A DNA stretch of 41,659 nucleotides from positions 1 to 41,659 of the forward strand of contig JAFYER010000004.1 of NCBI GenBank assembly GCA_017544165.1, given 5' to 3'. The number at the start of each line of letters is the position of its first letter. Within the stretch, counting starts at the first letter, position 1. The DNA comes from Bacilli bacterium. Lineage in GTDB: Bacteria; Bacillota_I; Bacilli_A; RF39; UBA660. Below the pieces are notes generated by a model. That model did not search any database, was not told the DNA's origin, and was given only the letters and a program-made list of their open reading frames with translations. A program made the position numbers and the translations under genes. This document shows positions 1 through 41,659 of this stretch, one piece after another.

Positions 1-234
1 ATGAGCAATATTTCTTGCATCATTAGGTGAAAATGATTCTTTAATTTTATTAGCTATCTCTTTATTGGTATCAACAAACTTTAAATATTGAAATGCATGT
101 TCACTTGTTTGAAAATATTCACTATTCATAACAAACCCGAAAGCGGAAAAGTTATCAAGTGGAAAAATATCCCATTGGTACATTTCTCTTTTGATAGTCA
201 CTTCGTTCATATTACTATCAAATAATTTAATCAT
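1..234 (-). CDS. NADAR-domain protein (YbiA / ribA-ribD-fused family), C-terminus beyond the window
   Basis: The first 78 codons run off the left edge. Reading from the ATG at 234, the segment DNFSAF, then EYFQTSEHAFQYLKF, then an SPNDAR motif follows the NADAR pattern (SNF..., T-EH-FQ--KF, SP--A). NADAR proteins act on ADP-ribose conjugates or riboflavin intermediates; some remove ADP-ribose from guanine in DNA and neutralise DarT-type toxins. The ribosome binding site AGAGGTGATATT precedes the ATG. It is the last visible gene of a minus-strand array of small accessory genes and lies 170 bases after leader ORF A. The family call rests on motif recognition; the actual substrate cannot be told, and no DarT toxin is visible in the window. 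Confidence 0.75.
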   Translation of the reverse strand, partial: MIKLFDSNMNEVTIKREMYQWDIFPLDNFSAFGFVMNSEYFQTSEHAFQYLKFVDTNKEIANKIKESFSPNDARNIAH

Positions 235-273
235 AATATCACCTCTTTTTATTAAAAGTTAGACTGTAAACAC

Positions 274-310
274 CAAGTATCAAATACTGTGTTATTTTTG
301 ATACTTTTTT
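274..310. repeat. 37-base hairpin repeat R2, copy a
   Basis: This copy matches the one at 884-920 at 35 of 37 positions. It contains a perfect 10-bp inverted repeat, AAGTATCAAA (275-284) and TTTGATACTT (297-306), followed on the plus strand by a T-run. It could terminate plus-strand transcription, but no plus-strand gene ends here. On the minus strand it lies in the 5' region of the NADAR gene. Confidence 0.7.
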
Positions 311-326
311 ATATTTTTTTATTACT

Positions 327-362
327 TTTAGTAATTATTTATTAAAAAATGTAATTACTAAA
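327..362. repeat. Inverted repeat next to R2a
   Basis: TTTAGTAATTA (327-337) pairs perfectly with TAATTACTAAA (352-362), an 11-bp stem around a 14-base loop. With R2a it gives two adjacent hairpins in the otherwise empty 235-406 spacer. Function unknown. Confidence 0.5.
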
Positions 363-406
363 TATTTATTTTCCCTTATTTTTTAAGAGTTCCATGAAAG
401 GCTAGA

Positions 407-448
407 CTAAATCAATATCAACCAGTTTATATTAGTTTTTTCATTCAT
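407..448 (-). CDS. Leader-type small ORF A (13 aa, MNEKTNINW...)
   Basis: A 13-codon ORF, MNEKTNINWLILI, with ribosome binding site AAAGGAAGTGA upstream. It starts 18 bases after the stop of the gene at 467-844. It is one of four copies of a repeat that always starts with ATG AAT GAA and keeps the KTNINW codons. It ends in TAG and leads into the 170-base spacer before the NADAR gene. It may be a translated leader peptide or the stranded 5' end of a duplicated gene; the sequence alone does not decide. Confidence 0.45.
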   Translation of the reverse strand: MNEKTNINWLILI

Positions 449-466
449 AGAAATCACTTCCTTTAC

Positions 467-844
467 TTATTTATACTTTGCTTTTTTATCACAATATTTT
501 TTATAGTATATTGGCAATTCAAATGTTAAAATTTTTTTCAAGTCATTATATAGTTTGTCTTTCAATAAATATGAAGATAATATCCATACTTTACCAACAG
601 TTAATGATTCATCGCGATTATCTTTAAGTTTATCTACAAGATCCCATTTAACATTCTTATATTGATTCTTAAGCTTATCACTGATTGATGACAAGGAAAG
701 ATCTACTTCGTCCACTAATTTACATAAGATAACCATTTCGTAGCTGTTATAAAAATATTCATCATCTTTGCCACTCGTTAAAATGACTAGTTCATTAATA
801 TTTGTAATAATTCTCTCAATAAATTTTATATCTTTCTTTAACAT
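467..844 (-). CDS. HepT/DUF86-like small protein, probably degenerate
   Basis: 125 aa from ATG at 844 (AAAGAAG upstream). The reading frame extends to a TTG at 886, but those 14 codons look like leader repeat, so the inner start is preferred. The pattern IERIITNINEL, then KLVDEVDLSLSSISDKL, KNVKWDLVDKLKDNRDE, and a final KLYNDLKKIL resembles the helical HepT (DUF86) RNase/toxin fold. The usual Arg-x4-6-His active motif after the conserved Trp is not seen. No MntA-type nucleotidyltransferase partner is adjacent. Family assignment is tentative; it may equally be an unrelated helical protein. Confidence 0.5.
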   Translation of the reverse strand: MLKKDIKFIERIITNINELVILTSGKDDEYFYNSYEMVILCKLVDEVDLSLSSISDKLKNQYKNVKWDLVDKLKDNRDESLTVGKVWILSSYLLKDKLYNDLKKILTFELPIYYKKYCDKKAKYK

Positions 845-883
845 AATTGCAACTTCTTTCACAAAAACTTTAACCATCAATAT

Positions 884-920
884 CAAGTATCAAATATTAT
901 GTTATTTTTGATACTTTTTT
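884..920. repeat. 37-base hairpin repeat R2, copy b
   Basis: Second copy of the repeat at 274-310, with the same 10-bp stem AAGTATCAAA/TTTGATACTT and two base changes in the loop. On the minus strand it ends exactly where a leader-like segment (TTG ATA TTG ATG GTT AAA, 869-886) begins, as though R2 had replaced the MNEKTNINW part of a fifth leader copy. Confidence 0.7.
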
Positions 921-1001
921 AGTTATTTTAATCATTATTTAATATATTTTTATTAAATTATTTAACAAGTATATACTTGTTTCAATATTTGTAAATTAAA
1001 C

Positions 1002-1526
1002 TTATTCGCAAGTTAAAGTATTATTACTTATTGCCATACAAGATGGGCCATCATTAATGCCAACATCAACTGTTCCGTTTATATTAGCACCAGATATAAG
1101 TTCATCTTTACAAATAATGTAATCGTCAAATTGTTCACATTTTTCTTGACCATATATCTCTTTTAAAATATTTATATTATCTTGATATTTATTACCATCA
1201 TTTGTTCCTTCAAGACAAAAAGCTTTACCATTTTCAATACCACAAGCAAATCCTCTTAATATTTTTTTATTATCATCTAATATATGTCCCAAGAAGAAAC
1301 GTCTTTGATTGTTTTCATCATATTTTAAAGTTTTATAGTTATTAGTATAATCATTTAATATTGAACTTTTTTCACCATATTGCTTTCCACCATCATAAAA
1401 ACTAAAAACACAATTTGGACAACTTTCAATTTGATTACTTCCAATTATTTTTTCTGTTTTTATACCACACCCAATTAATAATAATGGTAATATTACAAAC
1501 AATGCAACTTTGTACTCATATTTCAT
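1002..1526 (-). CDS. Lipoprotein with pilin-like C-terminal domain
   Basis: 174 aa. Signal peptide residues 1-19 with lipobox LLIGC (Cys20), so it should be lipid-anchored outside the membrane. The mature part has CPNC (36-39), then FFLGHIL, an ACGIENGKAFCLEG segment, NDG, and further paired cysteines to the C-terminus. It is clearly paralogous to the lipoprotein at 33784-34455, which has the same Cys spacing and IEGSTDG motif. The Cys/ENG/NDG pattern recalls globular domains of Firmicute prepilin-like proteins; this is inference. The ribosome binding site AAGGAGGAATT is strong. Leader ORF B overlaps its first codons, suggesting translational coupling. Confidence 0.75.
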   Translation of the reverse strand: MKYEYKVALFVILPLLLIGCGIKTEKIIGSNQIESCPNCVFSFYDGGKQYGEKSSILNDYTNNYKTLKYDENNQRRFFLGHILDDNKKILRGFACGIENGKAFCLEGTNDGNKYQDNINILKEIYGQEKCEQFDDYIICKDELISGANINGTVDVGINDGPSCMAISNNTLTCE

Positions 1527-1620
1527 AATTCCTCCTTAATAATTGTATCATCATATATAATAATGTTAATAGTTTAACCATCAAAACCAACCAGTTTATA
1601 TTAGTTTTATTTTCATTCAT
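1516..1620 (-). CDS. Leader-type small ORF B (34 aa)
   Basis: Starts MNENKTNINW with ribosome binding site AAGGTAATCCAA, then a hydrophobic stretch (LVLMVKLLTLLYMMIQLL) and a basic end. It stops at TGA inside the start region of the lipoprotein gene (ATG AAA TATGA), overlapping it by 11 bases. The hydrophobic, membrane-like tail is absent from copies A and D and different in C. The overlap is what one expects of a translation-coupled leader. Confidence 0.5.
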   Translation of the reverse strand: MNENKTNINWLVLMVKLLTLLYMMIQLLRRNYEI

Positions 1621-1637
1621 TTGGATTACCTTCTTTA

Positions 1638-2324
1638 TTATAATTCAATATTTAATAATTCATTTAAACTTTTAACTTCTTTAACATTATTTGAATTTTC
1701 TTTATTTTTTCTATTTAACCATATTGCATCTATACCTATTTCAAGACATGGTAAAACATCTTTTTCAACTTGATCTCCTACCATAAGCATTTGATCCTTA
1801 TTGATATTAAATCTTTTAATTATTGATTCATATAATCTAGGATCTGGTTTAGAGCAATCATACTCAGATGAAGTAGTAACAACTTCAAAAAACTTAAGGA
1901 TACCAGTTCTTGATAATTTATCTGTTTGTTGTTCTAAATCACCGTTACTTATAACACCTAATTTATAACCACTATTATACAATTTTTCTAACACATTATA
2001 AACATCATCAAATAAGCACCAATTATCCTCAAAAGATTTTAAATAAATTGAATATATTTCTTTTGGAGTTTTATCAAGTGGCATATCATATTCCTTAAAT
2101 AAATCAATTATTCTCCTGTTTCTTTGTTCATCATAAGATATTTCTTTTCTTGTATAAAATGCATAATGATAATCAGTTAATTCATCCCATTTTTTTGTAA
2201 ATGAAGCTAAATCAGTTTTACTATCAAATTTATATATATTATATAAATCCTCAATTGCGGCATACTGTGCCTTTTTAATATCAATTAGTGTAATATCTAA
2301 ATCAAAAAAAATCCATTTTTTCAT
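1638..2324 (-). CDS. HAD-superfamily phosphatase, subfamily IA (YjjG-like)
   Basis: 228 aa from the ATG at 2324, chosen because AAAGGAGAT lies just upstream; a 27-codon longer frame has no ribosome binding site. Motif I is FFDLDITL (nucleophile D8, D10), motif II VISNGD, motif III SKPDP, motif IV VGDQVEKD. The helical cap after motif I (YAFYTR...) is typical of YjjG-type pyrimidine 5'-nucleotidases, which dephosphorylate small phosphate esters or non-canonical nucleotides. Sits in the repeat-separated array, downstream of leader ORF C. Substrate not predictable. Confidence 0.85.
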   Translation of the reverse strand: MKKWIFFDLDITLIDIKKAQYAAIEDLYNIYKFDSKTDLASFTKKWDELTDYHYAFYTRKEISYDEQRNRRIIDLFKEYDMPLDKTPKEIYSIYLKSFEDNWCLFDDVYNVLEKLYNSGYKLGVISNGDLEQQTDKLSRTGILKFFEVVTTSSEYDCSKPDPRLYESIIKRFNINKDQMLMVGDQVEKDVLPCLEIGIDAIWLNRKNKENSNNVKEVKSLNELLNIEL

Positions 2325-2353
2325 ATTTTTATCTCCTTTTCTTAGGAGGTTAA

Positions 2354-2369
2354 AAGGTGTAATCACCTT
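2354..2369. promoter_or_regulatory. 16-base palindrome upstream of the HAD gene
   Basis: AAGGTG TAAT CACCTT is a perfect dyad 30-45 bases upstream of the HAD start codon. It could be an operator or an RNA hairpin in the leader. A second AGGAG-like stretch lies between it and the gene. No regulator is assigned. Confidence 0.35.
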
Positions 2370-2459
2370 ATCAATTCCTACCACTTTTTTATTAAAAATA
2401 GTCAATTTTAACCTATTTTTGTATATTTTAATATATTTTTCAATAAAACTTGTAAGATG

Positions 2460-2549
2460 TTAATTCTCACGAAACCTTGTAAATAAAGGATTTCTTAAAG
2501 GGGTTAAATAAATCGTAATCAACCAATTTATATTAGTTTTTTCATTCAT
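2460..2549 (-). CDS. Leader-type small ORF C (29 aa)
   Basis: Starts MNEKTNINWLITIY and continues with an unrelated Pro/Arg-containing tail to TAA. Its ATG overlaps the stop of the gene at 2542-2988 (ATGAATGA), and AAGGAAGGTAG lies upstream. The conserved codons match copy A except for a synonymous AAC to AAT change. The HAD gene follows 135 bases downstream. Confidence 0.45.
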   Translation of the reverse strand: MNEKTNINWLITIYLTPLRNPLFTRFREN

Positions 2550-2988
2550 GAGTACTACCTTCCTTATTTTTAATATATTCATCAATTTTATTTTCATATT
2601 TTTTTATATCTTCAATAAATCTTGGCTTAAATTGCTCCAAATATTTAATTATCAAATCAGCATGTTTTTCTAAATCAACATCATTAAATACATTATTAAA
2701 ATATTTATTTATTCCTTTTTTAGTATTTAATATATCTATATAGAATTCTAATAAATTAGACTTACCTATTTTTTCTTTTACCGAATAAACTATTGATAAT
2801 AATTGTTCTCTATTACAATCATACCTTGCTTTAAATCCATTAGCTCTAGAAAACATAATTAACATGCATCCTACAAATAATTTATCAGTTTTGTCAGATG
2901 GAAATGTCTTTTTTGAAAACTCAATTAGTGATTCAATATTATTATTTGAATAATCATCATACAATTCCATTATTATACGGTTTATCAT
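2542..2988 (-). CDS. Unknown helical protein in the repeat array
   Basis: 148 aa, not recognised. Ribosome binding site AAGAGGTGTGAAAA precedes ATG at 2988. The sequence is rich in Lys, Asn and Ile, with predicted helices throughout, no signal peptide and no membrane segment; it ends NKEGSTHE. Leader ORF D ends 30 bases upstream and leader ORF C overlaps its stop codon, so it is flanked by repeat copies on both sides like a cassette. Confidence 0.7.
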   Translation of the reverse strand: MINRIIMELYDDYSNNNIESLIEFSKKTFPSDKTDKLFVGCMLIMFSRANGFKARYDCNREQLLSIVYSVKEKIGKSNLLEFYIDILNTKKGINKYFNNVFNDVDLEKHADLIIKYLEQFKPRFIEDIKKYENKIDEYIKNKEGSTHE

Positions 2989-3017
2989 TTTTCACACCTC
3001 TTTTTCACTGATCTTGG

Positions 3018-3062
3018 CTAAATTGTCATAAACCAATTTATATTAGTTTTATTTTCATTCAT
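3018..3062 (-). CDS. Leader-type small ORF D (14 aa)
   Basis: MNENKTNINWFMTI then TAG, with ribosome binding site AAGAGGTAATCCAA identical to that of copy B over the last ten bases before the ATG. It is the first ORF after the extended -10 promoter at 3135-3143, so it would be translated at the head of the array transcript. It lies 29 bases upstream of the gene at 2542-2988. Confidence 0.5.
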   Translation of the reverse strand: MNENKTNINWFMTI

Positions 3063-3134
3063 TTGGATTACCTCTTTTTATAAAAGTTCTACCGTTAATG
3101 TCAGTAACAAATACCACTTTATTACATCATCTTT

Positions 3135-3143
3135 ATTATATCA
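3135..3143 (-). promoter_or_regulatory. Extended -10 promoter of the repeat array
   Basis: Read on the minus strand the site is TGATATAAT, a full extended -10. It is placed directly after a terminator and about 70 bases upstream of leader ORF D. No good -35 is visible. The same 13-mer TGATATAATAAAG occurs at 32708-32720. Confidence 0.6.
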
Positions 3144-3166
3144 AAAAAAGCAGGAGAAATCCTACT
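3143..3166 (-). terminator. Intrinsic terminator of the 104-aa gene
   Basis: Minus-strand stem AGTAGGA / TCCTGCT (one G-U pair) around TTTC, followed by seven T. It lies 18 bases after the stop codon at 3185. Confidence 0.75.
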
Positions 3167-3184
3167 TCTAATCTTTTTCGTTGC

Positions 3185-3487
3185 CTAATCTTTTTTCCTC
3201 ATTCTAATTAAAGCTTCATTTACAAGCATTGAACGATAATAGCCTAATAAGCCTTCATATTGAGTTCGAGCAATATTAACAGCTTCACCAAAATCATAGC
3301 TTTGTAAAATAAAATCTATAGCTCCTCGATCATCTGTCGCATAAATTGAAAAGCTTTTCTCATCAGTCCCTTGAATAGTTGCAATTCCTACCGCGTCAGG
3401 TCTTAATAAAAAATGCAATTCTCTATTCTCAAAATCCATAACATTTTCTAAAAACAAATCGTTATTTGTCAAATATTTTTTTAACAT
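3185..3487 (-). CDS. Unknown small protein
   Basis: 100 aa from ATG at 3487, chosen because GGAGG sits five bases upstream; a frame four codons longer has none. Mixed alpha/beta composition (FLLRPDAVGIATIQ, then FSIYATDDRGAIDF), ending in a basic RMRKKD. No signal peptide or membrane segment, and no family recognised. It has its own promoter and terminator, so it is a monocistronic unit. Confidence 0.7.
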   Translation of the reverse strand: MLKKYLTNNDLFLENVMDFENRELHFLLRPDAVGIATIQGTDEKSFSIYATDDRGAIDFILQSYDFGEAVNIARTQYEGLLGYYRSMLVNEALIRMRKKD

Positions 3488-3510
3488 TATAACCTCCAAA
3501 TTAGGAAACT

Positions 3511-3538
3511 ATTATAACATAATTAATAAATAAGTAAA
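3511..3538 (-). promoter_or_regulatory. Promoter of the 104-aa gene
   Basis: Minus strand: -35 TTTACT (3533-3538), 16-base spacer, -10 TATAAT (3511-3516), then GGAGG and the start codon at 3487. Confidence 0.55.
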
Positions 3539-3580
3539 CTAATAGTCTTCTAAATGGGTATGAAGTTGATAATACTTAAC

Positions 3581-5314
3581 CTATAATTGTGGCTCTCCTT
3601 TTCTTTCTGCTAAATCAATATTCAATCTAGACAGCAGTTCATTAACGTTTGTAAAATCACTAAGGTTTACACAAATGTCATATATTTCGCTTGGAGAAAT
3701 ATCCTTTTGAACACAATATTCGCTTACGGCTGTAGAAAAAACATATGAAAAACACGTCGAAGCTATTCTGCTATTTAATATCTCATGACATTTAATTAAG
3801 AAGGTGTCTATATAGTTTGGATCACCACTTTTATTAACTAGTTGTTTTTCTATTTCTAAATAATTTACGCTGCCATTTTCATCTTTATAATCATCTGAAC
3901 TAACACTGTCTAACAACTTTAAAGTATCATATAGTGCCCTTGAATTTTCAATTCTCGTTTTAGAAAAATTAACTATTATTCCTTTTTGTTCAGCAAATTT
4001 TTCTGCAAGGTATTCATAATAAATTGATGGAAACTCTCTTAGTAAATCACTAATTTTTTGATTCTTCTGACAAGAAATATAATGCATCATCTCATGAACT
4101 AAAGCAGAATACGCATTGTAATTTCCTGAATTATTTATAAATATTTTACCTATATCAGTTCGATAACAATCGGTAATCTCCCCATATTGTTTTTCCAACT
4201 CAGCTTTTTGATTTGCATCATAAAAGATAATTATGCCATTATTAAGTGCATAGTGAAACTGATCTATAAGGACATGAGATTCATCAATTTGCCCAAAAAA
4301 ACTTTCTGTCATTTTAATTATTTCATCAAGATTTCCCGAAGTAGGTTCTTTTCCACTAGAGGAAGTATACTTTTCAATTCCATCATCAATAAAATCAGTC
4401 ATATCTGGATTTTTCAAAAAATCTAAAACTTGTAAATCTTCGCTTTGTTTTTTGTTTAAAGTTTCACTAACTCCTAAAAAGCTTATATCAAAACCCAAGT
4501 ATTTATTAGATTTTGAATACAATTTATCAATTGTTTCAACAAAGAATTGATATTGATATTTCTTCTTTATTTTATCAAAATAATACATTAATTGCTCATC
4601 ACTAAAACCATTTTGCAAAAAGCTTTCTATTGCATCTAAATCTATCATGCCAAAATATAAAAAAGTAATAACACTTTCTTTGTCTACAATGCCCATTTCA
4701 TTATAGCGATTAATCATATATACATACTCTCGTTCAAGAAAATATGGATTATTAACTATATTTAAAAAAGTTTGTGTTCTTTCATTAGAACCAAATTTTC
4801 TTGTAATAATGTCACTTATAAGATTATTAACAATTTTTTGAACTGAATCTCCATAATCAACAAAAGTTTGGTTTTCTGACTGTTGTATATTACTATTTAA
4901 ATTGGTTTTAATATTTAATACTTCACCAGCAAAAAAATGATAATAAAAGCGATTAGTTAATAAAAAGTAGAAATCTTTTACAAGTATTTCCCCGATAGTA
5001 TCATTTATTTGAACAACTATTCCTTCATCAAATTCTGGATTGTCTTCCTTTAATTTATCAATTGTATCAGCTTCATATAATTCACCATTTTTACTAACAA
5101 GAAAATAATATGGGAAACCATAGTATGTTTCACAATTTTCAATACTTCTTAACTCAGATTCTATAAAACCTTCTCTTTTAATTTCCTCTTTGGTTTTATC
5201 TGCTTTACGTTTTAAATTTCGAAGTTCTTTAATATACTTTTCTAAAGCATCATAATAATTATTGTAATTCTCATCTGTCAGTTCGGCATTTAGTCTATCT
5301 AATAATTCCTTCAT
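3581..5314 (-). CDS. Large cytoplasmic HExxH (zincin-like) protein
   Basis: 577 aa, no signal peptide and no membrane segment. Residues 407-411 are HEMMH inside SALVHEMMHYIS, a zinc-metallopeptidase signature with Glu408 as the likely base; YYEYLAEKF (432-439) offers E434 or E438 as a third ligand, as in gluzincins. The N-terminus (about 1-60) is charged and probably coiled coil. The middle and C-terminal parts are helical and not recognised. Ribosome binding site is weak (AAAGAATG). It precedes no obvious operon partner. It could be a host-protein-processing peptidase; the substrate is unknown. Confidence 0.65.
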   Translation of the reverse strand: MKELLDRLNAELTDENYNNYYDALEKYIKELRNLKRKADKTKEEIKREGFIESELRSIENCETYYGFPYYFLVSKNGELYEADTIDKLKEDNPEFDEGIVVQINDTIGEILVKDFYFLLTNRFYYHFFAGEVLNIKTNLNSNIQQSENQTFVDYGDSVQKIVNNLISDIITRKFGSNERTQTFLNIVNNPYFLEREYVYMINRYNEMGIVDKESVITFLYFGMIDLDAIESFLQNGFSDEQLMYYFDKIKKKYQYQFFVETIDKLYSKSNKYLGFDISFLGVSETLNKKQSEDLQVLDFLKNPDMTDFIDDGIEKYTSSSGKEPTSGNLDEIIKMTESFFGQIDESHVLIDQFHYALNNGIIIFYDANQKAELEKQYGEITDCYRTDIGKIFINNSGNYNAYSALVHEMMHYISCQKNQKISDLLREFPSIYYEYLAEKFAEQKGIIVNFSKTRIENSRALYDTLKLLDSVSSDDYKDENGSVNYLEIEKQLVNKSGDPNYIDTFLIKCHEILNSRIASTCFSYVFSTAVSEYCVQKDISPSEIYDICVNLSDFTNVNELLSRLNIDLAERKGEPQL

Positions 5315-5362
5315 TCTTTATACCCCATTTATTATATAGCATATTTAAAAACATTTTGTCAA

Positions 5363-5821
5363 TTAATCAATTAATACTGTCTCTTTTAAGAGTACTATAC
5401 CTTTATTTACGCTTTTAATTTCCTGTAAAACTCTTGGATCATCATCAATAACAATTATTATTGATCCATCGCTTTCATAATCTTTTAAAAAATTTGCCTT
5501 TAATACTGATGATTTAACCATGTTACTTGCTTGTCTAGAAAGAATAATTCTATTTTCTTTTTTGAAAAAAGGTGCATATTTGTCAAGCCACTTGTTTTTT
5601 TGTTCAATTCCTTCATTATATCTAGAGGAAGAAAAAAAATAAAGTTCAATATTAGGCAATATAGAAACTTCTTTAAGTTTTTTTATACTATCAAATAAAG
5701 GCCTTTTTTTATGATAATCTTTTGGCATACCCACTATATAATCAGCAATAACCCCGTCCATATCCACAAAAACTTTTATTTTTTTATCACTAAACTGCCT
5801 TAAAAATTCTTTAAAATACAT
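5363..5821 (-). CDS. HAD-type 5'(3')-deoxyribonucleotidase-like protein
   Basis: 152 aa from ATG at 5821, which has GAGG seven bases upstream; two upstream ATGs in frame lack a site. VFVDMDGVIADY carries D20 and D22 (motif I), FFSSSRYNEG gives motif II, the K near SVLKANFL motif III, and IDDDPRVL motif IV. The layout (F-S-S-x, K-x-x-W) matches the small NT5C-type nucleotidases that dephosphorylate deoxynucleotides. The exact substrate is inferred only from family likeness. Confidence 0.75.
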   Translation of the reverse strand: MYFKEFLRQFSDKKIKVFVDMDGVIADYIVGMPKDYHKKRPLFDSIKKLKEVSILPNIELYFFSSSRYNEGIEQKNKWLDKYAPFFKKENRIILSRQASNMVKSSVLKANFLKDYESDGSIIIVIDDDPRVLQEIKSVNKGIVLLKETVLID

Positions 5822-5918
5822 ACTATACCTCATATAATATTTTAGCATAACTAGTTATCATTTACAAAAGATAGAATGCTATGATAATATATGAACTAAT
5901 TACATTTAAGGAAATACC

Positions 5919-8195
5919 ATGAAATTTAGAAATTTATTTAATAGATTTTTTAAAAATCAAAATACTAGTAACTTCATTGCCGCTTTTGGTGATCTTGTAG
6001 AAATGCCTAAAAGAGAAGATTTTAATGATGAATTAAGTAATCTAAAAATTGATGAACTTAAATCTTTTTTTCGTGATATTTTAAATAAAAGCAAAACTTT
6101 AACTAGTACCTCTATTCATGATGATTCTTTACAACAACAATTAGATATGAATCTTGATCTTTTGATGAACATATCTTTTGATAAAGAAATAGAGCCTTTA
6201 AACGACGAAGAAAAAAGAATCAGAAGTCTAATTATCTATTCTAAACTAAAGTTATATTTAAATAGAATTATTGAACTTGAAAATGAAATAAAATATCGCT
6301 TGATTGCTCTAAAAGAATTAGAAAAAGAAACATTTGGTTTTAGTATTAAAAGTATTTTTAATAGAAAAAGCTTAATCAAAGAAGAGATTAATAATTTATT
6401 AGGAATATTATGTGTACTAAAAAATCAAAGATATGCTATTTTTAATAAAGTAAATGCATGCTCAATTGAATTTAAAACCATAAACACTTCAGATGAAGCT
6501 ATTAAACTAAATGGTTCAAAATATCTTACAAGTAGACTTAAAAGACTAAAAGGTTATGCTGATATTGTTTTATCTCAAGAACAAATTGATGATATATACT
6601 CTTTTGATGAACCGATTAACCAAATAGCAGTATTAGAAAGATATTTTGAAATTTATTCTTATACACATAGTAACGATGTTGATCAGTTAAGAGACGACTT
6701 ATTTTATTACACAAGAAATTTTAGAACAATGGTAAAATATGAAATGCCTAAATCATTTGATATAAACAGCTTAAAAAGTATTGAAGCAAAACTTAGAGTA
6801 CTTGATGAATTTGGCAAAAATGTTATTTCAATGGAAGACATATTTAATCTATATAAACTAATATTTAATTATAAAACACTGGATATTTATCAAAGTATGG
6901 AAACTTCCCTATTTCTTGGAATTGATAGTGATGAACGTGATTTTACTGAGTATTCGGTTTATGCCCAAATAGTCATGCAAATGATCGAGGAAATAAGAAA
7001 TGATAAAGACCATCTATTAACAATCCAATTTGACACTAAACATAAAGATTTTTGGAATACCTTTAATGCTATTTTAAATCCAGGCGCCGACACAGTTTAC
7101 GATGGTGTATATGATGCTAATGCTATATTAACAAATAATATATCACTAGCCTTTTTGCTTGCTACATATGGTTTTGATTTAAAGAGGTTTTTTAAAAAAG
7201 TAATGATTAAAACACCAGAATATATGCAAAACACCCGTAATGATGATAATGTTCCCTTGAAAGATCATTATGAATTTAAAATGGCTGATAAAATAACGCT
7301 AGAATCATTTGTTTCAGTCTTTAATATACTTGATAATTTGTATTATCTTGATAGATATACGCTTGACTACTTTTTAAATTATGATTTAAGGTTAATAGCT
7401 GATATTTATAAAATGATACATCCTAGTGTTTTAGGTAGAACGCCAGAATTTACTGAAGCAAAACATATTATTCCCGAAGGTATCATTACAATGATAAAAA
7501 GGTCAAAAAATCAAGACATGTATTCTATATCAGACCTAGTATTTGATGGACTTGTTAATCCTGGTCAAAGTAAAGAGATATATTTACCATCTTCATTAAA
7601 AGAAACTAATACACCTGTTTTCGAAGGAAAGTATTTTAATAGTTTTAATTTTAATAATGGCATTGAAAAGTTTTATATTGATAAAAATAGTAAACCAATC
7701 TTTGCAAATAAATTAATTATTCCATCTTCGATGAACATTGAAAAATATAGTTCTAATTATTATATAAGAAATGCTCAAGAATCAATATTTGGTTTTGGTG
7801 TGGATTTATTAGAAGAAGTTCATTTTACCTTTATAGGGGATTCTATAATACTTAACGACATATCATTATTAAGAGAGTTTTTCAATAAAATCATCTGGGT
7901 AAAAGACTACGGTTTCAAAACGTTACTATGCCAAATAGAAAAAATATATTTTTGGGAAGAAGACATATATAATGGCCGAAGCATTTATTTTACAAACGAA
8001 AATATTAATGATATTATCCGTAAAATTGCAAGAGATAATCATAAATTATATGAAAAAGCCTTAGACCACGTTTATGAAAGAAAACTATTTACCGATTTAG
8101 TAGTTAATCGTATCATTAGAATAATTCGTAAATCAACAGGTATTACCCTTTGTGAAAAGAAAAAAAATAATCAAAAAAGAGTATTAAAAAAATAA
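5919..8195 (+). CDS. Large paralogue 1, unknown, BspA-like repeats near the C-terminus
   Basis: 758 aa, ribosome binding site AAGGAAATACC. No signal peptide or membrane segment. The first about 245 residues are helical, contain a coiled-coil-like region (residues 95-165), and are nearly identical to the next gene. The second half diverges. Around residues 550-615 a pattern of YLPSSLKETNTPVF, then NNGIEKFYID, then KLIIPSSM resembles BspA-type leucine-rich repeats (LRR_5). Its last codons NQKRVLKK are part of the terminator hairpin. The function is unknown. The tandem duplication, including the 5' leader, is evident. Confidence 0.7.
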   Translation: MKFRNLFNRFFKNQNTSNFIAAFGDLVEMPKREDFNDELSNLKIDELKSFFRDILNKSKTLTSTSIHDDSLQQQLDMNLDLLMNISFDKEIEPLNDEEKRIRSLIIYSKLKLYLNRIIELENEIKYRLIALKELEKETFGFSIKSIFNRKSLIKEEINNLLGILCVLKNQRYAIFNKVNACSIEFKTINTSDEAIKLNGSKYLTSRLKRLKGYADIVLSQEQIDDIYSFDEPINQIAVLERYFEIYSYTHSNDVDQLRDDLFYYTRNFRTMVKYEMPKSFDINSLKSIEAKLRVLDEFGKNVISMEDIFNLYKLIFNYKTLDIYQSMETSLFLGIDSDERDFTEYSVYAQIVMQMIEEIRNDKDHLLTIQFDTKHKDFWNTFNAILNPGADTVYDGVYDANAILTNNISLAFLLATYGFDLKRFFKKVMIKTPEYMQNTRNDDNVPLKDHYEFKMADKITLESFVSVFNILDNLYYLDRYTLDYFLNYDLRLIADIYKMIHPSVLGRTPEFTEAKHIIPEGIITMIKRSKNQDMYSISDLVFDGLVNPGQSKEIYLPSSLKETNTPVFEGKYFNSFNFNNGIEKFYIDKNSKPIFANKLIIPSSMNIEKYSSNYYIRNAQESIFGFGVDLLEEVHFTFIGDSIILNDISLLREFFNKIIWVKDYGFKTLLCQIEKIYFWEEDIYNGRSIYFTNENINDIIRKIARDNHKLYEKALDHVYERKLFTDLVVNRIIRIIRKSTGITLCEKKKNNQKRVLKK

Positions 8196-8211
8196 TACTC
8201 TTTTATTTTTT
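8175..8211 (+). terminator. Terminator overlapping the end of paralogue 1
   Basis: Twelve-base perfect stem AAAAGAGTATTA / TAATACTCTTTT around six A, then ATTTTTT. The left arm encodes KRVLKK and the right arm begins with the stop codon. Confidence 0.85.
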
Positions 8212-8283
8212 ACAAGAGTATATTAATTGCATTATATTATTTACTATGTTAAGATATGAACCAATTGCAATAAAGGAAATATT

Positions 8284-10509
8284 ATGAAATTAAAGCAAAT
8301 ATTCAATAATTTTTTTAAAAAACAAAATACTAGTAATTTCATTGCTACTTTTGGCAATCTTGTTAAAATGCCCCAAAGAGAAGATTTTAACGATGAATTA
8401 AGTAACCTGAAAATAGATGAACTTAAAGCTTTTTTTCGTGATATTTTAAATAAGAATAAAACTTTAACTAGTACCTTTATTCATGATGAGCATTTACAAC
8501 AAGAATTAGATATGAATCTTGATTTATTAATGAACATATCTTTTGATAAAGAGATCGAACCCATAAATGATGAAGAAAAAAGAATCAGAAGTCTGATTAT
8601 CTATTCTAAACTAAAGTTATATTTAAATAAAATTATCGAATTAGAAACTGGAATTAAATATCGTTTAATTGCCCTTAAAGAACTAGAAAAAGAATCATTT
8701 GGTTTTAGTATAAAAAATATCTTTAATAAAAAAAGAGTTATTAAAGAAGAAATAAATAATCTCCTAGGTATATTATGCGTACTAAAAAATCAAAGATATG
8801 CTATTTTTAATAAAGTAAATGCTTGTTCAACTGAATTTAAAACTATTAATAATACTGATGAAGAAATAATAATCAGTGGTTCAAAATATCTTACAAACAG
8901 ATTAAAAAGACTTAAAGGATATGCAAATATCACTTTATCCCAAGAACAAATCAATGATGTAAATTCTTTTGAAGAGCCAATTAATCAAATTGCCGCTTTA
9001 GAAAGATATTTTGAAATTTATTCCTATACTCATAATAATGAAATAAACGACATAAGTTCCACATTAAAAGATAGTAGTTTAAAACAAGTTGATGGCAAAT
9101 ATATAGAAGAAATTGAATCAAAACTTAGAGTTCATGACGAATTTGGCAAAGCTAATATTTCAATGGATGATTTATTCAATCTATATAAATTAAAATTTAA
9201 TTATAAAATAATAAATATAAATCAAAATAATGATAATCCTATATTTCTAAGTCTTGATAATGACGAAAGAGATTTTACGGAGTATTCCATGTATGGACAA
9301 ATCGTTATGGAAATGATTGAGGATTTGATAATTGACAAGGATCATATTTTAAAAAATCAATTTGACACCAACAAAGATTTTTTTTGGGAATCGTTTAGAG
9401 CATTATTAAACCCTAACTATAATAAAGATTTAACCAGCATGTATGATATAAATACTATTTTGTCAGATAATTTGGTATTAGCATTTTTATCAGCTGCATA
9501 TCATAATAATTTAGCTGTTTTTTTTAGAGATTTTACAATCAAAACACCGGAACCCATGTTGAGTATAATTGAATTAGAGAAAAGAATACCACTTGATACT
9601 TTTTTTAAAATTTATGCTGCTGAGCTTAGCACATATTACGCGTTCACTGAACCATTGTCCGAATTAGAAAGTTATATAAATAGCGATGATTTTATAAGGC
9701 AATATCCTTCATTAAAAGCGATGATAGAGGTCTACCCAACGATTAATCCCGTAATTAGAGAGCCTTATGGACAAGCAGAGTATAATTGTTATCATATTCC
9801 CGAAGGAATTGTTAGTTTATACAAAAAAGATGAGCTGATTATATATCCCAAAAGGCTCCGTTTTATAGATAAATTTTTAACTCCGGGTTTTAGCAAATAT
9901 GTTTATACTCCAAAATCACTAAAAGAATTAAATACAAACGCCTTTAGCAGAATGATAATACAAGGATTAATCTTAAATGAAGGATTGGAAAAGCTATATG
10001 TAGATACCAATTCTAACTTGGTAGTAACTTATAAGCTATGCATTCCGTCAACATTAGAGGTTAAAGAAAGTAAACCATTATCTCAAGAAAGGGAGAAAAA
10101 ATCTTTTTTTGGATTTAATAGTGAATTTTTAGATGAGCTTAATTTTACTAATTTTAAAGAATCCATTATATTAAATGATAAAAAATATTTAAAAGCAATT
10201 TTTTCAAAAATAATATTCATAGAGTATTTTTTTAGAACTAATATAAAAAGGATAATCTTATGGGATGGTGATTACAATGCTCCCAAAAGTATAACCTGTA
10301 TTATAAAAAATGACGAAATTAAAAAAATAATTGATGATGTAGCTGCAAAACATCCCAAAATTTATCGTAATGCTTTAAAATACGGATACGAAAAAGAATT
10401 CTTTATTAGTTTAATTGTAGATAGATTTATTTCAGTTGTTTATAAAAAAAGTGGTTTTACCCTTTGTGAAAAGAAAGATAATAATCAAAAAAGAGTACTA
10501 AAAAAATAA
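8284..10509 (+). CDS. Large paralogue 2, unknown, BspA-like repeats near the C-terminus
   Basis: 741 aa. Ribosome binding site AAAGGAAATATT sits in a leader that copies that of the preceding gene. The N-terminal 250 residues share most positions with paralogue 1; residues about 255-275 differ in length, and the region after about 380 is only loosely similar. YTPKSLKELNTNAF, NEGLEKLYVDTNS and KLCIPSTLEV (residues about 540-605) give a clearer LRR_5-like pattern than in copy 1. Both proteins end in CEKKxNNQKRVLKK. A conserved head with a variable tail suggests diversification of a recognition part, but no activity can be assigned. Confidence 0.7.
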   Translation: MKLKQIFNNFFKKQNTSNFIATFGNLVKMPQREDFNDELSNLKIDELKAFFRDILNKNKTLTSTFIHDEHLQQELDMNLDLLMNISFDKEIEPINDEEKRIRSLIIYSKLKLYLNKIIELETGIKYRLIALKELEKESFGFSIKNIFNKKRVIKEEINNLLGILCVLKNQRYAIFNKVNACSTEFKTINNTDEEIIISGSKYLTNRLKRLKGYANITLSQEQINDVNSFEEPINQIAALERYFEIYSYTHNNEINDISSTLKDSSLKQVDGKYIEEIESKLRVHDEFGKANISMDDLFNLYKLKFNYKIININQNNDNPIFLSLDNDERDFTEYSMYGQIVMEMIEDLIIDKDHILKNQFDTNKDFFWESFRALLNPNYNKDLTSMYDINTILSDNLVLAFLSAAYHNNLAVFFRDFTIKTPEPMLSIIELEKRIPLDTFFKIYAAELSTYYAFTEPLSELESYINSDDFIRQYPSLKAMIEVYPTINPVIREPYGQAEYNCYHIPEGIVSLYKKDELIIYPKRLRFIDKFLTPGFSKYVYTPKSLKELNTNAFSRMIIQGLILNEGLEKLYVDTNSNLVVTYKLCIPSTLEVKESKPLSQEREKKSFFGFNSEFLDELNFTNFKESIILNDKKYLKAIFSKIIFIEYFFRTNIKRIILWDGDYNAPKSITCIIKNDEIKKIIDDVAAKHPKIYRNALKYGYEKEFFISLIVDRFISVVYKKSGFTLCEKKDNNQKRVLKK

Positions 10510-10519
10510 TACTCTTTTA
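10489..10519. terminator. Shared bidirectional terminator
   Basis: Stem AAAAGAGTA / TACTCTTTT (nine pairs, then one mismatch), A/T tracts on both sides. It overlaps the stop codons of paralogue 2 (10509) and of the convergent gene ending at 10517, so it can serve both. Confidence 0.75.
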
Positions 10520-10828
10520 TTTTTTGGCATACTGAGGCAAATTCGAAGGAACATCGCAATCATCAAGAGGCATTCCTTTCGTATCAAGGATTTTCATCAA
10601 AGCGATTGAAAGTGCCGCATTTTGCATAAGTCTTTTGCGCATTTCAATTATAGCATGGGGATTATTTTCATCAATATCATCTATTTTTTGAATTCTCTTA
10701 CGAAACATTCTTCGCCACTCTTCGATATTCCACTTACCATTATATTCGCCCCATAAATATTCCTCTAGAGTGCGGGCCGCTATTATACACTCTTTTATTT
10801 GCTCTTCTTCATCAGTTAATTTCTTCAT
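10517..10828 (-). CDS. Small unknown protein, second of an overlapping pair
   Basis: 103 aa, charged and helical: starts MKKLTDEEEQIKECI, has a Trp-rich centre (EYLWGEYNGKWNIEEW) and ends PSNLPQYAKK. Its ATG lies inside the last codons of the gene 10812-11042 (17-base overlap), so translation is likely coupled. Not recognised. The pairing of two small genes recalls toxin-antitoxin modules, but no known fold supports that. Confidence 0.6.
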   Translation of the reverse strand: MKKLTDEEEQIKECIIAARTLEEYLWGEYNGKWNIEEWRRMFRKRIQKIDDIDENNPHAIIEMRKRLMQNAALSIALMKILDTKGMPLDDCDVPSNLPQYAKK

Positions 10829-11042
10829 TATTATTTATCTTTCTTAAAACTCTTTGAAGTTCTTTATCTTTTCTTATTTCATCTACTAAAGCACGTTCTT
10901 CATCAGACAAAGCATATAAATAAACGAAACTATCTGTGTTTATTCTATCTGCATTTTCTATTATAAAATTATGCTTAGCTTTAGCATAAAAAGTCCTCAT
11001 GTCTTCATCTTTTTCATAATTTAATCTTTTATATTTTGCCAT
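10812..11042 (-). CDS. Small unknown protein, first of an overlapping pair
   Basis: 76 aa, acidic and basic residues mixed, starts MAKYKRLNYEKDEDM with GGGAGTTTT upstream. Contains FVYLYALSDEERALVDEIRKDKELQ, probably helix-turn-helix-like in spacing but not convincing as a DNA-binding domain. Overlaps the downstream gene by 17 bases. Function unknown. Confidence 0.6.
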   Translation of the reverse strand: MAKYKRLNYEKDEDMRTFYAKAKHNFIIENADRINTDSFVYLYALSDEERALVDEIRKDKELQRVLRKINNNEEIN

Positions 11043-11076
11043 AAAACTCCCTCATGTAAATATTATTATATCATAT

Positions 11077-12684
11077 CTAAACTGTTAATTCATTGAAGAT
11101 TTTTGTACCCCTCTTGGCTAAGTAGATATAAAGTATAATATCAATTATAGTAAATAATAATGTAAGTAAGGATAGTATTAATAAAATATTATGATTCATA
11201 AGTTTCATTAAACCATAAACTAGAGCTATTAAAATAATAAAATCAAGCATAACTGAGGCAAAGGCACTCACACTTTGTTTAACAACCTCAGTTGGACTAT
11301 CATATTCAAGTTTAGGAAACTTTAAATTGATAATAAGACCAGTAAAATGGGATACAAGTGGCATAAGAACCGTTAATATTAATAATAAAATCATTATTAT
11401 AAATGATGGTTTAAATTTAATAAATAATAGGATATCTCCTACTAAAAAAGCAGGTATAGTTAATAGGGACGCTGTATAAACCTTAGAAAGTAAAATCCTT
11501 TTACTAGAAATTGGTAGACTTCTTAAAATAGTATATTTTCTACCTTCAAGGCTTATCATCGAACTTGTAATCGAAGTTGTAAAAGAACCAATTGCAATAA
11601 TCATTACTATATAAAGAGCTATATTATTAGAAACATAGGCTATATCTACTCCTGAGGAAGCAAGTGCACTTAACACACTATTATATTTAAACATAATCAT
11701 AAAGACAAAGATTAAGAAAAGAACAATACCCATTCCAGCGTTTATAATAAATACAGGAGTTTGGAAAAAAATATTAAATTCTTTTCTAATTAACGCTTTT
11801 ATTTGCCCTCTATTTTTGATAACACTACTTTTAACTTTTTTCTTTTTACCTACTTTAACACTTTGTAATTTACTATTTATTTTAAAGTATACTTTACTAA
11901 GCAGGAATATAGACATAATAGCAACTATAACATTTATAAAAACAAATAACAATAAATCTTGAATTTTAAAATCGATAGCTAAATTAGCATATGCTCCGGC
12001 CGGATAATAAAGCTTTGTTATTATATCATTTATACTTTTAGCATTAGTAGCAAGTTTACTTAAAAGTTTATCGACATTAAAGGATAAATAAAAAACACCT
12101 AAGATAAAAATAACAGCTATAATAGTTTGAGCTATATTTTTAAATCTAAATTTACTAGAAAGCCAAGAAATAATTGTTCCAATTATACAAGATAAAACAA
12201 TGGGAATTATAGGAAGCAGTAATATCATGAATATTGATGTTATATAAAAAGAAATGCCTACTTTTGTGTAAAAAGCGTAACAAACAATAAGTGGTATTAA
12301 AAAAAGTGAATTAAATGCAAGCTCAAATACATAAAATTTAAACATTCTTATAAATAAAATAGCTTTTTTATCAATTGGCAGTGAAAATAATAATTGATCA
12401 TCTTTACAATTGTATAGTAAATTACCAGACTTGTAGATTCCTTCGATAAGAGTCATAAATGAAATAAATAAAACAAAAATTGACAAGCAAACATATTGCA
12501 TATTAAAAGGTTTAAGTTGTTCTAAAACAGCACAAACATATGAACCGATTCCGGTCATTAAAGCGAAACACAAAAAAACTATTATTAGTATTTTAGACAT
12601 TTTCGATCTATTCCTTAGATTAATTTTAAAAATGCCCATGTCACTAGTCATACAAGCTTTAATAAGTGATATTATTTTTTTCAT
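11077..12684 (-). CDS. ABC exporter permease (ABC-2 type)
   Basis: 535 aa with about 12 hydrophobic segments and a basic cytoplasmic loop (GKKKKVKSSVIKNRGQ) near the middle that leads into a second copy-like half. It is the membrane partner of the ATPase at 12681-13391; the start overlaps that gene's stop as ATGA, and GAGGAAG is the ribosome binding site. Long two-half permeases of this kind occur next to EcsA/YthP-type ATPases in Bacilli. Substrate unknown. Confidence 0.8.
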   Translation of the reverse strand: MKKIISLIKACMTSDMGIFKINLRNRSKMSKILIIVFLCFALMTGIGSYVCAVLEQLKPFNMQYVCLSIFVLFISFMTLIEGIYKSGNLLYNCKDDQLLFSLPIDKKAILFIRMFKFYVFELAFNSLFLIPLIVCYAFYTKVGISFYITSIFMILLLPIIPIVLSCIIGTIISWLSSKFRFKNIAQTIIAVIFILGVFYLSFNVDKLLSKLATNAKSINDIITKLYYPAGAYANLAIDFKIQDLLLFVFINVIVAIMSIFLLSKVYFKINSKLQSVKVGKKKKVKSSVIKNRGQIKALIRKEFNIFFQTPVFIINAGMGIVLFLIFVFMIMFKYNSVLSALASSGVDIAYVSNNIALYIVMIIAIGSFTTSITSSMISLEGRKYTILRSLPISSKRILLSKVYTASLLTIPAFLVGDILLFIKFKPSFIIMILLLILTVLMPLVSHFTGLIINLKFPKLEYDSPTEVVKQSVSAFASVMLDFIILIALVYGLMKLMNHNILLILSLLTLLFTIIDIILYIYLAKRGTKIFNELTV

Positions 12685-13391
12685 TTTTCTTCCTCGAGCT
12701 CAATAAACACTTTTTCAAGTGACTTATCGCCTTTGATATCCTTCATCTTGCCCACTTTAATAAGCTTACCATTTTTAATTATTCCTACTTTAGAACACAA
12801 TTTTTCAGCTACATCGAGAATATGAGTGGAATAAAAAATAGTTTTACCTTCCTTTACCATCTCATTAAGTACTTCTTTAATATCAAATACTGCTTTTGGA
12901 TCAAGACCTACGAATGGTTCATCCATAATAAGAATTTCTGGATTATGTGCAAGAGCAGCAATCAATACTATCTTTTGTTTCATACCATGAGAATAACTAT
13001 CGATTGTATCATTTAATTTATCTTCCATTTCAAATAACTTGGCATACTTATGAATATTATTGGTTCTCGTTTCGGTATCTACATCATACATATCGCAAAT
13101 AAAATTAATATAATCAATTGCTTTCATATGTTCGTAAGTTTCAGGATTATCGGGAACAAATGCCATTATTCTTTTGCAAGCAATCGGGTCAGATTTAATG
13201 GAAATACCATTAATTAAAATATCTCCTTCATCAAAATCGTGAATGCCCATGATGGCCTTAATTAAAGTTGTTTTACCTGCACCATTATGGCCAATAAATG
13301 CAAATATATCGCCATCTTCAATTGTAAAAGAAACATCATCAATAGCTTTTTTATCTCCATATTTCTTAGTAACATTTTTAATTTCTATCAT
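12681..13391 (-). CDS. ABC transporter ATP-binding protein
   Basis: 236 aa. Walker A GHNGAGKTT (34-42), signature YSHGMKQK (133-140) replacing LSGGQ, Walker B ILIMDEP (153-159), and switch His190 in STH. It powers the permease encoded immediately downstream. The SHGMKQ signature is typical of EcsA/YthP-like and CcmA-type exporters. Ribosome binding site GGGAGGTAAAT. Only 13 bases separate it from the HD-domain gene upstream, so it may be cotranscribed with it. Confidence 0.9.
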   Translation of the reverse strand: MIEIKNVTKKYGDKKAIDDVSFTIEDGDIFAFIGHNGAGKTTLIKAIMGIHDFDEGDILINGISIKSDPIACKRIMAFVPDNPETYEHMKAIDYINFICDMYDVDTETRTNNIHKYAKLFEMEDKLNDTIDSYSHGMKQKIVLIAALAHNPEILIMDEPFVGLDPKAVFDIKEVLNEMVKEGKTIFYSTHILDVAEKLCSKVGIIKNGKLIKVGKMKDIKGDKSLEKVFIELEEEK

Positions 13392-13404
13392 ATTTACCTC
13401 CCTA

Positions 13405-14322
13405 TTATAGTAATCTTTCTTTATTTACCAAAGGATTTAAATCACGCACTTTAACCCCGTCAAGTTGCGTGTTAGGAATATCCTCAAGATTTATAGTTTG
13501 AAATTTATTTAATAATTTTTTTAATTCATTATAACTACAATTTTTTATTTTATCTATTACCTCATTCTCATTAAGATAATATAAATCATCATAAGAAAAT
13601 AAATCTAAGTCTAGAGCTTTTTTAGTAATTAAAGCAAGAAGCTCCATCATATAATTATCTTCACTCGAATGACAATATTCATCAATCTTTCGACTTAAAC
13701 TAACTGCTTTAAGAGCTAAATCTTTGCTATTAAAACCAAGTTCATCATCGCCATCTTCATTTTTAAAAACAGATAAATCATTAACAAGTAAAGCTATTTC
13801 CTCTTTAGTAATACATTTTGTCCAAGCTATCGAAGTAAGGATAATCCCATCAAAACGATCAGCACAAAGTTTAGGTCGGTGATTATCTACAATTGTGTAT
13901 TTTTTAAAATCAATTACTTCTTCGATGGAAATACCATCTTCTTTTAAATAATTATTTAAAACTGTGTCATTTCTTAAAATAGTTTCGGTGTATTCCTCAG
14001 TGCTTTCTTGCTTTTCATAATCTTTATTCATGTAGTCAATTACATGAGAAAAACAAGGTGTTGCTACATCATGAAAAAGGGCTGCTAAAGTTGCAGGTTT
14101 ACTATTAGTAAACTTCCAAGTAATGAGAGCTACGCTAAGAGAATGATCATATCTTGTAATATTTTCTTGAAAATCATAAACGTCTTTCGATGCATAATCC
14201 ATTCCACAAAAATAACCTATTTTTTTAAGCCTAATTAAACTTGGAACAGTTAAATACTTTTTTAAAAAAGCAGGAATATCTCCTAAAAGTGTTAAATAAT
14301 AATTTGTTAGTTCATTTTTCAT
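13405..14322 (-). CDS. HD-domain phosphohydrolase-like protein
   Basis: 305 aa from ATG at 14322 (AAAGG upstream), overlapping the CYTH gene stop by 11 bases. RYDHS (H60), then FHDVATPCFSH (H84, D85, H93) gives the H...HD...H metal site, and CADRFDG later supplies the distal Asp, as in dGTPase/YfbR-type HD hydrolases. It should cleave a phosphate ester or anhydride of a nucleotide or sugar. The tight coupling to a CYTH (triphosphate tunnel) protein suggests the two act on related polyphosphate or nucleotide substrates. Confidence 0.8.
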   Translation of the reverse strand: MKNELTNYYLTLLGDIPAFLKKYLTVPSLIRLKKIGYFCGMDYASKDVYDFQENITRYDHSLSVALITWKFTNSKPATLAALFHDVATPCFSHVIDYMNKDYEKQESTEEYTETILRNDTVLNNYLKEDGISIEEVIDFKKYTIVDNHRPKLCADRFDGIILTSIAWTKCITKEEIALLVNDLSVFKNEDGDDELGFNSKDLALKAVSLSRKIDEYCHSSEDNYMMELLALITKKALDLDLFSYDDLYYLNENEVIDKIKNCSYNELKKLLNKFQTINLEDIPNTQLDGVKVRDLNPLVNKERLL

Positions 14323-14893
14323 CTTGATACCTTTCTTGAAGTTCCACTTCGGCTTTCTTTGCAAAGTAGTTATCATTTTTTATGGGAATATTATATTTTT
14401 TAAAAAAATCCTTCATCTGTTTTAAAGACGAATAAGTATGGGTTTCTGATTCTTTTTCAATTTCGATATATAAATGCTTATTATTAACATATTGAATAGC
14501 TATTTCATCAGTATTGTTATAAAAGACAAGCAAATGATCATTAATCTTAATTAATTCTTCAAAACCTAGTCTTTCAAAAATAAGAGACATCTCTTTGGGA
14601 TTTTCAATCTTACATGAGATTTTTGTTTGATTTTTTATATCTTTATCTCTAGTATATTCCTTATATTTGTAAGTTACTAAGTAATACTCATGATCAGGGA
14701 ATATGATACTTCTTATCAAAACACATTTATTTAACATATGTAAATAGTTTTCACTTTTGTCATCATTTTTAATTAAATAAATATCATTCAAATCGTATTC
14801 TTCTTTTAAAACAAAACCATTATCTTTCATAATCTTTAAAAGATCATTTAAGCCAACATTAACTTCAGCTGTTATTTCTACTTCCTCTTCCAT
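14312..14893 (-). CDS. CYTH-domain (triphosphate tunnel) protein
   Basis: 193 aa. The N-terminus EVEITAEV resembles the ExExK strand of CYTH/ThTPase proteins but lacks the usual Lys; later strands (CVLIRS, KISCKIENP, EIAIQYV, LYIEIEKES) fit the tunnel's alternating charged pattern. CYTH proteins hydrolyse inorganic or thiamine triphosphate or cyclise ATP. The missing Lys may mean altered chemistry. Ribosome binding site GGTGATTT. Translation is coupled to the HD gene downstream. Assignment moderate. Confidence 0.6.
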   Translation of the reverse strand: MEEEVEITAEVNVGLNDLLKIMKDNGFVLKEEYDLNDIYLIKNDDKSENYLHMLNKCVLIRSIIFPDHEYYLVTYKYKEYTRDKDIKNQTKISCKIENPKEMSLIFERLGFEELIKINDHLLVFYNNTDEIAIQYVNNKHLYIEIEKESETHTYSSLKQMKDFFKKYNIPIKNDNYFAKKAEVELQERYQDEK

Positions 14894-14896
14894 AAA

Positions 14897-16237
14897 TCAC
14901 CCTAAAAACTGATAAATATATTTTACTATAAATAAAATAACAAAGATATAGATAATTGGCGAAATATTATCTTTTTCACCCTTTTTAGCAAAAATATTAA
15001 CTAAAGCATATGTAATAAATCCCCATTCAATACCAATACTAATTGAATAAGCAAAAGGCATCATAATAATTATGAAAAATGATGGTATTGCTTCTTTGAT
15101 GTTATTGAAGTCTATTTTTAAAACATTACTAATCATTGATATGCCAATAAAGATTAAAACAGGTGAAACTGCTTCCATCGGGATTACGGAAATAATCGGT
15201 GATAAAAACAAAGTTAAAAAGAAGAAAATAGCTACAAAAACAGATGTTAGACCAGTTCTTCCACCAGACTCAATACCTGCGGTGCTTTCAAGATAAGTAG
15301 TTACATTACTTGTGCCAAAGAATGATGCTATTATCGTTCCACAAGAATCAGCAATCATCGCTCTTTCCATATTCTTAGGTATTTGGCCGTTTTCATCAAT
15401 TTTAAATATTCCTGACTTTTTACCAGTGCCAATAAAAACGCCAATTGTATCAAATAAATCGGAAATACAAAGTGTAAGTATTGTCATAAACAATACTAGT
15501 AATCCCTTATCTGCCGTAAAAAGTCCCTTAAAATCAAACTGAGCAAATGCTATTTTGGGAGCAAAACTAAATTCACGAAAATTAGGAAGTTTAGTAATTC
15601 CCATAAAAAGGCCAATAATTGTCGTCAAGATAATCGTAATTAAGTAAGTACCCTTAACTTTTTTCATTGAAAGAAAAATTAAAACAAAGATACCGATAAT
15701 GGCTAAAAGCATATTTAAAGAAAGATTACCAAGTTCTGGAGTTACGTTTAAAGCAAAACCATTTTGAATACCATCAGCCTTAAAGACAATAATACCACTA
15801 TTGATAAGACCAATATATGATATAAATAAACCAATTCCGACCGTAATTGCATCTTGAAAAAAAGCAGGAATTGCTTTAACTAAATTTTTTCTTACTTCTG
15901 TCAGCGTAATTACAGTATTAATTACCCCGCATATTAAAACAAGGGATAACGCTTCTTTATAAGAGTATCCTAAACTACTACAAAGTGTATAGGTAAATAA
16001 ACTAGCTAGACCTATTCCCGTACTTTGAGCATAAGGGACATTAGCAATAAGGCCTATAAATAATGTTCCAAAAACTGAAGCGAGAACTGTTCCACAATAA
16101 ACAGCATTATAATCCATACCGGTTTGGCTAAGTATCGCGGGAATAACTAATATTGCATAACTCATTGCCATAAATGTCGTTAAACCAGCAATAAACTCTT
16201 TAAAAACACTAGTCTTATTTTCTTTTAAATGAAACAT
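14897..16237 (-). CDS. NCS2/AzgA-type purine permease
   Basis: 446 aa, about 12-14 membrane segments. Motifs: GLTTFMAMSYAILVIPAIL at the N-terminus, SDLFDTIGVFIG, and GTSNVTTYLESTAGIESGGRTGLTSV, all diagnostic of the PbuG/PbuO/AzgA group that imports guanine, hypoxanthine or adenine by proton symport. The usual PGMGLNA element reads QSTGIGLAS here, an unusual change near the substrate path. It is in the run of genes after lepB; no purine riboswitch is visible, and the upstream gap is 18 bases. Confidence 0.9.
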   Translation of the reverse strand: MFHLKENKTSVFKEFIAGLTTFMAMSYAILVIPAILSQTGMDYNAVYCGTVLASVFGTLFIGLIANVPYAQSTGIGLASLFTYTLCSSLGYSYKEALSLVLICGVINTVITLTEVRKNLVKAIPAFFQDAITVGIGLFISYIGLINSGIIVFKADGIQNGFALNVTPELGNLSLNMLLAIIGIFVLIFLSMKKVKGTYLITIILTTIIGLFMGITKLPNFREFSFAPKIAFAQFDFKGLFTADKGLLVLFMTILTLCISDLFDTIGVFIGTGKKSGIFKIDENGQIPKNMERAMIADSCGTIIASFFGTSNVTTYLESTAGIESGGRTGLTSVFVAIFFFLTLFLSPIISVIPMEAVSPVLIFIGISMISNVLKIDFNNIKEAIPSFFIIIMMPFAYSISIGIEWGFITYALVNIFAKKGEKDNISPIIYIFVILFIVKYIYQFLG

Positions 16238-16255
16238 AATATACCTCTTTTCATC

Positions 16256-17116
16256 TTATAATGGATTTACATGAATAATTGCTAAGTAAACATCATCAAT
16301 ATTTTCACAGATATCTTTCTCTAAACGATCAGCTATTTTATGAGAATCATAAGTCGACATATCCCCATCGACAAAAATCGTTAAAGATATCTGATATTTA
16401 TAACCAATTGGGGTCGAATTAAAATGTTGAATTTTCTTTATCTGTGGATACTTTGAAGTTATATCCAACACCTTTTGCTTGCCATTTTCCCCGATGGTTT
16501 TATCCATTAAAACATCATAACTTTCAAGATAAATAACTAAACCCGTATAAAACAGCCAAATTGAGATTAAAAAACCGACTAAACTATCGAACCAATAAAT
16601 ACCATATTTAGAAAAAAATGCTGAAATAAGTGTAAAACTCGTAATAATTATATCATTGCGATGATCAATCATATTTGCTTTGAGTAAAATATTATTACTT
16701 TTATGATAGTAATATTTTGTGTAAATAAATAATAATAACTTTATTATGATACACACGATGGAAATGATAATTAAATAAATAGAAAACTTATAAACATCAT
16801 GATTAAAAAAGCTTTTAGCACTATTAATTAAAAGTTTTATAGAAATATACATCATCGAAACACTTATCAAAAGCGAAAATATATATTCAGCTTTGCCATG
16901 CCCTAAATTATGGTCTTCATCATTGGGACGGCTTGCTATTTTATTACCAATAAACGTCATAACCGAAGAAAATACATCTCCAGCACTATTGAAGGCATCA
17001 ACTATCATTGCTTGGCTATGTGAAAAAAAGCCAATAATACCTTTCATAATTAACAAAAAGATATTGGCAATTACTCCCAAAATACTAACTTTTTTTGCAT
17101 CTTTAAACCTATCCAT
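16256..17116 (-). CDS. Cation diffusion facilitator, Mn-type metal site
   Basis: 286 aa, six membrane segments then a cytoplasmic beta-alpha domain. The transport site reads N43xxxD47 in segment 2 (AFNSAGD) and D151xxxD155 in segment 5 (MIDHRND). Zinc exporters have D/H in these places, while N/D plus D/D is seen in Mn exporters such as MntE, so manganese export is the best guess. DHNLGHGKAE follows segment 2, as is normal. It starts one base after the lepB stop and is surely cotranscribed. Confidence 0.85.
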   Translation of the reverse strand: MDRFKDAKKVSILGVIANIFLLIMKGIIGFFSHSQAMIVDAFNSAGDVFSSVMTFIGNKIASRPNDEDHNLGHGKAEYIFSLLISVSMMYISIKLLINSAKSFFNHDVYKFSIYLIIISIVCIIIKLLLFIYTKYYYHKSNNILLKANMIDHRNDIIITSFTLISAFFSKYGIYWFDSLVGFLISIWLFYTGLVIYLESYDVLMDKTIGENGKQKVLDITSKYPQIKKIQHFNSTPIGYKYQISLTIFVDGDMSTYDSHKIADRLEKDICENIDDVYLAIIHVNPL

Positions 17117-17117
17117 T

Positions 17118-17606
17118 TTATTTAACCTTACCTATTTTTTTAAAAGGGAAAACTATTATATTCGTACTTCCCATTATTGCTTTTTTGGGTACCGGTCCAA
17201 AATATCTAGAATCAAGTGACACCACTCGATTATCCCCTAAAAGAAAATATTCATCTTCTTTTAAAGTAATTTCATCAAAATCAGCTGTTTCACCATTAGC
17301 GTAAGGATCATCATATTTTACATCATTTATATATATTATTCCGTCTTTACAAAATATTTTTTCATTAGGAAGACCAATAATTCTTTTGATAATAAGACTT
17401 CCTTCGACACTTTTATCAGCAACAATGATATCCTCTCTTTCAAAGCTATGATCAAGTAAATTTAAAATCATAATATTACCTTCATGTAGTGTTTTATCCA
17501 TCGAAGAACCATTTACTCTAACAAGCGTAAAAATAAATGACTTAATAAGTAAGACAATTACAATAATTATTAAATAAGAACTTATTTCTTTAAGAGCATT
17601 TTTCAC
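17118..17606 (-). CDS. lepB: Signal peptidase I
   Basis: 162 aa, GTG start with AAAGGA upstream. One N-terminal membrane anchor (residues 9-28), then NGSSMDKTL with catalytic Ser35, IIKRIIGLP with catalytic Lys74, and GDNR...DSRYFGPV near the C-terminus. It cleaves signal peptides of exported proteins at the outer membrane face. Short length is usual for Gram-positive SipS-type enzymes. It has its own promoter after the rplS terminator. Confidence 0.95.
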   Translation of the reverse strand: MKNALKEISSYLIIIVIVLLIKSFIFTLVRVNGSSMDKTLHEGNIMILNLLDHSFEREDIIVADKSVEGSLIIKRIIGLPNEKIFCKDGIIYINDVKYDDPYANGETADFDEITLKEDEYFLLGDNRVVSLDSRYFGPVPKKAIMGSTNIIVFPFKKIGKVK

Positions 17607-17634
17607 TTTATCATTCCTTTAATACTACATTACA

Positions 17635-17663
17635 ATAATACTAAAAATTACTTATTAAGTCAA
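17635..17663 (-). promoter_or_regulatory. lepB promoter
   Basis: Minus strand: -35 TTGACT (17658-17663), 17-base spacer, -10 TATTAT (17635-17640). It overlaps the T-tract of the rplS terminator. Confidence 0.75.
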
Positions 17664-17692
17664 AAGAAAAGGAAAGATTAATTTCTTTCCTT
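17660..17692 (-). terminator. rplS terminator
   Basis: Minus-strand stem AAGGAAAGA / TCTTTCCTT around AATTAA, followed by TTCTTTT. The left arm encodes the last residues of L19 and the loop holds the stop codon. Confidence 0.8.
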
Positions 17693-18019
17693 AACTTTGT
17701 ATTCTTTTCGCATATTCTTGATAAAGTTAAGCTTAGCTCTTCTAACTTTACCTTTCTTAATAACTGTTATCTTATCAATAGTTGGTGCATTAACAGGAAA
17801 TATTCTTGTAACAGCAACTGTACCACTTTTCTTACGAACAGAGAAAGTTTCTGATACACTTCCACCCTTCTTAGCAATTACTAATCCTTCGAAGGCTTGA
17901 ATTCTTTCTTTTTTTCCTTCTTTTACCCAAACATCAACTCTAACAGTGTCTCCTACGCGAAATTCTGGTACATCCTTACGAATGTGTTTTTCATTAATCT
18001 TATCGATTAAATTAGCCAT
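17678..18019 (-). CDS. rplS: 50S ribosomal protein L19
   Basis: 113 aa, normal length. FRVGDTVRVDVWVKEG, ERIQAFEGLVIAKKGG, TFSVRKKS and VERIFPVNAP-like (VTRIFPVNAP) are the standard L19 motifs. It sits at the 30S-50S interface of the ribosome. GAGGTGAAATA is the ribosome binding site. It has its own promoter, a structured leader and a terminator, so it is largely an independent unit rather than part of the usual rpsP-trmD-rplS cluster, which is not present here. Confidence 0.98.
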   Translation of the reverse strand: MANLIDKINEKHIRKDVPEFRVGDTVRVDVWVKEGKKERIQAFEGLVIAKKGGSVSETFSVRKKSGTVAVTRIFPVNAPTIDKITVIKKGKVRRAKLNFIKNMRKEYKVKERN

Positions 18020-18046
18020 TATTTCACCTCTTTCTAAAAATTACCT

Positions 18047-18075
18047 GCAATCATTACTAATAGTAAGCGGATTAC
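18047..18075 (-). promoter_or_regulatory. Candidate L19 leader hairpin
   Basis: In the minus-strand RNA GUAAUC (18070-18075) pairs with GAUUGC (18047-18052), and inside it UUACU/AGUAA forms a second stem, separated by an internal loop CGC/U. A leader hairpin for autogenous L19 control is known in Firmicutes; whether this one matches that consensus needs a covariance search. Confidence 0.5.
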
Positions 18076-18095
18076 ATACCTTTTGGGCTAGACGT

Positions 18096-18125
18096 ATTAT
18101 ATCACAATATTATTATTTATTTCAA
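18096..18125 (-). promoter_or_regulatory. rplS promoter
   Basis: Minus strand: -35 TTGAAA (18120-18125), 18-base spacer, extended -10 TGATATAAT (18096-18104). Strong-looking, as expected of a ribosomal gene. Confidence 0.75.
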
Positions 18126-18139
18126 TATAATTCTTTCTA

Positions 18140-19237
18140 TTAAAAATTATGCGTAATTTCATCACTTGGTAAATGTAAATCTAATTTCATAAATTCCTCT
18201 AAAACTGGTCTAATTTCTCTTCGCGCACGATACCTTTGATTAACGTTACTCAAATCAGCATCATATGTTTCATCTCCTGGAAGTATTCTAGGATCAGTTT
18301 GATGACGTAATAAAGTTTGAATATCTAAAAATGCATATTCATGCTTGCTAGCTTCATTTATTGCTTCGTCAATATCAATTCCTCTATCAGCTGCTGTCAT
18401 TTGGTCGTGACCACCAAGAATTGGAACCATATGAGGATGGTTCCAATTTTCAAAACTAAATGGTACACCCATTACGTAAGAACAATCAAGTGCATAACAA
18501 TTAGGCATATCATTAAATATTTCTGCAGATTTAGGGTCAAACCATTCAAAGAAAAGTGGCATATCTCCAGCAACATTTCTAATAGCGTCGACCGAATATA
18601 CAGGATTCATACAAGCCATTGGATTATTTTTATCGGCTTTTGAAACATCCTCTAAAAGCATCATACCACAATCAATTCTAGCAAAATCAATACCTCCAGC
18701 TTTTAAATTCGTGAATAATCTTGCAAAATATGTTTGGACACTTATACTATTCCAATTTAAATTTAATTGATGATCATCTGCAAATGTCGTACGAACATAT
18801 TTTCCGTTAACTTTCGAATATGCTTTTTTGCCAAAGAAACTGGGTACTCCACTTTCTGTCAGACGAATTGCTTCCTCTTCACTTACAACATATAAAGCAT
18901 CTTCATACCCAGGAACATCAGCAAGACATTTTTGAGCTAAAATATGTTTATCAGAAACATGGTTAGGAACAACATCAACTCCGATTTCAAGTTTTTGTTC
19001 ATGAGCAGCATTTATAAGTTTTACTAAATCATCATTTGTTCCAAATTTAGAGTTAACATCATAACTTACAATATCAAAGCCATTATCATAACCACCATCT
19101 TGAAATAAACCTATTAGATAAATACCTGAAAAACCAGTTTCTTTCAATTTTGGTAAAATATAAGTGATAACATTAATCGCATTATTTCCATAGGAACGGA
19201 AAAAAGATGGCACATATAATTGACATATGCTCTTCAT
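18140..19237 (-). CDS. Single-domain GH13 (alpha-amylase family) enzyme
   Basis: 365 aa, much shorter than usual GH13 enzymes: the catalytic barrel without a C-terminal beta domain. Region I DVVPNH (88-93), region II FARID (nucleophile D189, R187), region III FFEWF (acid/base E231), region IV GGHD (H277, D278) are all intact, so it should be active. No signal peptide, thus cytoplasmic, probably on maltooligosaccharides, sucrose or a glucosyl phosphate. The exact subfamily cannot be fixed by eye. Ribosome binding site AAAGGGGG. Confidence 0.8.
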   Translation of the reverse strand: MKSICQLYVPSFFRSYGNNAINVITYILPKLKETGFSGIYLIGLFQDGGYDNGFDIVSYDVNSKFGTNDDLVKLINAAHEQKLEIGVDVVPNHVSDKHILAQKCLADVPGYEDALYVVSEEEAIRLTESGVPSFFGKKAYSKVNGKYVRTTFADDHQLNLNWNSISVQTYFARLFTNLKAGGIDFARIDCGMMLLEDVSKADKNNPMACMNPVYSVDAIRNVAGDMPLFFEWFDPKSAEIFNDMPNCYALDCSYVMGVPFSFENWNHPHMVPILGGHDQMTAADRGIDIDEAINEASKHEYAFLDIQTLLRHQTDPRILPGDETYDADLSNVNQRYRARREIRPVLEEFMKLDLHLPSDEITHNF

Positions 19238-19262
19238 TTCTATTCCCCCTTTAATGCGTTAA

Positions 19263-19291
19263 ATTTTACCATAAAAACGTCAAAACGTCAA
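19263..19291 (-). promoter_or_regulatory. GH13 promoter with tandem repeats
   Basis: Minus strand: -35 TTGACG (19286-19291), 17-base spacer, -10 TAAAAT (19263-19268). TTGACGTT occurs twice in a row here, one copy forming the -35 and the second lying in the spacer, which could be a regulator site. Confidence 0.6.
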
Positions 19292-19346
19292 TTTATAAAG
19301 CATGTTTATGGGAATATAAAAACCATTAGTTTTGTTTGATTTAAAC

Positions 19347-19375
19347 TTGTTAATTTTTAAAAAATATATTATACT
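19347..19375 (+). promoter_or_regulatory. Promoter of the GspE-like gene
   Basis: -35 TTGTTA (19347-19352), 17-base spacer, -10 TATACT (19370-19375), 30 bases before the start codon. Confidence 0.55.
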
Positions 19376-19404
19376 TAATTATAGTAAAGGGTTGAAGTGA
19401 TACT

Positions 19405-20736
19405 ATGTTTAGAGAATTTGATTATGATAATAAACCTGTAGTTGACATAGTCAACGAAATTATTGAAGATTCAATCAAAAAAGGTGCATCCGACATTCAC
19501 TTTGATCCGGATGAAAAAGTAATTAACGTTAGAATTAGAATTGATGGTGAATTACATGACTACTGTAAGATACCAGAATCAGTTAAAAAGAATTTAATTA
19601 CAAGAGTAAAAATAATAAGTGGTATGAACATCACTGAATTTAGGCTTCCTCAAGATGGAGCAATTAAACACTTAGATGATGGAAAACAATTAGACCTCCG
19701 TGTTTCTTCCCTACCTACCATTTATGGTGAAAAAATCGTTATAAGAATCCTTGATTATTCAATGTCCCTTTCTGGACTAGATACATTAGGGTTTTCCGAA
19801 CATAATCTCAATCTTGTTAAAAGAGTTATTGCTAGTCCCAATGGTATTATTCTTACCGCTGGTGCTACTGGATCAGGTAAATCAACAACTACATACTCTA
19901 TCCTTCAAAAACTAAATACTCCAGAAAGAAATATAATTACTGTCGAAGACCCAGTCGAGATGAAAATGAAAGGTTTAAACCAAGTTCAAGTTATGAGTGA
20001 AATAGGTTTAGACTTTAATGCTACTCTTCGTTCTATCTTACGTCAAGACCCAGATATCATAATGATTGGAGAAATCCGTGATGGTGAAACTGCTAGAATT
20101 GCGGTTCGCGCCTCTATTACTGGTCACTTAGTTCTTTCTACAATCCACACCAACAACTCACTAAATACTATAGAAAGATTACTTGATATGGATATTGAAA
20201 GATATTTGCTTGGTACAGCTTTAAATGGTGTTATATCACAACGTCTTGTTAAAAGATTATGTCCTAAATGTCGTAAATCAAGACCTGCTAATGCATATGA
20301 GAAAAACTTATTTAAAAAAGTATTAAATAAAGATGTTGAGTCTATTTATGAACCTGTTGGCTGTGATGATTGCTTTGGTGGATATCGTGGAAGACTTGCA
20401 GTTCATGAAGTACTGGTTTTAAATCAAGCTGTCAGAGATGCCATTACTAATAACATGCGTAAAGAGGATTTAAGAAGACTTGTTTATGATAAAAAGAATA
20501 CCTTCACTATTTTAGAAGATGGACTTGAAAAAGTAATTCAAGGACTAACTAGTGTCGATGAGGTAATTAGAATAACTTCACTCGAAGATGACTTTGGTGC
20601 TGATGATGAAGAAATTAAAAATGCCTTTATTGGAAATGACCTTAATGTTATAGGTTTTACAAATAAAGAAATTAAAGAAGAGCAAGTCCAAAAGCAACCC
20701 GAAGATATTCACAGAGATATTATTGATACGTTATAA
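19405..20736 (+). CDS. GspE/PilB-type secretion ATPase
   Basis: 443 aa. Short N-terminal domain (no MshEN domain), Walker A GATGSGKST (153-161), Asp box around EDPVE, Walker B DIIMIGEIRD (217-226), His box LSTIHTN (244-250), and a zinc-binding tetracysteine CPKC...CDDC (286, 289, 320, 323). It is the cytoplasmic hexameric motor of type IV pili, type II secretion or competence pseudopili. No pilin, platform (GspF) or peptidase gene is next to it, so it is orphaned here. Two pilin-like lipoproteins elsewhere in the window may be linked. Confidence 0.92.
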   Translation: MFREFDYDNKPVVDIVNEIIEDSIKKGASDIHFDPDEKVINVRIRIDGELHDYCKIPESVKKNLITRVKIISGMNITEFRLPQDGAIKHLDDGKQLDLRVSSLPTIYGEKIVIRILDYSMSLSGLDTLGFSEHNLNLVKRVIASPNGIILTAGATGSGKSTTTYSILQKLNTPERNIITVEDPVEMKMKGLNQVQVMSEIGLDFNATLRSILRQDPDIIMIGEIRDGETARIAVRASITGHLVLSTIHTNNSLNTIERLLDMDIERYLLGTALNGVISQRLVKRLCPKCRKSRPANAYEKNLFKKVLNKDVESIYEPVGCDDCFGGYRGRLAVHEVLVLNQAVRDAITNNMRKEDLRRLVYDKKNTFTILEDGLEKVIQGLTSVDEVIRITSLEDDFGADDEEIKNAFIGNDLNVIGFTNKEIKEEQVQKQPEDIHRDIIDTL

Positions 20737-20737
20737 A

Positions 20738-20763
20738 ACCCGATTATATATCGGGTCTTTTTT
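20738..20763 (+). terminator. Terminator after the GspE-like gene
   Basis: ACCCGAT / ATCGGGT stem around TATAT, then CTTTTTT, starting two bases after the stop codon. Confidence 0.88.
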
Positions 20764-20825
20764 ATTTAATAAACTTACCTATCATATAAGTATATATCCA
20801 ATGTTTAACAATATATATTATTATA

Positions 20826-22127
20826 ATGAAATTATTTCATAATAAATTTTTTACTTCAACTTTTATTTTAATGCTAAGCGGTATGGCCACTAAAATTTTA
20901 GGTCTAATTATTAAAGTTATATTTACACGTATTGTAGGCACTAAAACAATTGGTTTATACAGTATTGTAATGCCAACCTATTCTTTATTACTAACTATTT
21001 GCACATTAGCAATGCCTACTACTATAGCAACACTTATTGCGCAAAAAAAAGATTTAAAAATATTAAATAGTGCTGCTATTATCATCATTTTATTAAATAC
21101 AATTACTATTCTAGTAATGCATATAACAGCGCCTTTAATAGCAAATAATTTATTAAAAGAACCAAATTCCTACTACCTTTTAATAGCAATGAGTTATACT
21201 TTACCATTTGCCTCGCTTGCCTGCATCTTAAAAGGTTATTTTTATGGCATTCAAAAAAACGTACCCCATGTTATATCAAATATAGTTGAACAATTGATTC
21301 GTTTGACAATCGTAATATTATTACTGCCAAAATTAGTTAAAATATCATACATACATGCGGCAGTCGGTCTTATTTTAACTTCGGTTATTACTGAATTTGC
21401 CTCAATCATCGTTTTTATTTTAAGCATGAGAAAAAATGATGTCATAAATCTTTTTAAAGTAAAGCTCAACACATTTTATTTTAAGGATATCCTCGATTTA
21501 TCAATTCCAAATGTTACAAGTAAAATTATTGGAAATGTATGCTATTTTTTTGAACCGATTATTTTAACAAATCTATTGCTATATAAGGGTTATTCTAATG
21601 ATTTTATATTAACTGAATATGGAGCATATAATGCTTATGCCATTTCTACTTTAACTATACCTTCTTTTTTTATAACAGCAATCGCGCTAGCATTAATACC
21701 AGAAATATCCAAACACTTAAAAAATAAGAATTATTATTTAATAAAAAAAAGATTGAACCAAGCTATGATGTTAGCGATTATACTAGGTAGCGTTTTTTCA
21801 ATTATTATAAACATATTTCGTAATCCTATTTTATCTTTTTTATATAATACAACTATTGGAGCAAAATACATAAAAATTTTAGCACCATTCTTTATTCTTT
21901 TTTATCTAGAGGCAATATTTTCATCATTTATGCAAGCGATTAACAAAACAAAAACTATTTTAGTAATTACCATTCTTGCCTCTATAATAAAAGTTATATC
22001 TCTAATAGTTTTAATTTTAAAAGATTTTGGCAGTTACTCATTATTAATAGCAGAAATAATAAATATTATCATAACTGTTTTTTTATATTATAAATACTCT
22101 AAATACTATTTAAAAAAATTTCATTAA
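20826..22127 (+). CDS. MOP-superfamily flippase (SpoVB/MurJ/Wzx-like)
   Basis: 433 aa with about 12-14 membrane segments; the N-terminus FILMLSGMATKILGLIIKVIFTRIVG and the later SNIVEQLIRL are typical of the SpoVB/YtgP branch, which flips lipid-linked cell-wall or polysaccharide precursors. The ATG fits the family, but no ribosome binding site is visible and a TATTAT box ends only a few bases before it, so the mRNA may be leaderless. Ends at a terminator. Which lipid it carries is not predictable. Confidence 0.8.
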   Translation: MKLFHNKFFTSTFILMLSGMATKILGLIIKVIFTRIVGTKTIGLYSIVMPTYSLLLTICTLAMPTTIATLIAQKKDLKILNSAAIIIILLNTITILVMHITAPLIANNLLKEPNSYYLLIAMSYTLPFASLACILKGYFYGIQKNVPHVISNIVEQLIRLTIVILLLPKLVKISYIHAAVGLILTSVITEFASIIVFILSMRKNDVINLFKVKLNTFYFKDILDLSIPNVTSKIIGNVCYFFEPIILTNLLLYKGYSNDFILTEYGAYNAYAISTLTIPSFFITAIALALIPEISKHLKNKNYYLIKKRLNQAMMLAIILGSVFSIIINIFRNPILSFLYNTTIGAKYIKILAPFFILFYLEAIFSSFMQAINKTKTILVITILASIIKVISLIVLILKDFGSYSLLIAEIINIIITVFLYYKYSKYYLKKFH

Positions 22128-22152
22128 AAAAGGCACATAACTGTGCTTTTTT
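22126..22152 (+). terminator. Terminator of the flippase gene
   Basis: AAAAG-GCACA / TGTGC-TTTTT stem with one bulged G around TAAC, then T-run. It overlaps the stop codon. Confidence 0.7.
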
Positions 22153-22280
22153 AAAAAGGAGTTTTATACAAACTACCATAACAGAATATATAAATATATA
22201 CTCTAAGAAAAATATAGCATTATTTATATTAATTGGTCAAATAAAACTATTATCATCATATGTCAAATAATGTAAACGGC

Positions 22281-23114
22281 TTAAATAATTAAATCATATA
22301 GTAAGCCAACAAGCACCCCTACAAAATAGATAATAGATAAAACTAATATATTTTCTTTAATATTCTTATTAGATTTAAATAGTAATAATATTCCAAGACC
22401 ACTTCCAGTTAAAAGGCCTGACAACATTATACCTATTGTAATTAAATTTTTTAAATATAATTCTGTAATTATTACACTGCCAGCGCAATTAGGTACTATA
22501 CCTATCAAACTTGAAATAAAATATGAAAAGATATTATGATGCAATAATAGTTTTTCTAAGTTATTCTCTCCTACTTTAAATATAATAAAATTTAGTATTA
22601 AATTAATTAATAGGATAAATGCGCCAATTTTAATTGTATGTTTAAGACTAGATAAAAATATACCATCATTATCACAATCGCAATGATCATTTTCACACAA
22701 TTCATTGATAGTATTTTTTCCTTTCCTTCGATAAAATAAATCAACCGCAAAACCAATTAACACCCCAATTATTATCTTAAAAAAAATAATCTTTAATATT
22801 AAAAATATACTAGTTTTCTCGCTAATCATAATTGGCAACATTTCATCACTAGTCGATAAAAAAACGGCAATTAAAGTTCCCATAGTTATGACTCTTGCTG
22901 AAAACAAATTAGCAGCCATTGAACTAAATCCGCATTGAGGAAAAGCACCTAATAAACCACCAATAAATGGTCCTACTTTTTGATTTTCAGTAAGAATTTT
23001 TTGATTTTTAACTGATAGCTTATGCTCAATAAATTCCAATAACAAAAACGTAATAAAAAGATAAGGCAATAGTTTTAATGCATCTATTAAACCATCTATT
23101 ATTATATCTTTCAT
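22281..23114 (-). CDS. 10-TM heavy-metal/arsenic-type permease (ArsP_2 family)
   Basis: 277 aa from ATG at 23114 (GGAAGGCGGT upstream). Two related halves, each with a conserved Pro-x-Cys: GAFPQCGFSS (P59, C61) and GIVPNCAGS. Between them a cytoplasmic loop NELCENDHCDCDND is rich in Cys and His and could bind metal. TMGTLIAVFLSTSDEMLPIM is the family signature. Likely exports a metal or metalloid ion or organoarsenical. It is last in a minus-strand run with an ABC transporter and a 56-aa ORF. Specificity is unknown. Confidence 0.75.
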   Translation of the reverse strand: MKDIIIDGLIDALKLLPYLFITFLLLEFIEHKLSVKNQKILTENQKVGPFIGGLLGAFPQCGFSSMAANLFSARVITMGTLIAVFLSTSDEMLPIMISEKTSIFLILKIIFFKIIIGVLIGFAVDLFYRRKGKNTINELCENDHCDCDNDGIFLSSLKHTIKIGAFILLINLILNFIIFKVGENNLEKLLLHHNIFSYFISSLIGIVPNCAGSVIITELYLKNLITIGIMLSGLLTGSGLGILLLFKSNKNIKENILVLSIIYFVGVLVGLLYDLII

Positions 23115-23178
23115 TTTACCGCCTTCCTTTTTTATTAGAAATAACATAACTTATTTTTGAGAAATAGTCAAATAAATA

Positions 23179-23349
23179 TTATTTTCTTTTTTTTAGTTTT
23201 AATATATTAGCTTTTGTCAATATTTGTTCATAATAATCAATTATTTCTTGAGTATCACCATAAATCTCACCAAATTCCTCACGGGTTTGAAGTGCAAAAA
23301 GATAATTACGATAAATAACTAATAAATCATATTTTTGATTATTTTCCAT
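23179..23349 (-). CDS. 56-aa unknown protein
   Basis: Begins MENNQKYDLLVIYRNYLFAL, then an acidic region (QTREEFGEIYGDTQEI) and a basic end KLKKRK. Lies 12 bases after the ABC permease stop and 64 bases before the metal permease, in the same direction. No Shine-Dalgarno sequence is obvious, so translation would rely on coupling. Not recognised. Confidence 0.5.
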   Translation of the reverse strand: MENNQKYDLLVIYRNYLFALQTREEFGEIYGDTQEIIDYYEQILTKANILKLKKRK

Positions 23350-23361
23350 AACATAAGTATA

Positions 23362-24153
23362 TTAGTCAAATTCTTTTTTATTAAAACTAACATAGGTTAA
23401 TAATATAAATAAAGCAGTAATAACAAAAGAAATAACAACCATTAACCAATTAAACGAGCATGTTTCAATAACATTACGAACATTTGCTAATGAGTAAATA
23501 CTAAAATATTTTAAAAATTTAACTTTATCAGATAACTCCGATAATACATTAATAATATAGGAAATAAAAACAAATCCTAAAGATATACCAATTACTCTTT
23601 TACTATTATGAAAAAATGAAGAAATAAACAAGCTAATTGCAAATAACGGAACACTAACAAAAATTGGTGTTAAACTAAGCAAAAAAAACTCTTTTTGATT
23701 AAATGATCCACTTATTAAAAGCGAAATATAATTAAATAAGCCAAATAGTAAAATCATTATAATTATGTAGCTTATCCCACTTACAACTTTACTTGTAACT
23801 ATTTTGGATCTTTTAATAGGAAGTGAAGAAAGGTATTCAATTGTTTCATCATCCTCTTCTTTAAGTAAAATATTAGTTCCTAATAACGAAGAATAAACAC
23901 CTATTATTAACAATATAAATGTAAAACCCTCACTTTTAAACCAACCATAAGCTGTCGAAATTGATGTCATATCCATATTAAATGCTTTTAATATTTCCTC
24001 AGGAAAAATCGTCATCATTTCATCAATGCTTTTCATCGTTTCATCAGTAATAATATAAGGATATATTATATAAACTACTAAAAAAATAACGACTAATACA
24101 GCAAGCCAAATAACAAAACTTTTAAAATTGACTTTAAATTCTCTTTTTATCAT
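23362..24153 (-). CDS. ABC exporter permease
   Basis: 263 aa, about six membrane segments, preceded by a basic start MIKREFKVN. KEEDDETIEYLSSLPIKRSKIV is the conserved cytoplasmic element of ABC-2 permeases of the bacitracin/YhaP type. Nine bases downstream of its ATPase; ribosome binding site GGTGATG. Substrate unknown; drug or lipid export are common for the group. Confidence 0.85.
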   Translation of the reverse strand: MIKREFKVNFKSFVIWLAVLVVIFLVVYIIYPYIITDETMKSIDEMMTIFPEEILKAFNMDMTSISTAYGWFKSEGFTFILLIIGVYSSLLGTNILLKEEDDETIEYLSSLPIKRSKIVTSKVVSGISYIIIMILLFGLFNYISLLISGSFNQKEFFLLSLTPIFVSVPLFAISLFISSFFHNSKRVIGISLGFVFISYIINVLSELSDKVKFLKYFSIYSLANVRNVIETCSFNWLMVVISFVITALFILLTYVSFNKKEFD

Positions 24154-24161
24154 AACATCAC

Positions 24162-25034
24162 CTACTTATAATATTTCAAGAATAAATCCTCAAGAGGAAT
24201 TTCTTCAATTAATAATTCATCGATGTTATATTTGCTCAATTTTTTAATTAATTCATTTATTTCAAGATTATTAATAAATATTATTTTCTCATTTGTTTCC
24301 GATACTACTTCTAGTTTTAAATCGTCTTTTATTTTTTTAATATCTTTCGAAGATATTTGTAAATAAGTATAATTATACTTTTTAATATTTTCTATTGTAT
24401 CTTCTTTAATAATAATTCCATCTTTAATAAAGCCAATTTTATCACAAATGTTTGCTACTTCGCTTAAGACATGCGATGAGTAAAGAATTGTCGTTCCATT
24501 TTCTTTTTCTTTAAGTAAAATATCATGAAAGACTTTTTGCATGATTGGATCAAGCCCAGAAGTTGGTTCATCTAAAATAACAATTTTAGGACTATGCATC
24601 AAAGCTAAAACAATCCCAACTTTTTTTAAATTTCCTAAAGAAAGATCCTCTATTTTTTTATTTTCATCTATTTTTAGTAGTTTAACTAATTCCTTTCTTC
24701 TAGAAAAACAATCTTTTTGATAAAATGATGCATGATAATCAAAAAGATTTTTTACTTTCATATCATCGTATAGATGTATTTCACTTGGTAAATAACCAAA
24801 CATTTCTTTAATTTGTTTATTATCGTGATTTATTTCTTCACCATTAATTAAAATGCTGCCACTAGTTTTATTTATTAAACCCATAATTGTTCTGATTGTC
24901 GTGGACTTTCCTGCTCCATTAGGGCCAATAAAGCCATATATTTCACCAGCATTTATTTTAAAAGATACTCTTTCTATTCCTTTAATATCACCATAATATT
25001 TTTTTAAATTTTTTAATTCAATTACAGGATTCAT
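24162..25034 (-). CDS. ABC exporter ATP-binding protein
   Basis: 290 aa. Walker A GPNGAGKST (37-45), signature LSLGNLKK (131-138), Walker B IVILDEP (151-157), switch His in SSH. The extra C-terminal 70 residues end in IEEIPLEDLFLKYYK, usual for bacitracin-type (BcrA) ATPases. Pairs with the permease immediately downstream. Ribosome binding site AAAGGTGAAAAA. Confidence 0.9.
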   Translation of the reverse strand: MNPVIELKNLKKYYGDIKGIERVSFKINAGEIYGFIGPNGAGKSTTIRTIMGLINKTSGSILINGEEINHDNKQIKEMFGYLPSEIHLYDDMKVKNLFDYHASFYQKDCFSRRKELVKLLKIDENKKIEDLSLGNLKKVGIVLALMHSPKIVILDEPTSGLDPIMQKVFHDILLKEKENGTTILYSSHVLSEVANICDKIGFIKDGIIIKEDTIENIKKYNYTYLQISSKDIKKIKDDLKLEVVSETNEKIIFINNLEINELIKKLSKYNIDELLIEEIPLEDLFLKYYK

Positions 25035-25044
25035 TTTTTCACCT

Positions 25045-25443
25045 TTACTTCAAATCACTTTCATTAAACGGATATGGACAAAGATCTTCAACAAAATACT
25101 TTTTCACTGCCCCGTCTTTGGAATAAAAAAACAAAGGAGCATCGGGGTCAAATAATTCACTAATTACTTGTCGGCATTCAAAACAGCAAACGCTAATTTT
25201 TTTACTATCAGCACATAAACAGTGTAATTCTTTAAAGTCACCTTTTTTATACCCCGCACTTACAGCACTAACAATTGCACTTCTTTCGGAGCAAATCGTC
25301 GATCCATAATTAGAACTTTCTACATTAACGCCAAAAAATTCCTTCCCATCTTTCATTATTAAAATACTAGCTACTCGAAAGTGAGAATATGGACTATAAG
25401 AATGATTGGCAAGTTCTAATAATCTATCCACTATTTTTGGCAT
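25045..25443 (-). CDS. cdd: Cytidine deaminase
   Basis: 132 aa, homotetramer-type. Zinc ligands C51 (CSER with catalytic E53), C87 and C90; NVESSNYGSTICSERSAI is the classic motif. The second motif reads VCCFECRQ where PCGxCRQ is normal, a Pro to Cys and Gly to Phe change beside the ligand. It deaminates cytidine/deoxycytidine to uridine for salvage. It starts one base after the PPOX gene stop and precedes the ABC genes. Confidence 0.93.
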   Translation of the reverse strand: MPKIVDRLLELANHSYSPYSHFRVASILIMKDGKEFFGVNVESSNYGSTICSERSAIVSAVSAGYKKGDFKELHCLCADSKKISVCCFECRQVISELFDPDAPLFFYSKDGAVKKYFVEDLCPYPFNESDLK

Positions 25444-25444
25444 A

Positions 25445-25837
25445 TTAAAACTCTATTGTTTTAGTTTCTCCACCAAATGAAGAAAAATTAGCCTTGGCAT
25501 TTTCAAAATATAATACGCAAGTATTGTCATCATTTTCACTATACATACTACGTAAATTTGGGTTCTTATCGAGCATATCTTTTTTAGCCTCAATGCGATC
25601 ATCCTCAATCAACTTTCCAGATAATCTTAGCCACTTATTACCATCAAAAGCGCAAATTTCAACATTATTATTGTTTTTTATTTGCTTATAAACATCTTTC
25701 TTTTTACCAGTTTGAATATACAACTTATCCTCAAAAATCTCAGCTGTTCCAAAAGGCCTAACTCTTGGACTATCTCCGTCAATTGTTGCTAAATAATATG
25801 TCCTACATTCTTTTAAAAATTCCCATACTTCATTCAT
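25445..25837 (-). CDS. Pyridoxamine-phosphate-oxidase-like flavoprotein
   Basis: 130 aa, split-barrel fold: TYYLATIDGDSPRVRPFGTAEIFEDKLYIQTGKKKDVYKQI is the FMN-binding half and WLRLSGKL the second strand set. Such small PPOX proteins bind FMN, F420 or haem and act as reductases; the real substrate is unknown. AAAGGATGG gives a good ribosome binding site. Cotranscribed with cdd. Confidence 0.8.
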   Translation of the reverse strand: MNEVWEFLKECRTYYLATIDGDSPRVRPFGTAEIFEDKLYIQTGKKKDVYKQIKNNNNVEICAFDGNKWLRLSGKLIEDDRIEAKKDMLDKNPNLRSMYSENDDNTCVLYFENAKANFSSFGGETKTIEF

Positions 25838-25864
25838 TTATATCACCATCCTTTCATTATTATA

Positions 25865-26728
25865 TCATAACAATTTGAGCTTATCAGCAATTTCATTAAC
25901 TATTTCTATAGGAGTTGAAGCTCCCGAAACTAAACCAATTTTATCAAAATCTTTTACAAACTTTAAATCAATATCTTCATAATTTTCTACCAGTAGTGAT
26001 TTGCAATTTTTACTGGCAACTTCATATAACTTTTTAGTATTTGAACTATTTTTACCACCTACAACTATAAGTAAATCTACCATTTTAGATAGCTTTTCTG
26101 TTTCAAGCTGTCTATTGCCTGTTGCATTACATATAGTATTATTAATTAAAAGATTTATTTTAGGATTAATCGTTTCTCTTATTATTTTTTCAAATAAAGC
26201 AAATTTACTTTTACTAAATGTTGTTTGCACAATAACAAGTAATTTCTCTATTTTTAAGGAATTAATATTATTTATCTCTTTTCTTAATTCCTCTTCACTT
26301 TCAATAACAGAATAGTTTTTACCACAATGAGAGGATGTTCCTATAATTTCCGGATGATTTTTACTGCCAATTAAGAATATATAATAGCCAATTTTATGAT
26401 ACTTTTCAGCTATGTCATGAGTTTTCTTTACTAAAGGACATGTAAAATCAATAACTTCAAAATTTCTTTTTTTAGCAACATTATATATTTTTCTATCTAT
26501 ACCATGAGCTCTAATAATTAATTTAATATTATCCTCTTTTATTTCGTCGATACTTTGAGCAAAAGTAATACCTTCTTTTTTTAATTGATTAATAACATTA
26601 TTATTGTGAACTATCTCACCCAAGCAATAAATTTTTTTATCTTTATTTTGAGTTTCATTATAAGCACCATCAACCGCTCTTTTAACGCCAAAACAAAACC
26701 CCGCTTCTTTTGCAATTATGATTTCCAT
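25865..26728 (-). CDS. ispH: 4-hydroxy-3-methylbut-2-enyl diphosphate reductase
   Basis: 287 aa, normal length. The [4Fe-4S] ligands C12 (GFCFGVKRA), C97 (DFTCPLV) and C200 (TICNATGNRQ) and substrate residues H41, H75, H125 and E127 are present. It catalyses the last step of the MEP pathway, making IPP and DMAPP. So this organism makes isoprenoids by the MEP route. AGGAG precedes the ATG. Other MEP genes are not in the window. Confidence 0.97.
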   Translation of the reverse strand: MEIIIAKEAGFCFGVKRAVDGAYNETQNKDKKIYCLGEIVHNNNVINQLKKEGITFAQSIDEIKEDNIKLIIRAHGIDRKIYNVAKKRNFEVIDFTCPLVKKTHDIAEKYHKIGYYIFLIGSKNHPEIIGTSSHCGKNYSVIESEEELRKEINNINSLKIEKLLVIVQTTFSKSKFALFEKIIRETINPKINLLINNTICNATGNRQLETEKLSKMVDLLIVVGGKNSSNTKKLYEVASKNCKSLLVENYEDIDLKFVKDFDKIGLVSGASTPIEIVNEIADKLKLL

Positions 26729-26826
26729 ACATACTCCTATTAACTATAATAATATCAATTTGTAGAAAAAAAGTCTTTATAATTTATTATTTTTTAATTA
26801 TAATAAATGGATACAGGGTGGTAATA

Positions 26827-27819
26827 ATGAATTATAATGTATATCTAATCGAAGTATTAAGAGATCAATTCGAAGATTATTTAATAGATGAATATGGTTT
26901 TTCTGAAGATGAAGTCGAAGAATTATATAAAGACAATAATGGCGTATATTATGAATCCGATGGGGATTTTATAAGAGCGTATCGAAAAGATCTTTTCTCC
27001 AACGTTGTAATGGAATCAATATATAATTTCATAACTAAAATTAGTTTAATAAGTGAAGAGTACGCTAATGGCTTAATCTCGCTATTATTTACCCACTTTT
27101 ATGTAAAACACTATCAAGATCCAGATAAAAGACCATATTTAAAAACCATCGCAGATGCCAATATCGATGTTGTCGTAAAAATGTTTTATGAATATGAAAA
27201 TTTTGGAGTAGATTTATTAGCTTCATATTATCAAGATTTTATAGAACCAGAAGAATATGCGAAAAAGCAAAAAATAATAACGGATAAGTATAGCAATAAT
27301 GTTTTAAATCATTATTTGCAAATTGCTTATCCCGAAAAAGTATATACATTAAATCAAAAATTAAGAGAAATCATATGTAATTTATATAATCATTACATCA
27401 GTATGGGATATACTGATGCTGAGGCCTTAGAGATTACATGGTGCTATTTTTTTAATGACGTTGACCCTCTTAATGAACTCGAAGAAATAGGGATTACTGG
27501 CGAGCAAAGAAATATGTATAAATCGTACATGCTTGGCCTAATAATTGGCGATTTATATGAAGATGCTACAAACACTCCTTTAGTCAAAACAGATAACTTT
27601 GATGGCAAAATAGCTCAAGTATTGCCAATTATTTATGCGGCATTTGGAACTATAGATATTCCAGAAGAAAAAGGAATCAGAGGAAGAATGCTAAAATATT
27701 TCATTTTATTACAAGATGATAAAGAAAAAATAAGAAGTAATCGGCAAAATACCCTTGCCCAAAAAAGAGAAAAAGTATTAAAAAAAGTAAATCCTTTCTA
27801 CATTTTAGATGAAATATAA
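26827..27819 (+). CDS. Unknown acidic protein
   Basis: 330 aa from ATG at 26827, chosen for the AGGGTGG site just upstream. Very acidic N-terminus (DEYGFSEDEVEELYKD), then helical, no membrane segment and no signal peptide; Tyr- and Phe-rich. Ends in a basic region EKVLKKVNPFYILDEI. Divergent from ispH. No family recognised. Confidence 0.7.
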   Translation: MNYNVYLIEVLRDQFEDYLIDEYGFSEDEVEELYKDNNGVYYESDGDFIRAYRKDLFSNVVMESIYNFITKISLISEEYANGLISLLFTHFYVKHYQDPDKRPYLKTIADANIDVVVKMFYEYENFGVDLLASYYQDFIEPEEYAKKQKIITDKYSNNVLNHYLQIAYPEKVYTLNQKLREIICNLYNHYISMGYTDAEALEITWCYFFNDVDPLNELEEIGITGEQRNMYKSYMLGLIIGDLYEDATNTPLVKTDNFDGKIAQVLPIIYAAFGTIDIPEEKGIRGRMLKYFILLQDDKEKIRSNRQNTLAQKREKVLKKVNPFYILDEI

Positions 27820-27852
27820 TATAAATAAAACATAGTTTTTTTAATTATTTTA

Positions 27853-27861
27853 TGCTATATT
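27853..27861 (+). promoter_or_regulatory. Extended -10 promoter
   Basis: TGCTATATT lies 21 bases before the start codon of the membrane protein at 27882. No clear -35. Confidence 0.4.
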
Positions 27862-27881
27862 AGTGATGAAAGGAGTTTATC

Positions 27882-28655
27882 ATGGCAAAAGAAAAGAAAA
27901 TTGTTAACATTACTGGTGAAAACGAAAAAAGTAATGAAAGATTTGGCAAAGACGCTAAAGGAAACATCATTAAGTTAGAAGACAAAGGTGATAACAAACA
28001 AAGAGCAAAAACAAAAAGAATATTAGCTATTGTTCTATGGATAATCGCCATCGCTTTCGAAGTTGTTGGTATTCTAAGATTAACAGATAAGATTAACTTA
28101 TTTACTAATATGGATAAAACTACATTCTTAATTATTTGTATAGTTTTAGATCTAATATTTTTTATACCTGGTTCACTTTTGTGGAAAAAGGCTAATCACA
28201 TTGATCCTATTTCCGAAAAAGACAAAACCAAATTCTGGATATGGAATAATTTAGGAACAATTCTTTCAGTGCTTGCATTCTTACCAATCATTATCTTTGT
28301 TTTAGCAAATAAAGACTTAGACAAAAAATCAAAGACAATAGTTACAGCGATAGCTGCTGGAGCACTTTTAATTGCTGGTATATCTAGTTATGATTTTAAT
28401 CCTGTATCATCCGAAGCTTTAAAACAAGCTCAAAAAGAAGTTGAAGCTGTAAGTGGTTCTGATACTGTTTATTGGGCTAAACATAGTAAAAAATACCATG
28501 TTGATCCTGATTGTCCAGCATTTTCTCAAAGTGAAGAAATTTATGAAGGAACAGTTGCCCAAGCATATGAACATAATCTAACTGAACCATGTAGAAGATG
28601 TATTCCAGAACTACATGATGATCATGAGGATGTAAATGACAAAGAAGATAATTAA
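27882..28655 (+). CDS. Membrane protein with C-terminal Cys/His cluster
   Basis: 257 aa: a charged cytoplasmic start (1-46), four membrane segments (about 47-68, 80-100, 120-142, 152-170) and a C-terminal tail in which YHVDPDC (H206, C211) and PCRRC (C237, C240) could bind zinc, followed by an acidic end rich in His/Asp. The Hx4C...CxxC pattern resembles the metal-binding tails found on diverse Firmicute surface proteins and nucleases. Ribosome binding site AAAGGAG. Overlaps the next gene by 20 bases. Confidence 0.65.
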   Translation: MAKEKKIVNITGENEKSNERFGKDAKGNIIKLEDKGDNKQRAKTKRILAIVLWIIAIAFEVVGILRLTDKINLFTNMDKTTFLIICIVLDLIFFIPGSLLWKKANHIDPISEKDKTKFWIWNNLGTILSVLAFLPIIIFVLANKDLDKKSKTIVTAIAAGALLIAGISSYDFNPVSSEALKQAQKEVEAVSGSDTVYWAKHSKKYHVDPDCPAFSQSEEIYEGTVAQAYEHNLTEPCRRCIPELHDDHEDVNDKEDN

Positions 28656-28899
28656 AGTCGAAGATACTAAGAAAAAAAAGAATGCTAATGCTGGTCTTGA
28701 TTTAGGAAAGATTAAAAATGTTATTGATAACAATCCCGAAGCAGTAAAAAAAATAACTGAAGGTTTAGGAGAACTTATTATCAATAAAAGCGCTAAAAAA
28801 ACAACAAAAAGTAAAACAATTAAAAAAACAAATAAAAAGTCATCAACCAGTGATGTTACAAATACAATAAAAACAATTTCTAATTTGTTAGGTAAATAG
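28636..28899 (+). CDS. Lys-rich 87-aa protein
   Basis: Strongly basic, low complexity (KKKKNANAG..., then SAKKTTKSKTIKKTNKKSS), ends TIKTISNLLGK. Good ribosome binding site GAGGA, start inside the end of the preceding gene, so coupled. No structure or family is recognisable; the long basic linker suggests binding to nucleic acid or to acidic lipid/polymer. Confidence 0.6.
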   Translation: MTKKIIKVEDTKKKKNANAGLDLGKIKNVIDNNPEAVKKITEGLGELIINKSAKKTTKSKTIKKTNKKSSTSDVTNTIKTISNLLGK

Positions 28900-28926
28900 C
28901 CAAGCAATAATTGCTTGGTTTTTTCT
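28900..28926 (+). terminator. Terminator after the Lys-rich gene
   Basis: CCAAGCAA / TTGCTTGG stem around TAA, then TTTTTT, directly after the TAG stop codon. Confidence 0.9.
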
Positions 28927-28929
28927 TTA

Positions 28930-29133
28930 CTATCTACTATATCTAATTATATAATTTTGCAAATCAAAATTATTAGCAAGTGCAATTCTAATAAGCTTTT
29001 CATCGCTTGCATTTTCTACTTCGGTTAAATCAACTAACGCAGCAAAAGAAACAAAAAACATAGCTGACGTATAGTAATCAATTAAATCTTTTCTTAGGCT
29101 TTCGATATCTACAGCTTCGATATAATCTTCCAT
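28930..29133 (-). CDS. Unknown 67-aa protein
   Basis: Begins MEDYIEAVDIESLRKDL with AAAGGGGAAA upstream; a helical, mildly acidic small protein with a hydrophobic core (AMFFVSFAALVDL) and C-terminus NYIIRYSR. Convergent with the Lys-rich gene. Not recognised. Confidence 0.6.
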   Translation of the reverse strand: MEDYIEAVDIESLRKDLIDYYTSAMFFVSFAALVDLTEVENASDEKLIRIALANNFDLQNYIIRYSR

Positions 29134-29159
29134 ACAATTTCCCCTTTCTTTATTATAAC

Positions 29160-29189
29160 AAAAAAGATTAGATTTCTCTAATCTCTTTT
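29160..29189 (-). terminator. Terminator of the flavoprotein/CoA-transferase operon
   Basis: Minus-strand GATTAGA / TCTAATC stem around a GAAA loop, then T-run. Same loop family as at 32753-32776 and 39884-39903. Confidence 0.85.
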
Positions 29190-29807
29190 TTAATCTATAA
29201 AATTTGTTTTTGCTTTAGTTTCATAACTAGGCAAGCCATACTCATTTTTACCTAAATATATTGATTTTAATAAAAATGCCATGCTTTCTCCTAAATTACG
29301 CATAGTTTGTAAACCCTCAAGATCTTTATCAACATCAGCTTTATTTATACCATGAACTTCATTCCAATAACTACTGGTGGCAATAGGCATATTAGATATT
29401 CCAAAATATTTGTATATTTCATCAAGTGCATTTGTTGAACCAGCTCTTCTCGAAGTAATAACTGCTGCCCCTACTTTCAAGCTTTTTTTAATATAACTAC
29501 TATTAAACAACCTATCTAAAAAAGATTTTAAAGTTCCATTAATGCCTGAATAATAGACAGGTGAACCGATAAGTATGCCGTCACATTCATCAAAAATTTT
29601 TGCCGTCTCATTGACAATGTCATCAATAACGCATTTATGACTCTCTTTGCAAAAACCACATGCCTTGCAGCCAGCAACCACCTTGTTTCCAACGTGAATA
29701 TATATAGTCTCAATTTGCTTGCTTTCTAAAACTTTTACTACCTCGTCTAAAGCTCTTTTCGTGCATCCATCTTGATGAGGACTTCCATTTATGACTAATA
29801 CTCTCAT
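29190..29807 (-). CDS. Iron-sulfur-type NAD(P)H flavoprotein
   Basis: 205 aa flavodoxin-fold protein: GSPHQDGCT binds FMN phosphate, and GSPVYYSGINGTLKSFLDRLF is the usual second FMN loop. C47, C50, C53 and C59 form CX2CX2CX5C, like the compact [4Fe-4S] motif of archaeal iron-sulfur flavoproteins, though many related oxidoreductases use these cysteines otherwise. ATG overlaps the CoA-transferase stop (4 bases), so both are made together. Probably reduces a small molecule or shuttles electrons; partner unknown. Confidence 0.85.
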   Translation of the reverse strand: MRVLVINGSPHQDGCTKRALDEVVKVLESKQIETIYIHVGNKVVAGCKACGFCKESHKCVIDDIVNETAKIFDECDGILIGSPVYYSGINGTLKSFLDRLFNSSYIKKSLKVGAAVITSRRAGSTNALDEIYKYFGISNMPIATSSYWNEVHGINKADVDKDLEGLQTMRNLGESMAFLLKSIYLGKNEYGLPSYETKAKTNFID

Positions 29808-31387
29808 ATTTTTTCCTTACCTAAAAACTCATTTTTCATATTCATCTTTTCTTCCTTAAAAATTCTTTCATCCATTACCTTTAATTTTTTAGATATAATT
29901 GGATTAAATGCCATATTAGATAATACATCTTTTTCTAGATCAATTCCTGGAGCTATTTCAATAAGTTCAACTCCATCCTTAGTTAGCCTAAATACACATC
30001 TTTCAGTCACATATAATACTTCTTGATTATTATTAATAGCTTCCTTTGCTGAGAAAGTAATTTGTTGAACTCTATCGACAAACTTCTTTTTTTCGCCTTC
30101 TTGCTTGATTACGAGTTTTCCATCAACTATTTCTTCTTTTAAATTTCCCGCCATAAATGTGCCCATAAAAATAATTTTATGCGTACACTGAGTAATATTA
30201 ATAAATCCTCCTGGACCTGTAACTCTTGTGCCAAACTTTGAGACGTTAACATTTCCTTCTCTGTCCACTTCTGCAAGTCCGACAATTCCCATATCTAATG
30301 CCCCACCATTATATGCATCAAATTGTTCTGCGGTAGGAATTACAGAATCAGGATTGACAGATGCACCAAAAACAATACCACCAATTGGTACACCACCAGT
30401 AGGGCCAGATTCCACGGATAAATAAATGTGATCAGATATTCCTTCTTCAGCAGCTACATTTGCAACACTATCAGGCATTCCAACCCCAAGATTAATTACA
30501 TAATCCTTGCGTAATTCCATCGCGCTTCTTCTTCCACAAATTTTTCTTTCATCAAGCGGTCTTATTTTAATATCTTCAAGTTTTATTCTTTTATCTCCAG
30601 TTATTTCCGGTTTATAAAAAGGAATATTATACTCGCCTAAAGAAGTATCCGGTTTATTAACAACTACATAGTCAACATATGAAGAATGAATTAGTACATT
30701 TCTAGCTTTGAAAGTATTTTTGGGTTTGATATCCTTTACTTCAACAACAACTATGCCGCCACTATTATGAGTAGCTATTGCCATATTATATTGTTCACCT
30801 ATAACTCCTTCTTCTTCTAGGGAAATATTACCATCCTCATCAGCATATGATGCTTTAATCAATGCAACATTAATTGGGAAAGAATGATAAAATAAATTTT
30901 CTTTTCCACCCATTTTTACAACTTCAACTACCGGATTTTCATTTTTAGCTTTTTCATTAGCACAGCACCCTTCAATTCTCGGATCAGCAAATGTACCTAA
31001 ACCGATATGAGTTATTATTCCAACTTCATGACCAGCAATTGCCCTATATAAATGATTAATGACTCCAAGTGGAACTGCAAATGCTGGAAATTGATTTGAA
31101 CCAATAGCATTACCAAAAACTCTTCCCATTCCAAGGTGAGCACAAATCGCCTTTCCTACTAATCCTTTTTTTGCAAGCATATTCATTCCAACATCATCAT
31201 CCGTTAAATTACCTGGCGATATTCCACATGTAACGCCAATATTTCGAGGATGACCCGTTTTAAGAAAAGAATTCATCACACTTCTTATTAAAGCTTCAGG
31301 ACTACCTGAACCACCAGACCCAGAAATTGCTACCATATCTTTATCTTTTATCAAAGAAGCAACTTCCTGAGCTTTTATTATCTTCAT
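29804..31387 (-). CDS. Acyl-CoA:carboxylate CoA-transferase (propionate CoA-transferase type)
   Basis: 527 aa from ATG at 31387, chosen for GTAGGTGG upstream; family-typical length with fused alpha and beta halves. The N-half has SGSGGSGSPEALI and FADPR; the C-half has YLSVESGPTGGVP, where E326 is the likely catalytic glutamate that forms the CoA thioester. Transfers CoA between acyl-CoA and acetate, propionate or similar acids, typical of fermentative Firmicutes. The extra C-terminal 20 residues are basic. Coupled to the flavoprotein gene. Confidence 0.9.
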   Translation of the reverse strand: MKIIKAQEVASLIKDKDMVAISGSGGSGSPEALIRSVMNSFLKTGHPRNIGVTCGISPGNLTDDDVGMNMLAKKGLVGKAICAHLGMGRVFGNAIGSNQFPAFAVPLGVINHLYRAIAGHEVGIITHIGLGTFADPRIEGCCANEKAKNENPVVEVVKMGGKENLFYHSFPINVALIKASYADEDGNISLEEEGVIGEQYNMAIATHNSGGIVVVEVKDIKPKNTFKARNVLIHSSYVDYVVVNKPDTSLGEYNIPFYKPEITGDKRIKLEDIKIRPLDERKICGRRSAMELRKDYVINLGVGMPDSVANVAAEEGISDHIYLSVESGPTGGVPIGGIVFGASVNPDSVIPTAEQFDAYNGGALDMGIVGLAEVDREGNVNVSKFGTRVTGPGGFINITQCTHKIIFMGTFMAGNLKEEIVDGKLVIKQEGEKKKFVDRVQQITFSAKEAINNNQEVLYVTERCVFRLTKDGVELIEIAPGIDLEKDVLSNMAFNPIISKKLKVMDERIFKEEKMNMKNEFLGKEKI

Positions 31388-31404
31388 ACTTACCACCTAC
31401 AATA

Positions 31405-31413
31405 AATATACCA
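31405..31413 (-). promoter_or_regulatory. CoA-transferase extended -10 promoter
   Basis: Minus strand TGGTATATT, 18 bases before the start codon and directly after the terminator of the upstream acyltransferase gene. Confidence 0.5.
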
Positions 31414-31440
31414 TAAAAAAAGAAATGTTTAAAACATTTC
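31412..31440 (-). terminator. Acyltransferase terminator
   Basis: GAAATGT / ACATTTC stem, then CTTTTTTTAT in the minus direction. It overlaps the next promoter. Confidence 0.7.
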
Positions 31441-31451
31441 AAACATCTCTT

Positions 31452-32666
31452 TTATTTTTTCTTTATAATAGTTGCTTCCATAAATATTTTTACTAATATA
31501 GCTAGGACAATAGTAATAATAATACATGGAATAAAGATTGGCCAGAATGTATATGCTGTCTCAGCAGTATTCTTACCTAATAATCTTATTATTAAAATTG
31601 CAACTGGGTAATGTAGCATATAAACATATAATGATAAGCTACCTAAATAGCTAAATAATCCATTAGTAGTATCATTATTTAAAAGACTAGTAAGTTTATC
31701 TTTATTTAGTAATGAAAGGCCAATTACTATGATACATAAGAATGCAACAGGCCATCTTTCAAGTTCAAAATAAGTTGGTTGATATATTATATACCAAGCT
31801 AGTAAAATAGTTGCAACAACATTTAATATTGTTAAACCCCATGTAGATTTAAATTTATGCTCCTTAATTTTCTCAATTAGATAATAAAGAATAACCCCAA
31901 TTAACATTCCAAGCATTACAAATATTAATCCATTATTGAAACCAACTGTAGCTGTAGCGGAAGTAGCACTTCCTCCCATACCATTTGAAGATGCAAGTTG
32001 TGCTCCAAAAGTTGACCATGCAGTTTGCGCTGCTCTAGTATCAGTAAAACTCCACCATCCAGCAAGGAATATTGTAATAAGCGGTGCCACAAATCCAGAA
32101 GTAACTTCTTCGTTTTTACATAATCCCCAATAAATGAAATAGCCAACGATAATCATTGCAGAGATAAACCATAGTGGTCCATTTAGATTAAAGAACTCTC
32201 CACCTAAGCTTCTTAAACCAGTAGAATGGAATCCTAAGAATTCCCATATACTATTAACAAGCATTGATAGTACATCTTTAATAGTATAATCCGGGTAGAA
32301 GAATGTTGTACATATAATTACGCCTAAAATGTAACCTAATATTAAAACAGGTAATAAAGCTTTAATTCTGGTCCAGGTATATTCGCCTGCTCTACTCATC
32401 GCGCTCCTTTCATTATATTTTGGATCTTTAGCTAGTTTTTTGAAGTGAGATACCATGAAATAACCAGCTGTAATTGTGAATATCAATAGTACTTCACTAG
32501 AGCCAAAGAACCAAGTGTTTGATGGCGTCATATAGTAGCCATTAACTCCATTACAACTTCTTGCAATTATCCACCCAATATGGAACCCAACAATTGCAAT
32601 TGCTGTAAAGAAACGCCATATTTCAATAGCTACATTTCTTTTCTTGACTTCTTTTTTTTCTGCCAT
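31452..32666 (-). CDS. Acyltransferase 3 (OafA-like) membrane protein
   Basis: 404 aa, about ten membrane segments. EIWRFFTAIAIVGFH (residues 15-29, with H29 the likely catalytic His) is the family start; GGEFFNLNGPLWFISAM and YVYMLHYPVA near the C-terminus complete it. It should O-acetylate (or otherwise acylate) cell-wall or surface polysaccharide from the cytoplasmic side. A charged N-terminal tail (MAEKKEVKKR) precedes. Monocistronic with promoter and terminator. Target unknown. Confidence 0.9.
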   Translation of the reverse strand: MAEKKEVKKRNVAIEIWRFFTAIAIVGFHIGWIIARSCNGVNGYYMTPSNTWFFGSSEVLLIFTITAGYFMVSHFKKLAKDPKYNERSAMSRAGEYTWTRIKALLPVLILGYILGVIICTTFFYPDYTIKDVLSMLVNSIWEFLGFHSTGLRSLGGEFFNLNGPLWFISAMIIVGYFIYWGLCKNEEVTSGFVAPLITIFLAGWWSFTDTRAAQTAWSTFGAQLASSNGMGGSATSATATVGFNNGLIFVMLGMLIGVILYYLIEKIKEHKFKSTWGLTILNVVATILLAWYIIYQPTYFELERWPVAFLCIIVIGLSLLNKDKLTSLLNNDTTNGLFSYLGSLSLYVYMLHYPVAILIIRLLGKNTAETAYTFWPIFIPCIIITIVLAILVKIFMEATIIKKK

Positions 32667-32711
32667 AAAGTCAAACTCCTTTCCTAGTAAGACATTCCTA
32701 CTATTATCTTT

Positions 32712-32720
32712 ATTATATCA
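32712..32720 (-). promoter_or_regulatory. Acyltransferase promoter (extended -10)
   Basis: Minus strand TGATATAAT with TTGATT at 18 bases upstream as a possible -35. The 13-mer is identical to that at 3131-3143. Confidence 0.65.
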
Positions 32721-32752
32721 AAAAAAAACATTAGTAATCAATCAATTATTAA

Positions 32753-32776
32753 AAAAACTAGATTTCTCTAGTTTTT
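32753..32776 (-). terminator. Nudix-gene terminator
   Basis: AAAAACTAGA / TCTAGTTTTT stem around GAAA (minus strand), then T-run. Confidence 0.85.
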
Positions 32777-32777
32777 A

Positions 32778-33305
32778 TTACATCGTTCTCCCATTTTTGT
32801 AAGAATAATCGTTTTTATCATCATGTTCTACGCCTTCGAAGTAATTCAAAATATTCGCTATAGATATAAAATATTTAGAAATACCTTCACCAGATAAATC
32901 TGCTTCAAGGTCTTCCCTACTTACCCAAAATAAACCATCACACTTTTTTTCTTCTAGATTAACAGGCGTTCCTTCATAATCAGTAACTACATATGCATAG
33001 TGAGTAAATGAAACTTCAGCAGAGGACTCAATATAAGCAAAATTACTATATTTTAAACCTTTAATATCGATACCAATTTCCTCTTTTGCTTCTCTCTTAG
33101 CAGTCTCTTCCATACTTTCACTTTTTTCTTTAGTTCCCCCAATTAAACCTAATTGACCACCACCAGATTTATGTGCAGCTCTTTTACCAAATAAAAAATA
33201 TTCTTTGCCATTTTCTATTTTAGTAATAATTAAGTTTACGGCAATAAACTCTTCATTATCTTTTACAGAATTAATATTTAAATTATGTCCAACCATTTCT
33301 GTCAT
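32778..33305 (-). CDS. Nudix hydrolase
   Basis: 175 aa from ATG at 33305 (AGGTGAG upstream). Perfect Nudix box at residues 57-79: G57, E63, R71, E72, E75, E76, G78, which holds the Mg2+ site. It cleaves a nucleoside diphosphate linked to another moiety, or a damaged nucleotide. No extra domain. Neighbours give no hint to the substrate. Confidence 0.9.
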   Translation of the reverse strand: MTEMVGHNLNINSVKDNEEFIAVNLIITKIENGKEYFLFGKRAAHKSGGGQLGLIGGTKEKSESMEETAKREAKEEIGIDIKGLKYSNFAYIESSAEVSFTHYAYVVTDYEGTPVNLEEKKCDGLFWVSREDLEADLSGEGISKYFISIANILNYFEGVEHDDKNDYSYKNGRTM

Positions 33306-33328
33306 AATAATTCTCACCTAGCAGTTAA

Positions 33329-33457
33329 TTAATCGCAAGAACAGCACATATCGCATTCAGGGCAATCTTTACAAGGGCAACAGTCTTCCTCATTTGTGAT
33401 TTTTTGACACCCCGTTATGATAAATAACAATAAAACAAACTACAATATACTTTTTTT
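33329..33457 (-). pseudogene. Remnant of a Cys-rich lipoprotein
   Basis: Open frame to TAA at 33329 coding for LLLFIITGC (lipobox, Cys at 33407-33409) then KITNEEDCCPCKDCPEC and DMCCSCD, nine cysteines in about 20 residues. Upstream the frame reads KKSIL, then a TAG stop at 33440-33442, then FVLLLF, and no ATG follows GGAAGTTTT. This looks like a signal peptide broken by a point mutation. It might instead be translated from an internal TTG, but the signal would be too short. Confidence 0.4.
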
Positions 33458-33516
33458 ATATAAAACTTCCTTTCATTATTCTATTTAATGTTAACATAAT
33501 AAATCAATTATAGTCA

Positions 33517-33732
33517 CTAAAAATTTAAAAAAATGCCTAGTATTCCTAACAAATAAATAAAAAAACTAACTATCACTGTATATTTACCTATTTTTTTCCA
33601 ATCATTAATAGATAAATTCTTAAATGCTGGCCTCATAGTTAAGATTTCTAACTTATGACCAGTGTGCATAAATAATCCGCTTAATAAAACCGCCGTAGCA
33701 AAAATAAGCATTAATATACCAAAACCGCTCAT
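33517..33732 (-). CDS. Small two-TM membrane protein
   Basis: 71 aa, two hydrophobic segments (residues 3-23 and 52-70) with a basic loop (NDWKKIGKYTV). GGTGATATT is the ribosome binding site. Not recognised; might be a small membrane stress protein. Confidence 0.6.
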   Translation of the reverse strand: MSGFGILMLIFATAVLLSGLFMHTGHKLEILTMRPAFKNLSINDWKKIGKYTVIVSFFIYLLGILGIFLNF

Positions 33733-33783
33733 AATATCACCACATAAATTATAGCATAAAAAAAGATTAGTTTTAACTAACCT

Positions 33784-34455
33784 TTAATGACATATTAATT
33801 TACCAGTATTAGAATCTGCTCCATATATTGTGCAACTTGTTTCATAATGTAAAGCAGTATAACCAGATGTTTTAGAGTTACCATTATACTGTCCATCTGT
33901 ACACCAGTAATTGTGTCCATCAGATAGAGTTTTACATTGATCTGCAGTAAAAATTTGATTTAAAATTCCAATATTATTTGTATGATAAGTTCCGTCCGTA
34001 GATCCCTCAATACAATAAATCTTATTATTTTTTAAAATACATGAATATGCTCTTGATATAGAATTACCAGACAATATCAAGCCAAAAAAATTATGTCTTT
34101 GCTTTCCACCACTTGTCTTTAAATCATTTATATCAGTAGTATATTCACTTTCAGATAATGTAGCACCTAAAGTTTTTGCTTTGTCACCCTCATCACTGAA
34201 ATATGCATAAACACAACCATCGCAATTAATAACTTCCTCGACAACAACTTTTTCTTCAATAATGGGTTCATTATCTTCGTCATCCCATTCGATTATTTCA
34301 TCATCATAAACATCATTATTATCTACTATATTGTCTTGTTTATTATTAACTTGATTTTGAATAACATTATTATTAGAATTCAAATTTTCATTATTCGAAC
34401 CACATCCACTTATTATTAATAGTAAAGCTAAACCCAAAAATATTTTTTTCTTCAT
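33784..34455 (-). CDS. Lipoprotein with pilin-like C-terminal domain, paralogue 2
   Basis: 223 aa from ATG at 34455 (AAGGAGGATG upstream; a longer frame lacks a site). Lipobox LLIISGC, then an Asn/Asp/Glu-rich low-complexity linker, then CDGC and the same core as the lipoprotein at 1002-1526: NFFGLIL, SCILKNNKIYCIEGSTDG, paired cysteines and a C-terminal KLICH. A surface protein anchored to the membrane by lipid, with a flexible stalk. Follows the nitroreductase gene by 28 bases. Confidence 0.8.
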   Translation of the reverse strand: MKKKIFLGLALLLIISGCGSNNENLNSNNNVIQNQVNNKQDNIVDNNDVYDDEIIEWDDEDNEPIIEEKVVVEEVINCDGCVYAYFSDEGDKAKTLGATLSESEYTTDINDLKTSGGKQRHNFFGLILSGNSISRAYSCILKNNKIYCIEGSTDGTYHTNNIGILNQIFTADQCKTLSDGHNYWCTDGQYNGNSKTSGYTALHYETSCTIYGADSNTGKLICH

Positions 34456-34483
34456 TAACATCCTCCTTAAAACTATATTAATT

Positions 34484-35149
34484 TTATTTCCAATCAATTT
34501 TTTTATTAGCGCCTAATTCAAAATGGTATTTGACAATACCTAAATCTATTTTAGTCATTGGGCCTCTCTTTGAATATGCTTTTACAGAATCATTACCTAA
34601 ATACTCAAATTTAAATTTTTGCTGATTCATTGCCGTTGGTGCAAGCAAAGCATATCTAATGCCATTTTCATACCACTTTGGATATTCTACTGAAATATTT
34701 ACTTCATCGATTGTCTTACTATTTCTTTTGTTACCATTTGTTTCACCGTAACCAACAGCAATTATACACAGTAATTTTTCATCTTCATTTATCTTAGCTT
34801 TAACAGCTGATTTTTTATATGTTCCTGCTACCCAACATGTATTTAAGCCAATCTCTTGAGCTTTTAAAACGATCATTTGACCATAATAGCCAACTTTTTC
34901 CTCTAAAGATTTATCTTTTTTACCAATTAACGCTATATAATTCTTACAATTCTTTAATCTACCATAGTGTAATACAAATTTATCAAAGACTTCACTATCA
35001 TTTGTAATTAATTGGATATTAAGGTGCTGACTTTCATTAATCGAGCTAATTAAATTATTTAAAACATCAATTTTTTCTTTTTCAATATCTTTATCTAAAT
35101 AACTTCTTACTGAATGCCTTTCCTCTATTAATTTTTCAATATTATTCAT
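34484..35149 (-). CDS. Nitroreductase-family protein
   Basis: 221 aa, ERHSVRSYLDKDIEKEKI is the usual FMN-binding start; GLNTCWVAG and CIIAVGYGE follow. Smaller than typical nitroreductases in its middle and with the C-terminal half (PTAMNQQKFKFEYL) family-like. FMN-dependent NAD(P)H oxidoreductase expected. Overlaps the Pr6Pr gene by eight bases and has GGAAAGGATT upstream. Fits the redox operon. Confidence 0.8.
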   Translation of the reverse strand: MNNIEKLIEERHSVRSYLDKDIEKEKIDVLNNLISSINESQHLNIQLITNDSEVFDKFVLHYGRLKNCKNYIALIGKKDKSLEEKVGYYGQMIVLKAQEIGLNTCWVAGTYKKSAVKAKINEDEKLLCIIAVGYGETNGNKRNSKTIDEVNISVEYPKWYENGIRYALLAPTAMNQQKFKFEYLGNDSVKAYSKRGPMTKIDLGIVKYHFELGANKKIDWK

Positions 35150-35855
35150 GATTAATCCTTTCCAACTTATTATTTATTTTATTTTTAAGGCCAAGAAATA
35201 ATGCACCGATTAAAATAAATAATAACGATAATAAAACAATCATATAGAACACTCCTATTCCTAGCGATTCCCATCCAAGTATGCTTGTGTCAAATCCAAA
35301 CCACCCAGTTGGAGCCCCATAATTTAAAAAGTTATATGGTGCATACATACTTCCCCATCTTAATCCTAATAAACTTGCTATCATTATTAATAAAACATAA
35401 GAAAGTGGTGGAATAATGCCATATATCGAATGATATTTTCGAGATTTATACTCATAATCAAAAAGTAAAAAATCGATAATAGATAGTATCGGCGTAATAA
35501 AATGAACGCATAAACTACCAGCTCCATTACCTAAATAGGCATTAATTATACCCCCGTCAAGCGTCGGGGCAAGTATTGTTAAAAATACAAAAAAAGTAAG
35601 TGTAATAGAAATGGTTGCCAAAAACTTTACAATATATAAATAATTTTTGAACTGTATTTTTTTCTTTTTTAATAAAAAGTATACATCCTTTACTAAAAAC
35701 ACTAACAAAATGATACTCATAAATATATTTGATAATGTAGTAAAATATGTAAAACTAAGTGGTCCAAAATAAGTCTTTATAATTCCATATATACTAGATG
35801 CAATAGCAATAGATTTAATTAAAATACTGGCTTTTATATTACTTTTTATATCCAT
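35142..35855 (-). CDS. Pr6Pr-family membrane protein
   Basis: 237 aa, six membrane segments; YFTTLSNIFMS near residue 38, APTLDGGIINAYLG and VHFITPILSIIDFL (conserved His) match the Pr6Pr family of the FAR-17a/AIG1-like group. Function of the family in bacteria is not known. It lies in the redox operon after a possible 45-aa ORF. Confidence 0.75.
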   Translation of the reverse strand: MDIKSNIKASILIKSIAIASSIYGIIKTYFGPLSFTYFTTLSNIFMSIILLVFLVKDVYFLLKKKKIQFKNYLYIVKFLATISITLTFFVFLTILAPTLDGGIINAYLGNGAGSLCVHFITPILSIIDFLLFDYEYKSRKYHSIYGIIPPLSYVLLIMIASLLGLRWGSMYAPYNFLNYGAPTGWFGFDTSILGWESLGIGVFYMIVLLSLLFILIGALFLGLKNKINNKLERINHE

Positions 35856-35863
35856 AGATCACC

Positions 35864-36001
35864 TTAAACACTAGCAACTCCCCCACTTATTGGCTGCAAC
35901 GTAACTATATTTATTAATTTCCATAAGCATCTTTCTTTAACTTCTCCAATTTTTAAAGTTAATTTAGTAATAACTACTACTTTTTCTATTAAATCAAACA
36001 C
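35864..36001 (-). CDS. Candidate 45-aa ORF between trxB and Pr6Pr
   Basis: GTG start with AAAGAGG seven bases upstream, coding for MFDLIEKVVVITKLTL and on to KERCLWKLINIVT and a final ISGGVASV. It lies 16 bases after the trxB stop and eight before the Pr6Pr start. Alternating hydrophobic/charged, one Cys. Neither similarity nor function recognised; it could be a short regulatory peptide or chance. Confidence 0.45.
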   Translation of the reverse strand: MFDLIEKVVVITKLTLKIGEVKERCLWKLINIVTLQPISGGVASV

Positions 36002-36016
36002 ATTTTTTCCTCTTTC

Positions 36017-36922
36017 TTATAAATCATTTATATATTTAACCGCATTAATTGCAGCTATTGCTCCATCACTTGTAGCAGTAACCAATTGTCTAACTTCTTT
36101 TATCCGATTATCTCCAGCAACGAAGATACCTGCAACATTCGTCGTGCAATCTTCGCCTGATTTAACATAACCTGATTCGTCTAAATTTACTAATTTAGCG
36201 AAGTTTTGATTTTCGGGAATCTTTCCAACCGCCACAAATAAACCTGCAACATCAATAGTTTTCACTAAACCATCTTTATTTGTTACTTCAATACTTTCTA
36301 ATCTTTCATTTTCATTTAACTTTGTTACATTACTATTATAAATGAATTCAACATTATTCTTTTCTTTTAAATGATTAACTGTGGATTGCTCACCTCTAAA
36401 TTCATTTCGACGATGGATTAAATAAACTTTTGAAGCAATATCGGCTAGATATAAAGCATCCTCCACAGCAGTGTTTCCTCCTCCTACAACCGCAACATTT
36501 TTATTTCTATAGAAAGCTCCATCACAAGTAGCGCAATAGCTAATTCCTCTGCCAACTAGTTCGTCCTCATTTGGCAATCCTAATTTTCTATTTTCAGAAC
36601 CAGTAGCAATTATAACAGCTTTAGACATATATGTATTTTTAGTTGTAATAACTTCTTTGAGATTGTCTATAACATTTATATCAACTGCCTTTTCAAATAA
36701 TATTTCTGCGCCTAAATCTTTTGCTTGATTATATAATTTGGTAGCAAAATCAAATCCTGAAATATGAGCTTCTCCAGGATAGTTCTCAATATCTAGTGTA
36801 TTGATTATTTGTCCCCCGTAACTTTTGGCTTCTAATATCAAGACTTTCTTTGAAGCACGACAGGCATATATAGCAGAAGTCAGTCCGGCAGGTCCTGCCC
36901 CTATTATAATAATATCATACAT
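36017..36922 (-). CDS. trxB: Thioredoxin reductase
   Basis: 301 aa, normal size. FAD site GAGPAGLTSA (8-17), redox pair C130-A-T-C133, NADPH site VVGGGNTAVEDAL, and VAGDNR near the end. Uses NADPH to reduce thioredoxin. Starts four bases after trxA, with AGGTGAAT as the site. Part of the gpx-ohrR-trxA-trxB unit. Confidence 0.97.
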   Translation of the reverse strand: MYDIIIIGAGPAGLTSAIYACRASKKVLILEAKSYGGQIINTLDIENYPGEAHISGFDFATKLYNQAKDLGAEILFEKAVDINVIDNLKEVITTKNTYMSKAVIIATGSENRKLGLPNEDELVGRGISYCATCDGAFYRNKNVAVVGGGNTAVEDALYLADIASKVYLIHRRNEFRGEQSTVNHLKEKNNVEFIYNSNVTKLNENERLESIEVTNKDGLVKTIDVAGLFVAVGKIPENQNFAKLVNLDESGYVKSGEDCTTNVAGIFVAGDNRIKEVRQLVTATSDGAIAAINAVKYINDL

Positions 36923-36925
36923 TAT

Positions 36926-37237
36926 TTATTCACCTATCATGTCTTCAATTTCATCTTTAGAAATTAATCCAACATTTCGCTTTATTTCTTCTCCGCTATC
37001 AAATAAAACTAAGCATGGTATAGAAGATACATTATACTTGTCCGTAAGTTCACCTTCTTTATCAATATTAATAGATACAACTTTTATTTGTTTGTGTGTT
37101 TCAGCAATTTCTTCTAGTAATGGTTTTAACATTTTACATGGGCCACACCAATCAGCATTGAAATCAACCAATACTTTACCCTCGTTTTTTAAAACTTCTT
37201 TTTCAAAATTATCTTTATTTACCTCTGTAATTGACAT
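36926..37237 (-). CDS. trxA: Thioredoxin
   Basis: 103 aa, active site WCGPC with C31 and C34, then KMLKPLLEEIA and the cis-Pro motif SSIPCLVLF, the normal fold. Note an extra Cys at the cis-Pro loop (IPCL, usually IPTL), which is uncommon. Reduces protein disulfides and thiol peroxidases. AAGGAGG upstream; starts one base after ohrR. Confidence 0.95.
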   Translation of the reverse strand: MSITEVNKDNFEKEVLKNEGKVLVDFNADWCGPCKMLKPLLEEIAETHKQIKVVSINIDKEGELTDKYNVSSIPCLVLFDSGEEIKRNVGLISKDEIEDMIGE

Positions 37238-37238
37238 T

Positions 37239-37685
37239 TTATTGTTCCTCCTTACTTGTATTTAATAGTACCTTATATGATAATTTATATAATATTTGTG
37301 CCTCTTCCTTAGTTAAGTTAATACATTTGCCAATTTTTTTGGGAATAGTCACAGCCTTATTTCTTAAATCCATACCTTTATCTGTAATAGAAAGATCTAA
37401 ATTTCTTTCATCAATTGGTGATCTAACTCTAGTAATATATCCCTTCTTCTCCAATTTCTTTAATAGTGGTGTTAATGTACTTGAATCAAGAAGTAATGTT
37501 TTACCTAGTTCCTTAACATTACTTTTTCCCTTTTCCCAGAAATACATCATAACAATATATTGAGTATATGTTAAGTCAATTTCATCAAGTAATGGAGTAT
37601 ATTTACGAATAATCTCTTTTGAACATAAATAAATTGGAAAACAGAGTTGATTTTTTAATAGTAATGAATCAAATTCAGATTTCAT
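37239..37685 (-). CDS. ohrR: MarR-family organic-peroxide repressor
   Basis: 148 aa. QLCFPIY with Cys15 at the same position as the redox-sensing Cys of Bacillus subtilis OhrR, then KYTPLLDEIDLTYTQY, the winged helix LLLDSSTLTPLLKKLEKKGYI and DERN. Oxidation of Cys15 by organic peroxides releases the repressor from DNA. It lies downstream of gpx and probably represses its own operon. Ribosome binding site GAGGAG. Confidence 0.9.
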   Translation of the reverse strand: MKSEFDSLLLKNQLCFPIYLCSKEIIRKYTPLLDEIDLTYTQYIVMMYFWEKGKSNVKELGKTLLLDSSTLTPLLKKLEKKGYITRVRSPIDERNLDLSITDKGMDLRNKAVTIPKKIGKCINLTKEEAQILYKLSYKVLLNTSKEEQ

Positions 37686-37698
37686 TATTATACACTCC

Positions 37699-38238
37699 TC
37701 ATAACAATTCTAATAAATCCTCTTCAATTTTGCTAGGATCATATGTTGGATCATACCTTTTAACTGCATTACCATTTTTATCCACTAAAAATTTAGTAAA
37801 ATTCCAAACAATATCACTTTTTTTAGTGCATGTTTTGCTAATTTTGGAAATCGCACCCATTGCCATCTTATTCTTTAAACCCTTAACTTCTTCATTTGGC
37901 TGTTGTTCCTTTAAAATGGTATAAACTTGGCATTCATTTTCTCCATTAACATCAATCTTAGCAAATTGATCAAATTGAGTTTTGTATTTAGCAACACAAA
38001 ATTCATGAATTTCATCATTACTTCCCGGAGCTTGATGGCCGAATTGATCGCATGGGAAATCTAATACTTCAAATCCCTTTTCGTGATACTTTTCATATAA
38101 TTTTTCAATTGCTTCATATTGAGGTGTAAATCCACAACCAGTTGCAGTATTAACTACTAATGATACCTTACCTTTTAAAGAACTTAAAGCATAATCTTCC
38201 CCATTTCTTGTTTTTACAGTTAAATCATAAATATTCAT
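37699..38238 (-). CDS. Thioredoxin-dependent glutathione peroxidase-type enzyme
   Basis: 179 aa from ATG at 38238 (AAGGAGG upstream; a 17-codon longer frame has none). Peroxidatic Cys35 in NTATGCGFT (usual NVASKCGFT), FPCDQFG at 61-67 with the second Cys63, and WNFTKFLVD. In Gram-positive bacteria such enzymes are reduced by thioredoxin rather than glutathione, which fits its operon. Gene symbols gpo or bsaA are used in relatives. Confidence 0.95.
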   Translation of the reverse strand: MNIYDLTVKTRNGEDYALSSLKGKVSLVVNTATGCGFTPQYEAIEKLYEKYHEKGFEVLDFPCDQFGHQAPGSNDEIHEFCVAKYKTQFDQFAKIDVNGENECQVYTILKEQQPNEEVKGLKNKMAMGAISKISKTCTKKSDIVWNFTKFLVDKNGNAVKRYDPTYDPSKIEEDLLELL

Positions 38239-38271
38239 ACAATTATTCCTCCTTTTTGAACTACTTTGTAC

Positions 38272-38284
38272 ACAAATTAATTGT
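38272..38284. promoter_or_regulatory. OhrR-like operator
   Basis: ACAATTAATTTGT on the minus strand, a near-perfect inverted repeat like the AT-rich OhrR site of Bacillus (TACAATTAAATTGTA). It overlaps the -10 box of the gpx promoter. Confidence 0.55.
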
Positions 38285-38308
38285 ATCAAAACTATTCAGC
38301 AAGGTCAA
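38280..38308 (-). promoter_or_regulatory. gpx-ohrR-trxA-trxB promoter
   Basis: -35 TTGACC (38303-38308), 17-base spacer, -10 TACAAT (38280-38285), 42 bases before the ATG. Confidence 0.75.
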
Positions 38309-38356
38309 TTCATATTAAAAAATCTTTTCAATTAAATAAAATTCATATAATTTTAC

Positions 38357-38381
38357 AAAAAAAAGAGCCTTTCAGCTCTTT
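38357..38381 (-). terminator. Terminator of the 38471-39085 gene
   Basis: AAAGAGC / GCTCTTT stem around TGAAAG (minus), followed by TTTTTTGT. It lies 90 bases after the stop codon; nothing codes in between. Confidence 0.7.
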
Positions 38382-38470
38382 ATCTTATTTCATTTTGTGT
38401 TTACTTATCACCACGTGATTTTAAGGGCAATTTAGGCTTAAAGAACAATGTTCAAGTGCAAAATTACTAA

Positions 38471-39085
38471 TTATATTTTTCTTTTGAAAACTCTTTTCAT
38501 TTGAGGTATTTCTTCATAAGGCCTATTCGTTAAAAGCCATTCCTCAAAACTAATTTGATGATAGTCACTTACTATCGCGTTATATGATTCGCTAAAAAAC
38601 GCAAATAATCTTTCTTTTGTATCTTTTTGATCTCTGTCTATCTTACTTCTACCATCAAAGCCAATATTTTTAATAAACACATGAAATCTTTCACCTGTAT
38701 AAAAATCATCCCCTAATTCATCAATAAAATCCATATAAATTTTATCTTTTTTTCTATGAACTAATAAATATTTTTTATTGTCTTCTTTTGAGTCATCATC
38801 ATCAATAAGTAATTCATCGTCATAATCAAGCAAATGAAAAAGCGGGAAAAAAAGTGGATGATTCATGTCAAATTCAAATGATATTCTATCTAATTGTTCA
38901 TCATTATTGCTCCAACCATTTAATCCATAGTCATCCCATTGAGATAAACTATATGTCTTTATTACATCTCCATTTTCTAAAAAGCCTTCCATTATGGTAA
39001 ATGTTGGTTTAGCATATCCCTCTGTTACGCTAAATATTAATATTCTATTAGCATCTATTTGTATTCTTTTTTCTAATTGTTCCAT
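38471..39085 (-). CDS. Unknown acidic protein
   Basis: 204 aa from ATG at 39085 (GGGAG upstream). Very acidic middle (LLDYDDELLIDDDDSKEDNKK) and basic C-terminus RVFKRKI. No membrane segment or signal. The blocks QWDDYGLNGW and FDMNHPLFFPLFHLL do not match a family I know. Own promoter and terminator. Confidence 0.7.
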   Translation of the reverse strand: MEQLEKRIQIDANRILIFSVTEGYAKPTFTIMEGFLENGDVIKTYSLSQWDDYGLNGWSNNDEQLDRISFEFDMNHPLFFPLFHLLDYDDELLIDDDDSKEDNKKYLLVHRKKDKIYMDFIDELGDDFYTGERFHVFIKNIGFDGRSKIDRDQKDTKERLFAFFSESYNAIVSDYHQISFEEWLLTNRPYEEIPQMKRVFKRKI

Positions 39086-39107
39086 AATATCCAAACTCCC
39101 TACTACA

Positions 39108-39116
39108 ATTATACCA
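39108..39116 (-). promoter_or_regulatory. Extended -10 promoter of the acidic-protein gene
   Basis: Minus strand TGGTATAAT, just after the T-tract of the fic terminator; no separate -35. Confidence 0.6.
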
Positions 39117-39146
39117 CAAAAAAGACTAGATTTTTCGTCTAGTCTT
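39117..39146 (-). terminator. fic terminator
   Basis: AAGACTAGA / TCTAGTCTT stem around CGAAAAA, then TTTTTTG on the minus strand. Confidence 0.85.
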
Positions 39147-39205
39147 AATTATTGGCTAATTTGCAATTTGTACAACGATCAAGTTTGGGAAACAAAACTA
39201 CTAAA

Positions 39206-39814
39206 TTAACTATCTAATTCATCCATTGTATAAGCATTATATCCCTCATACTTATAACTTGAATCTATACCTTTCATATATACTTCTCTATCATTTGTCT
39301 TATCAGTAAGTGCATTTTTAAGTAATATATTAATCTCAGTATCTTTTATAGGACTTCTTTCCATTGCAAGTAAGTATTCTTCCTTATCAATCTTACTCCA
39401 ATCAACTACTTTACCTAATTTCTTTTTTAGTATCATATCAAGCCAGATTCTTGTACTTCTACCATTTCCCTCTCTAAATGGATGTGCTACATTCATTTCA
39501 ATATATTTTTCTATTATATTATCAAAATTATCTTGTGGCATATTATCGATTTTATTTAAAGCCTCTTTTAAATACATAGCAGGTGCGAATCTAAAATTAC
39601 CTTTAGCAAGATTAACATCTCTTACTTTACCAGCAAAATCATAAACATCAGAAAATAAATATGCATGAATATCTACTAAGCCTTTGGTTGTGCCAACCTC
39701 AAATTTGTCGATTTTATTAGTATCAAATAGTTCTAATGCTTTTAATTTAGTTATTCTTTCTTCTTCTTTTGCCAGTTCAACAACATTTGTTATACCTAAT
39801 TTATTTTCTAACAT
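39206..39814 (-). CDS. Fic-domain AMP transferase
   Basis: 202 aa. Active motif [12 protein letters not shown] (H111-R122) with every key residue, plus the flap region upstream. Transfers AMP or another phosphate-containing group from a nucleotide to a Thr/Tyr/Ser of a target protein. No N-terminal inhibitory helix with the S/TxxxE motif is evident and no small antitoxin gene lies beside it, so control is unclear. Own promoter and terminator. GAGAGGTGAT ribosome site. Confidence 0.92.
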
Positions 39815-39838
39815 TTATATCACCTCTCAACTATACAT

Positions 39839-39847
39839 ATTATATCA
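39839..39847 (-). promoter_or_regulatory. fic promoter (extended -10)
   Basis: Minus strand TGATATAAT, 24 bases before the start codon. Confidence 0.6.
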
Positions 39848-39883
39848 TAAAATGCCTATTTTTACCAGTTATATTGGGAAAAA

Positions 39884-39903
39884 AGACTAGATTTCTCTAG
39901 TCT
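39884..39903 (-). terminator. Terminator of the Ig-like protein gene
   Basis: AGACTAGA / TCTAGTCT stem around GAAA on the minus strand, then TTTTTT. Between it and the gene end at 40005 lie about 100 bases with another hairpin but no ORF of note. Confidence 0.85.
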
Positions 39904-40004
39904 ATATTTTATTATTAATTACTTCCCGCTTTTATAGCAGCCTGTACTGCTATATTCATAGGGGGGTTATAGAAAATATATAACGTGATATCTTAAAATT
40001 CTGA

Positions 40005-40808
40005 TTATTTAATTTCAAATTCAAGATATTTATTAAATGATATATAATCATCATTTTCTTTATAGCTAAAATCTTTTACAATTCTGTATTTTCCTTTTAA
40101 TTTACCATAGCCATATTCCCAATTTATGCTCAACTCTTTTGATTCACCTTTTTTTAAGCCAAATGCAGGCATTGTAAAATATAAACCATTAACTGTTGAA
40201 GCACTCTTCCAATAACCATCTTCATATTTTTCGATAAAATAAGGATTTCCATATTCTAAATCTCTATCACTAAGATTTTCTACTATCATAGTTAGTCCAA
40301 CATTTGTTAAAGTATTTTCTTTTATTTCAATTTTTAAGTTAATTTCTTCACCACTGGTCTTACTTATATTTGTCATGAAATAGTACTCTATACTTTTTCC
40401 TTCATATATTGCATTTATTTTGAGTATAAATGGTCCACTAATACATGGAGTTACAATATACTCATTTGTAAATTCTACTTTAGTATCAATAAATGTCTTT
40501 GAACTGTAATCAAATAATTCAATTGACTTAATAGTTCCATCCAAATTATCTATATATAGTTTATTATCATAAAATGAAGATATAATGTCATATTTAAAAT
40601 CTTGAAAATAAATTTTATCTATACAAGAACCATTTTTATAGCAAAATGAACCAGTTGATGCCTCTATTTTTTTATCATTTGTTCTAACACTTATAATATG
40701 CTCTATTTTACTTATATCTGGATCTTTATCTGATTTTAAATTACAATATAAAACCACTCCCAATATCAAAACTGTCCCGACTATTAAAAGAATACTTTTC
40801 TTTTTCAT
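40005..40808 (-). CDS. Membrane-anchored protein with Ig-like domain
   Basis: 267 aa. N-terminal signal anchor (residues 5-22; GVVLYC is not a clean lipobox). The C-terminal about 110 residues (LTMIVENLSDRDLEYGN..., GLKKGESKELSINWEYGYG, GKYRIVKDF) match the bacterial Ig-like domain with a typical YRIVKDF ending. Lies outside the membrane. Role unknown, perhaps surface binding. AGGAG upstream. Two cysteines at FCYKNGSC could form a disulfide. Confidence 0.65.
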   Translation of the reverse strand: MKKKSILLIVGTVLILGVVLYCNLKSDKDPDISKIEHIISVRTNDKKIEASTGSFCYKNGSCIDKIYFQDFKYDIISSFYDNKLYIDNLDGTIKSIELFDYSSKTFIDTKVEFTNEYIVTPCISGPFILKINAIYEGKSIEYYFMTNISKTSGEEINLKIEIKENTLTNVGLTMIVENLSDRDLEYGNPYFIEKYEDGYWKSASTVNGLYFTMPAFGLKKGESKELSINWEYGYGKLKGKYRIVKDFSYKENDDYISFNKYLEFEIK

Positions 40809-40864
40809 AAGTTCTCCTATAGTTTTATTATACTACATAATTACTAATTTTTATTATCAACTTA

Positions 40865-40896
40865 AATAATCGGAATATCTTAATCTTCCGATTATT
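40865..40896 (-). terminator. Terminator of the DUF6512 gene
   Basis: Perfect 11-bp stem AATAATCGGAA / TTCCGATTATT around a 10-base loop, with short T/A tract. It begins one base after the stop codon. Confidence 0.75.
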
Positions 40897-41439
40897 TTAA
40901 TGTTTATGATTATGATGGTGATTGCAAGGATGCCCATCCAATCCATATTTATATGTAATAGGATCTTTAAATATAAAGTTTTTTAATGGATTAAATGTTA
41001 AATATAAATATGCTGCAATCTGGGTAATTAATAAAATAACACTTAGATAAATATAAAAATTTGATAAATATTTTAAATTTATTATATATTTAAAAACTAT
41101 TTGAGAACAAATAACTGTTATATAAAAGCATATAACATCTATAAATAATATAGATTTTTTAGTAAAGATAGTATAACTATAAAATAATATTGGAATTAAG
41201 AGAATAATAGTTAGTATACTTAAACTTTTGGCAATTAAGAAATTACCACTAAATCCATATTTTATTATTTCATATATACTCCATAAAATAGTTGGCGTCA
41301 TACATATCTTAATATGTTCCCAAGTACTTTCATTTACAGCAGAAAATAATGCAACATATTTATTATGATGACTAAATTCATAAGTAAAATGTAAAAGTGT
41401 TCCCACTAAACATATAATTATAATTCCTATGTAAAACAT
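40897..41439 (-). CDS. DUF6512-family membrane protein with His-rich tail
   Basis: 180 aa, five or six membrane segments. LLHFTYEFS and LFSAVNESTWEHIKI are the conserved family motifs, and DPITYKYGLDGH ends the conserved part. The last residues CNHHHNHKH could bind a metal ion. Function of the family is unknown. AAAGGAG upstream; downstream of the FtsX-type gene, in the same direction. Confidence 0.7.
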   Translation of the reverse strand: MFYIGIIIICLVGTLLHFTYEFSHHNKYVALFSAVNESTWEHIKICMTPTILWSIYEIIKYGFSGNFLIAKSLSILTIILLIPILFYSYTIFTKKSILFIDVICFYITVICSQIVFKYIINLKYLSNFYIYLSVILLITQIAAYLYLTFNPLKNFIFKDPITYKYGLDGHPCNHHHNHKH

Positions 41440-41472
41440 GTTAACTCCTTTCTAATACTATCATAATTTTCT

Positions 41473-41658
41473 TTATTCATTTCCTTTTAAACTTGTAACC
41501 ATATCTATTTTCTTAATCTTTCTTGCTAAGAATTTAGATACTAGATATGAAACTATAAACGTTCCTATAGCTGCTATAATATAAGTTCTAGTAGTTATAA
41601 ATGCACAGAAATCATAATGTTCTTCAATTGCTGTTTTAAATAACCAATCAGTTAAAAA
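41473..41658 (-). CDS. C-terminus of an FtsX/MacB-type ABC permease (partial)
   Basis: Last 61 residues; the start lies beyond the window. TYIIAAIGTFIVSYLVSKFLARK is the final membrane segment and KIKKIDMVTSLKGNE the conserved end of FtsX-like permeases, where a K-I-x-x-I-D-M-V-x-S-L-K-G motif is standard. Partner ATPase would be outside the window. 34 bases separate it from the DUF6512 start. Confidence 0.85.
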   Translation of the reverse strand, partial: FLTDWLFKTAIEEHYDFCAFITTRTYIIAAIGTFIVSYLVSKFLARKIKKIDMVTSLKGNE

Positions 41659-41659
41659 G

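Follow-up and report, generated by a model that had tools for sequence, protein, structure and literature searches.

The window analysed here, the whole stretch of 41,659 nucleotides from contig JAFYER010000004.1 of a Bacilli genome, very probably contains part of a mobile-cassette array that was integrated site-specifically in the first codons of rbgA, an essential gene of ribosome assembly, likely by a large serine recombinase (LSR). Judged by its sequence, the repeated block that separates the cassettes is the 5' end of rbgA. The arrays of many relatives end at a copy beginning MNENKTNINWYPGHM..., which is the RbgA start, and this identity explains the conserved peptide of the mini-ORFs.

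Four copies of the block, with start codons at 448, 1620, 2549 and 3062, had been described in the initial annotation, and all four were confirmed on the minus strand. Each is accompanied by a Shine-Dalgarno-like sequence, as that annotation proposed, and the differences within the block are indeed limited to AAC/AAT exchanges and the indel of one AAT codon. The 20-mer core of the block occurs four times against 0.13 expected from dinucleotide shuffles, and no shuffle reached four. A junction HMM trained on genomes other than the window's matched exactly these four sites, with E values from 2e-18 to 3e-14. The different genes noted behind the copies were also recovered, namely NADAR, a lipoprotein-like ORF, a HAD hydrolase and an unknown 148-aa protein.

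All junctions and cassettes of the window are read on the minus strand. Junction 1 (3007-3077; junction HMM E 1.5e-15) comprises an RBS, an ATG at 3062, the core, TGG at 3035-3033 and the right half; its mini-ORF has 14 codons (MNENKTNINWFMTI, then stop), and the predicted crossover is TG 3035/3034. Cassette 1 (2525-3034) carries the gene for the unknown 148-aa protein (2542-2988), whose stop overlaps the following start (ACTCATGAATGA). From block to block, its DNA is 89.7-89.9% identical to cassettes of loci L120, which belongs to another genus (genome G162), and L096. Junction 2 (2475-2565; ATG 2549; TG 2525/2524; E 2.4e-15) contains a mini-ORF of 29 codons starting MNEKTNINWLITI..., and cassette 2 (1593-2524) consists of a TTGATTACGATTTA-class leader and the HAD hydrolase gene (1638-2324; PF13419, 4e-29). 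This leader is 82-87% identical to leaders of cassettes carrying other genes. Junction 3 (1580-1636; ATG 1620; TG 1593/1592; E 2.7e-14), with a 34-codon mini-ORF starting MNENKTNINWLVLM..., is followed by cassette 3 (424-1592) with two genes, the lipoprotein-like one (1002-1526) and one encoding 125 aa (467-844). In a genome of the same genus (G003, locus L192), a remnant of the former lies directly upstream of rbgA. Junction 4 (372-464; ATG 448; TG 424/423; E 2.2e-18) contains a 13-codon mini-ORF (MNEKTNINWLILI, then stop). Cassette 4 (1-423) is cut by the contig end and carries a leader with a second half-site copy (~283-254) and a partial NADAR gene (1-234) with a weak Pfam match (PF08719). 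It is 93.7% identical over 426 bp to locus L079 and 97.2% identical over 250 bp to L042.

A fifth, truncated copy had been suspected ahead of a HepT-like gene. The right half of the block is present there, within cassette 3 at ~887-866 (near 886-866, TTGATATTGATGGTTAAAG, with TTGGTTTTGATGGTTAAAC as its counterpart at copy 1620), and a full copy is not. Second half-copies ~150 bp into the leader were found in other cassettes as well.

Comparison of junctions across genomes clarifies how the block is built. The left half of each junction, with the RBS, the ATG and an RbgA-like N-terminus, closes the upstream cassette as its 3' end, and the right half, TGG followed by TTGATTACGATTTA..., opens the next one as its 5' end. 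The initial annotation had assigned the constant 5' end to the following gene; the constant part is instead the 3' end of the upstream gene's cassette. That membership, the identity with rbgA and the serine recombinases were absent from the initial annotation. Linkage is strong within left halves (mean z 4.41) and within right halves (4.42) and nearly absent between them (0.18), so that the halves assort independently, with the linkage breakpoint between positions -10 and -2. Covariation of left and right halves within junctions was not detected, which is expected for random neighbours and gives no cognate pairing. Among 80 junction pairs the left flank is common and the sequence differs from TGG onward, and identity between shared cassettes likewise ends at the TGG codon. 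Loci L051 and L079, for example, are 97.3% identical across 2,376 bp up to TGG, and their rbgA genes are 72% identical.

These observations bear on the two readings first offered for the block, leader peptides or recombination borders. Recombination borders are strongly supported by the independent halves, by identical cassettes with different neighbours and by breakpoints at one dinucleotide. That the mini-ORFs are regulatory leader peptides, acting on the downstream genes by attenuation or translational coupling, is extremely improbable, even though 222 of 265 block junctions have an in-frame start with a Shine-Dalgarno-like sequence and some cassettes (L238, L130) have a terminator-like hairpin ahead of the gene. 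Codon-like variation is confined to the left half of the junction (entropy by codon position 0.05/0.09/0.51); after TGG the periodicity is absent (1.11/1.23/1.28), and the right half is free of coding constraint. The conserved peptide is the N-terminus of RbgA itself, and the left half moves together with the gene before it rather than the one behind it. Rfam searches of three array loci returned no match at the gathering threshold.

The exchange point is the same in junctions with other left halves. In 39 junctions the same right halves are joined to unrelated left halves, each with an RBS, an ATG and a short peptide. These have little beyond AAYTGG in common with rbgA or with one another, and the switch point is identical. 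The junction forms a ~30-bp dyad centred on TG, with complementarity peaking at TG at 0.51 both in block junctions and in the 39 unrelated ones, against 0.28 at rbgA starts. Dyad symmetry about TG is expected of an LSR attP, and the junctions relate to rbgA starts as LSR att sites do, with a dyad about a 2-bp crossover in attP and a different attB. A repeated 30-bp type-A block could seed homologous recombination, and the array might then have arisen by such recombination, or by tandem duplication, among short repeats that originate from the 5' end of rbgA and with no dedicated recombinase. We consider this very unlikely, since the 39 unrelated junctions use the same exchange point, breakpoints fall on one dinucleotide of a dyad-symmetric site, 283 of 291 genes keep a fixed orientation and a clade of recombinases is found at the target.

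A site-specific model arranges these parts as follows. The array would lie between lepB and rbgA. Each cassette comprises one or two genes in the orientation of rbgA, as sequence comparison shows. A short half-site (TG[GCT]TTGAT...) followed by a leader forms its left end. Its right end consists of an RBS and a start codon, followed by 7-17 codons that finish in ...ATHAAY, and becomes the new rbgA start wherever the cassette adjoins rbgA. Strand exchange is predicted at TG within the conserved Trp codon (TGG); insertion there would thus add a cassette and give rbgA a new N-terminus, and orientation would be fixed because TG is not palindromic. Interior junctions, as right end plus left end, appear as the repeated mini-ORF, and the last junction joins a right end to rbgA. 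Catalysis by an LSR, circular intermediates and insertion next to rbgA are what we infer for the process. Stacking of cassettes would require the hybrid site (cassette right half plus rbgA) to serve as attB, which would be unusual for a single serine integrase.

Two loci (L245 and L248) are empty, with rplS, lepB and rbgA adjacent and no elements between them. In the window, lepB (17118-17606) and rplS (17678-18019), both on the minus strand, were assigned by sequence from the ORF list, without a family search. Because the array lies on contig C13 and rbgA, with an LSR end, on contig C1, we infer rather than read directly that the two are linked in this genome.

The recombinases found at the target are LSRs. 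Within one clade, 20 of the best 25 matches are on the strand of rbgA and start within the 4 kb directly upstream of it (20 genomes; manual count), and these proteins carry all three LSR domains (PF00239, PF07508 and PF13408). As is typical of LSR elements, the three-domain recombinase stands at the element end that adjoins the target. The rbgA gene of the window's own genome is preceded by an LSR end with a C-terminal zinc ribbon, which over 400 bp shares 95-96% identity with LSR elements of two other genomes. Some elements at the same site encode LSRs, either as single genes of ~410 aa or, on a conjugative element, as pairs (~566 and ~525 aa). These enzymes probably act in trans on cassettes devoid of a recombinase. 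The left ends of LSR-coding elements equal cassette left ends (L238, L255 and L275). Cassette right ends (MNENKTN) are mostly unlike those of LSR elements, and it is thus a presumption that these particular LSRs mobilise the cassettes directly. RhuM/BRO/DinD-like cargo was first suspected to be the recombinase and then rejected.

A tyrosine recombinase, either chromosomal XerC/XerD or a foreign integrase, could in principle move the same array, in the manner of Acinetobacter pdif modules or rbgA-targeting streptococcal ICEs. Xer-type recombinases occur in every array genome, and in G000 and G122 the tyrosine recombinases number exactly two. In L065, L084 and L246 an XerC-like gene stands behind topA, a few kb downstream of rbgA. 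Tn5253 targets the rbgA 5' end through a tyrosine integrase (PMC6079316). Moreover, serine-recombinase domain matches (PF00239) are absent in three array genomes (G042, G130 and G021), whose arrays would therefore trace to an enzyme that has since been lost or that came from outside. We nonetheless regard this alternative as unlikely. In the loci screened, no tyrosine integrase was found beside rbgA or within a cassette, XerC being the only exception near rbgA. No dif-like match was seen at the junction, although the dif-like search is uninformative, its yield being close to that of the reversed control. The dinucleotide axis and exchange at TG suit serine recombinases, and the cassette ends are shared with LSR elements.

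The block is part of a system found across the family. Its recurrence in relatives with different genes behind it, which the initial annotation had proposed as a check, was found in 41 of 193 family genomes, compared with 0 for the reversed-pattern control. The search of genome contigs yielded 80 block loci, and L120 alone has 16 junctions in tandem. Altogether 212 cassettes (median 933 bp; 154 with a single gene) carry 291 genes from 165 protein families, and 283 of these genes are co-oriented with rbgA. The cassettes of the window share 90-97% DNA identity with cassettes of genomes whose RbgA proteins are only ~50% identical, and sequence comparison thus shows horizontal transfer. Same-genus matches of the pattern search proved to be chance only (L007 and L008 inspected), and the single match of the viral scan (L119) is not a junction and lacks rbgA-like or right-half context. 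A defence-island reading was set aside, as PADLOC matches were scattered single families and the cargo is not dominated by defence.

Among known systems, integrons offer a close parallel in layout, with tandem, mostly single-gene, co-oriented cassettes of diverse cargo lacking their own recombinase, junction repeats and one insertion locus. Integron (IntI/attC) cassette arrays depend on a tyrosine recombinase acting on folded single-stranded sites. The rbgA array, in contrast, has a double-strand-type dyad site centred on TG, a predicted exchange at the TGG codon rather than in a GTTRRRY box, and serine recombinases at the site. Its target is the start of an essential coding sequence, which every cassette supplies anew. 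IntI (TIGR02249) scored above cut-off in 0 of 17 array genomes, with Xer-level scores only, as in all 14 control genomes. Acinetobacter pdif modules are likewise small and bounded by recombination sites, but these are XerC/XerD sites on plasmids, in alternating orientation and with no gene start involved.

Other elements resemble the array in enzyme or target. SCC and the Enterococcus cassette chromosome, with their CcrAB recombinases, share LSR pairs, ~50-bp att sites with imperfect inverted repeats, variable cargo and integration in a conserved gene (PMC6222049). Their target is the rlmH 3' end, with ccr genes in each element, whereas here it is the rbgA 5' end; the rbgA units are ~0.9 kb, mostly one gene without a recombinase, with up to 16 junctions in tandem and a right end carrying an RBS and N-terminal codons. 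Tn5253 and other streptococcal ICEs share the rbgA 5' end as target, with an attB that covers 63 nt ahead of the gene and the initial 20 nt within it, and a preserved N-terminus (PMC6079316, PMC4701971). They are, however, single large elements with a tyrosine integrase and no cassette array, unlike the junctions described here with their serine recombinases. The open-access literature yielded no paper linking a large serine recombinase with rbgA and no description of serine-recombinase gene-cassette arrays.

The array thus likely works like an integron, with a large serine recombinase as the probable enzyme. We lean towards a "serine integron", a cassette-capture class in its own right, in which LSRs of elements at rbgA would collect and shuffle recombinase-less single-gene cassettes at the start codons of this essential gene. 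As each cassette would have to supply a working RBS and RbgA N-terminus, the host gene would check and transcribe the array. Such a cassette model accounts for the RbgA N-termini of the family, a mosaic of short peptides that are unrelated to one another. It would also offer a simple serine-recombinase test system with many natural site variants. An array of integron-like cassette size and diversity at an essential gene of gut Bacilli, accompanied there by serine recombinases, would represent a second, independent route of cassette capture, and would allow gene gains in uncultured rumen bacteria to be read off in order.

The repeated block, a mini-ORF with a ribosome binding site (RBS) encoding MNE(N)KTNINW, occurs in the window at all four positions recorded in the initial annotation (starts at 448, 1620, 2549 and 3062), each on the minus strand. 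The window is an entire contig (C13; 41,659 bp) of a draft genome of 1.05 Mb. A strict block pattern gave no real matches in ten same-genus genomes. The 32-bp block, searched with up to three mismatches, was found in 41 of 193 family genomes and in none with a reversed control, several of the 41 carrying long tandem runs in a single orientation. A scan of GTDB contigs returned 80 loci, chiefly from rumen and gut Bacilli MAGs. In a class-wide sample, it matched 13 of 54 family members versus 1 of 341 others; that lone match (L289) is no more than an rbgA start.

The block corresponds to the 5' end of rbgA, which encodes a ribosome-assembly GTPase: in array after array, the final copy reads MNENKTNINWYPGHMAKTKR..., matching the RbgA N-terminus. 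In element-free loci, rplS, lepB and rbgA are consecutive, and RbgA begins with MSINWYPGHM (L245) or MEKINWYPGHM (L248). The interval from lepB to rbgA contains all the extra genes, which share the strand of rbgA. In the window, rplS and lepB are found at 17-18 kb, and the cassette array, at 0.4-3.1 kb, is directed out over the end of the contig; the rbgA of this genome sits at the end of contig C1, and synteny suggests that C13 and C1 are linked. Facing away from the array are adjacent plus-strand paralogues of 758 and 741 aa without recognised function (5919-8195 and 8284-10509).

Sequence comparison resolves each block into a junction of two cassettes, whose halves meet at TGG. Linkage analysis of 189 non-redundant array blocks ties positions -50 to -21 to one another (mean z 4.41) and does so for positions +3 to +49 as well (mean z 4.42), with no linkage across these halves (mean z 0.18). 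The switch point maps between -10 and -2, counted from the end of TGG. Searching with the right half only added 39 junctions. Their left halves show no sequence relationship but share a common plan: RBS, ATG, 5-17 codons, ATHAAY or CAA, TGG. In 80 junction pairs from different loci, the left flank is common (>85% over 140 bp) and the sequences diverge from TGG onward. The clearest pair is L051 and L079, which have in common a cassette of two genes (97.3% identity over 2,376 bp); rbgA comes next in one locus and the NADAR cassette in the other. Identity stops at ATTCAATGG, and the two rbgA genes are 72% identical. The unlinked halves and the shared left flanks strongly support the earlier suggestion of recombination borders between gene cassettes.

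The other suggestion, a conserved leader peptide acting on each gene, is not supported, as the right half lacks codon bias (1.11/1.23/1.28 bits by codon position) and the conserved part is the RbgA start. Variation in the left half is concentrated in third positions (0.05/0.09/0.51 bits). Of 265 block junctions, 222 have an SD-like sequence and a start codon in frame, as do 33 of the 38 other junctions; shifted frames of block junctions give 33 and 1. Left halves are therefore selected as RbgA starts: every cassette right end becomes the RbgA start once adjoining rbgA. The mini-ORF run downstream of the left half is a by-product.

Dyad symmetry in the junctions is centred precisely on the TG of TGG (complementarity 0.51); the 39 unrelated junctions show the same, versus 0.28 for rbgA starts. 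One pair of ends gives AAA.CGT.ATCAA-TG-TTGAT.ACG.TTT. Such a layout would be expected for the attP of a serine integrase exchanging 2 bp, and the non-palindromic TG explains why cassette orientation is fixed.

Large serine recombinases (LSRs) belonging to a single clade sit immediately upstream of rbgA. Of the best 25 matches to the 412-aa LSR of L255, 20 lie <4 kb upstream of rbgA on the same strand, mostly within ~100 bp; among the lower-ranking matches listed, first members of the same pairs aside, none was so placed. The LSR takes two forms, a single ~410-aa gene (L255, L275-L280) and a 566 + 525-aa pair ending a conjugative element that also carries ParB, TraG/VirB4-like, MobL and coupling-protein genes (L235-L238). 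Each LSR element supplies rbgA with its own N-terminus, and LSR-element left ends are those of cassettes. In L255 an element starting at a standard block opens with an LSR gene; in L238 the first LSR pair is followed by ...AAAACCGTTATCAATTGG|TTGATTACGATTTATAGTAAC..., with a right half of cassette type. In the window's own genome, an LSR gene end (PF13408, 1e-13) precedes rbgA and shares 95-96% identity with LSR genes from two other genomes (G191, G090).

Larger elements seem to accrete at this rbgA site. An LSR element is followed there by a ParB-led conjugative element in L281 (G016:C32), and two conjugative elements stand in tandem upstream of rbgA in L238 (G122:C10). Inside the rbgA conjugative element, L236 (7147-10600) and L260 (1792-5240) hold a tyrosine recombinase between two oppositely placed hsdS-like genes beside hsdR/hsdM, likely an invertible type I specificity locus. 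At L287 (G001:C45, ~4295), an LSR pair precedes a start resembling that of rbgA (SSTNENPSVAKNVINCYPGHM); the sequence beyond it is not rbgA, and the start may be stranded or duplicated; the intact G001 rbgA lies on contig C54.

We infer catalysis by LSRs, circular forms and an insertion order. Stacked insertion would need a cassette-end/rbgA hybrid as attB. A serine recombinase was not detected in three array genomes. As a cassette array, the system works like an integron, but none of 17 array genomes has an IntI integrase match over the cut-off. SCC/ECC elements are closest in machinery, with LSR pairs and att sites of ~50 bp with imperfect inverted repeats (PMC6222049). Tn5253 is closest in target, inserting at the rbgA 5' end, but uses a tyrosine integrase (PMC6079316, PMC4701971). 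The open-access literature yielded no paper on serine-recombinase cassette arrays or on LSRs at rbgA.

Many cassette leaders contain a second right-half-site copy ~150 bp in, about +145 to +168 after TGG (e.g., L044, L264, L092; about 283-254 in the window), perhaps an additional site for recombinase or regulator binding. Its class agrees with that of the cassette's first copy (score at least 24 in 45 of 256, versus 11 with other cassettes' leaders). A palindrome of type CCTTATAAAATAAGG at about +30 to +48, followed by an A-rich tract, is kept in several right-half classes, and a terminator-like hairpin precedes the gene at the end of some leaders (L238, L130). An Rfam search of three array loci gave no match at the gathering threshold.

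Median length across the 212 non-redundant cassettes is 933 bp, and 154 of them hold one gene only. Of 291 cassette genes, 283 point towards rbgA; they fall into 165 protein families, of which 110 are singletons, with mixed cargo including GNAT, NUDIX, methyltransferases, HAD, uracil-DNA glycosylase, peptidase S51 and NADAR. Window cassette 1 (2525-3034) is 90% identical, block to block, to a cassette of G162, and cassette 4 (1-423) is 94-97% identical to those of L079 and L042, whereas the genome's RbgA is 49-53% identical to RbgA of other genera. Because the cassettes are so much more alike than RbgA, these sequences indicate that single cassettes have moved horizontally, and recently.
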